64,000 bases of DNA, taken from contig NC_088299.1 in NCBI RefSeq assembly GCF_032854445.1, positions 16,797,608 through 16,861,607 of the forward strand, written 5' to 3'. Shown piece by piece: positions 1 through 64,000 of this stretch (the first letter of the stretch is position 1; every line of letters starts with the position of its first letter). The DNA comes from Liolophura sinensis. Lineage: Eukaryota > Mollusca > Polyplacophora > Chitonida > Chitonidae. Under the pieces are notes generated by a model. The model was given only the letters and a program-made list of their open reading frames with translations, ran no database searches and was not told where the DNA came from. The position numbers and the translations under genes were made by a program.

Positions 1-3000
1 CAGTTGTATGTGAGCTTAGCCTTTGTTCAGTGAAATATTACACTGTGTTCTGTGTTTTATTAGTACAGAAACTCTGTCAAAGTATCACTCTGTCAAAGTA
101 TCGCTGTTGCTTTTCACAACATTTTCTTCAATGATTTACTGTTGCAAGGGCTTTGAATTTTTGAATATGTATTGTGTCATGTTTTTGGCTTCATGAACTC
201 GCTTATTTTCCATAAATTTACCATTTCACATCTTTATCATCATTCCACGCCGGATAAATGTATTATGGAATATTTTATGGTCTTTGTATATTTCATTTCA
301 GGAGAAATTGTATTGGATTCGTGGCTATTTTATTTGCGTGACAAAGCCATCTTGACACTGCACCCCGAGGCTTGTCAGTTCCCAGGCCGCAGGAGATATT
401 TTGTATTTGCAGCTGCTCTGCTATAGTCTCCGCTCTTTTTCCTTCGTTGCTCCGTTTCTAACAAACAAGTAATATATGACAGATATGAATTTATAGACAA
501 AACCATATTGATGGCCGGGTTCCTGTTTGTTCAAAGCACATGTACCTTTCAAGCCCTAGCTAGGTCAAGCTACCACTGTATTGTATGCCGTCATATACAT
601 GTACTTGGAACAGTGACAAAACGGAGTGTATACATGTCTAAAATGGATTGCAATACATTTGGCTACCATTGTCAGCCACTTTATTTGTCTCCAAGCCTCG
701 AGGAATCCAACAGTCCATAATAATAGACATCCAGACATTGAGCTGGATCTCTCTAAACTGTATTGTCAAGTGCCAACGTGCATCAGATATCACGTGAACT
801 ACACGTATGGATGCTTCAAACGACTGCAGTAAATGTTGTTTTTCTGAGCTTTTATGTACGTGCTGATGAGAATTGATGATAATTAGTTTATCTCTTATTT
901 AGGCTGTGCACGAATGCTTTAAACTCTGAAATAAGGGATTTATTGGGACAAAACCGATGTTATGCACCAATTTCTTGAATGCTGATGATAATTAATTTGT
1001 CGCTTTGGTGGTCACGTATAATGAAATGACTGCTTGAGATTTAACGCCACATTGGGAGTATGTCAGCCATGTTGTGAATGAGCGTTGTAGTTCTTGGATC
1101 GCTGCTCTGTCCTCTAATGTAAGAAGCTTGTTGAAAATTAATGTGGTGTTTTCTCTGTCTTGAAATGAATAAAAGATAATTGATCTAGCTATCTCATTAA
1201 CCTTTGAAACTGAACGTGATGGCAATCGTATTAGACCATGGTTGTACTCACACAGTATAATTGCCTCACTCTAATTTCTAGACGCGCTTTACCTGTCGCT
1301 CTTAACAAAATAAATTTTAATTGCATTCCACTGTTTCTTAGTGCTGTGTCCGCTAGACATGCATTTGCACGGACTTATGCGATATGCCTGGCTATTCACA
1401 TTAATACCTTGAGAATCGGGGATTTGTACTCGGCTGGATTTGGAGCTGGATTTGAAACTTCGAATCCACAACCTTTGCACTTTGGTGACAGTTTTGGCTT
1501 TAGATAATGATGGAGCGTGAGTGTCAGATCTCGATCGAGTGCTCCCTTTGGTGAAACGTCTGGGGTTCAATGGGCACCAAGAGAGGCGCTGTGAATCTTG
1601 TGCTTCTCATTTGTTCTAGCCTCATCGTCGCTCTCAGCTACCTTCAAAGCCACCGTGAAATACTTCACTAACAAGCTAGGAGCCATCTGTCGATGTGTTA
1701 ATTACCGGAACAATTAGACCTACATAACTGGAAGTCATGGAAATTAGCCACAAGCCGAACACAGATTCTGTGCAGTGCACAGCTGACATCTTCCGACTTC
1801 TTGTAATAACATTACAAGAATGCCATTGTATCTTAGGGACCGGGTGGATAGAGAACCTGTTGGTAAGATGTTTTAATGTGTTTGTATGTTAAATATGATG
1901 CTAACACACAATTTTGATTATTTCTAGACCAGTGTCGTCAATTAATTGCAATATGTAGCCATTAATATCACTGCATTCTTTAAACAGCTTTGCTTAAGCC
2001 AAGGTGCTAAGGGGTGTGTCATTTCTACAGTATTATCATTTAAATGAGCAGTTCGAGTAAAACATTGGCTGAGCTAAAATGACAAGAGATCGGATTTAAC
2101 GAGTTACTTTGACCTTTGTCGCTGCATTTGTTTTACTCCTCATGCTATAATCTTATATTTCAATGTGGAAATGTGTGTCGTTCAAATGCCATACATTTTC
2201 AGACAACTTCAGTGTTACAGTGTGTAAAACTGCCGTCCATGCCTTTGTTATATAGCACAGCTGATCAACAATATAGGCGGTAAAACGTATACCTTCAGAA
2301 CTAATAAGTGTTTGATGCATATAGTATATATATAGATGTAAAAAGCCTGCTACATGCAACATCTTAGGAGCTAAAATGTCAAGGGAGCAGACATAAAGTA
2401 AGTTTGTTATTCTCTTAGTGGAAGGTAATGAAATCAGTTTATCAGTTTATTGTTAACATCACGTCTTGTAAAAGCGGAAATGTTTTTATCGTCCTTGGCA
2501 ATCCATCTCCTAGGAAATTCAAAGTAAGTTTACCATGCATTTGAAATGGGGAAAAAATGTTGACACAACCTAAAAATAAAAAAGTGACTTCTGAACATCT
2601 TTTTTTTTTACTCTTTTCTGTCATTGGGAGATTGTGTTTCGGAGTTTTAAATATTGTATACTGCTGAAAACATTGTTGAGTATGACGTAAAAAAGCAATC
2701 CAATAAATAATTAAATATAAAAAGACTAAATTAAACAATGGTTAACGCCGCCAATATGAAAAAAGACAAACAGCAAATCAGTATTGTACAATGCCCCGAG
2801 AACTTCAAAACGACCAGTGATATTTTTTCATGTCATTATGATTGCGGATTGAGGGTATTTTCTGTATAAAAATGAAAGAGAATATCCAAGGTTCCCTATC
2901 GCTTATTTTCCGTATACACGTCAGAATCTAATTAACAGGAAGTTTAAATTTCATCGGTGGATTGTAACATTGCCATCCTCACTGCTTCTGATGCGGCATT

Positions 3001-3293
3001 AGAAATAAAGGAACAGTTATTTGCTAATCAAGTCACCATGGGAGGTGACAACATCAAAGTTTAGTTATACAATGACAGTGTGCATCGTGAACAGCCAAAA
3101 GGTTTTTCTTTCACTGTGACAATTCATAACACTGTGAAATAAACAAACTGAATAAAATCTTTTCATTTTAAGTACGAAAAAGGTTTTCAGAATTTCAGAA
3201 CACAATGTTAATTTCATTATTAAAACAGGAAGTGACTTTCGAATATTCCACTAATATTGATAATCCCTTTAATCTGTCTTCAAAGCAAACTTG

Positions 3294-3336
3294 ATGATGA
3301 AGATGATGATGATGATGAAGATGATGATGGCGATAA
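3294..3336 (+). repeat. GAT/GAA trinucleotide run
   Basis: A run of GATGATGAAGATGATGATG-type trinucleotides. Read on the plus strand it gives an Asp/Glu-rich stretch inside an 85-codon ORF, but nothing else in that ORF looks like a protein. Confidence 0.8.
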
Positions 3337-6300
3337 TGGTTTGTTTGGTTTCCGGTTCCATTATGTGCGTCGAGACATGAAGCAAATTCACCTGAAATTT
3401 AATATGTTGAACATGCAAGATATTTCACTTGATATCAGGGACATGCTGTCTGATCTACCGATACTGTTCTTTGGGCAAACTTTTCCATGTAGACAGGTAA
3501 TGACTTTAACGTAAGGACTGGTAGCCCTTTACAGGCGCATTGCTGTTCACTTGGTTAAGTATGGTGTAGTCTGTACCGCTGCCGAACCCGTAGAGAACTA
3601 CTGTAAGGTTGTCATCATATTTTGTGACAGACAGTCACAGTGGTTGATTGCCGATGTTGGGAAAATGAAATAATTCAAATTCTACAAACGAGTAGCCTTT
3701 CCCGCCTTAAATAATTTGGCCCTTAAATATGCCGTATATTGTTTAAAACTATCATAATTATTCTGTTATGACGTTGTTGGTCTTTTTAGAAAACTGCTAA
3801 AATAGAATAACTCACTCGACTCGAACAAGATTTGTGTACGATAACCAAGCTTTGTGCACGATGACCAAGATCTGTGTACCATTGACATGTACACGTATAT
3901 GAATTGCTTATACTCTCAAATGTCCAAGTAAACTAAAGACGTCGAACGTAACACGTGCCAAACTAGCGCTTGTCGTGCCAAGATCGGTATGATTTTGTTT
4001 TGGAACAAAAATTGCCCCCATATTCCACTGTGATACGTGTCACGTCATGATGCCCCAAGACTTTACACGATGTAAGCCGATGTGCCAACTACATCGTGAA
4101 GAATCCGTCATGACATTGCCGCGTTACTCACACGACGTCAGCTGTGTAACGTGACTTGGTGTTGCCTTTAACAACTGCGTCTTTCCCATTCTTGGCTATC
4201 TCCGCTTCCTACTTGCTGAGATACTACCACGCAAATGAGAATCCATCTCTTTATGAGATCCAACGTCCAGCAGCCTTTGAAACACCTCTGGATCAGCACA
4301 CAGGAAGTATCCGTAAGATGGCCTGTCTGATTCCAACAGTATACAGGGGGGGACAAAAGCCAACCTCTTGTCCACACTGTCCTTGACCTTTTACTGTGAA
4401 AGGCGTGGTCATCATTTATTAAAAACAGGTTTCACCTAACATGTATTCATATGTGATATGAAGCTATGAAAGCTAGGTTCACGTCGTGGCCGTGCCATAG
4501 CTAGGTCGGGGTATGTCTTGGTATATTCTGGACACACTGGCATACATATTGCAGCAGCGCTATATTTCTTGATAAATCTCTATACATGACATTGATGATT
4601 TCAAACATGTCATACCAATATCTTGTCTAGCCTTGGTGTAATCCTCGTACATCGTTTCACATTCACTAAGACATCGTAACAATTCATCGTCGTGGCTGTT
4701 GTATTCTTTCTTTGGAAAGTCTGATCAGCTTCTTATCCACAAATGAGTCCCATAGGGCATAGGATCTGTTCGTGATTTAAAGCGTTGTCTTTTATTCTCC
4801 TTAGGGAACCCCATCTCGGAACAATCATTGATCATTAATTAATCGTTAATCATCAATAAACGGATACTCGGTGGTTGTTCGCTGAAGGTGTGATAGACAC
4901 GGATATAGCTGTTTTGAAGGTGATGATAGTGCGGGTATTTTGTTGGAATGAAGGCCATCTGAATGCACCCTGGTGAAGATCGCAAATGTTTAAATGCTCT
5001 TTTAAGACTATGAGACCAAGCGATTTTTCATGATTTGCCCGAGGATGCTTAAAACTTTAATACAAGCCATGTTTTTAACAGAAGATTCTAAAAGCCTTTA
5101 TGACCAGTTTCATTTAATGCGCGACCTTGAGGTTGTTTACTTTGTAGGAGTCTTGAGTGTTCGTTGAAGACTGATTACCGCTTTTGTCTTGCAGGTTACG
5201 AGCTTCCTTTACTATTATTGCTCAGTTTTGTATTATTTCTTACATATTTCTTGGGAAACTGGCGTTTTACGCTGTTTTGGAATGTGTCTTGCGATGTTCG
5301 ACTTGGAACGCCCCTTTATGAGTTTCGAGTGGTAAATGAATTTTGGACTTTACCATTAGATACTTAGTCATTTTAAAAATAGAGTCATTTCCTGTCATTT
5401 CTCGTCATATTCGAAGTTTATTAGGTATTTGTCGAAGGTCGATGGTTTATTAAAGACACTTAAATTTCCACCACCATTACACCTGAACAGAGTCATTTGT
5501 TTATTTATTTGATCGATGATTTACGCTGTGCTCAAAAATACTTCACTTGTAACGGCAACCAGCATTACGACAGGTTGCTGACAGAACTTCCCACATACGT
5601 CATGTCAGTGGACATTTTTGAGTATAGCGTTAACCACCAATAAATCAGTCTAGCTATATACAAATGTCAACTGACACTGTCTAGATCACCAATTCTCATT
5701 TCATATCACATAAATGAAAAGAAAAATGTACGATAAACATGCAGTTACGTAAAATGTTATTTAAAACTGCATTATTACATTGTTCTGTAATATGTGGCAA
5801 ATGACCTCTGAACGGATAAAAACTGTTAGATAGGTCAACCAGTGATGGTCCTATAGAGAAGTAAGGCAGGTGCCTGAGGCAGACAGGTGTGTCTGACGAG
5901 GCGCCTGGAAAGTCTTGTGCAAAACAGTGCACAACTTGGGGCGTGGGGAACTATTGATTTTAAAGTGAGCAATGACGGATTATATTTCGGAGTCATTGCG
6001 GTCAATCCAAAGGTTAACCCAGAACAGCTTAATGACCAATCCGCGTGATCGAGATGAATGGAGCTTAGATCCTGCCTGTGTCAACACAGAAGTGCTTAAT
6101 CCACTGGCTCATGGGACAGTGTACCAGGGAAGAGCTGTAGTTCTCAGGAAATCAGTAGACTTCTCTCACTCTGTTACATGATTGACTACACGGTTCTTGC
6201 GCTTTGTATACCGCTGGTATTGCTCTGTGACAAAGTTGGACACATCGAGAATTGAGCCTTCTTATGGTTGTCCCGGAAGAACAAACCCTCAAGTGACCAA

Positions 6301-6374
6301 TGAGGTTTCTTTGTGGCCTGTCCATTTTCACCACTACTAAACTCAACAACTGCGGTGTACATGAAACGTTCTTG

Positions 6375-6550
6375 AGTTATAAATATATAAATAAACAGAT
6401 AAATAAATCAAATAAATAAATAAAACACTAATCAAATAAATAAATAAAACACTAATCAAATAAATAAAAAAAACGTTTGAAATAAAACATAAAACATAAA
6501 TAAATAATTCCATAACCAATTAATAAAACAAATCAAATAATTATATAAAG
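6375..6550. repeat. A/T-rich AAATAAAT-type short tandem repeats
   Basis: Imperfect AAATAAATAAAT blocks, including three copies of a unit of about 24 bp that contains ACACTAATC. This is low-complexity DNA with no coding content. Confidence 0.75.
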
Positions 6551-9500
6551 CCGACTTGTCTCATAATGGAATCCAGCTTATTGGTTCGGCTACAGCTTAA
6601 GGCCATCTGGCTTGTCAGGCACAAACCGAAGGCGGTTGTTGACTGGAAAGTAAATAAATCAATGCCAGAAGACAAAATAATATGCTATTACAGAGAAAGC
6701 TTAAACACGTTGATAACCAGTATTCTGGTTGAATGGCTAGTGACCGACAAGTAGATAGATATTTAAATAAATCTCTTATCGTCGAGTAGTAAAGCGCTTA
6801 GCATTTCGGGTATTTTCAAACAGCAATCCTGTTAATCAGCTCATGCTCTCGGCCATTGTTTACAATAAGCTGGAAGACGATACAAGTGATATGATTGGGC
6901 ACCGGCTGTTTTCAGTACATTGATAGGTGGATGTTCATTACTTGTGAAACAGCTCATCGATCTGTACAGAACGTTGTTTTGATCTGATTTGTGACATTTT
7001 TGTGATTTTTTGTCTTATGAAATTCCATTTTACATATGCAAATTATTCAATCTCAATCACGTTCGACAGAGACTTTGTTCCAGTGACTTTATTTCCACCG
7101 CTAGTATTTATTTCTCACTTGCATGTTATTGCAAAATATTTACCTGCAGGGATGGGGAAGCCACGAGAGCAGACATTTTGTTAGTGGATTGTCGTTGATT
7201 GGCCGTAAGTCTGTATTGCTAGAAAGTGGCCAAAGGTGTTCCGCCTACACACCCATAACAAGATCGGGCGAGATTGATTGGCGTCGTTAGGAATACTGAA
7301 TATAGGGCAGAAGGTGGTCAGATAAAAAGACACCCTTGCCTCAAGAATCTCTTGTGGGTGGTATTGTTATTAAAATGAACTATACTACTTACTGTTTTGG
7401 CACACACCAGAGACGTTCACAGGGTGTTGATGTAGTTTGGCATTTATTTTCCTTAACGACTTATCTTTTCTTTATCCTCATTGACCGCTCACTTAGTTTT
7501 AATTTTTTGTTGATCGAAACACGTACTTCGATGTGAACGTGTCCCCAGTTTCAAAACTGCCACCTGTAAGCATGCGATCCTGTATTATTAATGATGGAAC
7601 GACAAACTCTGGGGACAAAAGCTAAGTCCGAGGCCGTTCGCATTTCCGATCAGAGTGGTGGGGTCGATTTCTCTGTGTTTTGAACAGCAAAGTCTTACCA
7701 GCATTACAATTATTACCTCGTCTTGTCGAATGTGGGTCCATTTAATGTTACTCTCGTTAAATCAAGGACGGTAATTCTGTAAATGAAATGGTTTAAATCG
7801 ACACTGACCTATCAGTGAAACGGTACGCGTTTTAGACCGATTCCAATGATGTAAAAGCTTTCACCATGATCCCAGTCAGCTGAAAAATAAAACAGCTTGA
7901 CACTGCAGGTTACTAAGAGAAATATAAACCAAATACCGCTGTTAAAATGTATGAAGCGAACTTTTAGAACATAAATGCTAATTATTGGTCGTGAAAAGTC
8001 TGCGATGTACAACTTATCGTTATGAGTTTAAATCATGCAACGTGGTAAGTTTGGCGGTATACGATTGGGTGACAACTGTGAAACATGTCATTAACAGATG
8101 TTCTTAATTATAACCACCGTTTTGATTTTTGAAAAGCATGTAGAAAGTCTGATTTTATGTTGGGTGGCTGGAGAAAAGCGGTCAGGGTTGTTTATATGTG
8201 AAAATCGCAGAGCGAATTGAACAGGCGACCTCGTTCGTCCAACTGTAGTTTGACAGCTCCCACTCCTATAATGTTTACTGTCGAATCTGAACAGCTCGTG
8301 AAAACCACTACCTCCCAATGGTAATAAGGATCTGACGAAAGAAATCCGCAAGAATCCGTCAAAATTCAGAATGAAAAATTGCCTCCGTAAGAGTCTGATG
8401 GAGAAGTCAGCACTGAATCTCACCCAGGAGATCCGCGAGAGCAGCGGAAATGGAATGCTGTTTTCTGTTCCTTCACAAATTATGGTCTATTTGGAATCTA
8501 TTTGCAGTCGGAGATTTCTGTCTCCAGCACCCAGTCTACATCTATAACTCCAATTTGGTTAGCCCCAGCTGAGTTAAGTAACTTGTGCAGCATCAGGAGT
8601 GCTTGTTCATGCTGGTTGACAAAAATTGTTGACAATTCATTTTTTGTGAACAAAGAAAATGGTGTGGAATTATCATCAAACAGAATTATAGATTACAATA
8701 TTTACTTGTGCCTGTAATAAACCAGGGTTATATCTATGCGGACTGATAAATTTCTTGTACATTATTTACATGTTCCTGCATCAGATCACGGTTCCAACAA
8801 ACTTATTGTTCGATATACTCATTTACACAGTTTGTCTCTAATGGTCTGTAACTCTAATGGCCTGTATTCTCACACAAAGAGGATTTCAAGGCCGAAAAGA
8901 ACGGTTCACCCTTGTTTTCTAATGGTTGGGAACATTATGAAATTCTCCATTGATTTCGCGTAGTTTTTGTGACACAGCTTCTGAACAGCTAATGTTTTGC
9001 GCGGTGTCCGAATCATTACACTAACTATAAACGAAGAACTGATGCATTGGGTTAATTACAGACATTATTTATATTTTTACTCATGTTAGAGTTAATGTTA
9101 GCAGATTGCACTTAGATATTGGGGGAAAACACGGATGTTGATCAGTTTTTTGTGTTCATGTTTGTATCCACATGTATAGGAACGTTTTATCTAGGAGGTT
9201 CAGGTCCCTATATTATTGTCTGACGATGGGTTCAAAGGAAACCGAGACGTTTATGTGATACCTTTCATTTGATATTGTCAATAGTCTTGTCTTTCTATTT
9301 TTTCCGAACATTTCAAGGCAGTTACGCCAGCGTCTTCAGCTAGACACTAATGCACAGATATTGATTAGTACGATAGGTATTGACCTGCCATGAGATAACC
9401 ACAGGCCATACTTAATGACACATCATTTCCGTTTCATTTATTTCACCAAAATGTCGACCTATCAAGGTTTGATGCGTTCTAGATACATGTGTACATATTC

Positions 9501-11227
9501 AGTGTGGAATAAATGACTATATTTAGCGCTACCAAAACTCTTAAAGGCTTGTTATCTATGTCACAACTACAGACAGAACTTAACACACAGATACGGATAG
9601 AATATACGCATGCTGTATACAGAGTGAAGAAATGCTAATATTTTGGTGATTTTCTGTATGCTTGACTGTAATTCTCGCTTACAGCTGGTTTATTTCCGGT
9701 AGCTCATAACCACTGTGAGACATAAAAATGAATTTGCCATTAACAGTGTGCCCATGCTTAACCCGATGTTCGACTACTTGAAGGTTAAAAGTGAAAGATA
9801 TCACCTGACTAGTGTTTATGTCCACTGAAAGACTAAGCCCTCAAAGTATCTTAAACCGACAATAAATATTTTTTCAGATTTTTTCAACCCAGTAAACGTT
9901 TAGTGAAACTTCCTCTTGACACAGCTCCAGAGCGTCTCCATTAGCGAGAGAAAGGTGACGTCACGTTTACTCTGGATCTGCAACGCCGAAGGCATTGTCC
10001 GTATAATAGTCTAAGCAGTAGCCTATGGCAGATGAAAGTTGTGGCGATGGAGGCCAAAGTGATAAATATAGTTTTCTCGGAAAATGAGCATACCGGAAGA
10101 ATATTTCTTCCATTGCTTGTACTGTTGGTAAGCCTACAGTAGGCCTACGATACCATTTACAAGCAACTCCAGTGACCCAGTTTATATAGCCTAGCTGCAG
10201 ATGCACGGCCGGGGTATTTCTGGTTCTGGTCGTAGCCTCCGGAAGGGTTGTGATTTTGACCCCTATTCAGTGTTTACAAAATTACAAGAGGACTTTTGAA
10301 CAACTAGATTCATGCTAAATTATAAAACAAACAGAAATAAATCTAAGCAAGATTGGGGTTGATCTAGCATTCGATTGTCGTTGATTTTGTATTTCAGTTT
10401 TGTTGCAGTGGGTTCTACGATGAAAGCAGTGGTGACCTAGTTATCGCGGACGTCAGAGAAAGCACAACGGCTTGAACACGGCTTTTCAATAATTTTACTG
10501 TATTTTGTGAAAGACAACAGAAAAAGCATCCCTTGAATGCGAGAAGGACGAAGGGGAAAAATCTAAATTCTTCAGTTGTAATAAACTCAGAGAAAAAAAA
10601 ATTATATCTCAAGATTTAATTAATTTTAAGGATTACCAGGTGAGATGCTGTCTTCTCATTGCCATAAACCCTCGGCATCCCCTATGAGTTTTGCACTGAC
10701 TCTCATATTTATTATTTAGACACTGCTGACGAAATTGACCCATTTAGTTGGGATGAGTGGGCTGTGGGCCGAGACGGTATGATACTGTGTGACATAATTT
10801 GAGATACCGTCGTTGAATGTCACACGGTTGTAAATCAACGGATTTTACGTCTGTGATGATCCGTACATGAAACAGACATTCCCCACAACACTGTGTGAAA
10901 TGGCCCTGCGGCTACACGTAACTAAATCGTTGTAAACGATTTCAAAAACATGTCGTATGCAGTTGTTCTGTGCTATTATATAGCAAATGGTTAATGGCTA
11001 CGTCACAGCTTAATCCGCACAATCTGATAGCAATGTGTTTGATTGGATAAAATTCTTAAGATGGCTGCCTCTACTCACACAAGCAATTTGTGCAGTATTG
11101 TTATTTTTCTTGCACATGTTCTTTGATGAAATCACATAAAAATAATAAAGTATGATACTTTTTAGAAGCTTGAGTATCCTGCTTTAAACTGAACTATGTT
11201 TTATCCAGGTGCTGTCTTGTCTTTTAA

Positions 11228-11663
11228 AGGCATAGACCTGTCCAAAATGAAGTATGCAACGGATAAAAGACTATTAAAATCTGTCCAGGAAAATAGTTGG
11301 ATTTATTTGACCTTGTAAAATACATTGGAATAATTTATTCTATGGTGGCCTTTTCTGACCACAATCTGACAAGTGACGTCACATAAGGGTTTTGCTACTT
11401 CACACTCATTAAACTGCAAATCATTCAAAAGCATTCAAAATACATATACATAATGATCTATGAATACATTTTCTGATTTCTCCTTGAAATGAATTGTTTC
11501 TGGCAAAAAGTATAGACGTGACGTAATTGATACATTCTGGGTCACAACAGACTATCCTAGAATCTGATTATTTAACACAATTTTACTCGGTTACAAAAAT
11601 TCTATCAAAAAGTAAATCCAGCTATCATCTGATATGTACTTCATTTTAGAATGATCTTTGCCT
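11228..11663. mobile_element. MITE with TTAA target-site duplication
   Basis: The 436-bp element is bounded on both sides by TTAA (11224-11227 and 11664-11667). Its ends are inverted: the left begins AGGCATAGACC, and the reverse complement of the right begins AGGCAAAGATC. Both ends continue into a shared AAAATGAAGTA block. There is no ORF inside. A TTAA duplication with AGG-type termini fits non-autonomous piggyBac or Kolobok elements. The superfamily is inference; the inverted ends and the duplication are visible directly. Confidence 0.75.
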
Positions 11664-12654
11664 TTAAAATCACCGCCATGCACCCAGCTGTTAAAGTGCC
11701 CAGCCTGGTAAAGGAAATTTCTAGTTATCCAACATGGTCATTTGAAATGATTCAAGATACGTCATTTATAATATGCTTCGAAATATCACAGTTTCGTCGA
11801 AAAGCTTAACTGTTTCTTATTCCATAAGACATAATGCAGCTTTGTTTGTACAGGACTCTTTAAATGTCGTAGTTGACCAATCTGTTTCCAGCTTTGTTTG
11901 TAAAACACCAATGATTCTTCGTAAACGTAATAAATGAGATTGTTATAATAAAGCAGTCGAACCCTTTATTAAGCCAACATTCTCATGGCATCGGCAGTTT
12001 CCTCAAGAACCCACTTGTCTCACCAAGTCAACCAGCTCTTATCTACCTTGTTTAATGTAAAGAAAATGATACAAAAATTACGAACTGCAGGCGGTGTTAT
12101 CTCTATTCAGTACTGACAAAGATATAAGAGCACACCCGTATAAGTCAATAAGACACAAAAGTACACGGGTTAATGTAAACAGTGACAAGAGGTTCCGCTA
12201 ATACGCCTTGCCTTGGGCTACACTGTTGGCCGTATAAGCGTAGTTTTGTCTTCTACACGCCCATCGTGCTTTGCTGCACTGCAAGGAAACTGCCACTCCA
12301 GGATTGCTTCCGGCGACAACCTTTTGTCTCTTAAGATAAATGGTCGTCACTAAGGCCCTGGGATTGTTATCCTAGCTGAAGAATTCGCAGAGGCCGTTAG
12401 AAAACAGATGCTCGATCATTTTTGCCGTATGATTCAGTGGTCTCTACGGTTTGTGTTTGAAGTACAGTGTCATCCAAACCGTCATCGATAGACGGACTTC
12501 TGAACCTGGCAAGGACGTGTTATATGTCACGTTATCTGATTTAAGCTGTCTGCAGAGTACGCTTTCTAGATGAATCGGTATATGCGGCTCAGACTGGCAA
12601 CCCGTTCTTTGAGGTTGACTGCCTGTACCTGTAAAAAGGTCTGATCGTAGGCTG

Positions 12655-13080
12655 ACAGTCTGTGCTTACAAGACCGTCTGATCGTATGTTGGTCAATTGT
12701 ATTTGCAAGATCGCCTCAGCGTAGATCGACCATTTGTGCTTACAAGATCTCCTGGCCCTAGGTAGACCATCTGTGTTTATAAGAAAGACCGTAGGTCGAC
12801 CAATTGTGTTTACAAAATCGCCTCAGCGTAGGCCATAAATCTGTCTTTACAAGATCTCCTGACCGTAGTTTGTGCTTATAAGACAGACCGTAAGTTATCT
12901 GTGCTTACAAGATCGCCTCAGCGTATGTCAAAAATGTGTGCTTACAAGATCGCCTCAGCGTATGTCAAAAATGTGTGCTTACAAGATCGCCTCAGCGTAT
13001 GTCAAAAATGTGTGCTTACAAAATCGCCTGACCTTAAGTCGACCATCTGTGCTCTATTAAACACCCATTGCTTACAAGTG
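12655..13080. repeat. 37-bp minisatellite, about 11 copies
   Basis: The unit contains GTGCTTACAAGATCGCCTCA followed by GCGTATGTCAAAAATGT. The three central copies (12901-13011) are nearly identical, and the outer copies are increasingly diverged. This is the usual pattern of an array growing from its centre. It lies about 450 bp upstream of the GPCR start. The short ORFs across it are repeat artefacts. Confidence 0.85.
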
Positions 13081-13471
13081 ATCCAGGTTGAAGATAGAAA
13101 TGACAGCCACATGTTTTTCTCCAGTACTTAATGTAGGAGTCGTTTTGGTATATGTTCGTAGCAGATGTATTTACCTCTGGCAGAAAAGTATGTTACCTTT
13201 TCGCTACCAGTCTAAGTCAACAGGAGTTGATAATATTCTTGTTAGTATTTCAGGCACAGAGCTGTTGACTAATAATGATGGTGTTACACACTTCATACAT
13301 ATACCATATTTGCTAGGAATGGTGACTTACATGTACATGACTTCGGTAGAGCCTTCTCTGAGCAAGACTGGACAGGCTTTTAAGCCTAATTTCTCATTAA
13401 CATAATTACTTGTTTTATACAGCATTGCCGCTCCTTTGTCTATGTTGCATTACATACTGAAAATAGTGTTT

Positions 13472-13510
13472 CTCTTGTGTCATTTCAGGTTGATCACGTG
13501 ACTCTTACAG
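13472..13510 (+). promoter_or_regulatory. Candidate 3' splice site(s) upstream of the GPCR
   Basis: A pyrimidine-rich run ends in TTTCAG at 13488, and a second candidate, TTACAG, ends at 13510. An in-frame stop at 13499 closes the reading frame between them. Either acceptor would join a distal 5'UTR exon to the GPCR coding exon. RNA reads are needed to choose. Confidence 0.4.
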
Positions 13511-13537
13511 GCTGACCTAGAAGAGGGAAAGAGGTGG

Positions 13538-14818
13538 ATGGAAATGCGGCAGTACAACAAATCTGAGATCCTGACCCGCCTGTACGGGCTGACGGCGGAG
13601 GATCGAACCCGTCTTCTGCTCAATAAGGGGATGACGGAGGAGGAGTTGCTGCGGCTCCTGGAACACGGCTCTATGTATATCACTGAGGAAGAGCTGTATA
13701 TCAGCGAGATCACGGATTTACAGAGCCTTCTGCTCATGTACGTGCCGCCTGTCCTTCTCGTCCTGGGCATCATAGGCAACGTCCTGTCCTTCATCATCTT
13801 GCGTCACCGGATGATGACGAAACAGTCGACTTACCTGTACCTGGCCGCCCTCACCGTGGCCGATACACTCGTGCTGTTTGTGGGACCGCTGCGCGTCTGG
13901 GTCAGCCAGTTCACTGACCTCGATATTAAGGACCAGTCGAACGAATTGTGTAAACTTGTTGTATTTATGGGCTACACAACCAGCGACATCTCCGTCTGGC
14001 TCATCATCGCCGTTACAATCGAGCGATACATCGTCGTCTGTCATCCTCTACATGCCAATACCATGTGTAACATTCCAAGGGCCAAGAAGGTGATCTTGAC
14101 ACTGGTAGTGTGCCTGAGCGCCATCAACCTTCACTTCTTCTGGACGGTCGAACTGTCCAAGAACCCGCGGAAGAATTCCCAGTCTGATGTCGGTAACAAC
14201 AGTTTGTTTTGCGACGGTGGTGAAGAGTTTAGCTATTTGGTTGGGGGGCTGTGGCCTTGGGTTGACGCCTTTCTTTACTCCTTCTTACCTTTCTTCATCA
14301 TCACCATTCTGAACTGTGTCATCATCCGGCGCGTCACACAGGCGTATAAGTCCAGGTGTCTCATGCAGAAACGACAGACATTGATCACTGATTCGCGTTC
14401 AGCGTATCGTACCTCTAGCTGTATCGAGCCTAACATAAAGATGACGGCCATGTTGCTGACGGTGTCGTTCGCGTTTCTGCTGACCACGTTACCCATGAAC
14501 ATCTGTCTGATAGTGTCGGCGTTATGGCATATGAAGAAAGACCCCGTCTCAGTGGCCAGGTTTACTCTGGCAGAGACAATCACAACTCTGCTGATGTACA
14601 CCAACCATTCCATGAACTTCTTTTTGTACTGTGCTGCGGGACAGAAGTTCCGCCATCAGCTACTGAAGTTAGTGTGTGCTAAAAGTGTTTACCATTTGAC
14701 CTTGTCGGAAGCCACTCAGCAAAGTCTCAAGGTTATTTCCCCACACTTCCGGCGAAAACGATCGTTCGGCGAAAATGGAGAAACAAAACTCAGTGACGTG
14801 AAAACTACTTATGTGTAG
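13538..14818 (+). CDS. Orphan class-A (rhodopsin-type) peptide GPCR
   Basis: An intact 426-aa seven-transmembrane receptor with no introns in the coding region. Helices lie near residues 64-88, 97-118, 136-160, 183-204, 239-263, 301-329 and 342-365. Visible landmarks are N81 (helix 1), D109 (helix 2), C138 and C225 (extracellular disulphide pair), ERY at 162-164 in place of DRY, P251 (helix 5), P319 (helix 6), and NFFLY at 360-364 in place of NPxxY. N-glycosylation sites are possible at N7 and N220. C380 could be palmitoylated. The last three residues, TYV, fit a class I PDZ ligand. The NHSMNFFLYC signature is typical of invertebrate FMRFamide-receptor, TRH-receptor and GPR139-like orphan receptors, so a neuropeptide ligand is likely, but I cannot name it. 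The first ATG after the in-frame TGA at 13499 is at 13538. AG acceptors at 13488 and 13510 suggest an upstream 5'UTR exon. GC content is clearly higher than in the flanks. Confidence 0.93.
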   Translation: MEMRQYNKSEILTRLYGLTAEDRTRLLLNKGMTEEELLRLLEHGSMYITEEELYISEITDLQSLLLMYVPPVLLVLGIIGNVLSFIILRHRMMTKQSTYLYLAALTVADTLVLFVGPLRVWVSQFTDLDIKDQSNELCKLVVFMGYTTSDISVWLIIAVTIERYIVVCHPLHANTMCNIPRAKKVILTLVVCLSAINLHFFWTVELSKNPRKNSQSDVGNNSLFCDGGEEFSYLVGGLWPWVDAFLYSFLPFFIITILNCVIIRRVTQAYKSRCLMQKRQTLITDSRSAYRTSSCIEPNIKMTAMLLTVSFAFLLTTLPMNICLIVSALWHMKKDPVSVARFTLAETITTLLMYTNHSMNFFLYCAAGQKFRHQLLKLVCAKSVYHLTLSEATQQSLKVISPHFRRKRSFGENGETKLSDVKTTYV

Positions 14819-15105
14819 AAACTCAACATGTGCTATCGTGCAAGCGTGTGTGCAGAATGTTGGTATATTGTTTGTCTACTCACTGATAGATACTGGGAAC
14901 TCAGAAGTTGACAACCGATAATACATCCCATTGCCTTACATGAACATGACACCATACCCATGACTTTGATGTTTAAGAATGAAAGATTGAACTATTGTGG
15001 CTTCACACAACTGCTATATGACGTTTAGGACTCGTCTGCGCAGCTAATATATCAAATTGCTGTGATCATGTAAAGTCGAAACATATCAGATTAGAAATAT
15101 TATAC

Positions 15106-15111
15106 AATAAA
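15106..15111 (+). terminator. Polyadenylation signal of the GPCR gene
   Basis: AATAAA lies about 290 bp after the GPCR stop codon in an A-rich context, a reasonable 3'UTR length for this transcript. Confidence 0.55.
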
Positions 15112-15803
15112 ATCTAAAACAATCTAAAAAATATTGCAAGAAAATCACCAAACAGTGTGTTTAAATTTGATGTAAGTGAATGAAAACAGTGGGTGAGAAA
15201 GGAATTAAGCCAACCAGTAGCGCCCTATACTTTCCTGTTTGTACCTGATAGAGATAATGTTTCTGTCTGAATTACATTTGTACACACTGGAGTCTTTTCG
15301 TGTAAAGTTGAAAAGTGGAAAAAAGCTGAAAAATTGGTGAAGAGATGAAAATGGAAGAAAGCTAAAAATTTTGAAACTCTATATATGTATATTTCACAGA
15401 CCCATTCGTGTATCCGCACCCAGACATCCATGTAGCAAGCAGTATCACATTAAAAGCCAGTGCACGTGCACTTGCAGTGAACCAGATCAAACACGTAAAT
15501 ATACCACTGGTGAGTTGCTTATTTGCGTCAATATTTCAGTTAGTACTAAGCTGATATCAACAACTCTTGACCTGACAAACTGAACGGCAGATTTCAATAA
15601 AACACATATTTTGTGGGCATTTATTAATTTAATAACTGGAAGACACATTAACTGCACTGAAGAGTGAATTTACCACATGTTATAGAAAGAAATGCATACT
15701 TGTACGTGGTACGTGGCGGTGACAACAGATGAACGTCCGCTTGTGATCTGTCTGATCATCTCCGACACAGCTTCTGCCATTTACTTTATTATTACCAACA
15801 AAT

Positions 15804-16526
15804 TGATTATAAACTGACGGATGAAACATCGCTTTAACAGTTCAGGGACGGCACAAACGATTATAAACTGACGGATGAAACATCACTTTAACAGTTCAGA
15901 GACGGCACAAACGATTATAAACTGACGGATGAAATATCACTTTAACAGTTTAGAGACGGCACAAACGATTATAAACTGACGGATGAAACATCGTTTAACA
16001 GTTCAGAGACGGCACAAACGATTATAAACTGACGGATGAAACATCACTTTAACAGTTCAGAGACGGCACAAACGATTATAAACTGACGGATGAAACATCA
16101 CTTTAACAGTTCAGAGACGGCACAAACGATTATAAACTGACGGATGAAACATCGTTTAACAGTTCAGGGACGGCACAAACGATTATAAACTGACGGATGA
16201 AACATCACTTTAACAGTTCAGAGACGGCACAAACGATTATAAACTGACGGATGAAACATCACTTTAACAGTTCAGAGACGGCACAAACGATTATAAACTG
16301 ACGGATGAAATATCACTTTAACAGTTCAGAGGCGGCACAAATGATTATAAACTGACGGATGAAACATCACTTTAACAGTTCAGAGACGGCACAAATGATC
16401 CTAAGCTGACGGATGAAACATCACTTAACAGTTCAGAGGCGGCACAAATGATTATAAACTGACGGATGAAACATCACTTAACAGTTCAGAGGCGGCACAA
16501 ATGATTATAAACCGACTGATGAAACG
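15804..16526. repeat. 54-bp minisatellite, about 13 copies
   Basis: The unit begins CGATTATAAACTGACGGATG and ends GACGGCACAAA. Copies differ by a few substitutions (ACATCACTTT or ACATCGTTT, AGAGACGG or AGAGGCGG). There are no unique spacers, so it is not a CRISPR-like array. It ends about 85 bp before a SINE. Confidence 0.95.
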
Positions 16527-16610
16527 TTATCTTATAAAAAAATGTCATATCATTTCATCTCTTATTGCACACATCATTTAATCTCTTGTTCACCTCTTAA
16601 CAGAAAAATG

Positions 16611-16850
16611 AACCGGCCCAGACAGCACACTTGGTAAAGCGTCCGCTTCGGGAGCGGTACATCAAGGGTCAGTCATGGGCCGGGTCACACTTAAGACCTT
16701 AAAAGAGGAAGTTAGTACTTCCTTGTTTGGCGTTCAGCATTAAGGGCATAGTGCAACGACTGGTTGACCCATATCAGCACAATGACTCTGCCTTGGGTAA
16801 TTCGTCTCAGTGAAGCAGCAACCCAAGCACTCACTCATTCAGTTGACAGA
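16611..16850 (+). mobile_element. tRNA-derived SINE (family B core), plus sense
   Basis: The head (16614-16690) has a tRNA-like layout, with TTGGTAAAGCGTCCGCTTCG and a decayed box-B region. It continues into a core with CTTGGCGTTCAGCATT and CGACTGGTTGACCC, followed by a CACTCACTCATTC end. The same core occurs in reverse complement in the elements at 48731, 55173 and 56494, so they belong to one SINE superfamily. Confidence 0.75.
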
Positions 16851-17533
16851 AAATATATTTCATTTAAAGTGATCACAAAACGACGACGGTTTAAGGCGAG
16901 GGTTTAATTCCGGTCTTAGGCAGTAATTTCTATAGGCCTAACCCCCGGCTCTGATTGTCTCTTGGTGACAATAAGGGATTTTTGATAAAATAGTGCGTTG
17001 TTTACCCAGGCACTCCGATTTCCTCTACCCCTACGAATGATCGCCATCCAATAAGTTGGACAATTGTTGACCAAATAAGAAACTAATAGTTCGGATTACC
17101 GTATTTGCAAATTTCGAACGCAGTTTATTGTTTGTCACCTTGGATTCTTTTGTAGCCCTTTAGGTCAGTAAACTTGTACAATCTAATTCAGAAAATATTT
17201 TTCATTTCCAGTTTTATTTTAAATTGATTTATAAAGGGATAATAAATACATAATGTGAATCTATAACAACAATTTACTCTATCCTACTTCTTACACATTA
17301 CCACAGCCATTTGTGCCAGTTTCTACATATCCAAGTTAACGCTTCAAATGAATATTTTGTCCGCTTTCACAGATACTGCACAGACATTACGTTCAGGCTG
17401 AAGTATACATTGTTTTGTCAAATGATGCTACCGTGAAATGATACTGGATTTAAAGCAACTAGAAATTCTTATAGAAAAACCTATCGCAGGGGGGAAAATG
17501 CCATATGAAAATGGATGTCTTTATGTTCTATTA

Positions 17534-17690
17534 GCTCACCATGTTATATGTGATGTTCCATTTGCTCACCATGTTATATGTGATGTTCCATTTACTCACC
17601 ATGTTATATGTGATGTTTCATTTGCTTACCATGTTATATGTGATGTACGATTTGCTCACCATGTTATGTGTGATGTTTCATTAATTACTT
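17534..17690. repeat. 30-bp minisatellite, about 5 copies
   Basis: The unit is GCTCACCATGTTATATGTGA plus TGTTCCATTT. Because 30 is a multiple of three, the array leaves a 104-codon ORF open with a repeated HHVICDVPF-like peptide. I see no other sign that this is a gene. Confidence 0.9.
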
Positions 17691-18369
17691 CCAGGGTTGA
17701 ATTCGTGTCAAAGCTCATCTTTAAATCCTTGTTCATCCCCATGATGTATTAAAGTTATCATTTATGGGATATCTAGTTGTTCGTGTAATTGGTGGACAAT
17801 CCGTGCCGGGGATGGAGGTTGACAGCTAATACAGGAGAACCACTAAACTTTCTTTGGAACGAAAGTTTATGAGTTACTTGCCAAAGACCGTTGTTTTAAT
17901 CCGAGCACAAATCGCAAATCTATAAATGAAATATTCTTAGGAAAACTATTAAAGATCACTCAGTCCAATCTACTGTTGTGCGCGTGCATTAGTTTGAATG
18001 TGGCACACAGTGCGCAAGTAGTATGCGGAAGAGTTTGTCTATTATATCTATTTTCTGCGCAGGTTTTTCCTCTGGGTTTTGAGTCTTTCATCCACAGTTT
18101 AATAACGAGTGTAGCAGTCATATTGTACAAATAGAAGTATTGTTTTCGTGGTATGCTGGACTGATTTACCGTCAATTTTGGACAGAGACAGCTTGAGTAA
18201 GCCAATGTCTTCCTCATGGAAGAGATTAACCTCCATCCCGTAATGGTGAAAGGCAACTGATCTCTCGTGAACGTCATGTAAATCCACCTTTATTTTATAA
18301 TTGTATCATATTTACATCACGATCTTCAACCAATAAGCTCCGCTACCGAGCATGTTAAAAAGGGTGACG

Positions 18370-20640
18370 ATGAGGATGTTCATGTTGATGTGACTGATTA
18401 CCGAATGTTCGTGTTCATGTGAATGATTACCGAATGTTCGTGTTCATGTGACTGATTACCGAATGTTCGTGTTCATGTGAATGATTACCAAATGTTCGCG
18501 TTCATGTGACTGATTACCGAATGTTCGTGTTCATGTAACGCTGATTCTTGGATGTTCATGTTGATGTCAGTGATTGTCAGATGTTTATATTCATGTGATT
18601 GATTACCGAATGTTCGTGTTCATGTAGCGCTGATTCTTGGATGTTCATGTTGATGTGACTGATTGTCAGATGTTTATATTCATGTGATTGATTACCGAAT
18701 GTTTGTGTTCATGTAGCGCTGATTTTTGGATGTTCATGTTGATGTGACTGAATGTCAGATGTTTATATTCATGTGATTGATTACCGAATGTTCGTGTTCA
18801 TGTAACGCTGATTCTTGGATGTTCATGTTGATGTGACTGATTGTCAGATGTTTATATTCATGTGATTGATTACCGAATGTTTGTGTTCATGTAGCGCTGA
18901 TTTTTGGATGTTCATGTTGATGTGACTGAATGTCAGATGTTTATATTCATGTGATTGATTACCGAATGTTCGTGTTCATGTAGCACTGATTCTTGGATGT
19001 TCATGTTGATGTGACTGATTGTCAGATGTTTATATTCATGTGATTGATTACCGAATGTTCGTGTTCATGTAGCGCTGATTCTTGGATGTTCATGTTGACG
19101 TGAGTGATTGTCAGATGTTTATATTCATGTGATTGATTACCGAATGTTCGTGTTCATGTAGCGCTGATTCTTGGATGTTCATGTTGACGTGAGTGATTGT
19201 CAGATGTTTATATTCATGTGATTGATTACCGAATGTTCGTGTTCATGTAGCGCTGATTCTTGGATGTTCATGTTGATGTGACTGATTGTCAGATGTTTAT
19301 ATTCATGTGATTGATTACCGAATGTTCGTGTTCATGTAGCGCTGATTCTTGGATGTTCATGTTGATGTGACTGATTGTCAGATGTTTATATTCATGGGAA
19401 TGATTACCGAATGTTTGTGTTCATGTAGCGCTGATTCTTGGATGTTCATGTTGATGTGACTGATTGTCAGATGTTTATATTCATGTGATTGATTACCGAA
19501 TGTTCGTGTTCATGTAACGCTGATTCTTGGATGTTCATGTTGATGTGACTGATTGTCAGATGTTTATATTCATGTGATTGATTACCGAATGTTTGTGTTC
19601 ATGTAGCGCTGATTTTTGGATGTTCATGTTGATGTGACTGAATGTCAGATGTTTATATTCATGTGATTGATTACCGAATGTTTGTGTTCATGTAGCGCTG
19701 ATTTTTGGATGTTCATGTTGATGTGACTGAATGTCAGATGTTTATATTCATGTGATTGATTACCGAATGTTCGTGTTTCATGTAACGCTGATTCTTGGAT
19801 GTTCATGTTGATGTGACTGATTGTCAGATGTTTATATTCATGTGATTGATTACCGAATGTTTGTGTTCATGTAGCGCTGATTTTTGGATGTTCATGTTGA
19901 TGTGACTGAATGTCAGATGTTTATATTCATGTGATTGATTACCGAATGTTCGTGTTCATGTAGCACTGATTCTTGGATGTTCATGTTGATGTGACTGATT
20001 GTCAGATGTTTATATTCATGTGATTGATTACCGAATGTTCGTGTTCATGTAGCGCTGATTCTTGGATGTTCATGTTGACGTGAGTGATTGTCAGATGTTT
20101 ATATTCATGTGATTGATTACCGAATGTTCGTGTTCATGTAGCGCTGATTCTTGGATGTTCATGTTGACGTGAGTGATTGTCAGATGTTTATATTCATGTG
20201 ATTGATTACCGAATGTTCGTGTTCATGTAGCGCTGATTCTTGGATGTTCATGTTGATGTGACTGATTGTCAGATGTTTATATTCATGTGATTGATTACCG
20301 AATGTTCGTGTTCATGTAGCGCTGATTCTTGGATGTTCATGTTGATGTGACTGATTGTCAGATGTTTATATTCATGGGAATGATTACCGAATGTTTGTGT
20401 TCATGTAGCGCTGATTCTTGGATGTTCATGTTGATGTGACTGATTGTCAGATGTTTATATTCATGGGAATGATTACCGAATGTTTGTGTTCATGTAGCGC
20501 TGATTCTTGGATGTTCATGTTGATGTGACTGATTGTCAGATGTTTATATTTATGTGATTGATTACCGAATGTTCGTGTTCATGTAGCGCTGATTCTTGGA
20601 TGTTCATGTTGATGTCACTGATTGCGGATGTTCGTGGTTT
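18370..20640. repeat. 89-bp satellite made of three 29-31-bp monomers
   Basis: Each 89-bp unit joins three related monomers (31+29+29 bp) that begin ATGTTCGTGTTCATG, ATGTTCATGTTGATG and ATGTTTATATTCATG. There are about 23 units. Diagnostic variants recur about 980 bp apart: TAGCACTGAT at 18981 and 19961, TTCATGGGAA at 19391 and 20371, and GTTGACGTGAGTG near 19094 and 20074. An 11-unit block has therefore been duplicated in tandem. Confidence 0.93.
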
Positions 20641-21380
20641 ATGTGGCTTATTTCTGGACGTTCATGTTCATGTTACTGATTGTCAGGTGTTCGTTTTAAT
20701 GCGACTAATTTGTGGACGTTAGGTTAATGTGACGTTCATGTTAATATGACTGATTTCTGTATGTTCGTGTTCATGTGACTTATTTCTGGATGTTCGGGTT
20801 AATGTGACGTTCATGTTAATTGGACTGATTTCTGGATGTTCATGTTGATGTGACTAATTGCCAGATGTTCGTGTAGAGGTCACTGATTGCCAGAATCTTT
20901 TCAGATGACATGAAACTAACAGGTACAAATGTGACTGATTTATGGACGTTCATGTTGATGTGACTGATTTCTGGATGTTCGTGTTAATGTGACTGATTTC
21001 TGGAAGTTCATGTTAATGTGACTGATTTCTGGATGTTCGTGTTAATGTGACTGATTTCTGGATGTTCATGTTAATGTGACTGATTTCTGGATGTTCGTGT
21101 TAATGTGACTGATTTCTGGATGTTCATGTTAATGTGACTGATTTCTGGATGTTCGTGTTAATGTGACTGATTTCTGGAAGTTCATGTTAATGTGACTGAT
21201 TTCTGGATGTTCGTGTTTATGTGACTGATTTCTGATGTTCGTGTTGATATGGCTGATTGCCAGATGTCCGTAAAGAGGTGACTGATTGTCAGATGTTCGT
21301 GTAGATGTGACAGATTTCTGGTTGTTCGCGCTGATGTGACTGACTTCTGGATGTTCGTGTAGAGTTGACTATTTGCCAGA
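20640..21380. repeat. 29-bp monomer satellite, partly dimeric
   Basis: The unit is TGATTTCTGGATGTTCGTGT plus TAATGTGAC. Between 20960 and 21230 copies alternate between GTTCGTG and GTTCATG, forming a 58-bp dimer. The outer copies are more diverged and resemble the neighbouring 89-bp units, so this is the same lineage. Confidence 0.85.
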
Positions 21381-21384
21381 ATCT

Positions 21385-21512
21385 TTCAGATAACATGAAA
21401 CTAACGTGTACAAATCATAGTTATTTTCACATCCGGCAGGTTTTGTGATGACTGAAAATACACGCTAGTTTCATGTCATCATGTCATGAAGAAACCTTCC
21501 TGCCGGATGTTC
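21385..21512. repeat. Two interleaved inverted repeats
   Basis: Arm A (ATGAAACTAACGTGT, near 21388) pairs with A' (ACACGCTAGTTTCAT, near 21463). Arm B (CATCCGGCAGG, near 21430) pairs with B' (CCTGCCGGATG, near 21501). The order A-B-A'-B' is interleaved rather than nested, so the two pairings could coexist only as a pseudoknot-like fold. Confidence 0.5.
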
Positions 21513-21539
21513 GCCGGATGTTTGTGTTGACCTAGCGCA

Positions 21540-21945
21540 GATTCCTGGATGTTCATGTTACTGTGGTAAACTGCTGGATGTTCATGTTACTGTGGTAAAC
21601 TGCTGGATGTTCATGTTACTGTGGTAAACTGCTGGATGTTCATGTTACTGTGGTAAACTGCTGGATGTTCATGTTACTGTGGTAAACTGCTGGATGTTCA
21701 TGTTACTGTGGTAAACTGCTGGATGTTCATGTTACTGTGGTAAACTGCTGGATGTTCATGTTACTGTGGTAAACTGCTGGATGTTCATGTTACTGTGGTA
21801 AACTGCTGGATGTTCATGTTACTGTGGTAAACTGCTGGATGTTCATGTTACTGTGGTAAACTGCTGGATGTTCATGTTACTGTGGTAAAACTGCTGGATG
21901 TTCATGTTACTGTGGTAAACTGCTGGATGTTCATGTTAATATGAC
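21540..21945. repeat. Homogeneous 29-bp array, about 14 copies
   Basis: The unit CTGCTGGATGTTCATGTTAC plus TGTGGTAAA is repeated almost without change; one copy has a single extra A. Near-identity indicates recent expansion. The GGATGTTCATGTT core links it to the upstream satellite. Confidence 0.95.
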
Positions 21946-22084
21946 TGATTTCCAGATGTTCAGGTGGAGGTCACTGATTGCCTAATGTGCACGATGATGT
22001 CACTGATTCCCAAATGTTCAGGTTGATGTAGCGCTGGTTCTTGGTTGTTCTTGTAGATGTGACTGATTGCTGGCTGTGCAAAGC

Positions 22085-22275
22085 GCTGGTGTTTTTCCGC
22101 TAAGAAACCTTCTTCACAACCCCTACAGCTGACAAGGAAACTAACGCTTACAAAACGGTGTTGATTTCCATAAGAAGAAACCTTCATTACATGGCCCACA
22201 GCTGACATATCACTAACGGGTATAAAGCAGTGTGGCTTTCTGTTGGAAGAAACCTTTATCACAGCGCATACAGAC
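22085..22275. repeat. About 68-bp diverged repeat, 3 copies
   Basis: Three copies each contain AGAAACCTTC, then CAGCTGACA or a variant, then CACTAACG or a variant. The same motifs occur in inverted order around 21385-21512. Confidence 0.6.
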
Positions 22276-22299
22276 TGAATGTCACCAAGATGTGCAAAG

Positions 22300-24390
22300 C
22301 AGTTGTGTTTAAACTTCAGTCGATTAGAGATATTAGTCTTTGTAATATTTGAATTTTTCGAGTGTAAAACAAACGAGAAAGGAAAATGTTGGATTACGAG
22401 TACACCAAAAATATATGTAAACTAAAGCGATGGAGTTAAAAACAAAATTTCGTAAAGATACAGTAAGAAAGTATGGAGCAAATGCCCACATAATCTTAAT
22501 GCTGTGAAAAGATCTATGTACGTGTAGGAGGATTACTGCGTCTGCAGATCTCCATTAGGATAGGCTGTGTACCACTAGCGATCACCCCCAAACTTTACCG
22601 TCCTTCCCCCGGAGATGTGGGATATCTGGCGACGTCACCAGGGTCCCCGAGTTTGACGCCGCGCCTGACACTTAGCTGGACAGTTGTAGCTCTGTAGAGA
22701 ACACCTGTGTCATTTAACAGTGTCCCGTGGGTGCTACAGTAAATTGGGGTCTCTATCGATATATTGGCTTGGATTTACTGTAGTATTCCTTAAAGGAGGG
22801 CAGATGTCGCCGCATTCGTTGGGCGGCAATTTTAGCCATGGTGAGTTAAACAGACATTTGTGTTCAGATGTCTACGAACAGACAATAGATATTTGTAATT
22901 TACCTCTGGTGGTCAACAATTTCTTACTTGTCAGATTATGGGCTGAGAAAACCAGAATGCCCTGGTCCCAGAATCACGAAACTGAAGCTGAAAAGGTTGC
23001 TCTAAAAACTGTTGTTTTTCCTTCTTATCTTGTGACCTTTCATTTTAACACTTACAATTGTCAAAGACTTTCATGACAGAAATTGAAAATTGCCGCTCAA
23101 GTTAAAAAATAAGCTCAGGAATTACAGCCAAAGATTAAGCTACTTCTCATCTAAGTCTATGACAGTTTCGTGACCCAGGAGCCAGGACTATGAAGTTTTG
23201 ACACATGTGGACTCCGGTTTCTTTATAAACCCCACACTTGTAAATCCGAATTAAGTTTGTTAAAAAACTTCTGAACATGTTAATATTATTGTGATCATTT
23301 TGATTTGTTTTTCTGATGTGTAGTGTATTTTGCTTTATTCCACCGGTGTGAGTGCTTCACAGGAGTTTTTCGGCTGCCTGTTCCTATTGCCGAGAATATG
23401 GTACAGCTGTGCCGCTCTTCGTGAATCTCCCAACAAAGAACACTTTCCTTACCAAAAAAAAGTTGCCAAAACTTTAATGTAGGCCCACTATAAATTTCTT
23501 CTAATTTTTGTTTTATTGATAAGTAAGTAACAAACTTGGAAGCCATACTGCATCTCGTCGACGAGAATCAATGGTAAAGTGGCTTCTTATCAACAGGCAG
23601 GAGTAGACACATACGAGTTTAAATTTAAAATAATTACATTAGACCCCAAATAATCAGCCAACCAGTGTGTGGTTTGTGCTAGATTTATCTTTTGCGTGTA
23701 AGTGAGTGTCACTGGTCTTTACTCCCGGAAGATGGGGGGCGATATAAATCCACAATTTATTTATCTCCCTATGCAACATAAATCCCGGATAAATACGTTC
23801 ATACCTTTTTTATTCTGTCGAAATGGCTTTTAATAGTTTCTTGTGTGGATGAGTTTTATGGCGTTATATAAAACGACGTTTGTCTTCAGATCTCTGATAT
23901 AAGTAGGTTTGTTTATCATTATAGCAATTCAGGCAATGCTCTTTCGAAATAATTAATTTTGTTTATTTGTCCATTTATTTATTATTTATTTTTTTAATTT
24001 CTTTGTTTAATTGCTTTTTCTTTATATGGTGTCGATATTTTAATTTAACAAGTAAAGCTACTAAACTTGGTATATAGCAATTATCCGTTACTATGCGTCA
24101 AGCACCACCATTTCATAAATCGTTATATTTGTGAAAACTAGTTCACCATTTCTAACAAAATGACTTCATTTGGCTGGTCAAGTTTTCGTATAAGCCGGAA
24201 TAAGCTAGCGAGGAACGTTAGCGACACCTACACACATGCGACTGCACCCACTGCAGCTAAACATTTCTTCTGCAGTAATTTGAACGACTGTCAACTTCTG
24301 CCCATATGAATGCTTAACATGAATACTTAATTTATTTAATATTTAATCGAACTACCTCAGACAAAAAAATTTTAGTCATACATGTGATTT
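22300..24390. other. No gene recognised
   Basis: Non-repetitive AT-rich DNA. The longest ORF (22720-23076, +) starts at a plausible position but shows no domain, signal peptide or splice-site support. Confidence 0.45.
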
Positions 24391-24617
24391 TTGATTGATT
24401 TATTAATTTTTTTGATTGGCGTTTTACGCCGTACTAAAGAATATTTCACTTATACGACGGCGTCCAGTATTATGGTGAGGGGACGTACGGCCTGAGAGGA
24501 AGCAGCATGAGCTGGACTTGAACTCACATCGACCGCATTGGTGAGAGGCTTCTTTGTCACTACGCTGTGCTAGAGCGTTAACCGACTGAGCAACGGAGCC
24601 CCCCCCCCCCCCCCCCC
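24391..24617 (-). mobile_element. SINE family A, near full length, plus poly-C
   Basis: Read on the minus strand, it starts with a tRNA-like head containing TTGCTCAGTCGGTTAACGC (A-box region) and GTGAGTTCAAGTCC (B-box-like). It continues through the core CGTCGTATAAGTGAAATATT and ends in an A/T-rich tail at 24391-24420. A 17-C run (24601-24617) abuts the head. Confidence 0.8.
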
Positions 24618-25154
24618 GTGTTTTTTGCTGGCGAAAGGCAAAACAATTATCTTATCTGCCTCTGGCGACATTTGTTTTTGTTTGAAATTTGTGTTCAGCT
24701 AAAATACATTTGCACACATTCGTTGCATAGTTAGAGCTCTCTGCAGGCAGCTGTTCACCAAGTGTGAGGTGACTTCCACGTAGGCCTAACCCGAATAATC
24801 GTTTCGTCTGTAGTGTACATAAAGATTTGCAACAGACATTGCCTGTCTTAATACTCTCTTTGACTTTCATCCGTGGGTATATTTTAAGATGGACATGTAG
24901 GCCTACTACTCGGGAGGCCTGCACACCACACTGTCAGTAACTTGACCCAATTTGGCGAGGATTAGCCACGCAGGGTAATAAAACGGGCAGGAGGCATAAT
25001 AACTCCATTCTGTCATTTTTTCCTCCGCTCAGAAACGACAGTAACTCACGTGCGAAACTTGGGCCCATTTACTGTACATACATAATTTGCCCGTACATAC
25101 ATAATGTTGCAACAAAGAAAATGTGAGTGGACGTATCCAGCTCCTACACCCAAG

Positions 25155-25372
25155 ACACACTCATTATCTCTCCTGAGACACACTCATTATCTCTCCCGAG
25201 ACAAACTCATTATCTCTCCCAAGACACACTCATTATCTCTCCCAAGACACACTCATTATCTCTCCCAAGACACACTCATTATCTCTCCCGAGACACACTC
25301 ATTATCTCTCCCAAGACACACTCATTATCTCTTCCAAGACACACTCATTATCTTTCCCAAGACACACTAACG
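25155..25372. repeat. 23-bp minisatellite, about 9-10 copies
   Basis: The unit is ACACACTCATTATCTCTCCC plus AAG, with small variants (CCGAG, CCTGAG, TTCCAAG). It has no stops in two plus-strand frames, which explains the overlapping 85-88-codon ORFs. Confidence 0.93.
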
Positions 25373-25540
25373 TTTAAAGGATAACGCAATGAGAACTTCC
25401 TATAAAACCATATCAGCACAGCGAATATTCATCTTTAAACCATGTACACCGTAAAAAATTTAGAACATTGGCTTCTAACAATTCTTCAATTTATTAAAAC
25501 AGTGGGATATACTGTTTTACAAGCCTATATGCAGGGCGAT

Positions 25541-25690
25541 TTATTTATTTATTCATTCGATTGGTGTTTTATGCCGTACGTAAGTGAAAGAATATTTCAC
25601 TTATACGACAGTGGCCAGCATTATGGTGGAGGAAACCAGGCAGAGCCACGATCATCCGCAGCTTGCTGCTAGACCTTCCCACTTTGCATG
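25541..25690 (-). mobile_element. SINE family A, 3' part only
   Basis: Reverse complement of the family A core (GTATAAGTGAAATATTCTTT) with a TTTATTTATT-type tail at 25541-25550. The tRNA-like head is missing. Confidence 0.75.
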
Positions 25691-26689
25691 GCGATTAATG
25701 TTTGCCGCTGTATTAAGTCAGTAATATTATGATATTTAGAAAACTCCTTTCAGCTTTTCTCCTTTTAAAACATTAAATCTGTGATTTCATAAAACTAATG
25801 AGTCTTGGCCCACAATGAAACCACTGTATAAGTTCGTTACTGGCCAAGCTACATGAACACCCTGTCTGGGCTGTCTCTTGTCACCTTGGTAGCTTCCCGT
25901 GATGAAAGACGCCCTTGACTGTGGCGGTAAATGTCACTACTTAAGTGATCAGCTAACCTTCTTCACTAGCAAGTAGATGCTGATCGATTTGCCTCGGTGC
26001 AAGCATACAGGAGACCTGTAAACGTGGTGTTACGTAGATGGTTGATAATCGCTCTCTGAACATCGCCCATTTTGTGTTCCCCTTGGAGCCGAAATTTAAA
26101 TGAATATCTGTCTGATCCTTTGGCCTTTTTGCTTGTTTACATTGGCCAGACAGTCTGAAAATCTGGTGTTATCTCTTTAACCATGTCCCAAATGACATGT
26201 AGCGGTATGTCATGTTTGTGGAAGGTAAGCAGCCTTAACGAATTTCAAGAAAATGCACACAAAGAGCATCGTCTACTGCTTATTACTGTCAAGGCCCGAC
26301 TCCCTGTCCTATGTGGATACTTAACAGACGTTTCGCTCGCCATTTGCCAAGCACCTTAAGGTAGCTACATTGAACGTGAAATAGTTAGAGTTTTATTTCT
26401 AATTTGTCAACTTATACCATACATCGTGAGAACATATTTTAGTGTGTTAAAAGGGGAGCCACTGGAATATTTTTTAATGAATATTTAAAATGCCTTCACA
26501 TGGATTATATTTGCCTCTCTACCCCTTGGCTGTATATACTGAACAGAAAACGAAACTTCAGATGCGTTACTTCATGTTACAAACCTGCCCATATAGAACA
26601 AAGTGTGTTCCTTGAGGATAAATCTGGCTTATGCACGTAATAAGAGTACATCCAAACAGGATTAGACTTTAAGGTGAACCCCGTGCACT

Positions 26690-26985
26690 CTCAGTGGCAG
26701 CAGGCATATGTCGCATGTTCAGTGTCCCATATGCTCCCAGCTCACATTCACAACAGCAAGGCAACGTTGTTTTGCTGACTGTCAAACGCCCATGAACACA
26801 CCATTAGACAAGTTGAGCAGTTGTTGAACCGACATGGCGCCCAACTTGAACATTCTGGGATTGACATCTCAAGGCACGAAGATTTTTTTAAGAGAATCCC
26901 ATACATGATGAGGTTAGGTGATTTCGATGGCCACTCCATGACGTCAATACCCGCATTTTGCAAGAAATTCAAGTTCAAGTGCAGG
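26690..26985 (-). pseudogene. Tc1/mariner transposase fragment
   Basis: On the minus strand, codons around 26910-26978 read FLQNAGIDVMEWPSKSPN, the block around the second catalytic aspartate of Tc1-like DDE transposases (usual form ...WPxxSPDLNPIE). The aspartate and the NPIE that should follow are replaced, and later similarity continues only in shifted frames. It is a short dead scrap. No terminal inverted repeats were identified. Confidence 0.65.
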
Positions 26986-27036
26986 TGAAATTGTGCCCAA
27001 CGTAGACGTTAATTACGGTTTACCTGTGTCTGGATC

Positions 27037-27340
27037 GGCCCAACAGATTTCCTGTGATTTGGACAGTTGGGCGAGGCCTAAACAGAAGGTGGGCAGCGCG
27101 CTAGTGATTTCGTGTGATTTGGGCAGGTACGCGATCCCTCAACAGAATGTGCGCAGCGCTCAAGTGATATTCGTGTGATTTGGCAGTTACGCGACACCTA
27201 ATGAGAAGGTGGACAGCGCGCTAGTGATATTCTTGTGATTTGGGCAGTTACGCGACGCCTAATGAGAAGGTAGGCAGCGCACCAGTGATATTCGTGTGAT
27301 TTGGGCAGTTACGCGACACCTAAACAATAGGTGGGCAGGT
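27037..27340. repeat. About 61-62-bp repeat, 5 copies
   Basis: Each copy contains TCNTGTGATTTGGGCAGTTA and a downstream AGGTGGGCAGCGC-like block. Divergence between copies is moderate. Confidence 0.85.
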
Positions 27341-27349
27341 CCTGGACGG

Positions 27350-28900
27350 ATTTGTCGCCATAATTCTGTATAGTATCCATTAACATTATCTCTCACATCA
27401 AGGTCTAGGTCACACAACCTTTTTCCGTCCATAAGGTTATAAATTTCAATGATTTTGAAATCCTTTAGTATTATTGGGATGTGGCATTAATAATGTCAAT
27501 GAATTTCCATGACTCTTTATTTCAATCATTTATACATATTCAAAAAGACAACAAAACGCCCTCTTCGTTCTAACGTCACATCCACAACTCGGAAATCCTC
27601 AGGCTTTATGTGGATATGGATTAGAAATACGGATTTTAAACTTGCCAAAATATGACAAAACTAATCACATTAGAAAGTTTATTTTTTTACATGTGAAGAC
27701 AAACGTTAACCAAAACGAAGTTTTGACAGCACGTAGAAATACACACTTGAAACTTTCAGTAAAGATATTTTTCCGATTAACACTGATCTTAATACTGTAA
27801 AATAAAGATAAAGTCTCTCCTTTGACCGACAAATTGGCATTTTTGATCGAGAGTGTATTTTTGGCGAGTTATTGCTAAGCAACCATCTCTTTTACAGGCA
27901 AAAAAACTGTTATGAGTGACTCGACCAAGTTTTGTACTTTTGATTTAGAAATGTACAGAATTGTGCTGGACTTTTGAAATTTGCACTTTTTTGTATCGTA
28001 CACCTCTACGGCCAATGCTAATCAACACTATGCACAAACGAAAAAAAAAACATACCAAAAATAAATATCCGAGCATGCTTACATAGCATTCAAAAACATC
28101 CAGCTAGACCAGTAAAGTAATACACACATATTAACATATGGCCTAATGGCGTGACAGGATCATGAAAGTCAAATTTCACAGTGTGGGGGATGAAATAAGG
28201 CAGATCATAATAAGTAATATTAATGGCCAGCACATGAAATATGACACATCGTAAAAGCGCAGACAAGTAAAACATGGTAAGACATTCATTATTGTTTTAC
28301 GTCAAAACGTATCCCAGATGAGATTTGCACATGTACAATGTCACGTGCGTTCTAGACATCTGTTTAGACAGCAGATACACAAACGTCCTCTGTGAAGTCT
28401 TCCAGACAAGCTGACGTCATTTGACAGGTGTAATTCACCTGAGGTACAATATGTATGCCTCTAATCCATTCTGACACAAAGTGTTCATGCAGTAGTCAGC
28501 ACTTATCACACGAGGAATAGAGTTGCCTTGTACGGCGGTGTATCTTATTTGTTTAGGTTGAATCAAGAACAGCTTAATTGTGTGGCAGGTGAAAGGATTA
28601 CATCCGCCCTCGAGGGTATGTTAATGCCACTTTCGGAAGTACATTAGTTTAGGCGTCGAAGTAGACATTTGTATATCAGTCGTCAACAATAATGAAAGAT
28701 CCGGGCTAGATAATCACAAGACCGTGCAATTTCCAAAAAAAATTTACAACAACAACAGCGTTTAACACAAATGACAAGATATAATATCATAGAGAACCTG
28801 TGCACGCAAATGCTTGAAATGTAGCGACGCATACGCACCCTGGCAGGATAGATTACACATAACTAGGGAAGAAAACCAAGGATGACGGTTGCAATTTATT
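27350..28900. other. No gene recognised
   Basis: AT-rich, apparently single-copy sequence. Nothing on either strand looks like a protein family, RNA gene or mobile element to me. Confidence 0.45.
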
Positions 28901-28904
28901 AAAC

Positions 28905-30230
28905 GTCTTGGAGCTGCCCAGTCCACTAGCAAGGACCAGGTCTCAGTGTTGCCCAGTCCACCAGCAATAACCAGGTATTGGAGCTGCCCAGTCCACCAGC
29001 AGGGACCAGGAATCGGAGCTGCCCAGTCCACTAGCAGGGACCAGGTCTCAGTGCTGCCCAGTCCACCAGCAATGACCAGGTATTGGAGCTGCCCAGTCCA
29101 CTAGCAGGGACCAGGTCTCAGTGCTGCCCAGTCCACCAGCAGGCCCCAGCACTCGGTGTTGCCCAGTCCACTAGCAAGGACCAGGTATTGGAGCTGCCCA
29201 GTCCACCAGCAGGGACCAGGTCTCAGTGTTGCTCAGTTCACCAGCATGGACCAGGACTCGGTGCTGCCCAGTCCACTAGCAAGGACCAGGTATTGGAGCT
29301 GCCCAGTCCACTATCAGGGACCAGGCCTCAGTGCTGCCCAGTCCACCAGCAATGACCAGGTATTGGAGCTGCCCAGTCCACTAGCAGGGACCAGGTCTCA
29401 GTGCTGCCCAGTCCACCAGCAGGCCCCAGCACTCGGTGCTGCCCAGTCCACCAGCAACGACCAGGTATTGGAGCTGCCCAGTCCACCAGAAGGGACAAGG
29501 TCTCAGTGCTGCCCAGTTCACCAGCAAGGACGAGGACTCGGTGCTGCCCAGTCCACCAGCAGGGACCAGGTATTGGAGCTGCCCAGTCCACTAGCAGGGA
29601 CCAGGTCTCAGTGCTGCCCAGTCCACTAGCAGGGACCAGCACTCGGTGCTGCCCAGTCCACCAGCAGGGACCAGGTATTGGAGCTCTCCGGTCCACCAGC
29701 AGGAACCAGGTCTCAGAACTGCCCAGTCCACCAGCAGGGACCAGCACTCTGTGCTGCCCAGTCCACCAGCAGGGACCAGCACTCTGTGCTGCCCAGTCCA
29801 CCAGCAGGGACCAGCACTCGGTGCTGCCCAGTCCACCAGCAGGGACCAGGTATTGGACCTGCCGAGTCCACCAGCAGGGGCCAGGTATCGGAGCTGCCCA
29901 GTCCTCCAGCAGGGACCAGGTCTCAGTGCTGCCCAGTCCACTAGCAGGGACCAGCACTCGGTGCTGTCCAGTCCACCAGCAGTGGCCAGGTATCGGAGCT
30001 GCCCAGTCCACCAGCAGGGACCAGCACTCGGTGCTGCCCAATCCACCAGCAGGGACCTGCACTCTGTCCTGGCCAGTCCACCAGCAGGGACCAGCACTCG
30101 GTGCTGCCCAGTCCACCAGCAGGGACCAGCACTCTGTGCTGCTCAGTCCACCAGCAGGGGCCAGGTATCGGAGCTGCTCAGTCCACCAGCAGGGACCAGG
30201 TCTCAGTGCTGCCCAGTCCACCAGCAGGGA
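28905..30230. repeat. 35-bp GC-rich minisatellite, about 38 copies
   Basis: The unit begins GCTGCCCAGTCCACCAGCAG and continues GGACCAGG or GGACCAGC, ending TCTCAGT, TATTGGA or ACTCGGT. These three unit types are mixed along the array. The unit lacks stops in most frames on both strands, giving spurious ORFs of up to 317 codons. The right edge runs directly into a SINE family A core. Confidence 0.96.
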
Positions 30231-30292
30231 CCATAATGCTGGCCGAGGTCGTAAAAGCGAAATATTCTTGAGTACAATCAAATTAATAAATA
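30229..30292 (+). mobile_element. SINE family A 3' end fused to the 35-bp array
   Basis: CCATAATGCTGGCCG is followed by AAATATTCTTGAGTAC and an A/T-rich AATTAATAAATAG tail, the sense-strand 3' end of family A. The last 35-bp unit joins it with no spacer. Confidence 0.75.
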
Positions 30293-30616
30293 GACATTAT
30301 AGATATTTATAGATATTTATGACACGATAAAACAACTTATGCTATGTTACACGATCTGTAAATATTTCTCTCACATGTAAACAGATCTTGTGACCTGAAG
30401 CCACTGATGACTGGTGGAAATTGACAGAGCTTTACATTGGCGAGAAGATGTAAACCATGCATGCAGTTTGTCTTGGTTCAAATGAATTTTAAGTTCCGTT
30501 AAAGTACTATTATACATTGTAGCCTCTAGATAAGTGCGAATGGACAATCTCCACGAAGGAAATCCTATTTCGTCACTTAGCCTAGATAACTTGTATGTCA
30601 CACAATGGGCAAAAGG

Positions 30617-30790
30617 GGTTATGTCTACATCTGTATGTCTATATCTGTATGTCTACATCTGTATGTCTATATCTGTATGTCTATATCTGCATGTCTACAT
30701 CTGTATGTCTATATCTGCATGTCTATATCTGTATGTCTACATCTGTATGTCTATATCTGTATGTCTACATCTGTATGTCTATATCCGCTA
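30617..30790. repeat. 14-bp minisatellite (28-bp dimer), about 12 copies
   Basis: TGTCTACATCTGTA and TGTCTATATCTGTA partly alternate, giving a 28-bp dimer. All ORFs across it are repeat-driven. Confidence 0.92.
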
Positions 30791-30799
30791 CCCTATGAG

Positions 30800-31985
30800 T
30801 CGGAAAGGGGAACTTTTCGTGATCCAATAGCCAAATTAAGTTTTTGCAAGCCATATATAAAGAGGAGGCAATCCACAGTGAAGAAATTTAGCTGAATTTT
30901 ATCGACTGCGAGTTCATGTATCCAAAATAAACCTTTGATATTTATGTAACCCAACCAGAGGTCGAGTACAATTGGTACATATAAGTGCAGACGTCTCTCA
31001 AACGAGGTATATCCTTTGATCGACCGTTATTTAGGATAAATTTGTTCCTGATAGGAATGGAAACTTACGGTGTTACTGAAACTGAGTTGACGCCGTGGAA
31101 AATGTGCAAAGGCTTATGGTAGGAATCCTTTGATGTCGTAAACACTGGATAAGTAAGTCGATACGCCATAGTTATATACAAGACATCTAACAAAACATCT
31201 CATAAACGAGGGTCATCTTAAATTTCGACACAGATCTGCTGTATGAAGTGAACCCAAAATTCTGTAGAAAATTGTCGAAACAAGGGACTGTGTAACAAGA
31301 CCAAAAGCACTTCCCCATAGTACAACTGTTTATACATGAAACCAAATTCAGTTCAAACATTCTACTTTCCTGAATTAGCCGGCATTACGCTACGACCTCG
31401 TCAAGGAAACCCTAATGATTCGAGACAAGAAGTTCTCTTAGTAGTAATGGTCTTATCTGTCCCTGCCAAGATACTTATCCAGTGTTACGTCCAACTGAAA
31501 GCTTTGCTCTTGTAATGACAAGTAATGGCTCCTGGAAATTAAGTTGGTTGGCCAAATTAACTGAAGATATTAAAATTTGATATATAGCTTGATTAATCCG
31601 ACTGTTTTCTTACAAACAGTGGAATGAACCGTAAACAGTTACTTAGGGGTGGAGAAGAGGGAGAAAAGGGCTTGATCAAAGAGGATTACTGCAGGGATAG
31701 TCAATCCTTATATAGTAATGGCATTACATAATCAGTGCTCGGTTTTGGACTTGTGTGCCAATTTTTATCCGTACACTCTGTCCACAAAGAAATGCACAGT
31801 TTACATTAATGTCAGTCAGAAGCAACACTTTACTAGGTCAGTTTCCTAACATTTTTTCATGAGTGACGTCCATTTCAAAGATTTGTGTGTACCCCGTGGC
31901 TTGAACATCCGTTCGTAATTAAGGAACCTTATAACCTCCTTGTCGATGTCATCAACAAGATAGTCCACCTTCATTACTGTAAGAG
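30800..31985. other. No gene recognised
   Basis: Between the 14-bp and 40-bp arrays I see no coding, RNA or transposon signal. Confidence 0.45.
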
Positions 31986-31987
31986 AC

Positions 31988-32473
31988 AAATACTGACGAT
32001 GATCAGGCCTATGGTAAACCACGGAGCAAACACTGACGATCATCAGGCCTATGCTAAACCACGGAGCAAACACTAACGATCATCGCGCCTATGGTAAACC
32101 ACGGAGCAAACACTGACGATCATCAAGCCTATGGTAAACCACGAGCAAACACTGACGATGATCACGCCTATGGTAGACCACGGAGCAAACACTGACGATC
32201 ATCAGGCCTATGGTAAACCACGGAGCAAAACACTGACGATCATCAGGCCTATGGTAAACCACGGAGCAAACACTGACGATCATCAGGCCTATGGTAAACC
32301 ACGGAGCAAACACTGACGATCATCAAGCCTATGGTAAACCACGGAGCAAACACTGACGATCATCAGGCCTATGGTAAACCACGGAGCAAACACTGACGAT
32401 CATCAAGCCTATGGTAAACCACGGAGCAAACACTGACGATCATCAAGCCTATGGTAAACCACGGAGCAAACAC
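31988..32473. repeat. 40-bp minisatellite, about 12 copies
   Basis: The unit is CATCAGGCCTATGGTAAACC plus ACGGAGCAAACACTGACGAT. Copies are highly similar; two have single-base indels (near 32140 and 32229). Confidence 0.95.
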
Positions 32474-32874
32474 GTTCATTTCTCCTTCAGGTTTATGTAC
32501 ACCACGCTACGAGATTATTCTTTACACAAGGCTTTTAATTGAATAACTGAATTGATTGGTTGATGGGATTAAAACCAATCACAAGAATTTTTCACTTACA
32601 CGACTGCCTTCAAAATTTATGGATAGAAGTAAGGGAAATGACCTTGCATTAAACACTGAAGACCTTTCCCATGTGTGACAAAGAGAACTGCACACCATAT
32701 TGATGGTAGACATATGATTTTTAACTAACGTAAAACTGTTCCAAGGACCACACGAGCGGCATAGACCCTTACTGTCAGCAATAACTCACGTATAAGAGAG
32801 TGCGGGATGTACTAATTCCCCGTCCAGGGTTTGAGGGAATATAAAAATTCCCCGTCAAAGGTTGGAAGGAATGT

Positions 32875-32980
32875 ATTTATTCATATGATTTGTGTTTTAC
32901 GCCGTACTCAAAAATATTTCACTTATACGATGGCGGCCAGCATAACAGTGGGAGGAAAACAGGGCAGAACCCGGGGCGAA
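32875..32980 (-). mobile_element. SINE family A fragment inside repeat DNA
   Basis: Reverse complement of the family A core, with GTACTCAAAAATATTTCACT and ATGGCGGCCAGC. It is truncated at CCCGG. On its left (32810-32875) are two diverged monomers of the downstream array (ATTCCCCGTC blocks) and on its right the array proper, so the SINE interrupts or seeds the array. Confidence 0.75.
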
Positions 32981-32984
32981 GGAG

Positions 32985-34525
32985 TGTATTAATTCCCTGT
33001 CAAGGATGGAGGCAATGTGTATATTCCCCATCCAAGATTGGAGGGAATGTATCAATTCCCAGTCAAGCATGGAGGAAATGTGTATATTCCCCATCCAAGA
33101 TTGGAGGGAATGTATCAATTCCCAGTCAAGGATGAGGAAATGTGTATATTCCCCATCCAAGATTGGAGGGAATGTATCAATTCCCAGTCAAGCATGGAGG
33201 AAATGTGTATATTCCCCATCCAAGATTGGAGGGAATGTATCAATTCCCAGTCAAGGATGGAGGAAATGTGTATATTCCCCATCCAAGATTGGAGGGAATG
33301 TATCAATCCCGGTCAAGGATGGAGGAAATGTGTATATTCCCCATCCAAGATTGGAGGGAATGTATCAATTCCCAGTCAAGGATGGAGGAAATGTGTATAT
33401 TCCCCATCCAAGATTGGAGGGAATGTATCAATTCCTAGTCAAGGATGGAGCAAATATGTATATTCCACATCCAAGATTGGAGGAAATGTATCAATTCCAG
33501 TCAAGGATGGAGGAAATGTGTATATTCCCATCCAAGATTGGAGGGAATGTATCAATTCCCGGTCAAGGATGGAGGAAATGTGTATATTCCCCATCCAAGA
33601 TTGGAGGAAATGTATCAATTCCAGTCAAGGATGGAGGAAATGTGTATATTCCCCATCCAAGATTGGAGGGAATGTATCAATTCCCAGTCAAGGATGGAGG
33701 AAATGTGTATATCCCCATCCAAGATTGGAGGGAATGTATCAATTCCTAGTCAAAGGATGGAGCAAATATGTATATTCCACATCCAAGATTGGAGGAAATG
33801 TATCAATTCCAGTCAAGGATGGAGGAAATGTGTATATTCCCCATCCAAGATTGGAGGGAATGTATCAATTCCCGGTCAAGGATGGAGGAAATGTGTATAT
33901 TCCCCATCCAAGATTGAGGGAATGTATCAATTCCCAGTCAAGCATGGAGGAAATGTGTATATTCCCCATCCAAGATTGGAGGGAAATGTATCAATTCCCA
34001 GTCAAGGATGGAGGAAATGTGTATATTCCCCATCCAAGATTGGAGGGAATGTATCAATTCCCAGTCAAGGATGAGGAAATGTGTATATTCCCCATCCAAG
34101 ATTGGAGGGAATGTATCAATTCCTAGTCAAGGATGGAGCAAATATGTATATTCCCCATCCCAAGATTGAGGGAATGTATCAATTCCTAGTCAAGGATGGA
34201 GGAAATGTGTATATTCCCCATCCAAGATTGGAGGGAATGTATCAATTCCCAGTCAAGGATGGAGGCAATGTGTATATTCCCCCATCCAAGATTGGAGGGA
34301 ATGTATCAATTCCAGTCAAGGATGGAGGAAATGTGTATATTCCCCATCCAAGATTGGAGGGAATGTATCAATTCCCGGTCAAGGATGGAGGAAATGTGTA
34401 TATTCCCCATCCAAGATTGGAGGGAATGTATCAATTCCAGTCAAGGATGGAGGAAATGTGTATATTCCCCATCCAAGATTGGAGGGAATGTATCAATTCT
34501 CTGTCAAGGATGGAAGGAATGTACA
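32985..34525. repeat. 63-bp minisatellite, about 24 copies
   Basis: Each 63-bp unit is a dimer: GGAGGAAATGTGTATATTCC plus CCATCCAAGATT, then GGAGGGAATGTATCAATTCC plus CAGTCAAGGAT. Because 63 is divisible by three, several frames stay open for hundreds of codons (up to 369). Single-base indels reset the frame repeatedly, which argues against selection for a protein. Confidence 0.96.
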
Positions 34526-34651
34526 AAACCCACGTCCAAGTCTTATTTTTTTTTAGATATGGAAATATAAGCACTTTAACCACTCCACTTCGGTCGACTC
34601 CTCCAACAATAAAAGAATTTTTACGGCGGTTCGTAATGGAGTGATTAAGGA

Positions 34652-35122
34652 GAAACATGATTTCGGTTCAGTCAAGACAAGGCAGTTCCTAGCTCTCTCA
34701 AAGAGCTGTTTGGCAAAGTTAAACATGATTTCGGTTCAGTCAAGACAAGGCAGTTCCTAGCTCTCTCAAAGAGCTGTTTGGCAAAGTTAAACATGATTTT
34801 GGTTCAGTCAAGACAAGGCAGTTCCTAGCTCTCTCAAAGAGCTGTTTGGCAAAGTTAAACATGATTTCGGTTCAGTCAAGACAAGGCAGTTCCTAGCTCT
34901 CTCAAAGAGCTGTTTGGCAAAGTTAAACATTATTTCGGTTCAGTCAAGACAAGGCAGTTCCTAGCTCTCTCAAAGAGCTGTTTGGCAAAGTTAAACATGA
35001 TTTCGGTTCAGTCAAGACAAGGCAGTTCCTAGCTCTCTCAAAGAGCTGTTTGGCAAAGTTAAACATGATTTTGGTTCAGTCAAGACAAGGCAGTTCCTAG
35101 CTCTCTCAAAGAGCTGTTTGGC
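34652..35122. repeat. 68-bp array, about 7 near-identical copies
   Basis: The unit starts GTTAAACATGATTTCGGTTC and ends GAGCTGTTTGGCAAA. Copies differ at one or two positions. The unit resembles single-copy sequence at 37428-37495, so it arose by amplifying one piece of a dispersed segment. Confidence 0.95.
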
Positions 35123-35400
35123 AGTGTTATGGAGCACACCATTATTCTTTATCCACAATTATCATCCGCACACTGGATCTTCATAACTCGCAATTTCTTA
35201 CCGGAACCGAGGCTCTGACTACTTTTAAATGTATGTCATCTCCCACAAAATGTAAGGATGACTTCAGCTGTGTGAGAATCTAGATAAATTGCATTAACTA
35301 CCTCTCCCTGGACAAATACCAAAAACTGCATACCCTAGCGAGCCCGAGGGAAATTATAAGAAGGTGTTGTGAATAATTTATATGGTATCTCAATACATCA
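35123..35400 (-). repeat. Dispersed segment, copy 1 (degraded)
   Basis: Similar along its length to 37496-37760, sharing TCTTCATAACTCGCAATTTC, GTGTTGTGAATAATTTATAT and intervening blocks. On the minus strand part of it reads VNAIYLDSHTAEVIL before a frameshift. Confidence 0.65.
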
Positions 35401-35929
35401 TATCAACCATTTGACAGTAAATTCTACTTTCATACATGTAGTTTCTATCATTCTATGACTGTGTAAGCAAAACTAAAACATCTTGACAAAAAAATAAAAC
35501 ATTTTGTACAAGATTCAATAGAATGCAGTTAATGTACACCTCCCTCCTTACACTTATGGATACTTACAACTGGATGATTACCCCTGAAGAATATTTACCA
35601 CTCTCTAAAGATGTGCAATATTGTCTGTAAATATTTCTGTCATTAACCGGATCACTTGACCCGTTGCCATAGATACGACAGGTGTCAAATTGTCTGGCAC
35701 AGAGTCTAGCCATTACTTAAGTCAATATATAAGAAGATGCCGGCCAATTCTCTTGGTTCAAGTTCTCTTGTGTTATAGCCTGCAGTTAGCAGCATGTGTG
35801 GTTTATAGAATTTCGAGTGAACAATATTTTTCTGAATGTATTTGTAAGTTTTGTCAGCCATTCCTTACCTCTATATCCATGTATGTAAATAACGGATCGA
35901 AGCTTCTTTGATCACCGTTTCTGTCTTTC

Positions 35930-37420
35930 AACTGCATTCACCTGGTAAATTCGAAAAAGGTATGAAGATGCATCCTCATTAAAGTACAGGTATAACGGCA
36001 AAACAAGTGAAATGAAATCGTGCAATGATACTGAAATTGGCTTTACTGTCTGCGAAATTGTGCCAAGACATACGGCGCAAGTCCTTTGATATCGTATTTA
36101 CTCTGTGAGAAGGAATCTCTACTACAACACGTGACTCGCTACTTGTGATCAAAGGCTGAGATTCACTTCATTCCCAGACAGATATGCCCTATAGTCTATG
36201 TATTTACATGTAATACCTGTTGATTCCGTATCGTGGACATCTCATTGGTGATCAGACAAACGGATCACCTTTAAGGGTGATCTACTAATGATCCTTCCTT
36301 CTCTGTGGCTTCTCAAGCTGACCCATCGTTAGCACACTGTGGCTATGAGAGCCATCACTGATGAGATCACGTGTTCAAATTCTGCTTTATCTGTTTCGGC
36401 GGCTTTTATTACGTCGGTGCCGTACGAAGGCTGGGTATTTACCTCGAGCGCCACCCATAATGCTGACTGTATAAGTAAAACATTATTTGAGTACAGCGGT
36501 TAAGACAGAGCCGAGTACCGGCGAAACCCACAACCAGGTTAAGATGGATTTGAACTCACACGATCGGATTGTGTTGCCCTGGAAAGAGACGTGACCAAAG
36601 AAAATCACTGCTGCGATCATGATCATGAAGTCATGACTGAACTGTATCATCTTTCGTTTTGTAGTTAAAACCGAATTGCTTTTGAAACGAATATTCTTAT
36701 TTGAGAGACCTTTTCTTGTGTTTTGTCCATCTAAAGGCTTTGTCTTTGCCCTGACTGCAGCATCAGAACCTAATCAGACGCTTACAGGGTTATTATCATG
36801 GGATATAAGATCTGGATTCACCGAATGATTCATCTCTCCATTTCCGCGGACAAGCTGTAGAAATAGGCACAAGACAGTTACTTGAAAGGAAATTAGGACG
36901 TGGTCAAACAGGATTAGTGCCACAATCGATAGTTATACACGTGGTCAGTTCTAGGAACATCGCTGAGACTTTGGGCTAGTGTCTCCAAGCCTTACGTTCA
37001 CAAAACGTCTATGTTAACGTGAAAGTCGGTTAGAGGACAAGTTCACCTGGGTACTTTTGCTGCGTTAAATCTGGCAGCTTTGTGTTTGTCATGGCTTGAA
37101 CACCGGTTAATAATTACAGGGGATGACCTAATTAGCCAACTAGCGGTGTGAATACCATCAAATGGAAGCATGGTTTGATTAATTCAAACACCGACGAAAT
37201 CCCGTGAAATAGGTACAATAGGGCACAAACAGGTACACATTAAGTGTGTATTCTCTGAAATTTTTACTTTTCAATACGAATGAAAACCAGCTAACCGTCA
37301 CATGAGTGTCAAAGTCAGAAGGTTTTCATCATGTCATTTGCATATAATGGACAAAATAATTTAGAGATGTGTTATAATTAATGGCATTCTACGCTGACAA
37401 TATTTGCATGTCTGATGAAT
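35930..37420. other. No gene recognised
   Basis: Apart from a SINE remnant near 36440, I see no coding or structured feature in this AT-rich stretch. Confidence 0.4.
36438..36506 (+). mobile_element. SINE family A remnant
   Basis: ACCCATAATGCTGACTGTAT followed by ATTATTTGAGTACAGCGG matches the family A 3' core in plus sense. The rest is degraded. Confidence 0.5.
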
Positions 37421-37427
37421 GGTTAAG

Positions 37428-37763
37428 AAGAAACGTGATTTTGGTTCAACCCTGATACCGCTGTTCCGTTTTTCACATTGAGCTGCCCGCTAATGTCCTG
37501 TATCTCTCCTTATCTCTCATCCTCATGCCTGGTCTTCATAGCTCACAATTTCCCGCTGATATCGGCGCCGTATGTGATTCTAAATGTCGGTCATTCTCCT
37601 CAAAATGCGCAGAGACTGTTTGGGCCAGGATGACTTCAACCGTGTCAGAATCAAGATAAATGACGTTAACTATAAACGGTACCTCTCTGTAGACAAATAT
37701 CATTAACGCGCATCCGAGGTGTAGATATAAAAAGTGCTGTGAATAATTTATATGGTAGAACAT
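37428..37763 (-). repeat. Dispersed segment, copy 2, with an open coding-like frame
   Basis: Counterpart of 34652-35400. On the minus strand an AG acceptor-like site (TTTGTCTACAG) is followed by an open frame, REVPFIVNVIYLDSDTVEVI and onward, ending at a stop at 37536. Differences from copy 1 within the shared peptide include four silent and three replacement changes. I do not recognise the product. It may be a terminal exon or part of a mobile element. Confidence 0.45.
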
Positions 37764-38052
37764 TGACAGAGTACAACTACACCAGAGTTAACCGCGTGAT
37801 AGAATATGCTATATCTTCAGTCTTGTTGAATCTCTTCCTCGAAATCCGAATGCTGTTTATTAAATTAATTAATGCAAGAGTGTGGTTTGCCTGTGTTAAT
37901 GTATTTATGTATCGAAACAGATATTCGTATACCAGACTTCAACCAATAAGGACGTTCCAGGTCAATAATCGAAATGCCAATTCCCCAAGCTACGCTTAAC
38001 GCAAACCACCAGAGAACTAAGAAAGTATATAAAATAGACATTAGGACGGATT

Positions 38053-38165
38053 CATGCATAGAGAAGCAGTCAAAAGTTTTCAGTGATGTTGGAAAGACGC
38101 GAGGAATGTTCTAGCCAAATGAGCAAACATGTATCTCAATTGCGCTTTGATGACAACTGGTGATC
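38053..38165. repeat. Diverged segment also present at 45154-45262
   Basis: Both places contain GAGAAGC(A/G)GT, then GTTTTCA(G/A)TGATGT, then TTGCGCTTTGATGACAACTG or CGCGCTTTGATTGCAACTG, about 105 bp in all. On the minus strand both read V(V/A)IKA(Q/R)LRY(M/L)F. Origin unknown. Confidence 0.45.
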
Positions 38166-38694
38166 TAATGTGTCACCCAAAACTATTTCAGCTTAACAAC
38201 ATCAATCCATCAATGCAATGATTGGGTGTTTAATTGAGCATAGTCAAACCAGGAATATTTTGGATGTGATCAAATAAATCTTACCTACCTCTGTGGTAAC
38301 CGATTTGAGGACGAAGAAAAACTATTTTATTAGATTGTTTATTTCCTTCGGCCCAGTGACAGTCATTATTACGGATGTTGCTAATTATTCTTTGGCGATT
38401 GTGATACGTGGTAATAAAACGCATTTGTTTGTTGGGAGTGACTTTTATAATCGTGTTTTCCGGATGAGTGTATTAGTACGGATCTACAAAATCTACTTTG
38501 TTGAAATTTGAGTCAAATGATCGATTTAGATTTCTAAAGCTCCGATTGAAGTCTGAAGCCTTGATGCAGTTTCAACAGCACCTGGTGATTTAACCACTAA
38601 TAAATGATTTATAGCAGCTGGCTGGAAGGACAAGTGTAAAGTACCGTGGAGACCAGCTATAGGGAAGTTGCATATTTCTAGGTAATGGACTTCT

Positions 38695-38743
38695 GGTCGT
38701 ACTTAAGAATATTTCCACTTATGCGATGGCGAGCAGTGATTTA
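38695..38743 (-). mobile_element. Small SINE family A fragment
   Basis: GGTCGTACTTAAGAATATTT followed by CACTTATGCGATGGCGAGCA matches the family A 3' core. Only about 50 bp remain. Confidence 0.5.
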
Positions 38744-39339
38744 TATAATTCGCACTGAAGGAATGTAAGAGTACACCGTTGTAGACTGACTTGATTTAGA
38801 CGGCCAACGCATTTCCCAATATCTAGGAGATAGCTTATTAATAAACAGATTCCAAAGAGACATATATGGACTAAATGAAAATAAAATACAAATACAGCCA
38901 TCGTTTGGCCAATTAAGTCGGGACCAACACTTCTACAGTCGTGGGTAAAATAAAGATTACTGGTCACCATGTCAGATTTACGGCTCCGCAGATTACAGAA
39001 TAAAGGTAAAAACCTGCTCTTTTCTAAACGACTGAAAGAACTTTTTTGAAATGAATCAATTGATGTTACTAGCTATGACGACTGTAAAGAATAGCTAGTG
39101 CATGCGATGGACGTTTTGACATCATTATCTGATGATGATATTTACCGGATTAACCTCTCCAGTTTGCAATATCTCCAGTATGTCCACTAAATCATATGAA
39201 CAGCATGCTTTCAGGATCTTTCACAGGGGAGGATCATTGGTTTCCACAGTACAAGACGCCTGAGGATAAACTCTGAGCTTAACAGGCGTAGATGCTTTCC
39301 GCATGTTTTTCTCCCTACGTTGGGTTGATCATGATGTCG

Positions 39340-41115
39340 ATAATGGCAGAGAAGAGCTAGTTTTCGGTAGACGTGATGAACTTTACGTAATGGCCTACCT
39401 TCCAGTTTTGAACTCTCATTGCATTTGCAAACTGATCACCGAAGAGAGGCGTGCACAGCACGGGTACACCGTGGTACAGAGCCTCAAAGAGACCGTTATT
39501 CCCACAGTGGCAAATAAAAAGCTAGGTTTTGGACTTCCCTAATAAATCATTCTGGGGCAACCACGAAATTTTCTTAATGTTTCCATCTTCTCCTGTTTTC
39601 ATATATTTCCAAAAAACTGTAACATTTAATCTTTTCAAAGCATGGACCAAATTTATTTCGACTCTTTCTGGAAGAAGGCCAAAAGAGGATCCGAAAGTGA
39701 CAAGGACAATGTGGCTGTTTTATTGACTGTAAATCTTCGCGAACGTTTTATCTAGAGGTTTTGCCGGGGCGGTCGCCAAACCACCGACGAGGACCTTGTT
39801 GGGCATGGTGGGAATAGGGTATCCCAGAATGGTGTCATAGTTATACAGGTACAGCCGAGAACTTGCCGCCATATGAAGGACATCTTTTGAAGGTGTCCCC
39901 GAAACAAATTCATTCATGGTGGCCTCAGACCCCCATTAATTTTCCATGAGCGACAATGTTAACGTCTAGCACTGTAGCTCAGTCCCAAACATTCCGTGGC
40001 CAATAAGCTTTGGTGCATACCTGGCCCAGCCTGTGAGAAAGAAGCCATAAAAATCTTGACATATGTTGACCGTCAAAATCTGGACCTTTCCATGCCGGCA
40101 GCTGGGAGGCGTGCCTAGCAACGCCAAGGGGACGTCACTCGCAGCCTCATCACTACGTCACACCTTGTGTCCTCTCACCCAGAATTTCAAACTTCCATCA
40201 ATAAAGCTCATACCTCCTCAAAGTTTAGACAGTTTCCAGCATTTTAATACCAAGCATGCACCTGTGCACCAAAAATGGACGCCTGGGAGCAAAAAAAGAC
40301 TATACTCTAAAATTCACAGAACTACAATCGTAGTTCCCTAACCCTACTGAAAAACGGAAGTTGTAATGGGGGTCTGTGTCCTGATCTCTGGCTGCATTAA
40401 GTATCTGCTTAACAGATGGAACATAAGGTAGATAAAGGCGTTTGCCAGTCGCTCCCAGGAGGACATGTCGCTGGTGAATATTGAAAATAGCCCGGGCACA
40501 ATGCTTGGTAGAGCAGGACGGGTTGCTATCCAGTCATCAAAAACACTGCTGAACGATACATGGGGCAAATCCAGAACTTGAAGAATGAGGTATATACAAT
40601 ATCCAAGGCTATACCCATCCAAGATGGCCAAATCAAACATTTCTTTTTTTCAAATCCAGTATAACTTCTTTATTCCACAATAGGTTCCAACACAACAGAC
40701 TCGTGAACTCGTCGACGTTGTCCAGATTCTTGAATACACTGAGTTCCTCGATTTCCATAAGTACAGACAAGTCTAACGCTGCCTGTTGCTAGTACAGACA
40801 AGTCTAACGCTGCCTGTTGCTAGTACAGACAAGTCTAACGCTGCCTGTTGCTAGTACAGACAAGTCTAACGCTGCCTGTTGCATAGTCTTCAGGAAAGGC
40901 TTACCTTGGATTACAATAGGAAGAACCTTTTTCTTGCCGTTGCTGTCTTTTTTGAAGCAATCTTTGTGGTTGAAATTCGATCCTAACAAGATGAAAACGA
41001 TGTGTCCTCTGTTTGATAGCTACTGCACCACAGCGCAAACGTAACGACAGTGGCTGTACTCAGGAACAAACAGGAGTAAGATTTTGGCGCTGTTCACCGC
41101 CAGGGGCATCAGTTC
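39340..41115 (-). pseudogene. UDP-glycosyltransferase pseudogene
   Basis: The minus strand carries most of a UGT (family 1 glycosyltransferase; transfers sugar from a UDP-sugar to small lipophilic acceptors, normally ER-bound). The N-terminal block at 41109-40855 includes [16 protein letters not shown] and the catalytic-histidine motif LSNRGH. The middle block at 40757-40347 contains MEIEELSVFKNLDNVDE and FDLAILDGYSLGYCIYL. The C-terminal block at 39917-39370 contains YPIPTMPNKVLVGGLAT, TFGSSF and a full 44-residue UGT signature at 39563-39432 (WLPQNDLLG...FGDQ). Breaks are an in-frame TAG at 41020-41022, a 31-bp repeat expansion (40760-40881), a frameshift in a 7-T run (40644-40650), and in-frame TAA (39720-39722) and TAG (39522-39524). 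The stretch 40340-39920 is unalignable and may be intron or insertion. The membrane tail was not found with confidence. Function is lost. Confidence 0.85.
40760..40881 (-). repeat. 31-bp tandem repeat inside the UGT coding sequence
   Basis: Four copies of CTAGTACAGACAAGTCTAAC plus GCTGCCTGTTG. On the minus strand the outermost copies encode QQAALDLSV, which belongs to the UGT N-terminal domain. Three extra copies add 93 bp, so the downstream frame is kept, but the shifted copies introduce a TAG. Confidence 0.85.
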
Positions 41116-41622
41116 TCCGTCCATATTCCCAGTTCCCAGTTCTCCGTCCATATTCCCAATTCCCAGTTCTCCGTCCATATTCCCAATTCCCAGTTCTCCG
41201 TCCATATTCCCAGTTCCCAGTTCCCAGTTCTCCGTCCTAATTCCCATTCCCAGTTCTCCGCCCATATTCCCAGTTCCCCGTCCATATTCCCAGTTCCCAG
41301 TTCTCCGTCCATATTGCCAGTTCCCAGTTCTCCGTCCATATTCCCAGTTCCCAGTTCTCCGTCCCCAGTTCCCAGTTCCCAGTTCCCAGTTCTCCGTCCA
41401 TATTGCCAGTTCCCAGTTCTCCGTCCATATTCCCAGTTCCCGGTTCTCCGTCCATATTCCCAGTTCCCAGTTCTCCGTCCTAATTCCCAGTTCCCAGTTC
41501 TCCGTCCATATTCCCAATTCCCAGTTCTCCGTCCATATTCCCAATTCCCAGTTCTCCGTCCATATTCCCAATTCCCAGTTCTCCGTCCATATTCCCAGTT
41601 CCCAGTTCTCCGCCAATATTCT
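41107..41622. repeat. 27-bp minisatellite at the 5' edge of the UGT pseudogene
   Basis: The unit is CCATATTCCCAGTTCCCAGT plus TCTCCGT, about 19 copies, with some partial units (extra CAGTTCC blocks). On the minus strand it stays in frame with the UGT N-terminal block, so a 217-codon ORF fuses repeat peptide (WELGIWTEN-like) to [18 protein letters not shown]. The UGT start and signal peptide are replaced by the array. Confidence 0.92.
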
Positions 41623-41707
41623 TGGGAATGAGTAAATTATTTCCTGCATTTTTGAATGAATTTTTATGAACAAAATTTTAAAGATTCAGTTTTATGATCT
41701 GACAGGC

Positions 41708-41945
41708 TACAACCTACATCGCTCTGAAGGACAATGTCCCAGTGTCAGTGCCATATCATATAGCCTGGCGTAGAGCAAATTTTCTCCCTCTTGAAAATAT
41801 GCTGACTCCGAAGTCAAAAATGATTTTAAGAAAACAAAAAATTCACTTGCATCCTGTGCTACAACATCACCCTAGGCGACAATGTATTGAACATTTAATG
41901 CCTTATCTTAGAGCCTGACACAGAGTAAATTTTCTCTCTCATATG
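41708..41945. repeat. Diverged direct repeat, two copies of about 160 bp
   Basis: Both halves contain GACAATGT, a CATATCATATAGCCTG- or CCTTATCTTAGAGCCTG-like block, and AGAG(C/T)AAATTTTCTC(C/T)CTC. An old tandem duplication without coding content. Confidence 0.5.
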
Positions 41946-42524
41946 CTCTTCTTGAGAATGAATGATCGCCTCCCTGGATGCCGAAAACTCCTCCGAGTTA
42001 AAGTTACTTCTACGGCATATGTAAACAAGATTGAAATTTAGGAGAACTTTAGTCATGGACTGAGATTTCCTCCGCAGATCCTCATTACTTACTCACTGTA
42101 TGCACATTAGGTTTGGATTGCAATGTTGGTTATACTCTCAGGGATGTATGGGCACTACTGCACTTGGATGCGTTAAATTTGTTAATGGTAGAGGGAGTAA
42201 ACCAATTATGGCATCAAATTACAACACATAATTTGTTATACATCTTTGCGATTTGTCACTTGCGTAGAGTTGCAATCTTTCCCTGCTTTCCCTACAGACT
42301 TGTAATATTTTTTGTATCTGTTTCTTCTGCAGATACAAGACTCTTTTTGGAACCGTGGTTTTCGACCTCATTAGCTCATTGCAGTATAATGTGACATAAT
42401 AATGGCCTGTGTGGATAGCAGCATATCTTTCACCCATCCATACCTCTGGTCTATTTTGAAACTGGTAAAATTTCCTCAATATGGTGGCATGGTGTTATAG
42501 AAATATGAATTAACACGTGACCTT

Positions 42525-42928
42525 CACTGTAAGAATTGAATGCAAATTTACAGCCTGAAGCACTGTATACTGTTACATTAAATCATGTTGTAAATATTTT
42601 ACACCATTTTCCAGTGCAATTCTGCACCTATGTGGTGTAATTTTACTCTAGTCGATGTGTATTTACAGCATTGTTTGTAAGACGGTAGCGATTTGACCAT
42701 TTTCGGTGCACTTTGTTGCAAATGTTCACTGGTTTTCTTGGTAGATATATAGATTTTGTTCATTTGCAATGGAGTTAACTGATTATTTACAATGGTATAT
42801 GTGGAAATATACGACTATTTTGGGTGTAAATATTAAACAGCACACCTTTTAAATCCACAGTGAAAAGAACTGGTCATAAAATTGCCTTCACTTTTCACTG
42901 TAAAATTACAGTGAAATTTGTTACAGTG
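42525..42928. mobile_element. MITE with CACTGTAA-type inverted ends
   Basis: The left end, CACTGTAAGAATTG with TTTACAG after it, mirrors the right end: the reverse complement of 42896-42928 begins CACTGTAACAAATT and ends TTTTACAGTG. The interior is about 400 bp, AT-rich and non-coding. No clear target duplication is visible, so the superfamily is open. Confidence 0.6.
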
Positions 42929-43300
42929 TTGGAATGTACATTATTAATTTAAGTTACTAACACACTTTAAGATATGTCAAAATAAGCTACGGTTTGAACC
43001 CAATATTCTTTAGTGCTGTGGGAATATATAATAATTAATGTAGTACATGTAATATACACGCCATTAGCAAATATCCCCTGCCTATGTCAATGTACTGCAT
43101 TGAAGGAACTCAGCAGAAAGTTTTTCTGGTATTTCTTGAAACTACGCTTGATTTGCACTCTAGACCTCCACTTAACCTTAAACCGATTCGATTTTACACA
43201 ACTTGCAGTAAATATTAAAGTATTTATGGGTATATTTGTCTCATTCAACTTCTAAACGTTAACTTTAGAGGGCTTATGTATGGGAAAACACACTGCATAA

Positions 43301-44052
43301 TGTTACGACCCAAACTGTCTGTATTATAAAGAGATGGCTTGTTCGAAATACACGACAGTTTATCCGCACAAAAAAGTAACCAAAACCAGCAGATTTTATT
43401 TTTCAACAATTTATTAGGTTTAACAAGAACAGATGACAAGACTTATACAAATACTAAAGTACTTAAGTTTAACAAGAAAGGATAGCAGTTTCTATACAAA
43501 TACTAAAGTACTTACACGTACAACGGTGACAAGTCCAAACGGACGCATATACTCCACAATGCTTAAAATGCACAGAGGCAATATTCGCAAAAGGGAAAAT
43601 CCAGAGAATAACTGAGTGTATGACGAAATATACAAAAAATTCCACAGACAGGGTCCGTGTACTAATAAGCACTATGTACACAAGATGACATATTAAAAAT
43701 ACAAGTTCAAACTGAACAAGTGCTCGATGGAGATATGATATAACAAAGCCAGCGGCTATAAAGACACCAAAATTCAGCACAAAAGGCCTACTAAAGTAAC
43801 ACACAGCGAAAGCATCCAAAACTCTCAATAATTCTCCTTTCTCCCCTTTTGACCTGCTTTCATAGGTCTTATATAGACTGGTGGAATTTTCTAGAATAAG
43901 AAAATTCTTGAACACTTGTTGTAAACAAACAGGCCCCGATCTGAGCGTATTCTGGAACATTCTAAGGCAGAGGCATACAGCAGGCCCTGAACTCAGCATA
44001 TGTAAAAGTGGCAAGCTAAATTTAGAAGCTGACGGCCGTTGTTCACGTAACA
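43301..44052 (-). mobile_element. Solo LTR of a retrotransposon, with TSD
   Basis: The 752-bp unit starts TGTTACG and ends CGTAACA, flanked by a direct ATAA duplication (43297-43300 and 44053-44056). The promoter faces the minus strand: TATATAAG lies at 43869-43875, and two AATAAA signals lie downstream at 43395-43400 and 43410-43415, giving a U3-R-U5 order. Two copies of a segment of about 50 bp containing ATACAAATACTAAAGTACTT lie in the 3' part. No coding region is attached, so it is a recombined solo LTR. A chance ORF of 251 codons spans most of it. Confidence 0.8.
43884..43962 (-). promoter_or_regulatory. Heat-shock-element cluster in the solo LTR
   Basis: Alternating GAA/TTC pentamers with exact 2-bp spacing: GAAttTTCtaGAA at 43884-43896, TTCttGAA at 43905-43912 and TTCtgGAAcaTTC at 43950-43962. 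The nearest cluster sits about 9 bp upstream of the LTR's TATATAAG. This layout matches HSF1-binding promoters. HSF responsiveness is inference. Confidence 0.65.
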
Positions 44053-44056
44053 ATAA

Positions 44057-46045
44057 AATTAATATACGCTGTAATAAACAATGGCGTGTGGAATATTTTC
44101 TTTGTAGTTTTGGGAAAAACATGTACCTGTCATTCGCGGCTTTAATACCTCGCATTACGTTAAATTCTCTGGAGATCAGAGTAAGTTCGAGGTAATAATT
44201 TACAAACTGTACAGGCAAATACACTATGGTCTATACCGATAGCAGTTTAATCCTTTCAATATGTTCTTTTCGTGAGAGTTAGATACGAACACAAACTTTA
44301 AGTGAGAACGGCAACCAGTGGTTTTACTGGCATTTACACTGGGTCTGTATCAGCGAAGAGACTTTTGGTGAATTAGTAAAAATAGCCTTAAAAGTCATGT
44401 AAACAAGTCAAAAGAATAAGTATCGCATGCAGCTCATGAACCCACCTAGTAAGCGTTATGTCTCACGCTACACGCTAAGCCTAGGTCAAGAGACTTCGGG
44501 AGAGGCGGGTTATAGTAAACCGCCAGCCAGGATTGACAAGACAAGCGGTGATACGGTAACAACAAATAATTCAGCCGTTAAGCTGAGTTTGATTTGTTTA
44601 TCTGTATCCCAGAGCCGGGAGCTACAGAACATATCCGAGACAGCCACCATTACAGTCAACTGCTACGCTCAAAAGCTTAGAAATATTTTTCATTTCAAGA
44701 GGTGTTTATTTACCACAGTATAGACAGATCTGTCACTGTAGGCTTGTGTTTCAGAAAATAAATGTGTACCAATGAATGTAAAACGAAAAGCAAATAAGGA
44801 GAATACAGGAAACTAGCCAGTTTTGCGAAGGACCTGCATCGTTCATGTAAAACCAGGTAGAAAATATTAAAAACGGAAAAGCTTCTGTGTCCGTAGCACA
44901 CTCTGGCATTACCACTGAGTCATAACAATTACCTCCTATCAGGAATCTGAACACGACATTATAAACATATCCACAGTGAAGTTTCTGAAAGTACAGCAAA
45001 ACAACAGATAAAAGTGTCGTAAGATATTTGTGTATGAGCCCTTGACAATGAAAGGTGCGTTCCTTTCCGATAATCTCAAGATATATTTCCAAACAGCCTA
45101 AAACACGAGTTCCCAAAAGAATAAAATTATACAGTCAGTAAAGCCGGTAACATGTAAGAGAGAAGCGGTTATCAGTTTTCAATGATGTACATACTTTGAA
45201 TAATTTTCAGGTCGAATACAAAAATAGATATCTAAGTCGCGCTTTGATTGCAACTGTTTTTAAAAACCTCATTTCGATGTAATAAACACGGATGCTTATA
45301 CAGTCCCTAACCTTGGAATAAGCCAAATTACTATATGACAACCATTAAATTGACTGCCAGAGGTCTTGAACATTCTGTCCATGTTTGCCAACAGAAGTGT
45401 TATACTCACCGTAGGCGGCGCAGGCGTGTGATTTTTTTTTATTCGGTTACTTGTGATGTAAACAGGTTAGATATCATCACATTTTACATGACTGAGATCC
45501 AACATCCTACAAGACTAGAAATGTATTCGCCATATGCAGGACACATGTATACTATTTGTTATGACAAAAACACGACAAAAAGCACTTCCTACATGATTGT
45601 TCTTACAAGTTCACATGCTTTTGGAACTATTTCCTTCTATAATCAGTGAAGTGGCAAACGTTGGTATATTATTACGCAAATAGGGATAATTTACAATCTC
45701 AAAGCTTAAATTTACCCTTTTGCAATAAATGTGGCGTGATAGCAGACTATGACCTGAGAGCTTACAGCGCGGAGAGTAAAACAAGAGCAGCGACCACAGT
45801 GTGATAGCTGGCAAATGGTCACCCGTATAGTCGGTGAAATCCGGCCTCTTGTCAATTTACCTCAGTCAGGGTTTTATTCATGTAAATGTTTACATAGTAG
45901 CAAATTACAGAATTAGGTAAAAAAAAAGTGCAGTGATGTTAATTGCAATTTATAACATTAAAACAACGCCAAAAAAGCAGACTTCATGGATTCTTATGCT
46001 TTACGAGGAGAATCCTGCTTTATGCAGGAACATGCTTCCAAATAT
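44057..46045. other. No gene recognised
   Basis: Several hydrophobic ORFs occur on both strands (for example 44751-45116, -), but none shows a recognisable family or splice-site support. The segment 45154-45262 repeats 38053-38165. Confidence 0.4.
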
Positions 46046-46255
46046 TACATCATATGTTGATTGTTTAAGGTGAAAAGGTCATTATTATACCCTGTCACGC
46101 AGAAGAGCTACTTTCAATAAAACAAGACTGGGATAGGAAGTCACTGCCTTGGCAATATGTTGATTGTTTAAGGAGAAAAGTCATCATTATACCTTATTAC
46201 AGGCTACTTTCAATAAACATTTATAAAAACTGACTGGGATAGGAAGTTACAATCA
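46046..46255. repeat. About 105-bp direct duplication
   Basis: Both copies contain ATATGTTGATTGTTTAAGG, CATTATTATACC or CATCATTATACC, GCTACTTTCAATAAA and GACTGGGATAGGAAGT. Two copies only. Confidence 0.75.
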
Positions 46256-46492
46256 GACCGCTAATGTTTCGCAAGATTCGAGTGCCTGAAGAAATCAGTA
46301 AGCGTCAACACAAATAAGTCTATCGCATGGCCCTGACGTGGACGTACAGTCTAATGAATGATGAAGAATGACAGCGATCTGGTCGCCATTCATCCACATA
46401 TCCCTGTCAGTATCATTTTTTACAGGGAGAATCCTGGAGGACAGTGTGTTTGTATGCTTGGGATTTCTTGGAGATAATGTGAAAGATGACAA

Positions 46493-46805
46493 TTAATGAG
46501 ATTCTAATGACAAATGATGAGATTCTAATGACAAATTCGGAGACTCTGATGACATATCGGGGGTCCATGATCACAAATGGGGAGACTATGATGACAAATG
46601 ATGATACTGATAACAAATGATGGAATTCTGATGACAAATGATGAAACTGGTGACAAAGGATGGGATTCTGATGACAAATGATGAAACTCTGATGACAAAT
46701 GATGAGATTCTGTGGACACTGATGACAAATGATGAGACTCTGATGACAAATGATGAGATTCTGGTGGACACACTGATGACAAATGATGAGACTCTGATGA
46801 CAAAA
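46493..46805. repeat. About 21-bp minisatellite, roughly 15 copies
   Basis: The unit GATGACAAATGATGAGACTC plus T varies in length, with GGTGGACAC insertions in two places. It is open in several frames and produces repeat ORFs on both strands. Confidence 0.88.
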
Positions 46806-47337
46806 GCCAAAATGTGGTTATTTTGCATAGTGATTATCCCAAGCCTTTTCTTTCTGTCGCTATAACAATGCTGGGATTTTACAACTGGTAAAAAAAGTCT
46901 GCCAACGTTTGCTGTCACTGTGCTTAAAGCTACAGCGACAAAGGACAGGTAACATTTTACGTAACCTTTTGTTATCGATTAACACAATTAACTGTGAAGG
47001 TTTAATGAGTTAAATCACTTACTTAAGTCCATTTGTAACGATAAACAAAACCACGAAGACGTCTTGGGACGAGACCCGAAAGAACATGGTTAAACAGGTT
47101 TGTATGTTATTGTTTCTTTTAATCTTTGGTTGTTTTATGTCAGACGTGGAAAAACAGTAAACAAAACCATGTTTGTAATAGTTTCTTTGACTTGCGTGTT
47201 AAGGTTCAACATCGTGTTCAACCTATCTTCACAATGCCGATATATGAAGACATATGTGGTAATGGAAAGACATGTCCTGCTGAGAAGACATGCAACACGT
47301 CTGCCCTGATTCGGCGTTGAGCGCCAATCTACTTTAG

Positions 47338-47560
47338 ATGATCTTATTTATTTTTTATTTCTTTATTTCTTTATTTCTTTATTTATTTATTTATTTATTT
47401 ATTTGATACGTGTTTCGTATTCAAGAATAGTTCACTTTTGTGATGGCGGTCGGCTTTATGGTGGGAAGAAACCTGGCAAAACCCGGAAAAAACCAACGAC
47501 CATCCACTGGCTTCTGGAAGCCAGCATGAGCTGGTCTTGAACTCACAGTGATCACAGACA
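47338..47560 (-). mobile_element. SINE family A with (TTTA)n tail
   Basis: A (TTTA)n run at 47338-47404 precedes the reverse complement of the family A core (ATTCAAGAATAGTTCACTTT, then GGTGGGAAGAAACC and GAGCTGGTCTTGAACTCACA). The tRNA-like head is degraded after about 47545. Confidence 0.75.
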
Positions 47561-48390
47561 TTTACTGTGGTGCACTATAGTCTATATATTTTAGAGACTC
47601 GCCTATATTCAGCTGTCTGGATAATCAGTCATACTAGCAAAATTTCCTTTAATCAGTGTCACGTTACCCAAGCTCTAGACGTTGATACGTCGGACGTCCA
47701 TATTATTACAAAGAAATTGCACTTAAAACAATTTTTCTAATTCGTAATGTTAAAGTCCATATGCTCTGTTTCGACGACAAGAAGCAGGTACCTCGGTGCT
47801 GTCATAATTATTCAATAAACAGTGGCATGCTGTATACTGGGCAGAGTTCAACATAATTTGCAGGGGGAAGGGGGGGGGGGTAACACCAGTTACCTGAACT
47901 GCAGTTGACTTTGCTGTAGGTCCTGTTTTTTGACACTGCCATGATAGAAATTGTTTAAACTTTATAGAATAATATAATCTTAATAAGGGGATTTTATTTT
48001 ATCTCTTGTAGTATATGATCGCACGGCAGTATGGTTTAAGAGATGGGTATTAGGAAATTATAAAAGCGATGTACCGCAGAGACCGTAGTGTAGGCTGTTA
48101 TTATTGCATGGAGTTTGTTGTAGCCCCAGGTTGGTGCAGGCATTGAACAAATTACTTTCCATTCCCATTGTTCAGCATGCAACTTGATTTTAAATAATTA
48201 TGACGGTCAAACGAGGCAATGAGGCCTTGGTGTCGAAACAAGGTTTTGGAATTTAACATTATAAATAAAAAAAGGTATACCAAGTGCAATTCCTTCCTAA
48301 TAATATCGACGTCCAATGTATCAATGTGCAGAGCTTGGGTTTTCATGTGACACTAAATAAAAGCAATTTTGGTAACGAGTATGGCTGATT

Positions 48391-48639
48391 TTACAAACAG
48401 CTGAATACAGGATACTCTCTGAAAGAAAAATGATATAGCACCTTAACGACGAGGCCACAGAAGCCTCCACTGTTCCTTTGCCCTTCTTTTTTTTTTTTTC
48501 GTCGAGTTTGTCGCTTTATTCTGAATGAACTGCGAGCGTAATTACAGGCCATTCCCGTGGGTGTGGTAAGAGGCTTGTCGCGCATCATTCCAGCTGTGGT
48601 AACAAGCACTAGGGTAATACTCGTGAGGAAATACTTCAT
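48391..48639 (-). CDS. Candidate small secreted protein or first exon
   Basis: An ATG at 48639 (minus) opens 82 codons. The first 18 residues (MKYFLTSITLVLVTTAGM) look like a signal peptide. A basic region with KR and RRKKKK follows; its lysines come from an A-run and could mark a prohormone-type cleavage region or simply low complexity. A possible splice donor (AAG|GTGCT) lies about 60 codons in. I do not recognise a family. A chance ORF is quite possible. Confidence 0.22.
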   Translation of the reverse strand: MKYFLTSITLVLVTTAGMMRDKPLTTPTGMACNYARSSFRIKRQTRRKKKKEGQRNSGGFCGLVVKVLYHFSFREYPVFSCL

Positions 48640-48730
48640 CTCAATCGATGGATCAAGCCACTGACCCTGGTCTGTACTCGGTGGATAACCTGTCGGGACA
48701 GTCAGGTAATTGTAGCAAGTCAGGACAGAA

Positions 48731-49008
48731 TGCTTAGGGTTTTACGTGGTACTTACAATTTTCCAGTGATATGACAACGAGGAGTCATTAGGTGCGTGTA
48801 CACATATCATGACTTCTTATGGCAGGGTCCATGAAGTCAAACCGGTGCCGCTACTGAAGTGTCATGCCGAAGACACCAGACAGAACACCCCACCCAGTCA
48901 CATTATACTGACACCAGGCCATCTAGTCCCGACCTCTCAGAGCTAAGCGCACTGCGAGGCAGCAACAAATTTTTTAAGTCTTTGGTATGACCCGATCCGG
49001 ATTTGATC
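48731..49008 (-). mobile_element. SINE family B, head truncated by the 75-bp array
   Basis: The plus strand shows the reverse complement: the tail TTAGGGTTTTACGTGGTACT, then GACAACGAGGAGTCATTAGG and CAGTCACATTATACTGACAC, then the start of the tRNA-like head (TATGACCCGATCCGGATTTG). The head stops abruptly where the 75-bp array begins. Confidence 0.8.
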
Positions 49009-50312
49009 CCAGGTTAGAATGATTACTACTCAGCAGTTGTCTATAGAACAATTATAGACCTGCTAAGTACCCAGTACCGGCCAATCGAGTAGGGTGATTA
49101 CAGCTCATGAGTTGTCTATACAACAATTATAGACCTGATAAGTATCCAGTGCCGGCCCATCGAGTAGAGTGATTACAGCTCATGAGTTGTCTATAGAACA
49201 ATTATAGACCTGCTAAGTACCCAGTGCCGGCCCATCGGGTAGGGTGATTACAGCTCATGAGTTGTCTATAGAACAATTATAGACCTGATAAGTACCCAGT
49301 GCCGGCCCATCGAGTAGAGTGATTACAGCTCATGAGTTGTCTATAGAACAATTATAGACCTGCTAAGTACCCAGTGCCGGCAAATCGAGTAGAGTGATTA
49401 CAGCTCATGAGTTGTCTATAGAACAATTATAGACCTGCTAAGTACCCAGTGCCGGCCCATCGGGTAGGGTGATTACAGCTCATGAGTTGTCTATAGAACA
49501 ATTATAGACCTGATAAGTACCCAGTAGTGCCGGCCCATCGAGTAGGGTGATTACAGCTCATGAGTTGTCTATAGAACAATTATAGACCTGCTAAGTACCC
49601 AGTACCGGCCCATCGAGTAGAGTGATTACAGCTCATGAGTTGTCTATAGAACAATTATAGACCTGCTAAGTACCCAGTGCCGGCCCATCGGGTAGGGTGA
49701 TTACAGCTCATGAGTTGTCTATAGAACAATTATAGACCTGCTAAGTACCCAGTGCCGGCCCATCGAGTAGAGTGATTACAGCTCATGAGTTGTCTATAGA
49801 ACAATTATAGACCTGCTAAGTACTCAGTGCCGGCAAATCGAGTAGAGTGATTACAGCTCATGAGTTGTCTATAGAACAATTATAGACCTGCTAAGTACCC
49901 AGTGCCGGCCCATCGGGTAGGGTGATTACAGCTCATGAGTTGTCTATAGAACAATTATAGACCTGATAAGTACCCAGTAGTGCCGGCCCATCGAGTAGGG
50001 TGATTACAGCTCATGAGTTGTCTATAGAACAATTATAGACCTGCTAAGTACCCAGTACCGGCCCATCGAGTAGAGTGATTACAGCTCATGAGTTGTCTAT
50101 AGAACAATTATAGACCTGCTAAGTATCCAGTGCTGGCCCATCGAATAGGGTGATTACAGCTCATGAGTTGTCTATAGAAAAATTATAGACTTGCTAAGTA
50201 CCCAGTGCCGGCCCATCGAGTAGGGTGATTACAGCTCATGAGTTGTCTATAGAACAATTATAGACCTGATAAGTATCCAGTGCCGGCCCATCGAGTAGGG
50301 TGATTACAGCCC
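49005..50312. repeat. 75-bp minisatellite with an internal hairpin, about 17 copies
   Basis: The unit begins GTGATTACAGCTCATGAGTT and contains GTCTATAGAACAATTATAGA plus C, an inverted repeat with 7-bp arms (GTCTATA/TATAGAC). Variants recur about 453 bp apart (CAGTAGTGCCGG near 49523 and 49976; AAATCGAGTAGAG near 49382 and 49835), showing a six-unit higher-order repeat. Confidence 0.95.
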
Positions 50313-50882
50313 ATGGTTATTAAGCCACATCCAACAAGGAAAGACAACTAAGTTTTGCTGTCCCCCTGTCTAGATTCAAATCAGCCACAGCTTACTTATA
50401 TAACGTAAAATATCCAGTGGACTTGGTGTGGCGGTTTAAATACACTCTTTATTTGTAACGAAAAAATTTCTGATCAGGCATTTGCCATGAAGTTTTTCCA
50501 TTTGTAGAAACGGGTAGATGACACAAGAACATGTAATGCGTCTTTATTAAAACCGCCTTCCTGCCCAAAGCGGAAGTTAAATGTCAGAAAAGAAACATGA
50601 ATTAAGGCTGACTCATAGTGAATGTAACGTTTTCCCATGCACTCAGATGGTGAGTTGCCATGACAATAAAGCGAAGGGCATAGTTCAACCGTGTAATCCA
50701 AATAAAAAATAAAATAAAATAAAATGCAAGATACAGCTCATCTCAAGTGAAAGGTCCATCACATGAAATCACTTTCAGTGTTATGTGTACTTTAAGCAAC
50801 TTTGTACTCGCCACATTCCATCATTATTTCAGCTGGCCCGGTCGAATGGGCTGAGAATGACTAATGAATTGCAGTCCATGTA

Positions 50883-51340
50883 CACCTCAGTATTGACAGT
50901 GTACACCTCTGTATCAACAGTGTGTATCCAAAATATCCACAGTGTACACCTCTGTATCAACAGTGTGTATCCACAATATTCACAGTGTACACCTCTGCAT
51001 CCACAGTGTACACCACAGTATCCATAGTGTACACCTCTGTATCCACAGTGTACACCTCTGTATCCCCAGTGTACACCACAGTATCCACAGTGTACACCTC
51101 TGTGTCAACAGTATGTATCCACAGTATCCACTGTACACCTCTGTATCCACAGTGTACACCACAGTATCCACAGTGTACACCTCTGTATCAACAGTGTGTA
51201 TCCACAGTATCCACAGTGTACACCTCTGCATCCACAGTGTACACCACAGTATCCACAGTGTACACCCCTGTATCAACAGTGTGTATCCACAATATCCACA
51301 GTGTACACCTCTGCATCCACAGTGTACACCACAGTAGTGT
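50883..51340. repeat. 21-bp minisatellite, about 21 copies
   Basis: The unit is GTGTACACCTCTGTATCCAC plus A, with variants TGCATCCACA, GTATCAACA and ACCACAGTATCC. A multiple of three, hence overlapping ORFs of up to 140 codons on both strands. Confidence 0.93.
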
Positions 51341-51344
51341 GTGA

Positions 51345-52430
51345 TGCCATATAGGTTTCCAGAGACTAAAGTCAGATGGCCACAGATGAATAAAAGCAAA
51401 AGCCTCCCATATGGGGAGGTTTGACATCAGTAACAATATACACCATCAGAATAACAAACCGTTTGGGAAACAATATGTCTGGAAAACTGTCAAAGTGCAT
51501 TAAGAAGATCAAACTGACATCATTTTGTCAAACATTGACGAAATTGACAGAAACATAAAACTTGATCTGTGACTTGTCATGGTAAGTAAAGACGCGTACG
51601 ACGGTCTTGCGGAGAATCGTCCTCTGTATGGAAACGTTCGGAAAAGTCGGCAGCTTTACTTCATGAATTTTGGAGACATTATGCCCATGGTTCAAGATGA
51701 AGTACGTTTCATGTCTTTACTTATTATATATGTGTAAGAGCCTGGTATATGGCACATACCTATACAGCTGCGTTAAGTGTACAGACTGGATTGGAGCTCC
51801 TGCATTTATCATTTTCCAAAGAACGGCTCAACTAGTCATTAATGCATTATTCGTTTCACCAATTAACAGGAAGATAACCCACTTTTGGACAATGTGGTGG
51901 TAAAAGTTAACTCCCTTGTATTAACATAGTGGGTGTAATTACCAGAAAACCTTAACTGCTTCGACAAAGGGGAAAAAACAAGGTGAAGTACATGTATGAC
52001 ATTAAGCTATTGTCTCATATATTATCTATATAAATTGTCCGCATATATACATAATATTTGGCTGCATTCTACGATATATATATATATATATATATATATA
52101 TCTTAAATACTTGACGAAAACAAAGGGAGCACAGGTAGATCTACAAAAAAAATACTGTACAAAAAAGTAGGCCCTGCGATCCGCAGAATTGTATTATTGA
52201 TACATTCAGTGACCCATATTCGTCTATCTCATGTTATTACGTATTACATTTGTGTTCGTACATTTACAGCTCTATGGCTGCCAAAAAAGACGAAGGTGTA
52301 AATTACAGCAGTGTTAAAGCGCACTGCTTACGTACGCCACTGGCTGTAAATTTATAGAAAAAAGGGAATTGGTCATGTACTGAAATATATACTGCAACCC
52401 AAACTGTCAGCTATCTTTACTACAAAATGC
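51345..52430. other. No gene recognised; 3' flank of the SEA-EGF gene
   Basis: Contains a short palindrome at about 51402-51420 (CCTCCCATATGGGGAGG) and the TA microsatellite. The 77-codon ORF at 51670-51903 (+) shows no recognisable domain. Confidence 0.4.
52077..52101. repeat. (TA)n microsatellite
   Basis: An uninterrupted TATATA run of about 12 dinucleotides. Confidence 0.9.
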
Positions 52431-52434
52431 ACTA

Positions 52435-52440
52435 TTTATT
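52435..52440 (-). terminator. Polyadenylation signal of the SEA-EGF membrane gene
   Basis: AATAAA on the minus strand, 267 bp beyond the stop codon at 52707. A plausible 3'UTR end for the multi-exon gene. Confidence 0.55.
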
Positions 52441-52706
52441 ATTACAGCGCAACGCCAGAAACAATTCTGATGAAACCTGTTTTGAAACTCCTGAATATGA
52501 CTGCGGGTATCGCAAATAGGCCTTGCAAAAATTACCTGTTTTTGTCACTCAAAATGGAATCTCGCTGCATGAATATATGCTAAATGTAAGACCTAAATAC
52601 AAAATATTCAGACTAAGTGTGTACACTGTCTTGGCCTGTCCCCACGTCTTCTCACGGTGAACCCAGTGCCGCTAACGCCAACTTGGCCACAGTAATCATG
52701 CCATCG

Positions 52707-52841
52707 CTAATCCTGCTGTAAGCTTTCGTACGTATTACGTCTGCCATCAAACCGCGTACCATAGGTCAGCTGCAGGTACCTCCGTTCCATGTCACCTTGT
52801 GCCACAGGTCTGAAAGTTAGCTGAGGCCGGGGTAGTACGGA
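52707..52841 (-). CDS. SEA-EGF gene exon f (terminal)
   Basis: Acceptor TGCTTTCAG, 44 codons and TAG at 52707-52709. The tail contains RRYLQLTYG and NTYESLQQD, two YxxL motifs separated by 12 residues. That spacing is at the upper limit of an ITAM-like pattern. AATAAA follows 267 bp downstream. Confidence 0.87.
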   Translation of the reverse strand, partial: SVLPRPQLTFRPVAQGDMERRYLQLTYGTRFDGRRNTYESLQQD

Positions 52842-55800
52842 CTGAAAGCACAACACGGGAAATTTTGTTTAAAAATGTTGTACCGCACATTTTTTTTGGC
52901 TAAAAAATACATCGACCCGCGCACATAATTTTTAAAATTAACTTAAAATCGCCAAAATAACTGCCTCTCACTAAATATTAGCCTCACCTATACACGCGTT
53001 ACCGTTCAAAATCGGTAATAAAGTTCCTAAAATCTATAAAGCGGGTCACAAAATAATTTTATAAACTTCAGAATCAATTATTTACTTATTTATTTGATTG
53101 GCGTTTTACGTCGTACTCAAGAATATTTCACTTCTACAACAGCGGCCAGCATTATGGTGGCTGGAAACCGGGCACAGCCCGGGGAAAACCCACGACCATC
53201 CGCAGGTCGCTGGAGGACCTTCCCACATACGGCCGAAGAGGAAGCCAGCGTGAGCTTGACTTGAACTCACAGCGATCGTACCGGTGAGAAGCTACTGGGT
53301 CATTACGCTGCGCTAGCGCGCTAACCAACTGAGCCATAGAATCATTTAAACACAATGCACAGGTACGTGTCTGATTTTTAATGAAAGGCAATAAATTGAG
53401 CTCAGAATTCTTGGTAAATCTAGAGAAAATTCCACTAGCGAGTTTTGTCGAAAATGTCGCGCATGGCCAGTTTAAACTAGGGTTGATTTAGCCCTAACAT
53501 GGTGGTATAGAGTGTGTCCTGACGATTTGGATGGATGGATGTTCTTTTCATCAGTGTCGCAGACGTGCTCCCTTTTTAAAATCTAACTAAAATTCCTTAG
53601 ATTTCTTCCCACCAGGCGACTTGCAGCCGAAAATAGCAGGGTATTGTTCTTTTTTGTTATGTTGTTGTTGTTGGCTATTTCTTGTTTTTTATTTCCTCGG
53701 GGTGGGGGGGGGGGGGGAGGGCGGAGGTAGGGAAGCCACACACAAAACTCAATGTAAAGTGATTTATTTTAGATTGCCGAACTTTTGCACTTCTCTGCTT
53801 CAGAACTGCATGACGGCTGGATGACGTGTAACGCGAGGGAATACGAGATTTTATGGGACCAAAGTCAACGTGGAATTGCCATTAGGCCTATTATACGTTA
53901 GAAAGCAGCTCGGCCCTTACCATTCGACTGAAGTCAAGGCTTTCAATCCGTCTCATCCACGGTGTTGGGGAATTCTCGTATTTCTAAATCACAAAATATG
54001 AAATAAAATATTATTTTTGCTGTTTTCTTTGGTCGAGTACAAGAGTTTATATGTTTAATGCCACACTCCAGGTTGCATTACTTACTCAATGGCGGTATTT
54101 TACAGGGTGAAAGACATGTGGTCAACGAACGTAAGACTGTGCAAGCAGCCACAGAGCGTCGTTAATCGCTTGTTGTCTCGAAGGCATCATAAACAGTGAA
54201 AGCAGGATTCCACAATTTCACAGTTCATGGACGGGTGCCATAGCGACTGAAAGGCATGGACATTTAACCAATAAGCCACGGCCAAAGTTCCAGTGGTAAA
54301 CAATTTAATACATACATGGAAAAGTAATGTATATTTTCTTTAAACAAAGCTTTAAAATTAAAATATACTTGTTGCTAAAATAGATCATGTGCGGAAATTG
54401 TCACATGACTATCTGAAATGCCACTTCTACAGTACACTTCACTCACCGGCCTAATATAGTCCGGGTCTTGATTGTCGGCCAAACTAAGCTCAGTCTCATT
54501 GTCTTCCTCTGTGGGTTCGGTCAAATTCGGCAGTCGGGCAAAACTTGTCATCGGGGAGTCCAGTTTGTCACTACAAAGAATTATAACGCTGGCATCAATG
54601 GCAGATTATGGTTAGGTAAGAAGAAAGCATCGATACGTCTGGACTAAATCTATGGAAACTTCAGCCCGTGCACAAGTGGGTTACTACATTCTAGGTCTGG
54701 AATTTGTAACTGAAAGTAAAATTCGCAAAATCCGATTGTAAACTTTTTCCATATGATGTCTCGATATGCTGGGATTATTCCTGTTCGTCCTTGCTGGCCT
54801 GTTAGAATAACACCCTATAGCACTGAGGTCACGTGGTGAGTGAAGACAAACTGGAAGATTCTGTTCAATACCTGGCCAGGAGTGGTCTTGTATCATATTA
54901 TACGACATCAGAATGAATACATAAATAATCGACCGATTCCACAAAAGCAGAATTTACTTATATCATCAAAGAAATGAAGATTTCAAATCCATGTCTGGAA
55001 CATCCTACGTCGGCCTTATGTCAGCCGGATTTTCATCAACACCAATCAGTTAGATATAAATGAATCTATCCGTAAATAATATTCAGTCATAAGCTACAGT
55101 GAAGAGAGATTGGCAAACTTAAGTGACTAGGCTTCGGCTAAATTTACAGTAATCTCGTGACGTTTTGACATTGAATGTATGTATGTATGCTTTGGGTTTA
55201 ACGTCGTACTTAACAGTTTTTCAATCGTAAGACGACGAGGAGTCATCATGTGTGTACATGTAATGTGTCTTCTTATGGCAGGGCGAGTCCAAAGCGCTGC
55301 CGCCACTGAAGCACCACATTGACATTACACCCGACATGACACCCCTCCTAGTCACATTATACTGACACCGGACCAACCAGTCGTGTTTCTTTGCTCTAGT
55401 CTATCAGTGCTGAGCGCCAAGCGAGGCAGCAGCTAGCACCTTTTTTGATTGTTTGAGTGTTTGGTATGCCCCGATCTGGGTTTGATCCGGGTCTCCCGGC
55501 TCCAGGCGAACGCTCCAACTACTAGGCCACCGATGGTGCCTATTTGACATGGAGAATGTGACCCAAAACAAGAGAAACCGGTGTGCACAAACCACCTGAT
55601 CACATTTTTAATTCATTTGAGAACATTAACATCTGAACTCACGTCTTGGTTTTCTTTGTTGCTCGCCGCCTACAAAGGCAACAAGTGACTATGACCAGTA
55701 TTAAGAGGACAGCCCCAGCACTGGCAGCGCATGCTATTGCTATCACTCTCCAAGGCGGTGCGACCACTCGGACTTGTCTTGTCTCACAATGTCTGCCGCT

Positions 55801-58800
55801 GTACACGTAACTGTCGTTCTCAGGGCACCTGTCCAAAGTCAGAGAACAGCGAGAAATAGTCGCCAGTGTGGTGTATCAAACAGTGAAAGAAAAAGAACCA
55901 GCTCAAATTTGCAACTGGCTGCGATATCCCACAAGAGCGTCGATTCCATCTTGACATCGTGACTTTCGTTACGTAAATAGCTACTGTTAACAGATAGAGT
56001 GCCAGAAATGAAATCGACGAATCGACCGATAGACCTAGAGACCGACAGCTTGTAGAGCTGTTTTTCGCAAGTAGAATGTGATAAAAGAATAACTTAAAAA
56101 CATAGGTGAGATAAATATATTTATTTATTTTAAGTTTTACGCCCTCTTCGAGCATATTTTACTTATACGGCTTCGGCATTTTGGTGGAAGGAAACCAGGG
56201 GAAACTCCAAGGCCATCCGAAAGTTACTCGGAGACCTTTTCATGTTGCCATGCAGTTTGTAGGTCATGGATTCACAGCCCAAGACTAGTCCTGGCATACA
56301 ACAAATTTGACGTGACAGTTAACATTCCCAAATAATGTAATGACTCTTGTCCCTGGCCCCTGCCACAAGAAGACACATATACACACACGAAAAGACTCCT
56401 CGTCGTTATATGACTGAAAAATTGTTGAGAACAAGATACAAAAATCAAGCATACAAGGATATCAATTTGATGATTTAGCATACACACAAAAGACATGTTG
56501 TATGCTTGGGGTTTTAAGTCACCCATAGCAATTTTTCAGTCATATGACGACGAGGAGTCATTGGGTGTGTGTTCAGATACTACTCCTTCTTGTAGCAGGA
56601 TGCGTTCATACCGCCAAAGTGCTGTCTCGCCACTCAAGTATCATACTGAAAACACCAGATATTACGCCCAACCCGGTCGCAGTATACTGCATGACACCGG
56701 GACAGGAAGTCATGTTTCCATGCTCTAACCTCTCTGTGCTGAGCGCCAAGCGAGACAGTAACAAGTACCATTTTAAAGTCTTTGGTATGACCCGACCAGG
56801 GTTTGATCCCGGGTTTCGCAACTTCAAGGCGGACGCTCTACATTTGGGCCACCGAATATTCACGCACGGACCCACCGTTAGATGTTCACTGAACCGACAA
56901 AGATCTATTACAAGTTGGTCTACATGTAAACTGTAAAATATCAAATAAATTAGCGTTTATACACAATGAGTTACCTGCAGGTGGGTTTGAAATCCACAGT
57001 CGTCTGACACGTGCCATGTACGCAAGCATTCTTAGGCAAAGTACAGATCGCCTTACATGTCAAGCTTTCCCCAATATTAAATTGATAACCTCTCCAACAA
57101 GTGGCCAATCGCGTCACACCTGTGAAATGGAAAAATACGTCAAAAAAAAAAATAGGTTGCTGGAAAGATGTCATTCTCGCACTAGTGCATATAACGACGA
57201 AAAAATGTACCATGTGATGTATCACGGATATCATCGTTCACGCTAGGGCGTCTTCTTCATTACACCTCGCTTAGAGTGTGAGCAGACCAGACCGTTTTCT
57301 TCATTACACCTCGCTTAAAGTGTTAGTAGACCAGTCCGTTTTCTTAATTACATTTTCCTTAGAGTGTTAGTAAACCAGACCGTTTTCTTCATTACATTTT
57401 CCTTAGAGTGTTAGTAGACCAGGCCGTTTTCTTCATTACAACTCCCTTAGAGTGTTAGTAGCTCAGACCGTTTTCTTCATTACATTTTCCTTAGAGTGTT
57501 AGTAGGCTAGGCCGTTTTCTTCATTACACCTCGCTTAGAGCATTAGTAGACCAGGTCGTTTTCTTCATTACATTTTTCTTAGAGTGATAGTAGACCAGGT
57601 CGTTTTCTTCATACCTGGCTGAGAGAGTTAGTAGACCATTAAATAAAGTAAATGTGTGAAATTTAAATAACCATCGCTTGTGTGAATCATACTTTTACCT
57701 CTTCATCTTTTCACCTTACACTTTTAGCACCCACAAATTTTAGCACCCACAACTTGTAAAAAAAGGTGGAAACGCATCGTTATTTACTGTCTTGTAAGTC
57801 TTGTAAATATTTTGATCTTCCCTCGGAATATATATCAAACAAACTTTGATAGAAAAGCATTTGTGACTGCCATTCTTTTTTAAATCGAAAGTCAAGCGTT
57901 TATTCCTATTTGAAGGCACAAAATTTCGTAACACAGAAGCTTCCTCTTTTTTAACTTATCAGAATTATTAAACTGCAGGCATTCATGTAGCGACGTAAAT
58001 GAGAAGTGGGCGTTTTGTGGACAAGCCACATGTATTGCTGATCAGCTCAGGTCTATCTGAGGCTGTTATCCCGGCAGTTCCACGGGTGAGATCGTTTTCG
58101 TCTAAGAAAACAAGGAACACAAATGTAGGAACGAACCCACATAAAACTAGATCAACCATGCCTTGTGTCTAGTGACGAGAATTTACAGATATTTTCACTT
58201 GCTCATCTGCGTAATCTTGTCTATAGTTGGTGAAAACAGATATACACTGAAGAGGACGTAAGTCAACCTTAGAACAGATGCGTTTTTAGGGTACATCGCC
58301 TCAGCTTTATCTTGGTCAAACTGATCGTTACTGTCCCATTCTCCAGCCCTATTACATTATATTTGTTAAGTGTGTAAATACGCATTAGCCAAGCCTTTCC
58401 TTGATTAAAATGATCGTTACTGTCCCATTCTCCAGCTTTGTTACATTATATTCGTTAAGTGTGTAAACACGCATTAGCCAAGCCTTTCCTTGATTAAAAT
58501 AATCGTTACTGTCCCATTCTCCAGCTTTGTTACAATTATATCCGCTAAGTGTGTAACCACGCATTAGCCAAGCCTTACCTTGATTAAACTGTTCGTCACT
58601 GTCCCATTCTCCAGCTTTGTTACATTATATTCGTTAAGTGTGTAAACACGCATTAGCCAAGACTTTCCTTGATTAAAATGATCGTTACTGTCCCATTCTC
58701 CAGCCCTATTACATTATATTTGTTAAGTGTGTAAACACGCATTAGCCAAGCCTTTCCTTGATTAAAATGATCGTCACTGTCCCATTCTCCAGCTTTGTTA

Positions 58801-61445
58801 CATTATATTCGTTAAGTGTGTAAACACGCATTAGCCAAGCTTTTCCTTGATTAAAATGATCGTTACTGTCCCATTCTCCAGCTTTGTTACATTATATCTG
58901 CTAAATGTGTAACCACGCATTAGCCAAGCCTTACCTTGATTAAACTGTTCGTCGCTATCCTCATCTCCTAGCTCTGTTACGTTGTATCCGTTAAGTGTGG
59001 CGCCATGAAGTGAGTCCCTACAACGTCTGGAGTCATTTTTCGCAGCAGTCAAGTTCTGAACCACTTGTGTAGCACGGTACAGGTTCTTGTAGTGTACCCT
59101 GATACTGCCCTCGCTGTTATGAAAAACAAATGATACAGTGTGGGGCAGCATAGGCTGAAAAGCCATCACAGCATTGAGGCAAATTGCCTGGGTAGACCTA
59201 TTATCATTTCCTGGGTTTTTTCTAAAATCTTTTGTCACATCAAATCCAACCTGTCCATATGGACCCAGTAACAGATGTAGCGTTAAGATATATTCCTGTA
59301 CTGTTTGGAATAATCTGAGGAAATTAAAAAAAGTATATACCTTGTGTGCACTAAATAGTGGCCCTTAGCAAGGAATTATGTGCCCATAATCCAGATCGTA
59401 CACATCACCGCTTTCACACTGAAATTTGCCCATGTTTTGCTAATGGCATACATTTTCAGCACAATGAAGACTCAGGTCCAAGCTGTGTTAACCGTTATTG
59501 TCTTAGAATGAATGAGTAATATGTTACAAGTTTGCTCACGAAACGTCAACGCCTAATGGAACAATATACTGCAGGGCTTGAACCAAATTACTTCAGGTGG
59601 AAATCGTTCGACATCTAAATATACTCTGCAGGTGTACAACGTCTCATTGAATAAATTATTTAATGTCTGAATATGTTTTAACTCCACACTGGCGATATTT
59701 CAGCCATATCCAATAAACAATTGATTATATAGCATAGACCCAAGTTTTTATAGGCGGGAAATGTTCTCTATTCATTCCTATTTGTTCATACCAAGGTTTA
59801 CTTCTGGAGGGTAAAACTTAAACCCTCAGATGCTCCTTTCCAAACTGACCCCATATAGACGGAAAATTGCTCCCCAATACAGAGCTCGCTTTATATCTTA
59901 TACAGCTGTTCCATTCCTTCAAGCACTAATGTGGGCACCATACTGGAGGTTTCGACCCAGTTTCGTTATCTTAAAAGCTGTGCTTTTAATACCTGCACCG
60001 TCATTCAAGATCGCGGTGATTGGTTCATAAACCGCTTTTGGATGCTTAGGGTTAATCAAATTGTCATAAAATATTGCATAAGGGATTGTCAGGCTTCAGG
60101 CATTGTCTCAGATAAGCACTTGCCGCGTAATTTACGTTATGCTTACGTCAGATTGTCGATCTCCACCCGCAGAAATCCAAAACTGTTGTTATAATGTTCT
60201 GTCAACTGGAATTTCAAACAAACATACAAATTAAACTTCGTCAGCACTAGGAGAGCGTGGTGACGGACCACTGCCTACCTGCTGCGGACCAATGCACATT
60301 TGTGACGGTTAATAACCCATTTGTGCATGACTACACCCCGTTTGAGACGGACCACATCCAATTAGTAAAAGATCACATTTGTGATGAACAACAACAGTGT
60401 GAAGAATAACACCCATATGTGAGGGATCACTGCCATTTGGGACGGAAAACACCCAACTGGAACGGACAAGAGAGCATCTGGGACGGACAATACCCATTTA
60501 GGGCGGACAACAAACCATTTGGAATGGACAATACCAATTTGTGGCGAACCACATCCATTTGTAACGGGAAAAATCCATTTGTGACGAAAAACACCCATTT
60601 GTGAAGGACCACGCCCATTTGGGACGGACAACACCCATTTGGAACGGACAACTGATCATTTGGGACGGACAACTCCCATCTGGCACGGACAACAGACCAT
60701 TTGGGACAGACAACTCCCATTTGGCACGGACAACAGATCATTTGGGACGGACAACACCCATTTGTGAGGAACCACACCCATTTGGGGCGGACAACACCCA
60801 TTTGGGACGGACAATACCCATTTAAAATAGACAACAGACCATTTGATACGGACAACACCCATTTGTGAAGGATCACTCCCATTTAGAACGGAGAACACCC
60901 AATTTGAAAAAGACAACACCCATTTGGGAAGGACAACACGCCCTACTGCAGGACAATTATAATCTCACCTTAAGCTATTACACAAGAGAGATAAATGCTA
61001 ACGTGTGCACATTAACATATAAACATAAATTGCAATATAAATTGCCAAAGAATATTTTTAATTGCCTCCCTCAAACAAAAACAACCCGCACCAACCAACT
61101 TGTGGTCTACGGTTTGCTTTGTCTCTGATGATTTCACAGCCAAGAATGTAGAAGTGCGGGTAAATATCTGTATCCTCTCTGATTCTGACCACATTGTACT
61201 CTACTTTTTTTTCAAGAACAAAATTTTTCACTGCTCTGAACTGCATTATGTTAAAGTTTGTCTAAAGTTCTTTTCCACTGCAGATCCCATCTATAGCGGA
61301 ATTAAATTAAACAGGCTTCTACTTACCTCTTCTCTCACACTGGCACAGAAATCATCCCTGCGTGTACTGTTGTTTTCAATCTTTGAAAAGTTTGCATTCA
61401 GCACAAGACTGGTAATGATCGCAATGGTCTGATTCACCAAATTTC
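52707..61445 (-). CDS. SEA-like/EGF/single-pass membrane protein gene, 3' six exons
   Basis: Six minus-strand exons (61445-61327, 59187-58935, 57119-56975, 55828-55643, 54570-54447, 52841-52707) join with GT-AG introns and phases 0, 1, 2, 2 and 0 to give 319 continuous codons, open at the N terminus (incoming phase 1). Residues about 10-75 resemble a SEA domain, with the autocleavage-type EGSIRVHY (G66-S67). Residues 149-186 are a six-cysteine EGF-like domain (C149, C156, C161, C171, C173, C186; spacing 6-4-9-1-12). Residues 200-224 are one transmembrane helix followed by RRRATKKTK. The cytoplasmic tail ends NTYESLQQD and has two YxxL motifs. N-glycosylation sequons are common before the EGF. 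SEA-EGF-TM order is that of membrane mucins and related type I surface glycoproteins; a cell-surface adhesion or signalling role is inference. A Ty3/gypsy remnant lies beyond the first visible exon, so the signal peptide and 5' exons are probably outside the window. Confidence 0.88.
53081..53338 (-). mobile_element. SINE family A, full length, in a gene intron
   Basis: The best copy in the window. On the minus strand the head is TGGCTCAGTTGGTTAGCGCG (A box), with GTGAGTTCAAGTCAAGCTCA as the B-box region. The core is TGCCCGGTTTCCAGCC with GTAGAAGTGAAATATTCTTG, and an A/T-rich tail ends at 53081. It lies in the intron between exons e and f in the same orientation as the gene. Confidence 0.85.
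54447..54570 (-). CDS. SEA-EGF gene exon e (cytoplasmic tail 1)
   Basis: Acceptor TCTTTGTAG, donor GGCCG|GTGAGT. It completes a Thr codon and gives 41 residues, beginning DKLDSPMTSFARLPNLTEP and ending NQDPDYIRP. It is acidic and Ser/Thr-rich, with one tyrosine. Confidence 0.87.
55173..55543 (-). mobile_element. SINE family B, full length, in a gene intron
   Basis: Minus-strand head GGTGGCCTAGTAGTTGGAGC (A-box region) and GGATCAAACCCAGATCGG (B box). The core is GTCAGTATAATGTGACTAGG, and the tail is GACGTTAAACCCAAAGCATA followed by CATACATACAT. It lies between exons d and e, same orientation as the gene. Confidence 0.85.
55643..55828 (-). CDS. SEA-EGF gene exon d (EGF end, transmembrane helix)
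   Basis: Acceptor ACTTTGGACAG, donor AAGAC|GTGAGT, phase 2 in and 2 out. It completes the EGF (CPENDSYVYSGRHCE), then encodes a short stalk, the helix VIAIACAASAGAVLLILVIV and the stop-transfer segment CRRRATKKTK. The cysteines at the inner helix border (TCCLC) may be acylated. Confidence 0.9.
56117..56275 (-). mobile_element. SINE family A, 3' part, in a gene intron
   Basis: A TATTTATTTATTTTAAG tail is followed by the reverse complement of the core (CATATTTTACTTATACGGCT, then GGTGGAAGGAAACCAGGGGA). The head is absent. Between exons c and d. Confidence 0.7.
56494..56858 (-). mobile_element. SINE family B, in a gene intron
   Basis: Reverse complement of the family B tail (TGCTTGGGGTTTTAAGTCAC), core (ACGACGAGGAGTCATTGGGT, GCTGAGCGCCAAGCGAGACA) and tRNA-like head (CCGACCAGGGTTTGATCCCG, GGCGGACGCTCTACATTTGG). 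Between exons c and d. Confidence 0.82.
56975..57119 (-). CDS. SEA-EGF gene exon c (EGF-like, first part)
   Basis: Acceptor CATTTCACAG, donor TGCAG|GTAACT, phase 1 in and 2 out. It encodes CWRGYQFNIG, then the EGF cysteines in AICTLPKNACVHGTCQTT, and ends ...PTC plus a split Arg codon. Confidence 0.88.
57246..57640. repeat. 44-bp minisatellite, about 9 copies, in intron b-c
   Basis: The unit is ACCGTTTTCTTCATTACATT plus TTCCTTAGAGTGTTAGTAGACCAG; some copies have ACACCTCGC instead of ACATTTTCC. It begins about 125 bp from the acceptor of exon c. Confidence 0.9.
58300..58934 (-). repeat. 89-bp array derived from exon b end plus splice donor
   Basis: Seven tandem intronic units follow the authentic exon end (eight in all). 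The conserved TTGATT anchors lie at 58401, 58490, 58580, 58669, 58758 and 58847, with the authentic one at 58936; the outermost unit near 58310 is diverged. Each unit holds a degraded copy of the last ~65 bp of exon b (TATAATGTAACAAAGCTGGA, then TTTAATCAAGG) and the start of the intron (GGCTTGGCTAATGCG). In most units the donor GGTAAGG has become GGAAAGG. Only the unit at 58580 keeps GGTAAGG, exactly four units (356 bp) from the real donor. Confidence 0.9.
58935..59187 (-). CDS. SEA-EGF gene exon b
   Basis: Acceptor GGTCTACCCAG, donor CAAG|GTAAGG, phase 0 in and 1 out, 84 codons. It contains HTVSFVFHNSEGSIRVHYKN, the second half of the SEA-like domain with a Gly-Ser cleavage-type site. An acidic stretch, ELGDEDSDEQF, follows near the exon end. 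The last part of this exon plus its donor is tandemly amplified in the following intron. Confidence 0.85.
60380..60950. repeat. 21-bp minisatellite, about 27 copies, in intron a-b
   Basis: The unit is CATTTGGGACGGACAACACC plus C; many copies carry AACAGACCATTTGG or TGTGAAGGACCAC variants. Short overlapping ORFs (CCPSQMGVVRPKW-like) are repeat products. Confidence 0.93.
61327..61445 (-). CDS. SEA-EGF gene exon a (first visible)
   Basis: Acceptor TTTTGACACAG, donor GAG|GTAAGT. It encodes 39 residues after a split Gly codon, starting NLVNQTIAIITSLVLNANFS and ending FCASVREE. It is probably the first half of the SEA-like fold, with three N-glycosylation sequons. Confidence 0.8.
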
Positions 61446-61755
61446 CTGTGTCAAAATGTAAACGGTTTAATCTCAGGTTTGTCACGACTTCGTCTCAATA
61501 TGCACGTCTTTATGAGCATTTGCTGACTAAGTTGATTATATATGTTCAATATTGTACTAATGAAGCAACACAGAAAATACACTACAGAACAGTGGCTATT
61601 AATAACCAGAACCCGGCCGAATACCCTACAACCTGGCCGGCCGTAGCTGTAGAACTCCACTATTGCACAAATTTGTTTATACGTTAAAGGCATGATTTAC
61701 ACATATAAGGTACACTTGTGCGGTTGTTTCAACGTAGTAAAATCATACGGCATCA

Positions 61756-61933
61756 TGTAATCTCTAAGTTTTAGGCCGTATAGATACCCCCTACTGATTA
61801 TGCAACATGAACTACACCGCCTCAATGGTAACAAGCGAGGAGTCCGCCATCATGTAAAGAAGCCTGAATACAGCCGTCAAGTGTGTCACCAAACAAACTG
61901 TTTTTATTCATCTATGCACAAATAACTAAGACA
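61756..61933 (+). mobile_element. Candidate 5' LTR of a Ty3/gypsy-type element
   Basis: The block begins TGTAATC and ends TAAGACA (TG...CA), directly before TCTGGCGACGAGGTGA at about 61940. That sequence resembles the primer-binding region of Mag/SURL-type gypsy elements. No partner LTR is in the window, so the borders are tentative. Confidence 0.4.
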
Positions 61934-64000
61934 TTGTATCTGGCGACGAGGTGAACGGCCAACGGAAATCCAAACGATGGCTCAAGCGCTGAACATACTG
62001 GCAATTCCTCCGTTCCAAGCGGACACTGATCAGTCGTCGCCCTCCACAGGATGGAAAAAGTGCAACTGGTATCAACATCGACGAACAGAAACGCGCGCTG
62101 TTGACTCAAAGACACTGGTGATGACTTTGCAACCGCTTTAGAAAAGCTTGATGAATATTTCTTACCGAAGAAGAATGTGCGCTACGAACGGTACATGTTC
62201 AAGGACGCACATCAGCAGTTCGTCACGCGACTCCGGTCCCTTACAATAACTTGTGAATTCCCGGAACCGGCCGACTCCATCGCCGTTCAAGTGGTGGACA
62301 AGTCCAGATCCACCAATCTCAAACGCAGACTGTTGAGAGAATCTGATATGACATTAGATAAAATTCTTGACATTGACCGAGCCACAGAAACATCTGAACT
62401 CCAAAGTCAGAAAATGGAAGTAAACTCAGAACCAGCCCCATCACTGTTAACAACCTCGTAAACAAGCCAGGCAAATTTAGGCACAAAAGCTAAAAGCATA
62501 CACCTTTTCAAAAACGCAAAAACAAACCACACAGAAATAATGAGTGTAGTAATTGTGGAGGTGTTTGGCCACATAGAAATACAAGATGTCCAGCTACTTG
62601 TAAAACACATGGGAACTGCGGTAAACTCAACCACTTTGGTAGCGTGTGTCGTAGCTCACAAAATCGGACCAAAAAGCCCGTTAATCAAATACACGCAGAA
62701 GTTACCCACACTGATTCATCATCAGGAGATGAGTATGTATTTACCGTTTGTGACAAAAGTAGCAGTGTAAAGTTTCCCACTAAACAGCCCAAAATTGCAG
62801 TCAAAATAGCAGGCAGGTCCCATTCTTAGTTGATAGTAGCGCGTCAGTGAACGTGTTAGATAAATCATGTTACATTGAAATAAGGAAACACAAAAAAGTC
62901 TCATTCGGCAAGCGAAAAACCAAAAATATTTGTCTATTGTTCCAAAATCTCTCTGCCTGTTATGGGTATTTTTGAGGCAAACATAGAAATATCAGAGAAA
63001 ACGTGCTCAGCTGTTTTTATGTGGTGAATCAAAATTCAGGTTCCTTGTTGGATTTTGAGACATCTACACAATTGGAACTTATCAAGCTCCCCACAGTGGC
63101 AGACAGTTTACGCCTCAATCTACAATCAGTGATAAAGCAGGGTGAATTCTTCAAAGAGAACAAAATAGTTTCTTACCACAACCTCTGCCATCAGTTAATA
63201 AACTCCCGACAGTGAAGAAAAATAATCCCGCATCAGAACAACCTCTGTCATTAACTGACAAGCTGATATCTGAATTTTTAGACATAATTGATGGTGTGGG
63301 CAAATTAAAGGACTACTAATTCAAAATACATGTAGATCCGTCAGTCAAACCTATTGCTAAACCACCACGACCCATACCATTCACATGAGAAAGCAGGTAG
63401 AATTTGAATCTAGAAAAAGTAGACATCATAGAGAAGGTTGATGGTCCTACACCATGGGTACCGCCAGTAGTGGTTGTCCCGAAGAAGGACAAATCAAGTG
63501 TGCGTGTCTGTGTCGCTATGAGGTCCCCAAATACTGCTGTCTTTCGTGAACGTCATCCAACGACCACCAAGGACGAAATCATACATGATTTGAACGGAGC
63601 GATAGTATTCTTCAAACTCGACATGCAACAAAGGTATCGAACTACACTCCTGACAACATTTGCCACACACAAAGGCCTGCGGCGATACAAGCACCTGATG
63701 TTTGTTTTGTCGTCAGCGTCAGAAATTTTCCAGGACGTGATTAAACAGACACTAAGTGACATACCGGGTGTGTAAAACCTGCCAGACGACATCATCGACC
63801 GAACACAAACTGAACATGACAAGTCGCTGCCAATGGTTTTCCAGAGACTTAGAGACAAAAGCCTTACACTCAGCCTGGAAAAATGCGTTTTTAACAAACC
63901 CAGTCTGGAGTTCTTCAGATTTGTATTTTCCAAGCAAAGAATATCCCCAGACACAGCAAAAGTGGACGCAGTAAAAAAACGCTCCAATTCCAGAGAATGC
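61934..64000 (+). pseudogene. Degraded Ty3/gypsy retrotransposon, gag-PR-RT remains
   Basis: Order along the plus strand: gag N-terminus from ATG 61977, with an internal deletion; gag remainder at 62177-62460; a nucleocapsid zinc knuckle at 62545-62589 (C-x2-C-x5-H-x4-C) and a second at 62617-62649 that has lost its first cysteine; an aspartic-protease motif near 62830 where DSGA has become DSSA in a shifted frame; and a reverse transcriptase at 63404-63990. The RT contains TPWVPPVVVVPKK, a KLDM block where the first catalytic aspartate lies, and LPDDIID, where a stop just upstream disrupts the FxDD-type active site. Several frameshifts, stops and deletions make it non-functional. It runs off the window and is antisense to the SEA-EGF gene. 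Confidence 0.85.

Follow-up and report, generated by a model that had tools for sequence, protein, structure and literature searches.

In the chiton Liolophura sinensis, the 3' end of a predicted coding exon and its 5' splice donor form the first unit of a tandem array that runs on into the following intron, where one of the decoy copies carries an intact donor 356 nt from the real one. On balance, we consider it probable that a minisatellite grew at this exon boundary, that the donor was lost once in a founder copy, that a four-unit duplication followed, and that the exon's own donor is still the main one. The source role of the exon, the order of steps and the consequences for splicing are what we infer from the sequence of one genome, which was published as Liolophura japonica (PMC11068029, in the part consulted), the name having since been corrected to L. 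sinensis (PMC12441733). In the open-licence literature no title on the Liolophura locus was found beyond the genome paper and its correction, which does not prove the locus unpublished.

Repeat analysis with TRF gave a period of 89 over positions 58311-58999 (7.7 copies, 90% matches, score 1078), and a period of 357 over the same interval scored higher (1241, 94% matches). Donor-anchored matching resolved eight units of ~89 bp on the minus strand, with the +1 position of the donor at 58934 (exon), 58845, 58756, 58667, 58578, 58488 and 58399 and, for the last, partial unit, at 58310. A unit combines ~65 nt from the end of the exon with ~24 nt from the intron. The first, U1, is the end of the predicted exon b with its donor, and the seven others are intronic (58910-58300). 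A slash marks the splice junction throughout.

58911..58999, minus strand: U1, exon b's terminal ~65 nt followed by ~24 nt of the intron, from TRF and donor-anchored units
58933..58934, minus strand: GT of exon b's own donor, AAG/GTAAGG, within U1, from the donor alignment
58822..58910, minus strand: U2, GA at the donor position, from donor-anchored units
58733..58821, minus strand: U3, GA at the donor position, from donor-anchored units
58644..58732, minus strand: U4, GA at the donor position, from donor-anchored units
58555..58643, minus strand: U5, intact decoy donor with its +1 G at 58578
58465..58554, minus strand: U6, 90 nt, GA at the donor position
58376..58464, minus strand: U7, GA at the donor position
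58300..58375, minus strand: U8, partial with a degenerate end, AT at donor position 58310

The base of the exon copy at alignment column 45 is absent from all seven intronic units, U6 has one extra base elsewhere, and the first ~54 nt of U8 are identical to U4. An array of ~89-bp copies of the exon end, its donor and the first intronic bases, as described in the initial annotation, is thereby confirmed. Its anatomy stands, with the gene placed on the minus strand and the +1 G of the decoy at 58578 rather than 58580.

The same annotation had asked whether the units match exon b any better than random sequence, and the answer favoured the array. The exon tail scored 63 against the core consensus, the maximum of 2,000 dinucleotide shuffles being 24. 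Likewise, none of 42,116 other 69-base segments of the window, i.e., the whole stretch of 64,000 bases analyzed (both strands, every third base, array excluded), reached 63, their maximum also being 24. In the genome assembly (609,464,459 bases, 632 contigs), at least seven matches to the unit were found, all seven of them within this array, genome-wide unit counts being lower bounds. The 89-bp array is a minisatellite at the single locus found in the assembly. The label of satellite, applied to it earlier, was too strong for eight units at one locus: a satellite DNA family has its unit in numerous locations or in extended arrays, and the seven matches, a lower bound, all lie here.

The host gene is predicted from splice consensus, open frames and a third-position signal, and would comprise the following exons.

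61327..61445, minus strand: candidate upstream exon a, 119 nt, with donor GAG/GTAAGT at 61326, from splice consensus and open frame only
58935..59314, minus strand: exon b as predicted, 380 nt with an open frame, ending in ...TTTAATCAAG in phase 1
56975..57119, minus strand: predicted next exon, 145 nt, acceptor CACAG/GTGTGACG, cysteine-rich and phase-compatible with exon b
55643..55828, minus strand: predicted exon after that, 186 nt, in which the cysteine-rich module ends, with a transmembrane-like hydrophobic stretch

Across its donor junction, exon b reads TTTAATCAAG/GTAAGG, and the exons at 57119-56975 and 55828-55643 carry on its frame with standard splice signals. Two acceptors fit the start of exon b: that at 59314 is strong, and that at 59250 (316 nt) is phase-compatible with exon a. 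The link between exons a and b is uncertain, and intervening exons are possible. With donor scores based on assumed base frequencies, the exon a donor reached 11.5 and that of the cysteine-rich exon 8.5.

Exon b looks coding, since most of the substitutions seen in its copy alone are at third codon positions. In a test selected once the alignment had been seen, with few sites and without alignment columns one to six, which lie outside the array, six of eight private U1 substitutions relative to the state common to the seven other units were at third positions (binomial p 0.020). The second of the two counts, which alone of them omits columns 36-46, a tract alignable otherwise, gave four of four (binomial p 0.012). 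When U1 was compared with each of the seven units, again without columns 36-46 and in comparisons that are not independent, differences were most frequent at third positions. This pattern fits a coding sequence that may have been kept by selection beside free-running copies.

By eye, the exon at 56975..57119 is EGF-like and the stretch within 55643..55828 transmembrane-like. Pfam searches gave no family above cut-off for the host protein, EGF falling below it at E 1.6 and transmembrane families appearing only below it. A SEA-like impression of an exon, also gained by eye, was abandoned as unsupported, Pfam SEA having no match in the host exon. A genome search with PF01390 did not match the locus (13 candidates scored, none past cut-off), a weak test, with 0 of 14 control genomes positive. 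The AlphaFold2 model of exon b, run without relatives, was unreliable (pLDDT 41), and a Foldseek comparison of this model with the PDB (332 matches at E<=10, none at E<=0.001) was uninformative at that pLDDT. Whole-genome searches with exon a and with exon b each returned only the query itself at E<=1; the cysteine-rich exon returned itself and two further hits (E 0.70 and E 0.91). Paralogues could therefore not serve to verify the exon end independently. Two copies of one dispersed repeat, recognized by eye, lie near the last exons of the gene at 55180-55540 and 56500-56860.

The donor dinucleotide is GT in U1 and U5, GA in U2, U3, U4, U6 and U7, and AT in U8. GT is missing from six of the seven decoys (five GA, one AT), in line with the reported change of GGTAAGG to GGAAAGG in most of them, of which the loss of GT holds; the exact form GGAAAGG occurs in three of seven only (U3, U6, U7), the others reading GGAAAAG (U2), GGAAAGT (U4), GATAAAG (U8) and GGTAAGG (U5). 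Alignment column 61 is T in all five GA units and G in U1, U5 and U8. Because the five GA units share this linked T, a single loss of GT followed by copying is most likely. A T at donor +2 is retained at both edges of the array (U1, U8), which makes T the likely older state at that position.

Among the 105 possible pairings of units, that of units four apart had the highest identity (0.924; runner-up 0.9125). By unit offset, identity was 0.924 for four, 0.893 for one and two, and 0.882 for three. Six variants are shared by exactly two units each; in five of them these units lie four apart, and in the sixth they are U2 and U8. The proposal that a four-unit block was duplicated and carried a good donor with it is supported by this register. 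GA is present in both blocks (U2-U4; U6 and U7), therefore GT was lost before the block was duplicated, unless GA spread later by conversion; as far as one genome tells, and barring such conversion, this answers the question of order raised in the initial annotation. Gene conversion could mimic parts of this history. Moreover, the 5' half of U5 matches U3 and not U1, and together with the two-unit variant joining U2 and U8 this makes any placing of the exchange points tentative.

Loss of the decoy donors had been read as a possible trace of selection for correct splicing. Had selection broken the donors individually, the absence of GT from nearly all decoys would be accounted for, and use of the intact one would indeed break the frame; however, a single linked haplotype is common to the five GA units, two losses (the GA founder and the AT of U8) suffice, and the intact donor of U5 persists. 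The column-61 T marks one copied founder change, so that repeated donor loss gives no basis for selection, and we regard individual destruction as very unlikely. Selection could have favoured amplification of the dead-donor copy. The reverse direction, in which an intronic minisatellite came first and one of its units was exonised as the end of exon b, gaining its donor by mutation, is unlikely too, if somewhat less so. The intron holds seven of the eight units, and the sequence of one genome cannot fix direction. Yet among full units the one in the exon diverges most, with 79-88% identity to U2-U7, which are 89-98% identical to one another, and it bears the coding signature; such divergence would follow if the exon takes no part in the homogenisation of the array. 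GT also looks older than GA, given the T at +2 in both edge units, and the exon donor leads in phase to the cysteine-rich exon.

We therefore favour growth out of the exon boundary. An ~89-bp segment spanning the donor of coding exon b together with the exon's 3' end would have been tandemly duplicated to give a local minisatellite. In an early intronic copy the donor would have been lost a single time (GT to GA), along with a linked G-to-T change, and the donor-less copy would have multiplied by amplification or conversion. Later, unequal exchange would have duplicated a four-unit block including the exon's own donor, placing the intact donor of U5 356 nt into the intron, while the exon copy was presumably kept under coding constraint. 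The intact decoy is most likely a by-product of this local minisatellite straddling the exon boundary.

U5 is identical to U1 across 19 exonic and 29 intronic nt (48 nt in total), so that one decoy with an intact donor, exactly four units (356 bp) from the real one, is present as first described. Both donors score 11.2, tied at the top among the 105 GTs of the intron (next 8.1), and in the 64-kb window, both strands taken together, this value is reached at only five sites, among them U1, U5 and the donor of exon a. The tie at the top score marks the decoy as a strong site. Its use would lengthen exon b by 356 nt to 736 nt (380 + 356) and shift the frame, with the following consequence.

58831..58833, minus strand: earliest in-frame stop on reading exon b through its own donor, from frame reading

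The stop at 58833-58831, predicted in the initial annotation at about 58831 along with the added 356 bp and the frameshift, lies 252 nt upstream of the end of the extended exon. Nonsense-mediated decay is expected from a stop in such a position, and an mRNA spliced at U5 would be a target for it. Regulated use of the U5 donor, as an unproductive, stop-containing extension tuning gene expression, would draw on exactly these features, namely a donor indistinguishable from the exon's own over the shared stretch, joint best in the intron, and a stop well ahead of the extended exon end. Against this, the extended exon would measure 736 nt and the donor score is built on assumed base frequencies, and we give such regulation little chance. 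A bolder idea is equally doubtful, namely that the two donors, identical over 48 nt and 356 nt apart, compete, that alleles differing in array length toggle the stop-containing extension, and that minisatellite turnover acts as a mutable splicing dial. Rather, we expect that the exon's own donor is mainly used and that U5 provides at most a minor, frame-breaking alternative.

Copy number variation between individuals is typical of minisatellites, and among those that carry donors the repeat unit of human IFI6 is far shorter than 89 bp. Donor-bearing minisatellites are already known from IFI6, in which the array supplies several splice donors and two downstream units are reported as used (1995; cited in PMC4526556, in the part consulted). 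As in IFI6, where downstream units can act as donors, the chiton units carry donor sequence: U1 and U5 read AAG/GTAAGG and the other six units have dead forms. Unlike in that part of the IFI6 account, the chiton units are 89 bp long, six of seven extra donors are dead and the sole intact copy is frame-breaking. Tandem duplication of AGGT-containing segments can lead to intron gain, and fission-yeast genes with multiple 24-bp duplicates have been described (PMC4974935, in part). The chiton array likewise consists of tandem copies of an exon stretch with AGGT (AAGGTAAGG in U1 and U5). In contrast to the route outlined there, the predicted chiton intron ends at acceptor 57120/57119 beyond the array and no copy provides an acceptor. 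Since in the predicted gene model the intron is not bounded by the GT of one copy and the AG of another, its acceptor lying outside the array, that route does not apply here. In DOK7 intron 4, competing 5' splice sites 11 nt apart, steered by SRSF1, yield a frame-shifted isoform (PMC5585400, excerpts). The predicted chiton exon b similarly has two donors, one choice of which shifts the frame, but these are 356 nt apart and were seemingly made by block duplication. For the intronic minisatellites of earthworm metallothionein, the portion consulted describes no copied splice site (PMC12783039).

The chiton array can be read as a record of a minisatellite growing out of an exon boundary, in which a donor was apparently lost once and amplified dead before an intact donor was brought in by block duplication. 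Array turnover near exon ends can thus relocate live splice signals, and the intact decoy could mislead the splicing machinery. With two identical donors, the locus offers a testable case for the choice of this machinery between equal sites. The case concerns a single gene in repeat-rich surroundings, and the role of the decoy in splicing is putative.

Tandem arrays are frequent in this stretch: 20 arrays of at least 100 bp, tallied from TRF output merged by hand, cover 13,344 of 64,000 bases (20.9% of the window). If arrays ignored exons, about one in five exon boundaries would be expected to fall in an array; at this coverage, an array across one exon boundary is no great surprise. The intron with the donor array also contains a second minisatellite at 57245-57638 (44/88 bp, ~9 copies of 44; TRF). 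Another period-89 array, with 25.4 copies and also a 29-bp period, occupies 18374-20632, its unit being by eye unlike that of the donor array. Upstream of the gene, at ~61926-64000 on the plus strand, broken open frames appear by eye to be gag/pol-like pieces of an LTR retroelement.
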